In this document: positions 1 to 24,027 of the stretch, piece by piece
Layout: every line of letters starts with the position of its first letter
How positions within the stretch are numbered: the first letter of the stretch is position 1
IMG/VR virus record: IMGVR_UViG_3300049617_000450
Location: 1-24,027 of that record
DNA from: a virus
Reading direction: 5' to 3' (one strand)
Length of the DNA stretch: 24,027 nt
Program-made: the position numbers and the translations under genes
Notes under the pieces: model-generated
Database searches by the model: none
The model's input: only the letters and a program-made list of their open reading frames with translations
What the model was told of the DNA's origin: nothing

Positions 1-423
1 ATGACCGAGACCGACCGCCCTCGCATCGCTTATGAGCGGGGCTTTTGCGACCATGTCGTCGGTCTCGGGGGACATGGGTACAGCTTCGCCGAGATCGCCG
101 ACGACCTGAAGATCACCCGTGCCGAGCTCCAGGCCTGGACGCAGAGCCATCCCGATTTCCGCGAGGCCATGGTTCACGCCCGGGACCGGGCGCTCGCCTG
201 GTGGGAGCGCAAGGCGCGGGAGGGTCTGGAGCAGGGGACCAAGCTCAACACGACGGTCTGGAGCAAGTCCATCGCCGCGCGCTTCCCGTCCGAGGCCTAT
301 GGCGAACGCGGCGGCGGCGACGGTCGCGCCGGCGGGGAACCGATACCTGCAAAGGATCCACGTTCCGCCCGCGACCGGGCCAGGGCGATCGCCCTCGTGC
401 TCGCGAAGGCCCGCGCCGAATAG
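1..423 (+). CDS. Terminase small subunit-like protein
   Basis: A 140-residue protein that probably recognises phage DNA and recruits the large terminase for packaging. Residues 27-48 (YSFAEIADDL onward) read as a helix-turn-helix of the kind at the N-terminus of small terminases. A helical stretch with DRALAWWERKAREGL follows, then the family-like W-x-K-x3-AARFP at 87-95. The tail is basic and Gly-rich. The large terminase lies about 1.8 kb downstream on the same strand, which supports the call, although three genes separate them. The window opens exactly at this ATG, so an upstream start or ribosome-binding site cannot be checked. The identification rests on motif and context rather than on a strong signature. 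Confidence 0.75.
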   Translation: MTETDRPRIAYERGFCDHVVGLGGHGYSFAEIADDLKITRAELQAWTQSHPDFREAMVHARDRALAWWERKAREGLEQGTKLNTTVWSKSIAARFPSEAYGERGGGDGRAGGEPIPAKDPRSARDRARAIALVLAKARAE

Positions 424-435
424 CTTCGACGCGTC

Positions 436-462
436 TCATTTCGACCCAGTTCATTTCGACCC
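436..462 (+). repeat. Short direct repeat, two 12-bp copies
   Basis: TCATTTCGACCC occurs at 436-447 and again at 451-462, separated by three bases, just after the small terminase stop codon. The copies are identical. No function can be assigned. It could be a small duplication or a protein-binding site in the 111-base gap. Confidence 0.5.
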
Positions 463-534
463 TGCGTCCACGGCCGCCGTCGCCCTGGCGCGCGCATCCT
501 CGCGACGGCGCATCATCAAGAAGGAGACGGCCCT

Positions 535-1686
535 ATGTCGGGATGGACGACCAACGGGCTTCCGGCCCTGCTCGGCAGCGCCATGACGGGCGCCGAACTG
601 TTCGCGGCGGACACCCAGCTGGCCTCGGGCCAGGTTCCGCAGAGCGCTGCGGTCAGCTCCACGGAACTCAGCAAGTTCCTGCGCCTGCAGGCCCAGAACG
701 GGCCGAATTTCCGCAACTTTCTGGACGGGGGTGATTTCACCGTCAATCCCTGGCAGCGGGGCGCCGGTCCCTATGCCGGGATCGCCAATATCGTGAAGTA
801 TACAGCGGACCGTTGGTTCGCCTTCGCCGCCTCGACCTCGGCCATGACCGTTTCGCAGCAGGCGCTGGCGGCGGGCGTGTTGGCGGGTTTCGGCACGGCG
901 CTGCAGTTCGGCCGGCCCTCGGCCAATGCCGACCTGAATACGCTGCATGTGGCGCAGGTGCTGGAGTCGGCGGACTGCTACCGCGCCCAGGGCGACCTGA
1001 TGACCTTGAGCTTCTGGGCCCAGGGTGGCGCGACTTATCTCAGCCAGGGCGGGCTGCTGACGGTTCAGCTCGTCTACGGGACAGGGGTGAACGGGTCGTC
1101 GGCGAACCTGGCGGCGGGAAGCTGGACCGGTCAGGCCTTCGCCCTCAACACGACCCAGACCATCACCGGATCCTGGACTCGCTACCAGTTCACCACGCCG
1201 GCTGTGATTCCCGCCTCTGCGGTGCAGTTGGGCGTCATCCTGTCTTACACACCGACCGCGGCCGCGGGCGCCAGCGACTATGTCAATCTGGCGGGCGTCC
1301 AGCTCGAGGTGGGGCCGGCCGCGACCGCCTTCGAATTCCGCGACGTCCAGGTCGAGCTGGAAATCTGCCAGCGCTATTATTTCCAGGCGAACGAGCCCGG
1401 CGCGGGCGTCGTCGTCGGGGCCGGGATGAACACGAGCGCGGCCGCCCAGCTCATCTACATCGCCCTGCCCGTTCAAATGCGCGCGCCGCCCGCCGTGTCT
1501 GTCACGGCCGGCACATTCAAGACGAATCAGGCGGGAACCGCGACGGCCACGACCATCACCCAGGGCACGACCCACACCGTCAACGCCATCAGCATCAACG
1601 GCAACTCCGCCGGCACGGCCGGCCAGGCCACCCTGCTGCAGGGCGGGGGCGGCGCCGGGCTGATCGCGGCCACGGCCGATCTCTGA
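535..1686 (+). CDS. Phage structural protein, fibre- or decoration-like with beta-sandwich domain
   Basis: A 383-residue protein preceded by a good ribosome-binding site (AAGGAGA at about 520-526). It resembles a common phage family with a conserved opening of the type GDFxVNPWQRG (here GGDFTVNPWQRG), a carbohydrate-binding-module-like beta region, and a closing signature FEFRDVQVELEICQRYYFQ before a variable C-terminal module. Such proteins are usually virion surface, decoration or fibre components. The C-terminal part is rich in Thr, Ala and Gly (KTNQAGTATATTITQGTTH), typical of an exposed beta structure. Its position between the two terminase subunits is unusual for a P22-like phage. I am confident it is a virion-type protein. 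Which part of the particle it occupies is not clear. Confidence 0.7.
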   Translation: MSGWTTNGLPALLGSAMTGAELFAADTQLASGQVPQSAAVSSTELSKFLRLQAQNGPNFRNFLDGGDFTVNPWQRGAGPYAGIANIVKYTADRWFAFAASTSAMTVSQQALAAGVLAGFGTALQFGRPSANADLNTLHVAQVLESADCYRAQGDLMTLSFWAQGGATYLSQGGLLTVQLVYGTGVNGSSANLAAGSWTGQAFALNTTQTITGSWTRYQFTTPAVIPASAVQLGVILSYTPTAAAGASDYVNLAGVQLEVGPAATAFEFRDVQVELEICQRYYFQANEPGAGVVVGAGMNTSAAAQLIYIALPVQMRAPPAVSVTAGTFKTNQAGTATATTITQGTTHTVNAISINGNSAGTAGQATLLQGGGGAGLIAATADL

Positions 1687-1706
1687 ACGCGAAGGGAGAC
1701 AAGTGC

Positions 1707-1913
1707 ATGACCATGAAGATCATTCGACACGGAGACCACCGCGGGAAGGCCCCGTCCCACCCGAAGGCGCACGCCGCCGGTTCGCGGCCGCACGCCGCCA
1801 AGTCCGCCGCCGTCGGCGCAGGCGCTCACAAGGCGGTCGCGCGGCTGACCGCCGAGGTCCGTCATGAACATCCTCTGCACGATTGGGGATCGAAGCCCGG
1901 AGGGCGCCGCTGA
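1707..1913 (+). CDS. Small basic His-rich protein, unknown
   Basis: A 68-residue protein starting MTMKIIRHGDHRG, with GAAGGGAG at about 1690-1697 as ribosome-binding site, 21 bases after the preceding gene. It contains nine histidines and many Lys/Arg/Ala residues (for example HAAKSAAVGAGAHKAVARL), so it is strongly basic and low in complexity. There is no recognisable domain. Its stop codon overlaps the start of the next gene (TGATG), suggesting translational coupling. A DNA-binding or virion-internal role is possible but not shown. Confidence 0.6.
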   Translation: MTMKIIRHGDHRGKAPSHPKAHAAGSRPHAAKSAAVGAGAHKAVARLTAEVRHEHPLHDWGSKPGGRR

Positions 1914-2218
1914 TGGCCCGCCCTCCCAAGACCGGCGCGGGGCGCCGCCTGCACGAGGCGCCCGCCTTCCGCGCGGTGTCCATCCGCAAGATCGACAACG
2001 GCTGGGTCTCGTCCACAGCGACCGGCGACGCCCACAGCCATCATACCCGAGAACGCTTTCACGCGAGCAAACCGAAGCTCGGCCTCGACGGCCCGGCGCC
2101 GGCCAAGGCGGCCCACAGCTCGAAGGCCGTCGCCAAGCCGCGGGTGACGACCTCGCCCGGGACCTATCGCGATCCGGCGGTGAAGCGCCTGGCCCGGTCC
2201 AGCGGCTGGGACGAATAG
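1913..2218 (+). CDS. Small basic protein, unknown
   Basis: A 101-residue protein starting MARPPKTGAGRRLHEAPAF. The ATG shares its A with the stop codon of the upstream gene, which is why I prefer it over an in-frame ATG at 1883. The protein is basic, with a central NGWVSSTATGDAHSHH segment and a Lys/Ala/Pro-rich C-terminal half ending RLARSSGWDE. It recalls its upstream neighbour in being His- and Lys-rich, with an Ala-Lys-Ala style stretch, but the likeness is compositional only. It lies 41 bases upstream of the large terminase and is probably co-transcribed with it. Function unknown. Confidence 0.6.
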   Translation: MARPPKTGAGRRLHEAPAFRAVSIRKIDNGWVSSTATGDAHSHHTRERFHASKPKLGLDGPAPAKAAHSSKAVAKPRVTTSPGTYRDPAVKRLARSSGWDE

Positions 2219-2259
2219 GGTCGCAATTCCGCGACCCCAGTGAACGGAGGGCGGCGGCC

Positions 2260-3816
2260 ATGTCCGACCCCCTCGACGATCTGGAAAAGATCGAAGATCT
2301 GGAGGCGGCGGCCACCGGATTGGCGCCAGAAAGCGAGGCCGAGATCGACGGCATCACCGTCGAGGAAAGGTATGCGCCCTGGTCGCCCAATCCAGGGCCA
2401 CAGACGGGCGCCTATCTGTCGAAGGCCGATCTGCTGCTCTATGGCGGGGCGGCGGGGGGCGGAAAGAGCGACCTGCTGTTGGGCCTGGCCCTGACGCGAC
2501 ACACGAACTCGGTGATTTTCCGCCGGGCTCTGGTGGACTTCAGCGGGGTCGAACAGAGGCTTCTCCAGATCGCCGGCTCCAGGCACGGCTGGCGGTCCGA
2601 CAAGCGGATCTGGCGGCGCGGCGGGCGCCAGCTCGAGTTCGGGGCCCTGGAGAAGGCCGGCGCCGAGTATTCCTGGCAGGGACGGCCGCACGACTTCATC
2701 GGGCTCGACGAGGGCGCGCAGCTGACCGCGGACCGGGTGGCCTTCGTGCTCGGCTGGCTGCGGTCGAGCGACCCGGGCCAACGCTGCCGGGCGGTGATAG
2801 CCTCCAACCCGCCCATTGGCGGGGAGGGACAGTGGCTGATCGAGTGGTTCGCACCCTGGCTCGATCCCGGGCGCCCCGATCCGGCGGCGCCTGGAGAACT
2901 GCGATGGGCGGTGAGGCGCGGCGCGGAGACGCTTTGGGTCGAAGGTCCCGGAGAGGTGACGCTCGGGGGGGAGACCTATACGCCCCTGTCGCGGTCCTTC
3001 GTGCCGGCGCGGCTGGAGGACAATCCCTTTCTGGCCGACACGGGCTATCGCGCGCGCCTGCAGAACCTGCCCGAGCCGCTGCGGTCGCAATTGCTGAAGG
3101 GCGACTTCCTGGCGGGCGGCGAGGATCACGAGCTGCAGGTCATTCCTTCGGCCTGGGTGCGGCTGGCCCAGGATCGCTGGCGCGCGGCGGGCGAGGGGCG
3201 GCGGACGATGATCGCCCTGGCCTGCGATGTGGCGATGGGCGGGGCCGACTGGACCGCCCTCGCGCGGCTTCATGCGGACGCCTGGTTTGCGCCACTGGTC
3301 CTGGTGAAGGGGGCGGATTGCCGCGAGCCGGCCGATGTCGCGGCCCTGATGCTGCGTCACCAGAAGGACGGCTGCGATCTGGCCGTCGATGGGACGGGCG
3401 GCTGGGGCTCCGGCGTGCGCGCCCTGATCGAGGGCGATCATGGCCTGTCCTGCGCCTCCATCGTGTTCTCGGCGGGATCGAAGGCCCGGACCCATGACGG
3501 AAAGCTCGGGTTCCGCAACCTCAGGGCCGAGATGTACTGGCGCCTGCGTGAAGCGCTGGATCCGGAGCTGGGCTGTGATCTGAAACTGCCGCCCGACGCC
3601 CGGCTGGCCGCGGAGCTGACCACGCCGCGCTATCGCCTGCGCGGGACGGACATTCTGATTGAGGACAAGGACGAGATCCGCAAACGGATCGGTGGTTCGA
3701 CCGACGGCGCCGACGCGGTGGTCATGGCGTGGCGGCGGCGCGCGGCGTCGATCCGACGGCCCCTGGCGCTGACCGCGCCGGCGCGGCCCGGGCCGGGCGG
3801 CTGGATGGCGCGGTGA
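2260..3816 (+). CDS. Terminase large subunit (packaging ATPase-nuclease)
   Basis: A 518-residue motor protein that drives DNA into the prohead and cuts concatemers. The ATPase domain shows a Walker A, YGGAAGGGKS, at 61-70. A Walker B with catalytic Glu, FIGLDEG, is at 146-152, and a coupling-type motif ASNPP is at 181-185. The C-terminal RNase H-like nuclease domain has candidate metal-binding aspartates in ACDVAMGGADW (D323), LAVDGTGG (D377) and STDGADAVVMAW (D482/D485). Length is close to P22 gp2 (about 500 residues). I chose ATG 2260 because GGAGG at 2246-2250 precedes it and the frame upstream lies in the preceding gene. The tail after about residue 495 is a Pro/Arg-rich extension. Confidence 0.95.
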   Translation: MSDPLDDLEKIEDLEAAATGLAPESEAEIDGITVEERYAPWSPNPGPQTGAYLSKADLLLYGGAAGGGKSDLLLGLALTRHTNSVIFRRALVDFSGVEQRLLQIAGSRHGWRSDKRIWRRGGRQLEFGALEKAGAEYSWQGRPHDFIGLDEGAQLTADRVAFVLGWLRSSDPGQRCRAVIASNPPIGGEGQWLIEWFAPWLDPGRPDPAAPGELRWAVRRGAETLWVEGPGEVTLGGETYTPLSRSFVPARLEDNPFLADTGYRARLQNLPEPLRSQLLKGDFLAGGEDHELQVIPSAWVRLAQDRWRAAGEGRRTMIALACDVAMGGADWTALARLHADAWFAPLVLVKGADCREPADVAALMLRHQKDGCDLAVDGTGGWGSGVRALIEGDHGLSCASIVFSAGSKARTHDGKLGFRNLRAEMYWRLREALDPELGCDLKLPPDARLAAELTTPRYRLRGTDILIEDKDEIRKRIGGSTDGADAVVMAWRRRAASIRRPLALTAPARPGPGGWMAR

Positions 3817-3876
3817 CGTCGGAGCGTCCGATGTGGCGCGCCGCGTCGGCCCATTCGTTCACCCGTGGAGAGGCGC

Positions 3877-4515
3877 ATGTCCTTTGACGACTATTCCAGT
3901 AACGCCCTGTTCGGCGACGACGCCCCGATCGCGGATTCGCCCGTTAGCGACGCTGGTGACCCCGGACCCCCGTCGGCCGGCGCCGGCGGCGGAGCCGGGC
4001 CGGCGATGCGAGCCGTCGGCGCAGGCCGGTTGGCGGCGGCCGACGCCCTATCTAATGTCTTGGGACCGGCCGTTTCAGCGGCGCTGCAATCGCCGCAGGG
4101 AACCCTGACCAAGGATCGGTTCGTCGCCGATACGGCGAGGCTCCTGGGGTCGGCCCGAGCCAGCGGCGCGTTCGGCGATGAGCACTTCGGCGACCTGGTG
4201 AAGGGGGCGGTCGGTTTCCTCGCCGCGATTCCAGACGACGCCGACGATCCGACCCTTCGCAATGCGGCGCGCCGACTTGGCCAAGACCATCTCGCGGTCA
4301 CGACACAGCTCCACGCGATGGCGGCGTCTGGACGGGGCGCCTTTCCCGCGAACCAGACTGCAGTCGGCGCATCGAGCGCGTCCCAGACCGCCGCCCCGTC
4401 ACGAACCGGAGCCGTGATGTTCGGGGCCGACGGCGCCGATCGTCCCTTCTCCCATGCGCCGGGCGAACTGTTGTCCGAAGCGGACCAGAAGGGCGTCGCC
4501 GCGCGCCTCGTCTGA
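3877..4515 (+). CDS. Unknown protein; paralog of the N-terminal domain of the 769-aa ejection/toxin protein
   Basis: A 212-residue protein starting MSFDDYSSNALFG, with GGAGAGG at 3867-3873 as ribosome-binding site; an in-frame GTG at 3865 is a less likely start. After an acidic and Gly/Ala-rich lead, residues 54-148 align without gaps to residues 63-157 of the protein at 15237-17546, with about 30 of 95 identical positions by my hand count. Shared landmarks are P-x3-L, GxLTxD, AVG, the I-x2-DA-x-D turn and HLA. The domain looks all-helical. The C-terminal part (GAVMFGADGADRPFSHAP) is unmatched. The gene sits between large terminase and portal, where P22-like phages normally have nothing of this kind. 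It may be a virion or ejection component, a chaperone, or a relic of a second toxin carrier. Confidence 0.7.
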   Translation: MSFDDYSSNALFGDDAPIADSPVSDAGDPGPPSAGAGGGAGPAMRAVGAGRLAAADALSNVLGPAVSAALQSPQGTLTKDRFVADTARLLGSARASGAFGDEHFGDLVKGAVGFLAAIPDDADDPTLRNAARRLGQDHLAVTTQLHAMAASGRGAFPANQTAVGASSASQTAAPSRTGAVMFGADGADRPFSHAPGELLSEADQKGVAARLV

Positions 4516-4798
4516 GATAGTTTCTCGAAATCGAAGGTTGCCTGTTGGATGAGACCCGGAAGCGAGAAATCTTCCTTGAGTCTTTCCGATACACGGCGCC
4601 CCGAACCGCGGTCAGCGGCTTCGATGGGGTCTCGTGAAAATATATTGTAATTACAATTATATAGTTCTCTTATGATTTGAGTCCGCTCTTCGGTCCGTCC
4701 TGAAACGGTGCTGGCTTCCCATGATCGCGGGAAAGACGAAGCAAGCCTCTGGCGGCTGCGAACATGCCCGACTGAGCCATCGACACCAGGAGAAGGCG
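4516..4798 (+). promoter_or_regulatory. Non-coding gap with AT-rich palindrome
   Basis: This 283-base gap is the longest in the window. I see no convincing gene in it. It contains a very AT-rich island (about 4637-4680) within otherwise GC-rich DNA, centred on a perfect 14-bp palindrome, ATTGTAATTACAAT, at 4644-4657. A weaker inverted pair, TTTCTCG at 4521-4527 and CGAGAAA at 4563-4569, lies upstream. The palindrome could be an operator, or part of a promoter for the portal-coat operon. No well-spaced -35/-10 pair was found, so the regulatory reading is inference. Confidence 0.35.
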
Positions 4799-6889
4799 AT
4801 GAGCGACGACGCCCTGCGCGCCGAGGACGGACTGTCCGGCGACGACAAGATTCTGGCCGAGGCCAAGCGCCGTTTCCAGCGCTGCGAGTCCTGGGAGTCG
4901 ACCGCGCGTCGCCGGTTCCTGCAGGATGTGAAGTTCGTCAACGGCGACGCCTACAATCATTATCAGTGGCCCGATGACGTGCGGACGCAACGCGACGGGC
5001 AGGAGCGTCCCTGCCTGACGGTCAACAAGACCCGCCAGCACTGCCTGCAGATTATTAATGACGCGCGTCAGAACAAGACCTCGATAAAGATCAAGCCCGT
5101 GGGCGACGACGCCTCCTATGACGCGGCCCAGATCTATGAGGGGCTGGTGCGGCGTATCGAATATCTCTCCAATGCGGACGCGATCTACAATCTGGCGACA
5201 ACGCATCAGGTGCAGGGCGGGATCGTCTATTGGCGGGTGGTCACCGACTATGAGGGGCCCGACAGCTTCGACCAGGAAATATTCCTAAAACCGGTGACGG
5301 ATCCCCTCACCGTTTTCCTCGACCCCGATATCCAGGAGGCGGACGGGTCGGACGCGCGCTTCGGCCTGGTGTTCCGCCGGGTTCCCAAGGACCAGTTCCG
5401 TCTGGCCTATCCGCAATATGCCGACCGGGGCGTCGCGCCGGCCCTGGGCAACGAGGACGCGTGGACCGACGAAGACCTGGTCATGGTCGCGGAGTATTTC
5501 CGCAAGTCGGAGCGCGTCGAACGGTTGGTGGCCTATGCGGATCCGGACTCGGGCGAGCCGAAGTCGGCTCGGCTCTCAGAGCTCCAGTCGCTCGGCAAGG
5601 CGGCGGTGAAGGCGCTGCTGGAGCATCCGCAGACGCAGGTGCGCGATCTCGCCGAGACGACGGTGCAATGGTTCAAGATCGTCGGCGAAGAGATCGTCGA
5701 ACGGCGCGACTGGCCAGGCGCCTACATCCCGATCGTGCGGGTCCCCGGCGAGGAGACGGTCATCGACGGCGAGCTGGACCGCAAGGGACATGCCCGCGCC
5801 CTGATCGATCCGCAGCGCATGTACAATTATAACGCTTCCGCCGAGGTCGAATTTGGAGCGCTACAGGGCAAGTCGCCCTATCTCGCGCCGGCCCAGGCGA
5901 TCGAGGGGCACGAGACCTACTGGGAGACAGCCAATACCGCAAACTACTCTGTGCTGCCCTGGAATCACAGGGACGATGACGGTCAGCCGATCCCGCCGCC
6001 GGAGCGGGCGCAACCGCCAAGCTCGGCGCCGGCCTTCATCGAGGGCATGCAGGCGGCGGCGACCGATATGCAGCTCGTTTCCGGTCAGTACCAGGCCGAG
6101 ATGGGGCAGCCGTCAAACGAGCGTTCGGGCATCGCGATCCAGCAACGCCAGCGGCAGGGCGATAACGCGACTTATCACTATATTGATCAGCTCGCCATGG
6201 CGATCCGCTTCACCGGCAAGATCATTTTGGACCTAGCGCCGAAAATCTATGATACGCGGCGCCTGATCAAGATCCTACAGGAAGATGGGACCGAGCTGCA
6301 TGTGCAGATCGACCCGACCTCGCCCCGAGCGCACGCCGAGGTCGAGCAGGCCTCGGCGGACAAGATCGCCGCCGTGTTCAATCCCAAGCTCGGCCGCTAC
6401 GAGGTGCAGGCCGATGTGGGGCCGGCCTTCGCGACACGCCGGCAGGAGGCCTTCAATGCGTTGAGCCAGATCGCGGCGCAGAACCCGGACCTGATGCGGG
6501 TCATCGGCGACCTGGTGCTCAAGGCGGCGGACTTTCCCATGGCGGACGAGGCGGCCGAACGGTTGAAGAAACTCGCCCCGCCCCAGGCGCTGGGCCAAGG
6601 ACCGAGTCCTGCCGAGACCCAGCTGCAGCAGCAACTTACGACCGTGCAGCAGCTGCTGAAATCGATGACGGACGAACTGGCGACGGAGAAGATCCGGGCG
6701 CGCAGTAAGGAGGAGCTGCGCGACGTGGAGCGGTTCGACGCGGAGACGCGGCGGCTTCAGGCCTTGCAGAAGGTCCTGCCGGTCGATCGCGAGGGACTGT
6801 TCGCGCTGATCCAGTCGACGGTCGAAGAAGCCTTGCAGATCAGGTTGGGCCAAATCCTGCCTCAAGCTCAGCCGGAGCCGGGCGCATGA
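4799..6889 (+). CDS. P22-type portal protein
   Basis: A 696-residue portal (P22 gp1 is about 725) forming the dodecameric ring at the DNA-entry vertex, where the terminase docks. Family hallmarks at the N-terminus are RRRFLQDVKFVNGD (37-50) with YQWP, and CLTVNKTRQHCLQIINDARQ (72-91). The middle shows TVFLDPDIQEADGSDARFG and RSGIAIQQRQRQGDNATYHY. The C-terminal end has a Gln-rich, probably coiled stretch (ETQLQQQLTTVQQLLKS) in the place of the portal barrel. I chose ATG 4799, which follows AGGAGA at 4788-4793, over an in-frame ATG at 4721 that lacks a good site. The stop codon overlaps the next gene by four bases. Confidence 0.95.
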   Translation: MSDDALRAEDGLSGDDKILAEAKRRFQRCESWESTARRRFLQDVKFVNGDAYNHYQWPDDVRTQRDGQERPCLTVNKTRQHCLQIINDARQNKTSIKIKPVGDDASYDAAQIYEGLVRRIEYLSNADAIYNLATTHQVQGGIVYWRVVTDYEGPDSFDQEIFLKPVTDPLTVFLDPDIQEADGSDARFGLVFRRVPKDQFRLAYPQYADRGVAPALGNEDAWTDEDLVMVAEYFRKSERVERLVAYADPDSGEPKSARLSELQSLGKAAVKALLEHPQTQVRDLAETTVQWFKIVGEEIVERRDWPGAYIPIVRVPGEETVIDGELDRKGHARALIDPQRMYNYNASAEVEFGALQGKSPYLAPAQAIEGHETYWETANTANYSVLPWNHRDDDGQPIPPPERAQPPSSAPAFIEGMQAAATDMQLVSGQYQAEMGQPSNERSGIAIQQRQRQGDNATYHYIDQLAMAIRFTGKIILDLAPKIYDTRRLIKILQEDGTELHVQIDPTSPRAHAEVEQASADKIAAVFNPKLGRYEVQADVGPAFATRRQEAFNALSQIAAQNPDLMRVIGDLVLKAADFPMADEAAERLKKLAPPQALGQGPSPAETQLQQQLTTVQQLLKSMTDELATEKIRARSKEELRDVERFDAETRRLQALQKVLPVDREGLFALIQSTVEEALQIRLGQILPQAQPEPGA

Positions 6890-7209
6890 CGGCCGCGACG
6901 CACAGGTTGATCGCCAAGCACGCCGTCATGTTTGCGCGCGAAGCCTATGAGGCGGCGGCGCTGTATTCGAACGCCTTCTATCGCGAATGGCCCGTGATGG
7001 ACGCCTTCTGCCGCGCCAACTGGCCGATGTTCGTGCCCGACGTACGCGAGGTGTTCGTGGACCTGTTGGCCCTGCCCGACGAGGACCATCCGGACTGGGG
7101 AAGGCTGGCCGATGACCGCAAGTTGTGCAAGCGCGGCAAGGCCGAGATCCACGAGGCGCTTTGCTACGACGGCGCCGCCAAGGTGGCGGGCGCCAGCCAG
7201 GTCGCCTGA
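6886..7209 (+). CDS. Conserved-looking small phage protein, unknown
   Basis: A 107-residue protein whose ATG overlaps the portal stop (ATGA), indicating translational coupling. It is rich in aromatic residues (AALYSNAFYREWPVMDAF and RANWPMFVPDVREVF), with an acidic patch DEDHPDWGRL, and looks helical. No motif is recognised. Its position between portal and scaffold suggests a role in head assembly or packaging, but this is inference from context only. Confidence 0.65.
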   Translation: MTAATHRLIAKHAVMFAREAYEAAALYSNAFYREWPVMDAFCRANWPMFVPDVREVFVDLLALPDEDHPDWGRLADDRKLCKRGKAEIHEALCYDGAAKVAGASQVA

Positions 7210-7306
7210 ACGGGTCTCGCTCTGAGGACCACGAGAACACGAATTGCAAAACCCGTAGCGCGGCCCGATCCCGCAGCCTTGGGCCCGGAAGGAGAGGAGC
7301 CTTTCC

Positions 7307-8089
7307 ATGTATGACGACGAGACCGATCCGAACGACGAGCCCCAGCTGAACGCCGAGGTGTCCGCGGCGCCGGCGCAGATCGAACAACTGCCCGATCCCG
7401 ATCCGGACCCCGAGGAGGACGAGCCCGATGCGCGGCCGAAGAAGCTGTCACGGGGCCTGCAGGAGCGGTTTGGAGAATTGACCAGCCGGATCTCGGCCGA
7501 GCGGGCCGCCCGCGCGCATGCGGAGCGCAGGGCCATGGCTGCGGAGTCCCTCATCCAGCGGATGGGGCCGGGCGCCGGTCGGCAGGGCGCGAGCGTGTCC
7601 GCGCCCCCACCCCGTGATCTGGAGCGCATGGTCGAGGCCCGCGCCCAGCAGATCGTCGCCGCCCACGCGTTTACGGCCAAGTCCAACGCCATTCATCAGG
7701 CGGGCGTCCAGGCGTATCCGGACTTCCAGGATCGAATCAACGAACTTCAGGCGCATGGCGTGCTGAGCCCGCAGAGACCGGGATTCCTGGCGGCCCTGAT
7801 GCAGAGTGACCATCCGGAGAAGGTCTTGCACCATCTGGGCGGCGATCCGGAAGCCGCCCGGCAGATCGCCGGCATGCCGCCGCTGAAACAGGCGGCCGAG
7901 CTGGCCAAGCTCTCGGTGCGGATCGGCCAGCAGGGTCACCGTCCCGTGTCACAGGCGCCGGCGCCGATCAGCCCGATCGGCGGGGCCTCCGCGCGAGGCT
8001 TCAACCCGTCTGACGACTCCGTTCCGATCGACCAGTGGATGCGCGAGATGGACAAGCGCGACTCCGCGCGCCGCGCCCGCCGCGGATGA
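7307..8089 (+). CDS. Probable scaffolding protein
   Basis: A 260-residue protein directly upstream of the coat gene, the usual position of the P22-like scaffold gene (gp8). The N-terminus is very acidic (DPDPDPEEDEPD). A helical, Arg/Ala/Glu-rich coiled-coil-like stretch follows (RISAERAARAHAERRAMAA). The middle helical region includes ARAQQIVAAHAFTAKS and YPDFQDRINEL. The short C-terminal segment is highly basic (MDKRDSARRARRG). Basic C-terminal helices bind coat protein in P22 scaffold, so this arrangement fits. A strong ribosome-binding site (GGAAGGAGAGG at about 7287-7297) precedes ATG 7307. Sequence identity to known scaffolds was not tested; the call rests on composition and position. 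Confidence 0.75.
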   Translation: MYDDETDPNDEPQLNAEVSAAPAQIEQLPDPDPDPEEDEPDARPKKLSRGLQERFGELTSRISAERAARAHAERRAMAAESLIQRMGPGAGRQGASVSAPPPRDLERMVEARAQQIVAAHAFTAKSNAIHQAGVQAYPDFQDRINELQAHGVLSPQRPGFLAALMQSDHPEKVLHHLGGDPEAARQIAGMPPLKQAAELAKLSVRIGQQGHRPVSQAPAPISPIGGASARGFNPSDDSVPIDQWMREMDKRDSARRARRG

Positions 8090-8199
8090 TCCCCTGCCGA
8101 CTTGGGGCGGCCGAGTCTTCCCCATGTGCGCGCGCGTAACCCGGCCTCGCCGCCCGGACTCCCGACCTCCTCCTCCCGCGAACGCAAAGGACACTCGCC

Positions 8200-9414
8200 G
8201 TGGCGAACTCCATTCTCACGCTGGGCATGATCACCCGGCAGGCCCTCAGGCTGTGGAAGAACTCCAACGCCTTCATCCAGAACGTCAACCGCCAGTACGA
8301 CGCCGACTATGCGGTGTCGGGGGCCAAGATCGGCTCCAACCTGAAGATCCGCCTGCCCAACGACTTCGTGGTGGCGACCGGCGCGGCGCTGTCGGCACAG
8401 GACACGGCCGAACAGTCGACGACCCTGGTGGTCTCGACCCAGAAGCACGTGGACGTATCATTCAACTCGGTGGACCGCACCCTGTCCCTGGACGACTATT
8501 CCGAGCGCATCCTTGCGCCCATGGTCAACAACCTCGCCGGCGCCGTGGCGGCGGACGTGATGTCGGGCATCGAGGGCGGGGTCTGCAACTACGTCGCCAA
8601 TACGGGCTCCGGCGGGTCGGTCGCTTCGCCGACCGCCTCCACCGTGCTGACCGCGGGCGCGACCCTGACCAACAACTCCGCGCCCGTGGGGCGGCGCAAG
8701 CTGGTCGCCGACCCGGTGACCATGGCGCGCACGGTCAACACCCTGTCGGGTCTGTTCAACCCCGCCAAGGCCATCTCGCGCCAATACGAGAGCGGCCAGA
8801 TCTATGACGCCCTGAACTTCGCCTGGTTCGAGGACCAGACGACGATCAAACACACCACCGGCAGCTTCTCGGCCGGCACGGTCAACGGCGCAGGCCAGAC
8901 CGGCCTGAACCTGGCGGTCAATCCGATCACGGGAACCTTCAACAAGGGCGACATCATCACCATCGCCGGCGTCAACCAGGTCAACCGCATCACCAAGGTG
9001 TCGCTACAGACGCCGCGCCAGTTCGTGGTGACGGCGGCGGTTCCCAGCGGCTCGACCTCGATTCCGATCTATCCGGCCATCGTCCCGCCGCTGAACGGCG
9101 CGCCGGTGCAGTACCAGACGACGGACTCCTCGCCGGCCAACGGCGCGGTGATCGCCCTGGCCCACAACGCCTCGGAGACGCACCGCCGCAACATCGCCTA
9201 TGCGCCGGAGTCGGTGGCCCTGGTGACGGCCGATCTCTACACCCCGTCCAAGGGCGTGGAGGAGGCGGCGCGGGCGGTGTTCGACAATGTCTCCATGCGG
9301 ATGCTGACCCAGTACGTGATCGGCACGGACCAGCTCGCGACTCGCCTGGACGTGCTCTACGGCTATGCCTGGCTCAGGCCGGAGTGGGCGGTGGTGATCG
9401 GGGACATGGTGTAG
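8200..9414 (+). CDS. P22-type major coat (capsid) protein
   Basis: A 404-residue protein of the P22 gp5 coat family (430 residues in P22), which builds the icosahedral head with an HK97-like fold. Characteristic segments are an opening with MITRQALRLWKNSNAF, then GSNLKIRLPNDF, then DVSFNSVDRTLSLDDYSERI followed by LAPMVNNLAGAVAADVM, and a late PESVALVTADLYTP. The start is GTG at 8200 with AAAGGA at about 8186-8191; the next in-frame ATG would remove the conserved N-terminus. Several Gly/Ser/Thr-rich turns (NYVANTGSGGSVASPTAS) fit surface loops. The gene is flanked by the scaffold and a stem-loop, as expected for a highly expressed coat gene. Confidence 0.93.
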   Translation: MANSILTLGMITRQALRLWKNSNAFIQNVNRQYDADYAVSGAKIGSNLKIRLPNDFVVATGAALSAQDTAEQSTTLVVSTQKHVDVSFNSVDRTLSLDDYSERILAPMVNNLAGAVAADVMSGIEGGVCNYVANTGSGGSVASPTASTVLTAGATLTNNSAPVGRRKLVADPVTMARTVNTLSGLFNPAKAISRQYESGQIYDALNFAWFEDQTTIKHTTGSFSAGTVNGAGQTGLNLAVNPITGTFNKGDIITIAGVNQVNRITKVSLQTPRQFVVTAAVPSGSTSIPIYPAIVPPLNGAPVQYQTTDSSPANGAVIALAHNASETHRRNIAYAPESVALVTADLYTPSKGVEEAARAVFDNVSMRMLTQYVIGTDQLATRLDVLYGYAWLRPEWAVVIGDMV

Positions 9415-9424
9415 GGCGGGCCCT

Positions 9425-9453
9425 TGCGGAGCTTAGAGGGGTTAATCTCCGCA
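9425..9453 (+). terminator. Stem-loop after coat gene
   Basis: TGCGGAG at 9425-9431 pairs with CTCCGCA at 9447-9453 across a 15-base loop, ten bases after the coat stop codon. No T-run follows, so this may be an mRNA-stability or attenuation hairpin rather than a full intrinsic terminator. Confidence 0.35.
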
Positions 9454-9562
9454 GATCATGCGGTGAATGTCGCCTTGCTTCGCCGCCACGCTCCCGACGT
9501 GAACTCTTATGAGTCGCCGGGACCCTTGCGTTCCTACGCGTTCCCATCCTTAGGAGAGTTCC

Positions 9563-9796
9563 ATGACCAAGACCCACACGGTCTATGACGCCATGCCGTT
9601 CGCGGATTACACGTTCCAAGAATATCCCAAGCACCTCTATCCGGACGGCCCGATGGGTCCCTATGTCGTCGTGAACGACGAGGACGAGGAGCTCGCGGCC
9701 CTGGCCGAGGCTGAAAGCCCCGCAGCGCGGGAAGGGCGGACCAAGCGGGCCAAGGCGTCGATCCAGGCCATTGCCTCCGACAACGACGAGGGGTGA
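9563..9796 (+). CDS. Small acidic protein between coat and tail accessory factor, unknown
   Basis: A 77-residue protein starting MTKTHTVYDAMPFADYTF, with AGGAGA just upstream. It is acidic in the middle (VVVNDEDEELAALAEAES) and basic afterwards (REGRTKRAKASIQA). It lies two bases outside the translation start region of the gp4-like gene and is likely co-translated with it. No domain is recognised. Small proteins in this place in phages are sometimes head-completion or decoration components, but nothing in the sequence proves that. Confidence 0.7.
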   Translation: MTKTHTVYDAMPFADYTFQEYPKHLYPDGPMGPYVVVNDEDEELAALAEAESPAAREGRTKRAKASIQAIASDNDEG

Positions 9797-9800
9797 GGTC

Positions 9801-10526
9801 ATGACCACGGCCGCCGACCTCATCGCCCAGGCGCTCAAGATCGCGGGCGTCATCGGCGTAGGCCAGGCCGCCGCCGCCGAGGACACCAACGACGCCCTGC
9901 TGCACCTGAACCAGATGATCAGCCAGTGGAACCGCAAGCGATGGCTGGTCTACCATCTGATCGACGCGGCTCTGACGTCCACCGGCGCCCAGTCCTACGC
10001 GGTGGGGACGGGGGGTGATTTCAACATTCCCAGGCCCGATCGGCTGGAGGCGGCCTATTTCCGCCAGCTGGTCAATGACGCGCCCAATCTGGTGGACTAC
10101 CCGCTGACGATCCTGGCCTCGCGCGAGGACTATAGCCGCATCCGGCTGAAGACCCTGAGCACCTGGCCGGAGACGATCTTCTACGACGCGGCCTATCCGA
10201 TGGGTCTGGTCTATCCCCATCCGGTGCCGATGGCCGGGCTGTTCGAGCTGCATCTGGTGACCAAGGACACTCTGGGCCAGTTCGCCACGCCGGCGACGGC
10301 GGTCAGCCTGCCGCCGGAATATCTGGCGGCGCTGTTGTGGAACCTGGCGGTGCGGCTGCGCTCGGCCTACCAGATGCCGCCCGACGCGGTGGCGGTGGCG
10401 GTGGCCAAGGACGCCCTGGCCGTCATCCGCAACGCCAACACCCAGATCCCGCGGTTGCGGATGCCATCGACCGTGGTTACGGGCGCGCCCTACAACATCT
10501 TCAGCGACGGGGGGACGACGGGGTGA
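9801..10526 (+). CDS. P22 gp4-like tail accessory factor (head-completion protein)
   Basis: A 241-residue protein of the P22 gp4-like packaged-DNA stabilisation family, which binds below the portal and closes the filled head. The hallmark is the helical N-terminus TAADLIAQALKIAGVIGVGQ followed by DTNDALLHLNQMISQWNRKR (residues 3-50). Further typical elements are YAVGTGGDFNIPRPDRLEAA and a C-terminal helix with YLAALLWNLAVRLRSAY. It is longer than P22 gp4 (166 residues). ATG 9801 is preceded by GGGTGAGG; an in-frame upstream ATG at 9771 lies inside the preceding gene and is less likely. It comes directly before the region where the tail hub gene follows, interrupted here by an antisense gene. 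Confidence 0.88.
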   Translation: MTTAADLIAQALKIAGVIGVGQAAAAEDTNDALLHLNQMISQWNRKRWLVYHLIDAALTSTGAQSYAVGTGGDFNIPRPDRLEAAYFRQLVNDAPNLVDYPLTILASREDYSRIRLKTLSTWPETIFYDAAYPMGLVYPHPVPMAGLFELHLVTKDTLGQFATPATAVSLPPEYLAALLWNLAVRLRSAYQMPPDAVAVAVAKDALAVIRNANTQIPRLRMPSTVVTGAPYNIFSDGGTTG

Positions 10527-10575
10527 GGGCCTTATAGATTAAAGCGTTCCGCCTGATCCCAAAGGAACACAGACC

Positions 10576-11040
10576 CTAATGTCCACTCGCAAGGAACGTC
10601 TCACAGGCCTTGCGGAGATAAGCGTCTTCAAGCTCAGGCGTGTTCTCCATGATTTCCAGTACCGTCTTGGCAAGCCCGGTCGTCGTGCGATGTAGATCAG
10701 CCTTGTTGGCCCAGGCGTCTGGTGAAATGCGCATCAGGGCGACCAGCATGTCGCCCGGATAGAAGTCACCCGAGCGAAGGGGATTCTCGCTGAGGCGTTC
10801 AATCGCCAGCAATGTCAGAAAGTCCAGGCCGATCTGCTGGCTGAGACCCAACCGCAGCTCCTCGTCAGTCAATCGGTTGAGCGGCTTCTTGCGCAGGGCA
10901 TGGGACGTCGTGACCACATATGAGTCGTAGGTGGGTTCGCCCCAACTTACGCCCTCGAGCTCTTCGAGACTGCTGTAGGGGTCGTATCGCACGCGACGCG
11001 GGCGGATCGTTCGGGGCGGTCTCTTCACCATCGGAGGCAT
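10576..11040 (-). CDS. Contact-dependent inhibition immunity-like protein (CdiI_2 type)
   Basis: A 154-residue protein and the only convincing minus-strand gene in the window. Its sequence fits the CDI immunity family I recall as CdiI_2. Matching segments are SLEELEGVSWGEP (24-36), a LRKKPL box (49-54), DEELRLGLSQQIGLDFL (59-75), LAIERLSENPL (78-88) and GDFYPGD (91-97). Such proteins bind and neutralise the C-terminal toxin domain of a CdiA-type effector in the cytoplasm. No cognate CDI toxin gene is next to it. It sits antisense between the gp4-like and gp10-like tail genes, so it is an inserted cargo (moron) gene with its own transcription. Its base composition is visibly less GC-rich than its neighbours. 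An alternative start is the ATG at 11031. The family call is from memory of motifs. Confidence 0.8.
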   Translation of the reverse strand: MPPMVKRPPRTIRPRRVRYDPYSSLEELEGVSWGEPTYDSYVVTTSHALRKKPLNRLTDEELRLGLSQQIGLDFLTLLAIERLSENPLRSGDFYPGDMLVALMRISPDAWANKADLHRTTTGLAKTVLEIMENTPELEDAYLRKACETFLASGH

Positions 11041-11150
11041 TCGCTTCGCACGGGCTTGAGCCTGGCGGTCGCGGCCGCCGTGGCAAGCGACCGGGCGGCG
11101 ACGCCGAGGGTTGCGGATTCAGAAATCTCGTTCTCAAGGAACAGCCGCCC

Positions 11151-12698
11151 ATGCGCGTCGCCCTCACCGCCGGCGCCTATCAGGCGCGCAGCCTGTCGGC
11201 CGAGGCCCAGCGCTGCATCAACCTCTATCCGGAACGTAACCCGCCCGACGCGCCGTTTCCGTTCAGCTACTATCCCACGCCGGGCCTGACGCTGCTGGCC
11301 AGTCCGACGCCGGGGGCGGGGCGGGGGCTCTATGTGGCGTCGAGCGGGGATCTCTACGCGGTCGTGGGGTCGAGCCTCTACTATGTCGATCCGACTTTCG
11401 CCCATAACCTGCTGGGGACGCTGACCTATTCGGAGGCGCTGCCGGTCACGCCGGTGTCCATGGCCGACAATGGGGTGGTCCTGGTGCTCGTGGACGGCAG
11501 TCCGGCGGGCTATAGCGTGACCCTGTCGGGGCGAAGCTGGAACGGCGCGATCTCGGATCCGGCCTTCTACGGCGCAGACCGGGTGGACTTCGTCGACACC
11601 TATTTCCTGTTCAACCGGCCGGGCACGGCGCAGTTCTATGTCTCGCCCTCGACCTGGGCGCCGGGCGTGGCGTTCAATCCCCTCTGGATCGCGGCCAAGA
11701 CCGGCGCGGCCGATCCGCTGCAGGGGGTGATATGTCAGCATCTGGAGCCCTGGCTGATCGGGACGCTCTCGTCCGAGGTCTGGATCGACTCCGGCGCCGC
11801 GGACTTTCCATTTCAACGGATGCCGGGCGTTTTCGTCGAGCATGGGGCGGTCGCGAAATACTCGATCGCCAAGCAGGATCTGTCGATCTACTGGCTGGCC
11901 CAGGATCGGCAGGGCCAGGCCCTTGTGGTGGAGGCCGCGCAGTATCAGGCCAAGCGCATCTCCAACCATGCCCTGGAGGCGCGCCTTTCGACCTATGGGA
12001 CGATCTCGGACGCGATCGGCTTCACCTACCAGCAGCAGGGCCATGTCTTCTATGTGCTGAGCTTTCCGAGCGCCGATGAGACCTGGGTCTATGACGCGGC
12101 GACGGGGCTCTGGCATCAGAGGGCATGGCTGGACGGCACGGGCGCTCTGCACCGCCATCGCGCGGGCTCCTGCGCCCAGGCCTATGGCCGGACGGTATGC
12201 CAGGACTGGCAAACGGGCGCCCTCTATGCGCTCGACCCACAGGCTTTCACGGACGCGGGCGCGGCGATCCCGCGCATCCAGAGCTTTCCGCATCTGCGCG
12301 AGGACGCCCGGCGGGTGAGCTACGGGTCGTTCATCGCGGACATGGAGACGGGGACGACGCCCTCGCTCGGCCAGGCGCCGAACCCGTCCGTGGCGTTTCA
12401 GTTCGAGGACGCGGACGGATCGACAGTGGGGTTCACCTCGCCGTCAGGGGCGCCGTTCAGCTTCTTCGGCGGCTCGCCGCTCGAGCCACAGGTGTCCTTG
12501 CGGTGGAGCGACGACGGCGGTCTGAGCTGGGGCCAGCCGGTGATGCGGGGGCTCGGGGCCGCGGGCGACACCCTGCGCACGCCGACCTGGCGGCGCACCG
12601 GAATGGCGCGGCGGCGGGTGTTCGAGCTGAGCTGGTCGTTTCCTTACGAGACGGTGCTGAACGGCGCCTATGTCGATGCGGCGCCCGCGGGAAGCTGA
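11151..12698 (+). CDS. P22 gp10-like tail hub / packaged-DNA stabilisation protein
   Basis: A 515-residue protein matching the P22 gp10-like group (472 residues in P22), which forms the hub between the gp4 ring, needle and tailspikes. The N-terminus is typical: VALTAGAYQARSLSAEAQRC then INLYPERNPPDAP, then YYPTPGLTLLASP and RGLYVASSGDLYAVVG. The rest is a repetitive beta-rich propeller-like body (for example PEWLIG-type blade turns such as EPWLIGTLSSEVWIDSG and VFYVLSFPSADETWVYDA). ATG 11151 follows AAGGA at 11136-11140. The frame continues open far upstream, but that stretch is antisense to the CdiI-like gene and is not counted. Confidence 0.87.
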   Translation: MRVALTAGAYQARSLSAEAQRCINLYPERNPPDAPFPFSYYPTPGLTLLASPTPGAGRGLYVASSGDLYAVVGSSLYYVDPTFAHNLLGTLTYSEALPVTPVSMADNGVVLVLVDGSPAGYSVTLSGRSWNGAISDPAFYGADRVDFVDTYFLFNRPGTAQFYVSPSTWAPGVAFNPLWIAAKTGAADPLQGVICQHLEPWLIGTLSSEVWIDSGAADFPFQRMPGVFVEHGAVAKYSIAKQDLSIYWLAQDRQGQALVVEAAQYQAKRISNHALEARLSTYGTISDAIGFTYQQQGHVFYVLSFPSADETWVYDAATGLWHQRAWLDGTGALHRHRAGSCAQAYGRTVCQDWQTGALYALDPQAFTDAGAAIPRIQSFPHLREDARRVSYGSFIADMETGTTPSLGQAPNPSVAFQFEDADGSTVGFTSPSGAPFSFFGGSPLEPQVSLRWSDDGGLSWGQPVMRGLGAAGDTLRTPTWRRTGMARRRVFELSWSFPYETVLNGAYVDAAPAGS

Positions 12699-12719
12699 GA
12701 CGTCTGACGGGAGGCTGAT

Positions 12720-13409
12720 ATGGCGGCCCAGGGTTTCCCCAACCTCACGGCGCCCCTGACCGATCCTGGGACGGGCGTGATTACAAGCGCCTGGCGGCAG
12801 TTCTTCACAAACCTGTGGAATCGGACCGGAGGGTCCAGCGGCGCCGGCGGCGTGGGCTATGTCACGGGCGACCTGAAGCCTTGGCCCGGGGCTGTGCTGC
12901 CGACCTCTGGCTGGCTCATCGCCGACGGCTCGGCCGTCAGCCGGACCAACTACGCAACCCTGTTCGGTGTCCTGGGGACGGTCTGGGGCGACGGTGATGG
13001 CGCCAGCACCTTCAACCTGCCGGACCTCAGGGGGAGAACCCTCGTCGGCGCCGGCGCGGGGCCTGGGCTTACCGCGCGGACCTTGGGTCAGAGCGGCGGC
13101 GCCGAAGGGGCGGTTATCGGCTCGGCGAACCTGCCGGCCCACACCCACCCCATCGCCGACCCTGGACATGCCCACACGATCAGCGATCCGGGCCACAGTC
13201 ACACCGCCTCGGTGGCGGCTTCAACTGTCACTGGCGGGACAGGGGCAGGGGGCGCCGCGTCCGGCTCGACGGGATCGGCCGTGACCGGGATCACCGGAAC
13301 CCAGACCGCCTCGACGGGGATCACCGCCACCCTCGCCAATACCGGTGGCGGGACCGCCCTGCCGACCTTGCCGCCTTTCGCCGTCCTCAATTGGATCATC
13401 AAGACGTGA
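12720..13409 (+). CDS. Tail fibre with phage collar domain and HxH metal motifs
   Basis: A 229-residue protein. After a short N-terminal adaptor, residues 51-112 form a phage tail-collar domain: GDLKPWPGAVLPTSGWLIAD, GSAVSRTNYATLFGVLGTVW and STFNLPDLRGRTLVGAG. Then come three HxH motifs: HTH at 141-143, HAH at 150-152 and HSH at 159-161. In trimeric phage fibre tips such motifs coordinate iron, so a metal-stabilised trimer is likely. The remainder is Gly/Thr/Ser-rich, ending FAVLNWIIKT, the common terminus of microcystin-dependent-protein-like collars. Its position after the hub gene matches the place of a needle or fibre gene in P22-like phages. The stop codon overlaps the next gene. Confidence 0.82.
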   Translation: MAAQGFPNLTAPLTDPGTGVITSAWRQFFTNLWNRTGGSSGAGGVGYVTGDLKPWPGAVLPTSGWLIADGSAVSRTNYATLFGVLGTVWGDGDGASTFNLPDLRGRTLVGAGAGPGLTARTLGQSGGAEGAVIGSANLPAHTHPIADPGHAHTISDPGHSHTASVAASTVTGGTGAGGAASGSTGSAVTGITGTQTASTGITATLANTGGGTALPTLPPFAVLNWIIKT

Positions 13410-13963
13410 GACATTTCCTGAAGATCGCCGAAGGCCTGGACGTCACGCCCGTTCTCCACGCCCTGGCGGCGCGGCCGGAGCTCTGGAACGTTCATACCCT
13501 GCGCACCCGATATCCGGCCTCGCCGCACGCCGAGTGCGACGACATCTGGGTGCGGTTCAACACGATCGACCCGGAACGGCCGGAAGAGGTGATCGATGCG
13601 CTGCGGACGCGGCCCTATCCGGCCTGGCAGGCGCTGGCGCCTTTGCGGCCGATCGTGCTCGACCTGATGCGTCGGGTCGAGGGCGCCGAGCTCGGGCGGG
13701 TGATCGTCTCGCGCCTGGCGCCCGGTCGCAGCATCGCGCCGCATGTGGACGAGGGCGCGCCGGCGCAGGTCTATCGGCGCTATCAGATCGCGCTGTCGAG
13801 CCAGCCGGGCTGCCTTTTTCGCATAGGCGACGAGGAGGTGGCGTTCCGCTCCGGCGAGGTCTGGTGGATCGACAATCGCGCGACCCACTCCGTCGTCAAC
13901 AATTCGGCCGACGATCGCATCGCGGTGGTCGTCGATATCCGCCTGGCGGACGACCCATGCTGA
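13406..13963 (+). CDS. Aspartyl/asparaginyl beta-hydroxylase-like 2-oxoglutarate/Fe(II) oxygenase
   Basis: A 185-residue protein of the cupin-fold 2OG-Fe(II) dioxygenase type. The iron ligands fit H113 and D115 in IAPHVDEG and H161 in RATHSVVNNS; R171 in ADDRIAVVVDIR is placed to bind 2-oxoglutarate. The body also carries the expected GCLFRIGDEEVAFRSGEVWW beta strands. The preferred start is GTG 13406, overlapping the fibre stop by four bases; an in-frame TTG at 13391 would lengthen it. It lies in a tail operon next to an acetyltransferase, so the substrate could be a tail protein or a host protein. Aspartyl/asparaginyl hydroxylation is known for the family; the substrate here is inference. 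Confidence 0.82.
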   Translation: MRHFLKIAEGLDVTPVLHALAARPELWNVHTLRTRYPASPHAECDDIWVRFNTIDPERPEEVIDALRTRPYPAWQALAPLRPIVLDLMRRVEGAELGRVIVSRLAPGRSIAPHVDEGAPAQVYRRYQIALSSQPGCLFRIGDEEVAFRSGEVWWIDNRATHSVVNNSADDRIAVVVDIRLADDPC

Positions 13964-14412
13964 CCGCTCAGGTCGAGACGGTCGAAGGGGTGCTGGAGGA
14001 GATCAAGCCCCTGTTCGCGGACCATTGGGCGGACCTTGCGCTCGACAAGGACAAGGCGCCGCTCGATCCCCAATACGAGGTCTATCTGGCCCGGGAGGCG
14101 CGGGGCGAAACCCTCGTCGTCACGTTGCGGGAAGCGGGCGACGTTGTCGGGTATTTCGTAGGTTTCGTCGCGCCGGGACTGCACTATCGCCAGACCCTGA
14201 CCTTCATCATGGACATCTTCTGGGTCCGCAAGGACCACAGGAACCGGGCCGGCGGGCTGAAGATGATGCGCCGGCTGCTGTCGGAGCTGAAACGCCGGGG
14301 CGTGCAGCGCGCCTTCCTAGGCTCCAAGCTTCACCAGGACTCCGGGCGCCTGTTCCAGGCGTTCGGGTTCACGCCGGTGGAGACCTACTACACCCTCTGG
14401 ATCGGAGATTGA
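13957..14412 (+). CDS. GNAT-family N-acetyltransferase
   Basis: A 151-residue protein whose ATG lies seven bases inside the end of the hydroxylase gene. The fold pattern is that of a GNAT acetyl-CoA transferase: VGYFVGFVAPGLHYRQ (beta strands 3-4), then MDIFWVRKDHRNRAGGLKMM with the pyrophosphate-binding loop position (R-x2-RAGG variant) and its following helix RLLSELKRRG, and the C-terminal KLHQDSGRLFQAFGFTPVET. The loop departs slightly from the canonical Q/R-x2-G-x-G/A. Similar small GNATs are frequent in phage tail regions with no known substrate. Together with the upstream hydroxylase it forms a two-enzyme modification cassette. Confidence 0.82.
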   Translation: MLTAQVETVEGVLEEIKPLFADHWADLALDKDKAPLDPQYEVYLAREARGETLVVTLREAGDVVGYFVGFVAPGLHYRQTLTFIMDIFWVRKDHRNRAGGLKMMRRLLSELKRRGVQRAFLGSKLHQDSGRLFQAFGFTPVETYYTLWIGD

Positions 14413-14414
14413 CC

Positions 14415-15056
14415 ATGGTCGCAGCCGCCATCGTCGGAGGAGGCACGGCGCTCGGTGTGGGCGCACAGGTCTATGGTGCGAACGCCGCCGCCAATGCGCA
14501 GAAGAGCGCCGCCAACGCCGCCATCAATGAACAGCAGCAGATGTTCAATACGACCCAGGCTAATCTGGCGCCGTTCCGGACGACCGGTCAGGCCGCGGAG
14601 GCGACCCTCAGCAATCTGCTCACGGGTCCGTCCGCCTCCCAGACGGCGACGCTGGAGTCCTTGCCTGGATATCAGTTCGCGCTGGGACAGGGCCTTCAGA
14701 GCACCCAGAGCGCGGCCGCGGCGCGGGGCCTGGGAACATCGGGCGCGGCGCTGATGGGGGCGGCCAACTACGCGACGGGTCTCGCCAACCAGAGCTACGG
14801 AACCTATGCCGGCCTATTGCAGCAACAGGCCAATATGGGCGAGTCCGCCGCCGCCCAGACCGGAGCGTTCGGGACGCAAACGGCCAACGCCGTCAGCTCC
14901 GACCTGACCAGCATCGGCGCGGCGAACGCCGGCGCTGCGCTCGGCAGCGCCAATGCGCTGAATGCGCCCTTTGCAGGCTCTACGAACCTACTCTTGCAGA
15001 GCCTATTGGGCGTGAACAACTCTGGTGGCGGCGGCCTGTACGGCAAGCATAATTGA
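14415..15056 (+). CDS. DNA injection/ejection protein (virion internal)
   Basis: A 213-residue protein with a Gly/Ala-rich hydrophobic start, VAAAIVGGGTALGVGAQVYG, then a Gln/Asn/Ala-rich helical region (NEQQQMFNTTQANLAPFRTT), the PGYQFALGQGLQST motif and AARGLGTSGAALMGAANYAT. This pattern is typical of small phage injection proteins (in place of P22 gp7/gp20) that leave the virion with the DNA. GGAGA at 14404-14408 precedes ATG 14415, two bases after the acetyltransferase. The C-terminus is Gly-rich (NNSGGGGLYGKHN). It is followed by a hairpin and then by the large toxin-bearing protein. Confidence 0.8.
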   Translation: MVAAAIVGGGTALGVGAQVYGANAAANAQKSAANAAINEQQQMFNTTQANLAPFRTTGQAAEATLSNLLTGPSASQTATLESLPGYQFALGQGLQSTQSAAAARGLGTSGAALMGAANYATGLANQSYGTYAGLLQQQANMGESAAAQTGAFGTQTANAVSSDLTSIGAANAGAALGSANALNAPFAGSTNLLLQSLLGVNNSGGGGLYGKHN

Positions 15057-15065
15057 GACCCCTCA

Positions 15066-15082
15066 CGCCTCTGAGCGAGGCG
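15066..15082 (+). terminator. Putative stem-loop terminator after injection gene
   Basis: CGCCTC at 15066-15071 pairs with GAGGCG at 15077-15082 around a five-base loop, nine bases after the injection-protein stop. A pyrimidine-rich TTTCTTCT follows at about 15091-15098, though not directly. A second imperfect hairpin (AGCCCCGT...ACGGGCT) lies at 15110-15128. Together they may separate the tail operon from the toxin module. Confidence 0.35.
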
Positions 15083-15236
15083 CCCGCCGATTTCTTCTCG
15101 ATGATGGGTAGCCCCGTACTTACGGGCTGACCGCTCAGGCGCGCCCAGACTTTCCGCGCCTGGCCGCGACTCAAAACCCGATCTTCCAACCGCCGTCCCA
15201 TCCGGGGCGCGCGGCGATTCCTGTTGCGAGGACGCC

Positions 15237-17546
15237 ATGGCCTCAGACGCTTATGCGGCGACCGACCCGAACACATTCGACACTGGTGAGGGCTACGCGC
15301 CAACCCTGCCCGAGGGCTGGGGCGCGGGCGCCCCGGTTGCTTCCGGTTCGAGCGCGGGCGCACCCGACCTGAATGCCAATCCCTGGGCCTGGACCCGCGA
15401 TGCGCAACAGCTCGCGAAGGCCGCCGAGGCCGCGTCCGGCGTCATCCGGCCCATGGTCCACGGCCTGCTGGCCCAGCCGCCCGGGTCGCTGACCTACGAC
15501 CATGTCGCGGACGGCGTAGCGCACGTCCTCGACAATGTGCGTGTCGATCCGCGGCTGGGTCACGCCGACTGGGCGAGCATGGCCCAGAGCGCAGTGGGCA
15601 TCCTCAGCGGCATTTCGCCGGACGCGAGCGACGCGGACATCCGGCGCCGCGCGTTTCAGTTCCACACGACGCATCTGGCGAATTACCAGACGTTTCAGGC
15701 GCTGACGGGCAGGTGGGGCGTCGGGAGCGACGACGACTCTGGCCAAGACGACTCTGGCCAAGACGACTCTGGCCAAGACGACTCTGGCCAAGACGACTCT
15801 GGCCAAGACGACTCTGGCCAAGACGACTCTGGCCAAGACAACTCTGGCGCGTACGGCTCTGGCGCGGCGCCTAGCCCTTCAGATTCCCCTGGCCAAGGCG
15901 ACGCCGGCGGTTCGGCGGGATCGGTAGCGTCAAGCGCAGGCGCCGCTGACGCGCCGTCCGGAACTGGTACGGTCCAAAGCGACTTCGCGGCTGGCTCCGG
16001 CCCCTCGACCACGGCGGCGGCCTGGCCACAGAAGATCGCCGTAAGGTCATCCGGGGCGCCCGGCGCGGTCGCGCCCGCGCTTCATCCGCGTCGCCCGAAG
16101 ATTCCGCCTCGCGATCCCCACCGTCTGAGGATCGCAATGGTCGATCCCGACGGCCGACCGACGGGTCAGTTCGAAGACACCACGCCGGCCCAGAGCGAGA
16201 CATACTGGGGGTTAATTAAGAAGGGCATTTTCGATCCAAACGCACCACCAGGCAGCCCGAAACGCCCAATGGCCATCCCCTCAGACGGTCGGATGCCGAT
16301 CCATGGCGGCGACTGGTACGTCCAGCGTGATGATGGGGCGCTGAAGCAGTACGTCGATCCGGACACCCTTGAGCATACGGCCGAGGCGGCGGCCCTCAGG
16401 TACGCGGTTCCCGTCGTCGGGGACTGGATCCAGCGTCGCTATTTTCCCGATCCGCGTCTGGATGCCTTTCAGGATGGAGCCTGGGACGGCGTCACGCTCG
16501 GGACCGGCAAGTACGCCGCTTCGTTCTTCGACGCCGCACCGGCGCTCCTGACCGGCAACTTCAACGAGACCTATCAGCGGGATTTGGCGGGCCGTGAGGC
16601 GCTGGATCGCCAAGAGCGCCAAAGATACCCCTGGTTTCATTTCGCTGGCGAGGCGGCCGGCGGCGTCGCTCCGATGCTCCTCACCGATGGCCTCGCGGCT
16701 CCGGTTCGCGAAGGCGTCCTGGGATGGAGGGCTCTCCAGGGGGCGGGCGATCTCAGCCGGATTGCGCGCGCCGCGGCGCCCGCTGTTGTGGACATGGCCG
16801 CTCAGGGTACGGCGAATGCAGTCCATGCTGCGGCGGATACCCAAGGCGATCTGACCCAAAAGGCAAAGGCTCTCCCTGGCGGTTTCGTCGCGGGCGCATT
16901 GCCGGCCGGCGCAGCACATTCGGCGGGTGCGCTCCTCGACTTGGGCGCTAGCCGGCTCTTGAACGCCCGCTATGAGCCGCAGCGGCTCGCGACCTATTCG
17001 GACGACGTTCTCCCAAAGCCGGGGGAGGCGACTAGCCCGGCGGTGGACAGTCCGCTCCCAGCGCCATCAGAAGATCCTCCTCCGTCTACGACCCCGCCGT
17101 CGCTCCACGGTGATCAGCCGTCACTCCTGCAATCTCTTAAAAAGAAATCCCTTCGACTTTTATATCTTGGTAGAACCCCAAGCAAATATAGTGCTGTCGG
17201 AAATAAAGTCGTCAATCGAATGAGGACTGAAAATAAAATCTTTGGTGAAGGGCCATTGCTCCGCGGGAATCCAAACAATTTACACATAATAAACGATGAC
17301 AATAGCTTGACATTCATTGACCACAACGTCGACATGGCGCACAAACAGGCGGCGGTCAGTTGGTGGAATAGCGTAGGACGCCAATTCGGCGCTCGGAGCC
17401 GCCAAGCGCGGGAGTTTATGCTCGACGATAGCAACTATGAGCTGCAACATCGGACCCAGAACAGGTCCGAGGGCGGGGCGATGACGGAGCGCTATATGCC
17501 GCCTATAGGTCTATCGGATCCCCCTCCGCCAGGAATCTTCCCATGA
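15237..17546 (+). CDS. Ejection-type virion protein with C-terminal nuclease-like toxin domain
   Basis: A 769-residue multidomain protein. Residues 63-157 match the paralog at 3877-4515. Residues 166-200 are seven DDSGQ repeats, then a Ser/Gly/Ala linker. Residues 296-560 look like a phage ejection or internal virion protein, with YVQRDDGALKQYVDPDTL, DAFQDGAWDGVTLGTG (409-424) and FAGEAAGGVAPML (469-481). A Pro-rich linker (604-622) precedes the C-terminal domain at about 645-760. That domain reads GNKVVNRMRTENKI, DMAHKQAAVSWWNSVGRQFG, REFMLDDSNYELQHRTQNRS and YMPP, and fits the HNH/Endonuclease VII-like GH-E polymorphic-toxin group as I recall it; candidate active residues are H702, E735 and H738. 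DNA at 17131-17335 is clearly AT-rich, suggesting a swapped toxin domain. The next gene overlaps it and looks like its immunity gene. Confidence 0.8.
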   Translation: MASDAYAATDPNTFDTGEGYAPTLPEGWGAGAPVASGSSAGAPDLNANPWAWTRDAQQLAKAAEAASGVIRPMVHGLLAQPPGSLTYDHVADGVAHVLDNVRVDPRLGHADWASMAQSAVGILSGISPDASDADIRRRAFQFHTTHLANYQTFQALTGRWGVGSDDDSGQDDSGQDDSGQDDSGQDDSGQDDSGQDDSGQDNSGAYGSGAAPSPSDSPGQGDAGGSAGSVASSAGAADAPSGTGTVQSDFAAGSGPSTTAAAWPQKIAVRSSGAPGAVAPALHPRRPKIPPRDPHRLRIAMVDPDGRPTGQFEDTTPAQSETYWGLIKKGIFDPNAPPGSPKRPMAIPSDGRMPIHGGDWYVQRDDGALKQYVDPDTLEHTAEAAALRYAVPVVGDWIQRRYFPDPRLDAFQDGAWDGVTLGTGKYAASFFDAAPALLTGNFNETYQRDLAGREALDRQERQRYPWFHFAGEAAGGVAPMLLTDGLAAPVREGVLGWRALQGAGDLSRIARAAAPAVVDMAAQGTANAVHAAADTQGDLTQKAKALPGGFVAGALPAGAAHSAGALLDLGASRLLNARYEPQRLATYSDDVLPKPGEATSPAVDSPLPAPSEDPPPSTTPPSLHGDQPSLLQSLKKKSLRLLYLGRTPSKYSAVGNKVVNRMRTENKIFGEGPLLRGNPNNLHIINDDNSLTFIDHNVDMAHKQAAVSWWNSVGRQFGARSRQAREFMLDDSNYELQHRTQNRSEGGAMTERYMPPIGLSDPPPPGIFP
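15732..15836 (+). repeat. In-frame 15-bp tandem repeat, seven copies
   Basis: GACGACTCTGGCCAA is repeated seven times without change and is followed by a degenerate eighth copy (to 15851). Each unit encodes DDSGQ, so copy-number changes keep the reading frame. The tract forms an acidic flexible linker in the ejection/toxin protein. The perfect identity of the copies points to recent expansion or ongoing slippage. Confidence 0.95.
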
Positions 17547-17977
17547 CTGCACCGTCAGAACTGCCGGACGAGTTATACGAGAAAATTCAGTCCCACTGCG
17601 CCAAGGGGGAGGCTTTCCTCGAGGCGGACGACCTTAGCCAGGCCTTGAAGGAATATCGCCGGGCGTGGGACCTGATACCGACGCCCAAGGAAATCTGGCC
17701 GGCGGCGACCTGGGTCCTGGTCGCCATCGGCGACGCCTACTTTCTCGCCGGCGACATCGAGAAGTCTTACGCCGCGCTAGGCGACGCGGTTCGCTGCGCC
17801 GAAGGCTTCGGCAATCCGTTCATTCACATGAGGCTCGGCCAAGCCCTCTACGAACTCGGCGATCTTGACGCTTCGGCGGAGGAGCTCATCCGCGCCTACG
17901 CCCTGGAAGGGCCGGCGGTCTTCGAGCATGAAGACGCGAAGTACCTCAAGTTCCTTAAGACGCGAGCGGCCTTGTAG
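17543..17977 (+). CDS. TPR-type immunity protein, probable partner of the upstream toxin domain
   Basis: A 144-residue helical protein whose ATG overlaps the toxin stop by four bases (ATGA). It fits the tetratricopeptide-type immunity proteins found directly downstream of polymorphic-toxin C-termini. Matching segments are EKIQSHCAKGEAFLEADDLS, ALKEYRRAWDLIPTP, WVLVAIGDAYFLAGDIEKS, then NPFIHMRLGQALYELGD and RAYALEGPAVFEHEDAKYLK. Two to three TPR-like helix pairs are visible (around 17-50, 55-85 and 90-125). There is no signal peptide, so it acts in the cytoplasm. The tight coupling and the family resemblance make neutralisation of the nuclease-like domain the best reading. Direct binding is inference. 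Confidence 0.82.
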   Translation: MTAPSELPDELYEKIQSHCAKGEAFLEADDLSQALKEYRRAWDLIPTPKEIWPAATWVLVAIGDAYFLAGDIEKSYAALGDAVRCAEGFGNPFIHMRLGQALYELGDLDASAEELIRAYALEGPAVFEHEDAKYLKFLKTRAAL

Positions 17978-18081
17978 GACAATCGCCAGCACTGAAGCTG
18001 CATAGATAGGCCTTTCGCCTCGACGCCCTTGGCGCTGTCGCATGTGCGGGACCGCCTGCGCTCATCCTGAGGAGTCCCCCC

Positions 18082-19227
18082 ATGCCTCACCTCCCCGCGC
18101 GCGCCGCGGCGCTGGCGCTTGTTTTCGGCTTGACGCCGTTGGCGCCCCTGGCCGCGCCCGGCGGCCAGGTGCTGAACGGGCGCCAGCAGTTCGTGGACCA
18201 GAACGGCCAGCCCATCGTGGGCGGCGCGGTCTACCTCTATCAGGTCGGGACCACGACCCCGGTCGCCACCTATCAGGACGCCAATCTGTCGATCCCCAAT
18301 TCCGCGCCCGTGATCCTGGACTCGCGGGGCCAGGCGGCCATCTGGGTCGCGCCGGGGAATTATCGCGAGCAGGTCTATGACGGGTCCGGAAACCTGATCT
18401 GGGACCAGACCACATCGAGCTCGAATGCGGCGGTCGCCCTGAACCCCGGCGCCACGGTGGCGACGAACGGCGATGTGACGGGGACGCCGACGCTGTTCAA
18501 TGGCGTCTCCGCGATCTCGATTCCGACCACGGTCGTGTCGGCGACCACAGCGGTGGCCGGCAAGGTGCAGCTGACCACGGCGGCGGTGGCCCAGGCGGGG
18601 GCGAGCAGCGCCCAGGCGGTGACGCCGGCGGCCCTCGCGGCTGTGGTCCAGGGTCAGAGCCAGACCTATGTCCTGGATACCGGCGCCCCCGGCGCCCTGG
18701 TCGTCGCGCCGACACCAGCCTGGACCGCCTATGTCGCGGGCGCGGTCGTACAGGTGAAGCTGGCCAACGCCCTGGCCGGCGCCGCCACGATCAATGTCAG
18801 CGGCCTGGGGGCGAAGACGATCCAGGTCAACGGCGCCAACCCGATCCAGACCCTACCGGCCGGCCAGATCGTCACCCTGACCTATGACGGGACCTATTTC
18901 CAGACCGGCGCGACCGCGCCGACCCTGGTGCGCGGCTATATCACCGGCTGCAGTACGGGAACCTGTACGGTCGCCGGCGGGACGGGCATCAACAGCGTTA
19001 CGCGTATAGGAATCGGGCACTACACGGTTAACTTCGCCAACCCGTTTCCCAACACCAATTTCACCACCCTTTGCACGTTCGGCGACGGGGCCCAGCCGCA
19101 ATGGGTCTGTATCGAGGACACCAACACGGCGCGAACCGCCAGTTCGGTGACGCTCGAGGTCACCAGCGGATCTCTCCAGGAAAACGGCAGCTCGACGCTG
19201 AACATCCTGGTCATCGGCAATCCGTAG
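18082..19227 (+). CDS. Tailspike head-binding/adaptor-like protein with N-terminal signal-like segment
   Basis: A 381-residue protein. Residues 30-110 resemble the P22 tailspike head-binding domain: GRQQFVDQNGQPIVGGAVYL, YQVGTTTPVATYQDANLSI, VILDSRGQAAIWVAPGNYRE. A repeat-like beta region follows, ending in a Thr/Ser-rich C-terminal domain with four cysteines (GCSTGTCTVAGG and TTLCTFGDG...WVCIED). ATG 18082 is supported by TGAGGAG at 18068-18074. The first 25 residues (RAAALALVFGLTPLAPLAA) look like a Sec signal peptide, which is odd for a cytoplasmically assembled virion protein. It is probably a fibre or tailspike base that works with the tailspike downstream. Confidence 0.75.
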   Translation: MPHLPARAAALALVFGLTPLAPLAAPGGQVLNGRQQFVDQNGQPIVGGAVYLYQVGTTTPVATYQDANLSIPNSAPVILDSRGQAAIWVAPGNYREQVYDGSGNLIWDQTTSSSNAAVALNPGATVATNGDVTGTPTLFNGVSAISIPTTVVSATTAVAGKVQLTTAAVAQAGASSAQAVTPAALAAVVQGQSQTYVLDTGAPGALVVAPTPAWTAYVAGAVVQVKLANALAGAATINVSGLGAKTIQVNGANPIQTLPAGQIVTLTYDGTYFQTGATAPTLVRGYITGCSTGTCTVAGGTGINSVTRIGIGHYTVNFANPFPNTNFTTLCTFGDGAQPQWVCIEDTNTARTASSVTLEVTSGSLQENGSSTLNILVIGNP

Positions 19228-19258
19228 CGCCACACTCACCGTCAGGGACTCAAGAGAC

Positions 19259-20482
19259 ATGACCTCGCCCGCCGTCGCCACCACCTTCGCCGACCTGCCG
19301 TCACCGGCCTCGATCGGCCTGCTCGACGCCGCCTTCGGCCAGGCCCTGGGCGCGGCGCCCTTCTGGGGCGTGGACAATTTCGGCGCCAAGGGCGACGGCG
19401 TCACCGACGACAGCGCGGCGGTGAACGCCTGGCTGGCCCAGCTGGCTCAGAGCGGGGGCGTCGGCGTCATGACCGCCGGCAAGACCTATTATTGCGCAAA
19501 GCAGGCCGTGCTGAATCTGAACGACGGCCCGGCCCAGGCCAATATCCTGATCCTGGCCTATGGCGCGATCCTGACCACGGGCGCCAACGCGATCTATGGC
19601 CTGTTGATCGAGGGCGACAATATCCCCAACCGCCAGACCGTGATGGGCTTGACGATCAACCAGCGGGGATCCGGCGGGGCGGGCGCCGGGACCAACGCCG
19701 CGCTCGGCGGGTTCGGCCTCTCGGGGACGGGGTCGGTGTCGCTGGTGGACTGCTCGGTCATCGCCAATGGGGTGCCGTTTACGGGGAACCAGCAGACGGA
19801 TTATGCGGCGTTTGATTTGTTCGAGACGACTCCCGGTATCGACACAACAGGATGCGTTTGGACGAAAATTTTGCGTTGCTGGGTTCGCAAGGAATCAGGT
19901 TCCGACATCGGAGATATACCATATGGTGTCCGCCTTCGTGGAGCCGCAAACTCAACCACAATAGAGCATTGTCAAATTACAACACAAGGAAGTAATGATG
20001 GATTTCTGACATCGGCAATATTGATTACAATTCATAGTGGTCAGACCTATGTGCCCAACGCCATAACCGTTGCGCACAATGATTTCGAAAGCGTAGGCTA
20101 TGCTGTTCAGGTAAACGCGCCAAATGGATACTGTACTACGGCATTTGAAGCATTTGGGAATCGATTTGAATCGATTTACGCGGCAGCATTTTATTTTATC
20201 GGAAGCGCATCAATATCCCTCGTGCCGCCGCAGATCTGGGGCGGAGCACCGCTATTTGGTCAACTTGGATTTGCTGCGACAGGGTCAATTTTGGCAACGT
20301 CGAATGTCATTACATCGGTTTCATCGTCAAACTGGCAGCAGTTGTTCGTTGGTCAAAACTTACAGGGGGCCGGCATACCGATAAATGCGGTTGTGACGGG
20401 GTTTACTCATCGTTGCAAACTATTACAATTTCTGCACTGCCAACGGTTAATGCCTCTAATGTGTCGATTGTTTCAGAAGTAA
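19259..20482 (+). CDS. Tailspike, N-terminal part (pectate-lyase-type beta-helix), frameshifted
   Basis: This frame encodes 407 residues. Residues 41-51 (FGAKGDGVTDD) followed by SAAVNAWLAQL are the classic start of a phage tailspike pectate-lyase-like beta-helix, which binds or cleaves surface polysaccharide. Repeated short strands follow. The true product continues in the -1 frame: near position 20400, the GGGG run at 20398-20401 lacks one G, and adding it restores VVTGVYSSLQTITISAL. The last 27 residues here (after INAVVTGF) are therefore out of frame. DNA from about 19810 onward turns AT-rich, while the first 550 bases match the GC-rich phage, so the receptor-binding half looks swapped in. 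The restored tailspike would be about 622 residues. Confidence 0.82.
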   Translation: MTSPAVATTFADLPSPASIGLLDAAFGQALGAAPFWGVDNFGAKGDGVTDDSAAVNAWLAQLAQSGGVGVMTAGKTYYCAKQAVLNLNDGPAQANILILAYGAILTTGANAIYGLLIEGDNIPNRQTVMGLTINQRGSGGAGAGTNAALGGFGLSGTGSVSLVDCSVIANGVPFTGNQQTDYAAFDLFETTPGIDTTGCVWTKILRCWVRKESGSDIGDIPYGVRLRGAANSTTIEHCQITTQGSNDGFLTSAILITIHSGQTYVPNAITVAHNDFESVGYAVQVNAPNGYCTTAFEAFGNRFESIYAAAFYFIGSASISLVPPQIWGGAPLFGQLGFAATGSILATSNVITSVSSSNWQQLFVGQNLQGAGIPINAVVTGFTHRCKLLQFLHCQRLMPLMCRLFQK

Positions 20483-21126
20483 TGTGGGTTTCAAATCCGC
20501 TGGGAATACCAATTAACAATTTTACACCGGACGGCCAAAATTTACCTGGCGCGGAGTGGTCAGTTACAAATTATAACGGTATGACCGCCAGCGCTTTGAG
20601 TGGTTCGGCTCATGCGATGAATTTTGGGTTCACGGCCAACAGCAACAGAGGAATTAGTGCTTACGACATAGGATCTGGAAATAGTCAATTTCAAATTGTT
20701 AGTAATCAATGGGGTGGTTCATATTATTCAATTGATTTCCAAGCTGGCGGTGGTGTTTCCCCTCGGGATCTAAGGTTGCGATGCGGATATAATATAAATG
20801 TGAATAGTACGGGAGATAGATCGACGTATTCACAAGGTCATATTGTATTTGCCGATTATAATGGTGGCTCAAACAGCCAATTTGGTCATTTATGGATGGA
20901 TCAAAGCGGAGTACCTAGTTTTGTTACCCAGTCTGTATATTCTGCTAATCTTGGATCAGATAATCCAACGGGCCGAGTGCGACTACAATCAACTTTAAAT
21001 GGAATTGCCAGGCCATCTACCCCTATTGTAGGGCAAATATTTTTCGATTTGAATTTAAATCTGCCGATATGGTGCAAGAGTTCAGCGGGCCCAGTTTGGA
21101 TAAATGCTTCCGGAACAGTTGTATAA
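20413..21126 (+). CDS. Tailspike, C-terminal part in the -1 frame
   Basis: An open frame of 237 codons starting at a TTG that is almost certainly internal. It continues the upstream tailspike after the one-base frameshift, since SLQTITISALPTVNA joins seamlessly to the preceding beta-helix. Visible pieces are NNFTPDGQNLPGAEWSV, SQFQIVSNQWGGSYYSIDFQ and a closing GQIFFDLNLNLPIWCKSS, a common terminus of phage tail proteins. Composition is strongly AT-rich, unlike the phage backbone. If the frameshift is real, translation of this half would need ribosomal slippage, a reversion, or independent initiation; no ribosome-binding site was seen. Confidence 0.7.
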   Translation: MQTITISALPTVNASNVSIVSEVMWVSNPLGIPINNFTPDGQNLPGAEWSVTNYNGMTASALSGSAHAMNFGFTANSNRGISAYDIGSGNSQFQIVSNQWGGSYYSIDFQAGGGVSPRDLRLRCGYNINVNSTGDRSTYSQGHIVFADYNGGSNSQFGHLWMDQSGVPSFVTQSVYSANLGSDNPTGRVRLQSTLNGIARPSTPIVGQIFFDLNLNLPIWCKSSAGPVWINASGTVV

Positions 21127-21135
21127 CAATAAATC

Positions 21136-22263
21136 ATGACCCGTCCAAATATTAGCTCAAAAGTAATAAATGATGACGCAAAACAGGAATTAATTTCATT
21201 TGATGTTATTCATTCGGCGGATGGTCATCTATTGCATATAGACGCGATTCGATTTATGGCGTCGTTTGGAATTATAATATTACACGCAAGGGGTCTAATT
21301 GTTGCTGGTCCGCAGTTTCAATTTATATTAAATTCAACAAATTCATTTCGATTATTTGTTGATTTATTTTTTGGGATATCAGGATTCATTATTTCATATA
21401 TTTACAGCAAAAAAATGAGGACGACAGACGAATATTTTGTGTTTTTGAAAAGGAGAATTGGTAGGCTGCTGCCTTTGCACTGGGCGACTTTGTTGCTATT
21501 TTTTTTCATTGGTGTATTCGTCAATAATCATTTTATAACAGCTAATAATGCATCATTATATGATAATAAGTGTCTTTTACAGAATGCTTTCCTTTTGCAC
21601 TCCGCGGGGACGTGTAATCATCTGTCTTTTAACGCGCCAAGTTGGTCTATTAGTGCGGAATTCATCGTTTACCTGTTTTTCCCCGCTATTTTGATAATTA
21701 CGCTGAGAAGCATTATCGTTGAATGTTCGATTTTATCATTGTTTATTATCTACGCATTAAAAGATGACTCACATTTTTTTTATAGAACATTTGACTTTGG
21801 TATAATGAGAGCCCTCGCGGGATTTGCATTTGGCATGATTGTCTTCAAATATAGAACTATTTTAGGACGACTGCCATTTGGAAATATTCCCTTTATTTTA
21901 TGCGTGTGCTTTTTTTTGATTGGAAGTGTTTTCCGGTGGCCGGAGGTAATCCTATTAATACTTATTATGGGAATTCTCATATTCGCTGCTGCGGCAGACG
22001 TTAGTGGCGCAAAAGCATCAAATCTAAGAATTATTGCCGCGCTCGGAAACCTAACATATTCAAGTTATATGATTCACCAGATCATATTAACATTCATTGT
22101 AAGCGTATTGGCGGTAAAAATTTGCCATTTTTCTCCATTCCTTCAAAATTTAATGACAATATTTGCGATAATTGTGGTTTGGCCATTATCATATTTTTCG
22201 TATTGTTTTTTTGAACGCCCCGCAAGATCGTGGATCGACTCAGTTAATATGAGATGGAACTAA
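21136..22263 (+). CDS. Membrane O-acyltransferase (acyltransferase-3 family)
   Basis: A 375-residue integral membrane protein with many hydrophobic segments, for example ASFGIIILHARGLIVAG (42-58) and FVDLFFGISGFIISYIY (74-90). Family landmarks are HIDAIRFMASFGIIILHA with conserved His50, the R-x2-R-x2-PLHW element KRRIGRLLPLHW (105-116), NAPSWSISAEF (166-176) and the late SSYMIHQ. Such proteins acylate sugars of lipopolysaccharide or capsule in the inner membrane. In phages this often changes the O-antigen and blocks superinfection. It lies nine bases after the tailspike frame and shares its AT-rich composition. ATG 21136 lacks a clear ribosome-binding site, so translation may be weak or coupled. 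The sugar substrate is unknown. Confidence 0.85.
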   Translation: MTRPNISSKVINDDAKQELISFDVIHSADGHLLHIDAIRFMASFGIIILHARGLIVAGPQFQFILNSTNSFRLFVDLFFGISGFIISYIYSKKMRTTDEYFVFLKRRIGRLLPLHWATLLLFFFIGVFVNNHFITANNASLYDNKCLLQNAFLLHSAGTCNHLSFNAPSWSISAEFIVYLFFPAILIITLRSIIVECSILSLFIIYALKDDSHFFYRTFDFGIMRALAGFAFGMIVFKYRTILGRLPFGNIPFILCVCFFLIGSVFRWPEVILLILIMGILIFAAAADVSGAKASNLRIIAALGNLTYSSYMIHQIILTFIVSVLAVKICHFSPFLQNLMTIFAIIVVWPLSYFSYCFFERPARSWIDSVNMRWN

Positions 22264-22330
22264 GCAAGCAAGAGTTCAAATATTCTTACATGCAAAATAT
22301 TCTCTTACATCGAAACGTTGGAGGCCTAAC

Positions 22331-22639
22331 ATGACCGCCTGGGGACCGCAGGAATGGGCGGCGGTGGGCGCGCTCGGGGTGGGTCTGGTCGGGGCGGTGG
22401 GCGCCGGGGTGGTGCACGCCATCCGCGTCTCCTACCGCTTCGGGCGCTCCGACGAAGAGCAATCCAATTTGAGGGCGAGGCTAGAGAAGCTCGAGCTGCA
22501 GGCGGACCTGGCGGAAGCGCACCGGGCCGGTATCGAGGTGCTGAAGGCGGCGCTTCAGAGCGTCCGTGAACAGCTGGCCGAGGTGCGCCAGGATCTCAAG
22601 CACCTGATGGGCGTACGGCCGACCTCGCCGCGCCGTTGA
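22331..22639 (+). CDS. Membrane-anchored coiled-coil protein, lysis cassette
   Basis: A 102-residue protein with GGAGG at about 22320-22324 before the ATG. Residues 11-33 (AVGALGVGLVGAVGAGVVH) form one membrane helix. Residues 42-95 are a long charged coiled coil (EEQSNLRARLEKLELQADLA and AALQSVREQLAEVRQDLKHL). The architecture fits an inner-membrane spanin-like or holin-associated protein next to an endolysin gene. No outer-membrane spanin partner is recognised. GC-rich phage composition resumes here. Confidence 0.65.
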   Translation: MTAWGPQEWAAVGALGVGLVGAVGAGVVHAIRVSYRFGRSDEEQSNLRARLEKLELQADLAEAHRAGIEVLKAALQSVREQLAEVRQDLKHLMGVRPTSPRR

Positions 22640-22644
22640 GCGAA

Positions 22645-22660
22645 TTCGCCTGAAGGCGAA
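22645..22660 (+). terminator. Small hairpin between lysis genes
   Basis: TTCGCC at 22645-22650 pairs with GGCGAA at 22655-22660 around a four-base loop, six bases after the preceding stop. No T-run follows, so a terminator role is weakly supported. Confidence 0.2.
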
Positions 22661-22762
22661 GGCTGAGACCCCGAGTTCAATCCACCCCGTTCGCGCCAAG
22701 ACGGCCAGCTTGGCGGCGCCTTTCGGCGCGGCGGCTCGGACGCTTTCCAGTGGAGAATCGCG

Positions 22763-22924
22763 ATGAAATCCGACGTTCAAACCTTGGCCGCCCTGGGGCT
22801 GCTCGGGGTGATCGCCATCTGCGCCTGCCTGGGCGCCGTACCGCCCGCGAACGCAGGCCTTGTGGGCGCCATCGTGACGGGGCTGTTCGCCCTGCTGCAG
22901 CCGCGCAAGGGACCCGACGCCTGA
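22763..22924 (+). CDS. Small holin-like membrane protein
   Basis: A 53-residue protein starting MKSDVQTLAALGLLGVIAIC, with GGAGA at 22752-22756 as ribosome-binding site. Two hydrophobic segments (about 8-24 and 32-46) are joined by a short PPANAG turn, and the C-terminus is basic and charged (QPRKGPDA). This topology and size fit a class II-like holin or similar phage membrane protein, and the endolysin-type gene follows. The holin role is inferred from architecture and position. Confidence 0.62.
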   Translation: MKSDVQTLAALGLLGVIAICACLGAVPPANAGLVGAIVTGLFALLQPRKGPDA

Positions 22925-23048
22925 ACGCGTTGCGCCTTTTGAGGCAGGGCGTGACCCGCCCGACTCCGTGCCAGTGGGCCGGCGGCTGACGACGCCGCGG
23001 CCATGGCGTCCCAGAAATCCCTTCATTCGATCCCATCAGAGGCTCGCC

Positions 23049-23498
23049 ATGACCCCTCGCGGCATTCGCAACAACAATCCCGGCAATCTTCGGCCCGGCC
23101 CGGACCCCTGGCTCGGCCAGGCGGCCGAACAGACGGACGCGGACTTCCTCGTGTTCCGGGCGCCGGAATATGGACTTCGCGCCCTGGCCAAGACCTTGTT
23201 GAGCTATCAGCACGCTCACGGGCTGAAGACGATCGCGGCCATTATCAACAGGTTCGCGCCGCCGTCCGAGAACGACACGGCGGCCTATGTCGCCAGCGTC
23301 GCCCGCGCCTGCGCCGTTGCGCCGGACGCGCCGATCGATCTGCGCGACGCCGCATGCCTCAGCGACCTCATCCGAGCCATCGTCCGCCGCGAGAACGGCG
23401 TCATGCCCTACTCGCCGGCCCTAATCGCGACAGCTCTGGCGCTCGCGGGGATCGGTCCGGACTGCGGGCCTTCCGCGGCGGCGGCGAAGGCGGCTTGA
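23049..23498 (+). CDS. Endolysin / lysozyme-like protein (structural protein P5-type)
   Basis: A 149-residue protein with the family signature RGIRNNNPGNLR at 4-15, followed by FLVFRAPEYGLRALAKTLLS and GLKTIAAIINRFAPPSEN. This group, often labelled structural protein P5 in phage annotations, is predicted to be lysozyme-like and to cleave peptidoglycan for lysis or entry. There is no signal peptide, so release would need the upstream holin-like protein. ATG 23049 follows AGAGG at 23038-23042; the frame upstream lacks family similarity. The Ala-rich C-terminus (CGPSAAAAKAA) is probably disordered. I did not verify catalytic residues. Confidence 0.75.
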   Translation: MTPRGIRNNNPGNLRPGPDPWLGQAAEQTDADFLVFRAPEYGLRALAKTLLSYQHAHGLKTIAAIINRFAPPSENDTAAYVASVARACAVAPDAPIDLRDAACLSDLIRAIVRRENGVMPYSPALIATALALAGIGPDCGPSAAAAKAA

Positions 23499-23515
23499 GC
23501 CGCCAGGCGCGACCG

Positions 23516-23547
23516 CGGCGAAGCTCGGCTCGCTTGTCGCTTCGCCG
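23516..23547 (+). terminator. Stem-loop after endolysin-type gene
   Basis: CGGCGAAGC at 23516-23524 is perfectly inverted as GCTTCGCCG at 23539-23547 with a 14-base loop. A second perfect hairpin, GGCCGG/CCGGCC, lies at 23577-23592. Neither is followed by a T-run. They may end or modulate transcription before the last gene. Confidence 0.35.
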
Positions 23548-23613
23548 GGCGATCGAACCCCCCGACACCATAAACTGGCCGGGTCACCGGCCCCCTCCAG
23601 AGGAGATCCTCAC

Positions 23614-24027
23614 ATGTCCGACATCACCCTGCTGTTCGAGGGTAAACTGACGCCCTTGGCCTTTATCGAAAAGGAGTGGGCCAACGCCTCCGCCCTCGTC
23701 GACAAGCTCCCGACCGAAGCGCGGCCGCTCGCCCAGACCCTGCTCGCCGACGCCGGGGCCGCGCTCAGCGCAGCCGAGAGCTGGGCGGGCACGGCCGCCG
23801 CGGCCTACCTGGCCGCCCATGGGAGCACGCTTCAGAGCGAAATTCTGAACCTCTTGTCGGGCCTGGGGGCGGGCGGCTCTCCCTTTGCGGCGGCGACGCA
23901 GGACGTCCTGGCGGCGGCTTTGAAGCTGTTGCAGGCGCTGGTGGCCGACGCCGTGGTCGCCTTCCAGGCCGCGAACCCCTCGCCGCCCAGCTCGACGTCC
24001 AGCTCGACGTCCACTGGCGCAGCATGA
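23614..24027 (+). CDS. Ala-rich protein of unknown function
   Basis: A 137-residue protein starting MSDITLLFEGKLTPLAFIEK, with AGAGGAGATC just upstream as ribosome-binding site. It is helical and Ala/Leu-rich (LLADAGAALSAAESWAGTAA and AAALKLLQALVADAVVAF) and ends in a Ser/Thr/Pro tail (SPPSSTSSSTSTGAA). No transmembrane helix or known domain is evident. The window ends at its stop codon. The position after the lysis genes suggests a late phage product. Confidence 0.6.
   Translation: MSDITLLFEGKLTPLAFIEKEWANASALVDKLPTEARPLAQTLLADAGAALSAAESWAGTAAAAYLAAHGSTLQSEILNLLSGLGAGGSPFAAATQDVLAAALKLLQALVADAVVAFQAANPSPPSSTSSSTSTGAA

What the first reader, a model, noticed from the sequence alone, without database searches (positions are those of the whole stretch)
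10576..11040. Antisense orphan CDI-type immunity gene inside the tail operon
A CdiI_2-like immunity protein is encoded against all other genes, between the gp4-like and gp10-like tail genes, with lower GC and no cognate toxin nearby. It may protect lysogens or infected cells from bacterial CDI toxins, or from a toxin carried by related phages. With the TPR gene this makes two immunity-type genes in one phage structural region.
Basis: partly seen in the sequence, partly recalled or inferred. Interest (0 to 1): 0.8.

Follow-up and report, generated by a model that had tools for sequence, protein, structure and literature searches.

The report
Orphan antitoxin immunity gene in phage
A bacterial virus carries, inserted backwards between two of its particle-building genes, a lone gene for a protein of the kind bacteria use to neutralise a rival's RNA-cutting toxin, and elsewhere it carries its own predicted toxin with a matching protective gene.

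Summary
The minus-strand ORF 10576-11040 (154 aa) is a real gene of a CDI-immunity family, but the family is CdiI_3 (PF18616, 79.5 bits), not CdiI_2. A profile of its homologues matches the solved UPEC-536 CdiI (5j5v, E 1e-13), and the predicted fold matches the same protein (Z 14.3). It lies between a gp4-like adaptor gene and a head-closure (gp10-like) gene of a P22-like podophage contig. A sister phage (coat 94%, head closure 77% identical) has those two genes adjacent, so the gene is a recent, lower-GC insertion. More distant relatives carry an HNH endonuclease at the same junction. In actinobacteria, 11 of 80 CdiI_3 genes lie 16-68 nt after an Ntox28 tRNase toxin; the rest, including those in Alphaproteobacteria, are orphans, as here. 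No Ntox28 was found in the window or related phages. Most likely it is an accessory immunity gene that protects the infected or lysogenic cell from Ntox28-type toxins; expression and protection are untested. The TPR gene at 17543-17977 is not an orphan: it overlaps the end of a 769-aa protein with a GH-E-like nuclease C-terminus, a pairing that recurs elsewhere.

The parts
10576..11040 (-). CdiI_3-family (PF18616, UPEC-536 CdiI-like) orphan immunity gene, 154 aa; residues 24-154 match the family, and the basic first ~20 residues are an extension or a misassigned start
   Evidence: Pfam; profile match to 5j5v_C E 1e-13; AlphaFold pLDDT 91.7; fold match Z 14.3
10511..11148 (.). segment without counterpart in the sister phage (insertion; DNA homology ends at 10510 and resumes at 11149)
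   Evidence: blastn/tblastn against G001; alignment
9771..10526 (+). gp4-like head-tail adaptor gene flanking the insert
   Evidence: phrog_637 Ad3, phrog_12985, SU10_adaptor
11151..12698 (+). head-closure (Hc3, P22 gp10-like) gene flanking the insert; start set by conservation
   Evidence: phrog_578 E 2e-89; homologues align from its first residue
15237..17546 (+). 769-aa accessory protein with a C-terminal GH-E-like (HNH/Endo VII) nuclease domain (last ~130 aa, GC 0.50); predicted polymorphic toxin
   Evidence: PF14410 weak hit; homologous domains in Rhizobium and Ruminococcus-phage proteins; absent from sister
17543..17977 (+). TPR protein overlapping the toxin stop (ATGA); predicted cognate immunity of the GH-E-like toxin
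   Evidence: the same pair in L114 and L113; relatives in polymorphic-toxin/polyimmunity loci

Best explanation
The gene is an accessory ('moron') immunity gene acquired by a P22-like podophage at a junction between two virion genes. Its product has the all-helical fold of UPEC-536 CdiI and would bind an incoming Ntox28-type toxin domain, cover its active site (Trp, His, Glu) and stop tRNA cleavage. It carries no toxin of its own, so its benefit would be to keep the infected or lysogenic cell alive and productive when neighbours, or other mobile elements, deliver Ntox28 toxins. Shown: family, predicted fold, insertion, absence of a toxin in the record, and coupling of the family to Ntox28 in actinobacteria. 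Inferred: expression, Ntox28 as the target, inhibition, and benefit to phage or host.
For: PF18616 hit. [quoted passage not shown] Fold match Z 14.3 over 121 residues. Eleven of 80 genomic homologues lie 16-68 nt downstream of an Ntox28 toxin on the same strand (Pfam Ntox28 in 7 neighbours), and those toxins keep a PW-D-H-V-x-E motif that fits catalytic W176/H178/E181 of UPEC-536 (PMC9086364). Clean insertion relative to the sister phage and an HNH gene at the same junction in other relatives mark it as accessory. Conserved family residues kept. A second phage contig, L099, also carries CdiI_3 in its head module, downstream of a MuF gene without a toxin domain.
Against: No transcript evidence, and no promoter-like or terminator-like site near the gene. 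The protein lies outside the Ntox28-linked clade, on a long branch, so its target could differ; CDI immunity is highly specific and closely related CdiI proteins have not been exchangeable (PMC9086364). In Alphaproteobacteria the Ntox28 genes found lack CdiI_3, and the CdiI_3 genes found lack Ntox28.
Confidence: 0.55

Rival explanations
1. Neutral passenger: a bacterial orphan immunity gene captured by illegitimate recombination, transiently intact and without benefit to the phage.
For: Absent from the sister phage; almost no other phages carry the family; antisense with no detectable promoter; orphan CdiI_3 genes are common in bacteria, so capture by chance is easy.
Against: Intact ORF with conserved residues and a confident fold. 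A second unrelated phage carries the family in its head module. Phage genomes tend to lose useless DNA quickly (general knowledge).
Confidence: 0.25
2. Immunity against toxins delivered by other phages or prophages (phage-phage exclusion): related phages carry exchangeable toxin domains on injected virion proteins, and this gene answers an Ntox28 version.
For: This phage has its own GH-E-like toxin plus TPR immunity pair next to an ejection-protein gene. L099 has CdiI_3 where MuF-toxin immunity genes lie (MuF toxins: PMC5576092).
Against: No Ntox28 found in any related phage record, in IMG/VR by pattern scan, or in named phages; these scans reach close relatives mainly. The toxin protein of this phage is not shown to be in the virion.
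Confidence: 0.12
3. Repurposed immunity fold: the protein binds a host or phage RNase or another factor unrelated to Ntox28, for example a host defence nuclease.
For: Long branch, outside the toxin-linked clade; most family members have no Ntox28 beside them.
Against: Nearly all invariant family positions retained; no match to any PADLOC model, so no known defence link.
Confidence: 0.08

Closest known systems
CdiI of UPEC 536 (PDB 5J5V; Pfam CdiI_3 PF18616), immunity to the Ntox28 tRNase CdiA-CT
   Same: Profile family, all-helical fold (Z 14.3, 20% identity over 121 residues), size
   Different: No CdiA, CdiB or Ntox28 toxin beside it; sits antisense in a phage virion operon; ~20-residue N-terminal extension; about 20-25% identity only
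Orphan immunity genes and polyimmunity loci of bacteria (PMC3482391, PMC9086364, PMC7400221)
   Same: Immunity gene without its toxin, thought to protect against foreign toxins
   Different: Those are chromosomal or at cdi loci; this one is a single gene carried by a phage
MuF and other phage-encoded polymorphic toxin-immunity systems (PMC5576092, PMC8092301, PMC11699363)
   Same: Phage genomes carrying toxin-immunity genes; the GH-E/TPR pair of this window resembles them
   Different: The CdiI_3 gene has no toxin; the GH-E-like protein has no MuF or WXG domain by Pfam; no published example of a lone CdiI_3 gene in a phage was found here

Membership tests
CdiI_3 (PF18616) / UPEC-536 CdiI | Profile match above the curated cut-off over the whole domain | tested here: met
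   79.5 bits against 28, profile positions 1-91 of 95
CdiI_3 (PF18616) / UPEC-536 CdiI | Fold of the solved family member | tested here: met
   Foldseek top hits 5j5v_F and 5j5v_C, prob 1.00; VIA-align Z 14.3, rmsd 2.5, 121 aligned, next entry 9.8
CdiI_3 (PF18616) / UPEC-536 CdiI | Gene directly downstream of an Ntox28 toxin | tested here: not met
   No Ntox28 in the record. The feature was seen for only 11 of 80 family members, so it does not define the family
CdiI_3 (PF18616) / UPEC-536 CdiI | Binds and neutralises an Ntox28 toxin | not testable with these tools
   Needs a binding or protection assay
CdiI_2 (PF18593) | Profile match | tested here: not met
   No match in the record; only CdiI_3 listed
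Complete CDI system | cdiB-cdiA genes with cdiI | tested here: not met
   All neighbours are phage virion or accessory genes; the record is a phage fragment
Phage polymorphic toxin of the MuF type (for the 769-aa protein) | N-terminal Phage_Mu_F domain | tested here: not met
   Only a weak C-terminal GH-E match and one spurious low-complexity match for window:15237-17546
GH-E polymorphic toxin (PF14410) | GH-E nuclease domain at the C-terminus | tested here: inconclusive
   E 0.005, 17.8 bits, below the cut-off of 25; homologous domains at the C-termini of two proteins followed by the same TPR family

The most novel reading that the evidence does not exclude
Podophages take part in a polymorphic-toxin exchange of their own: exchangeable nuclease domains ride on injected accessory proteins (here GH-E with TPR immunity), and phages collect orphan immunity genes such as this CdiI_3 to survive the Ntox28 versions of competing phages or prophages, so that superinfection outcome depends on immunity gene content.
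Probability: 0.12. Interest if true: 0.75.

Novelty: new variant of a known kind. Interest (0 to 1): 0.5.

Why it matters
Orphan immunity genes are known in bacterial chromosomes; a lone one carried by a phage inside its virion operon would mean phages can hand out resistance to interbacterial toxins, making prophage content a hidden variable in bacterial competition. That the same phage carries its own predicted toxin-immunity pair makes the idea directly testable. The neighbourhood survey also ties CdiI_3 to Ntox28 toxins with type VII signal domains, outside classical CDI, and shows that most CdiI_3 genes have no detectable Ntox28 beside them.

Tried and rejected
CdiI_2 membership: no match. 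Ntox28 in the window or related phages: none. More phages with CdiI_3: single-protein scan none, two alignment scans found only L099/L117, the same contig; named phages none; BFVD fold search no convincing match. These scans are pattern-based or limited in reach and do not prove absence. Relatives of the middle part of the 769-aa protein in viral contigs: none; whole-protein search in 385 alphaproteobacterial genomes gave only low-complexity or marginal hits. Its toxin domain in viral contigs: none. Host: a search with the coat protein in 385 alphaproteobacterial genomes found at best 43% identity, so the host is unassigned. Defence-system models: none. Promoters and terminators: none. Terminal repeats at the insertion: only short chance-level repeats, so no integration mechanism is proposed. 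The first structure job used L099 as its lead sequence by oversight; its result was not collected.

Full report
What is there. The window is a 24,027-base virus record from a P22-like podophage: terminase, portal, scaffold, P22-type coat, head-tail adaptor, head closure, collar, ejection protein and tail spike genes, all on the plus strand. Between the adaptor gene (stop 10526) and the head-closure gene (true start about 11151) lies an intact minus-strand ORF, 10576-11040, 154 aa. ORF length is no evidence here, since 21 minus-strand ORFs of at least 150 aa occur in the window. Homology is: Pfam CdiI_3, PF18616, 79.5 bits against a cut-off of 28.

Family and fold. Among PDB sequences the only significant relative is the immunity protein CdiI of entry 5j5v, E 0.001 with the single sequence and 1e-13 with a 36-member profile. 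AlphaFold gives a confident all-helical model, pLDDT 91.7. Foldseek ranks the two 5j5v CdiI chains first with probability 1.00, though its E-value is only 0.003, and VIA-align gives Z 14.3 over 121 residues against 9.8 for the next entry. 5j5v is the complex of the UPEC-536 CdiA-CT toxin, CdiI and CysK. The toxin is an Ntox28 tRNase with active-site residues D155, W176, H178 and E181, and CdiI contacts W176, H178 and E181 (PMC9086364).

Coupling of the family to Ntox28. Of 80 homologues fetched from genomes, 11 lie 16-68 nt downstream of an Ntox28 domain on the same strand, all in actinomycetes; none of the others has an Ntox28 detectable with a profile built from the actinomycete toxins. Pfam finds Ntox28 in 7 and a T7SS signal domain in 5 of 60 neighbouring genes. 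The toxins keep a PW-D-H-V-x-E motif. In 385 alphaproteobacterial genomes, CdiI_3 occurs in 4 and Ntox28 in 2, with no overlap. The alphaproteobacterial CdiI_3 genes are orphans, one broken by a stop, and the gene after the L118 Ntox28 is of another kind. Being an orphan is therefore common in this family. In a tree the window protein sits on a long branch near planctomycete, Hyphomicrobiales and groundwater sequences, outside the toxin-linked clade. So Ntox28 is the best guess for the target, not a demonstrated one.

It is an insertion. A sister phage (IMG/VR 3300049255_000575, G001) with 94% identical coat, 80% adaptor and 77% head-closure proteins has the two flanking genes adjacent; DNA homology stops at 10510 and resumes at 11149, and it has no CdiI_3. 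More distant relatives have an HNH endonuclease gene at the same junction, so the junction accepts cargo repeatedly. The gene has lower GC (0.594, GC3 0.72) than its neighbours (0.67-0.68; 0.86-0.90). No promoter-like or terminator-like site was found near it.

How rare it is. No named phage matches. IMG/VR scans found one other contig, L099, where CdiI_3 lies on the sense strand after a MuF gene without a toxin domain, an unknown gene and a HIT-domain gene. In MuF-toxin phages the immunity gene follows muf (PMC5576092), so L099 may hold an orphan at that place. The scans use short patterns and can miss relatives.

The TPR gene. It is of that kind but probably not an orphan. It overlaps the stop codon of a 769-aa protein (15237-17546) whose last ~130 residues resemble the GH-E HNH nuclease domain (PF14410, E 0.005, below cut-off) and have low GC (0.50). 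The same domain followed by homologous TPR proteins occurs in a Rhizobium plasmid protein (540 aa, two TPR genes) and in a Ruminococcus phage protein (alignments). Other relatives of the TPR protein lie in loci with DUF4150, GAD-like, HINT-type polymorphic toxin and SMI1/KNR4 genes. [quoted passage not shown] Both genes are missing from the sister phage. That the 769-aa protein is in the virion is not shown; it follows the ejection-protein gene.

Mechanism. Best reading: an acquired accessory immunity gene whose product caps the active site of an Ntox28-type tRNase and so protects the cell that houses the phage. Family, predicted fold, insertion and lack of a toxin in the record are shown; expression, target and benefit are inferred. 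Rivals are a neutral passenger, a part in phage-phage exclusion, and a repurposed fold. Interest is moderate: the parts are known, but a lone polymorphic-toxin immunity gene carried antisense in a phage virion operon, in a phage with its own toxin-immunity pair, is a combination not met in the searches made here (papers searched).

Noticed in passing
window 15237-17977: Predicted polymorphic toxin (769 aa, GH-E-like HNH nuclease C-terminus) with overlapping TPR immunity gene, inserted after the ejection-protein gene and absent from the sister phage; the pairing recurs in a Rhizobium plasmid and a Ruminococcus phage.
   Followed up: partly
window 21136-22263: AT-rich (35% GC) acyltransferase / O-antigen acetylase-like gene (PF01757, phrog_3333) beside the tail spike, not found in the sister phage; possible serotype-conversion cargo.
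   Followed up: no
window 19600-22400: GC falls from about 67% to 33-48% across the spike C-terminus, 20413-21126 and the acyltransferase: a mosaic receptor-binding and conversion block.
   Followed up: no
L004 4498-5010, L010 4498-5016: HNH endonuclease gene at the same adaptor/head-closure junction in other phages of this group: a recurrent insertion site.
   Followed up: partly
L099 3851-6375: Phage head module with a MuF gene lacking a toxin domain, then an unknown gene, a HIT-domain gene and CdiI_3: a possible orphan immunity cassette at the usual MuF-immunity position.
   Followed up: partly
L118 920-2412: Alphaproteobacterial Ntox28 gene followed by an unrelated 189-aa gene rather than CdiI_3: Ntox28 toxins may have more than one immunity family.
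   Followed up: no
L121 1369-1623: Alphaproteobacterial orphan CdiI_3 broken by an in-frame stop in a genome that also holds a distant P22-type coat gene on another contig.
   Followed up: no
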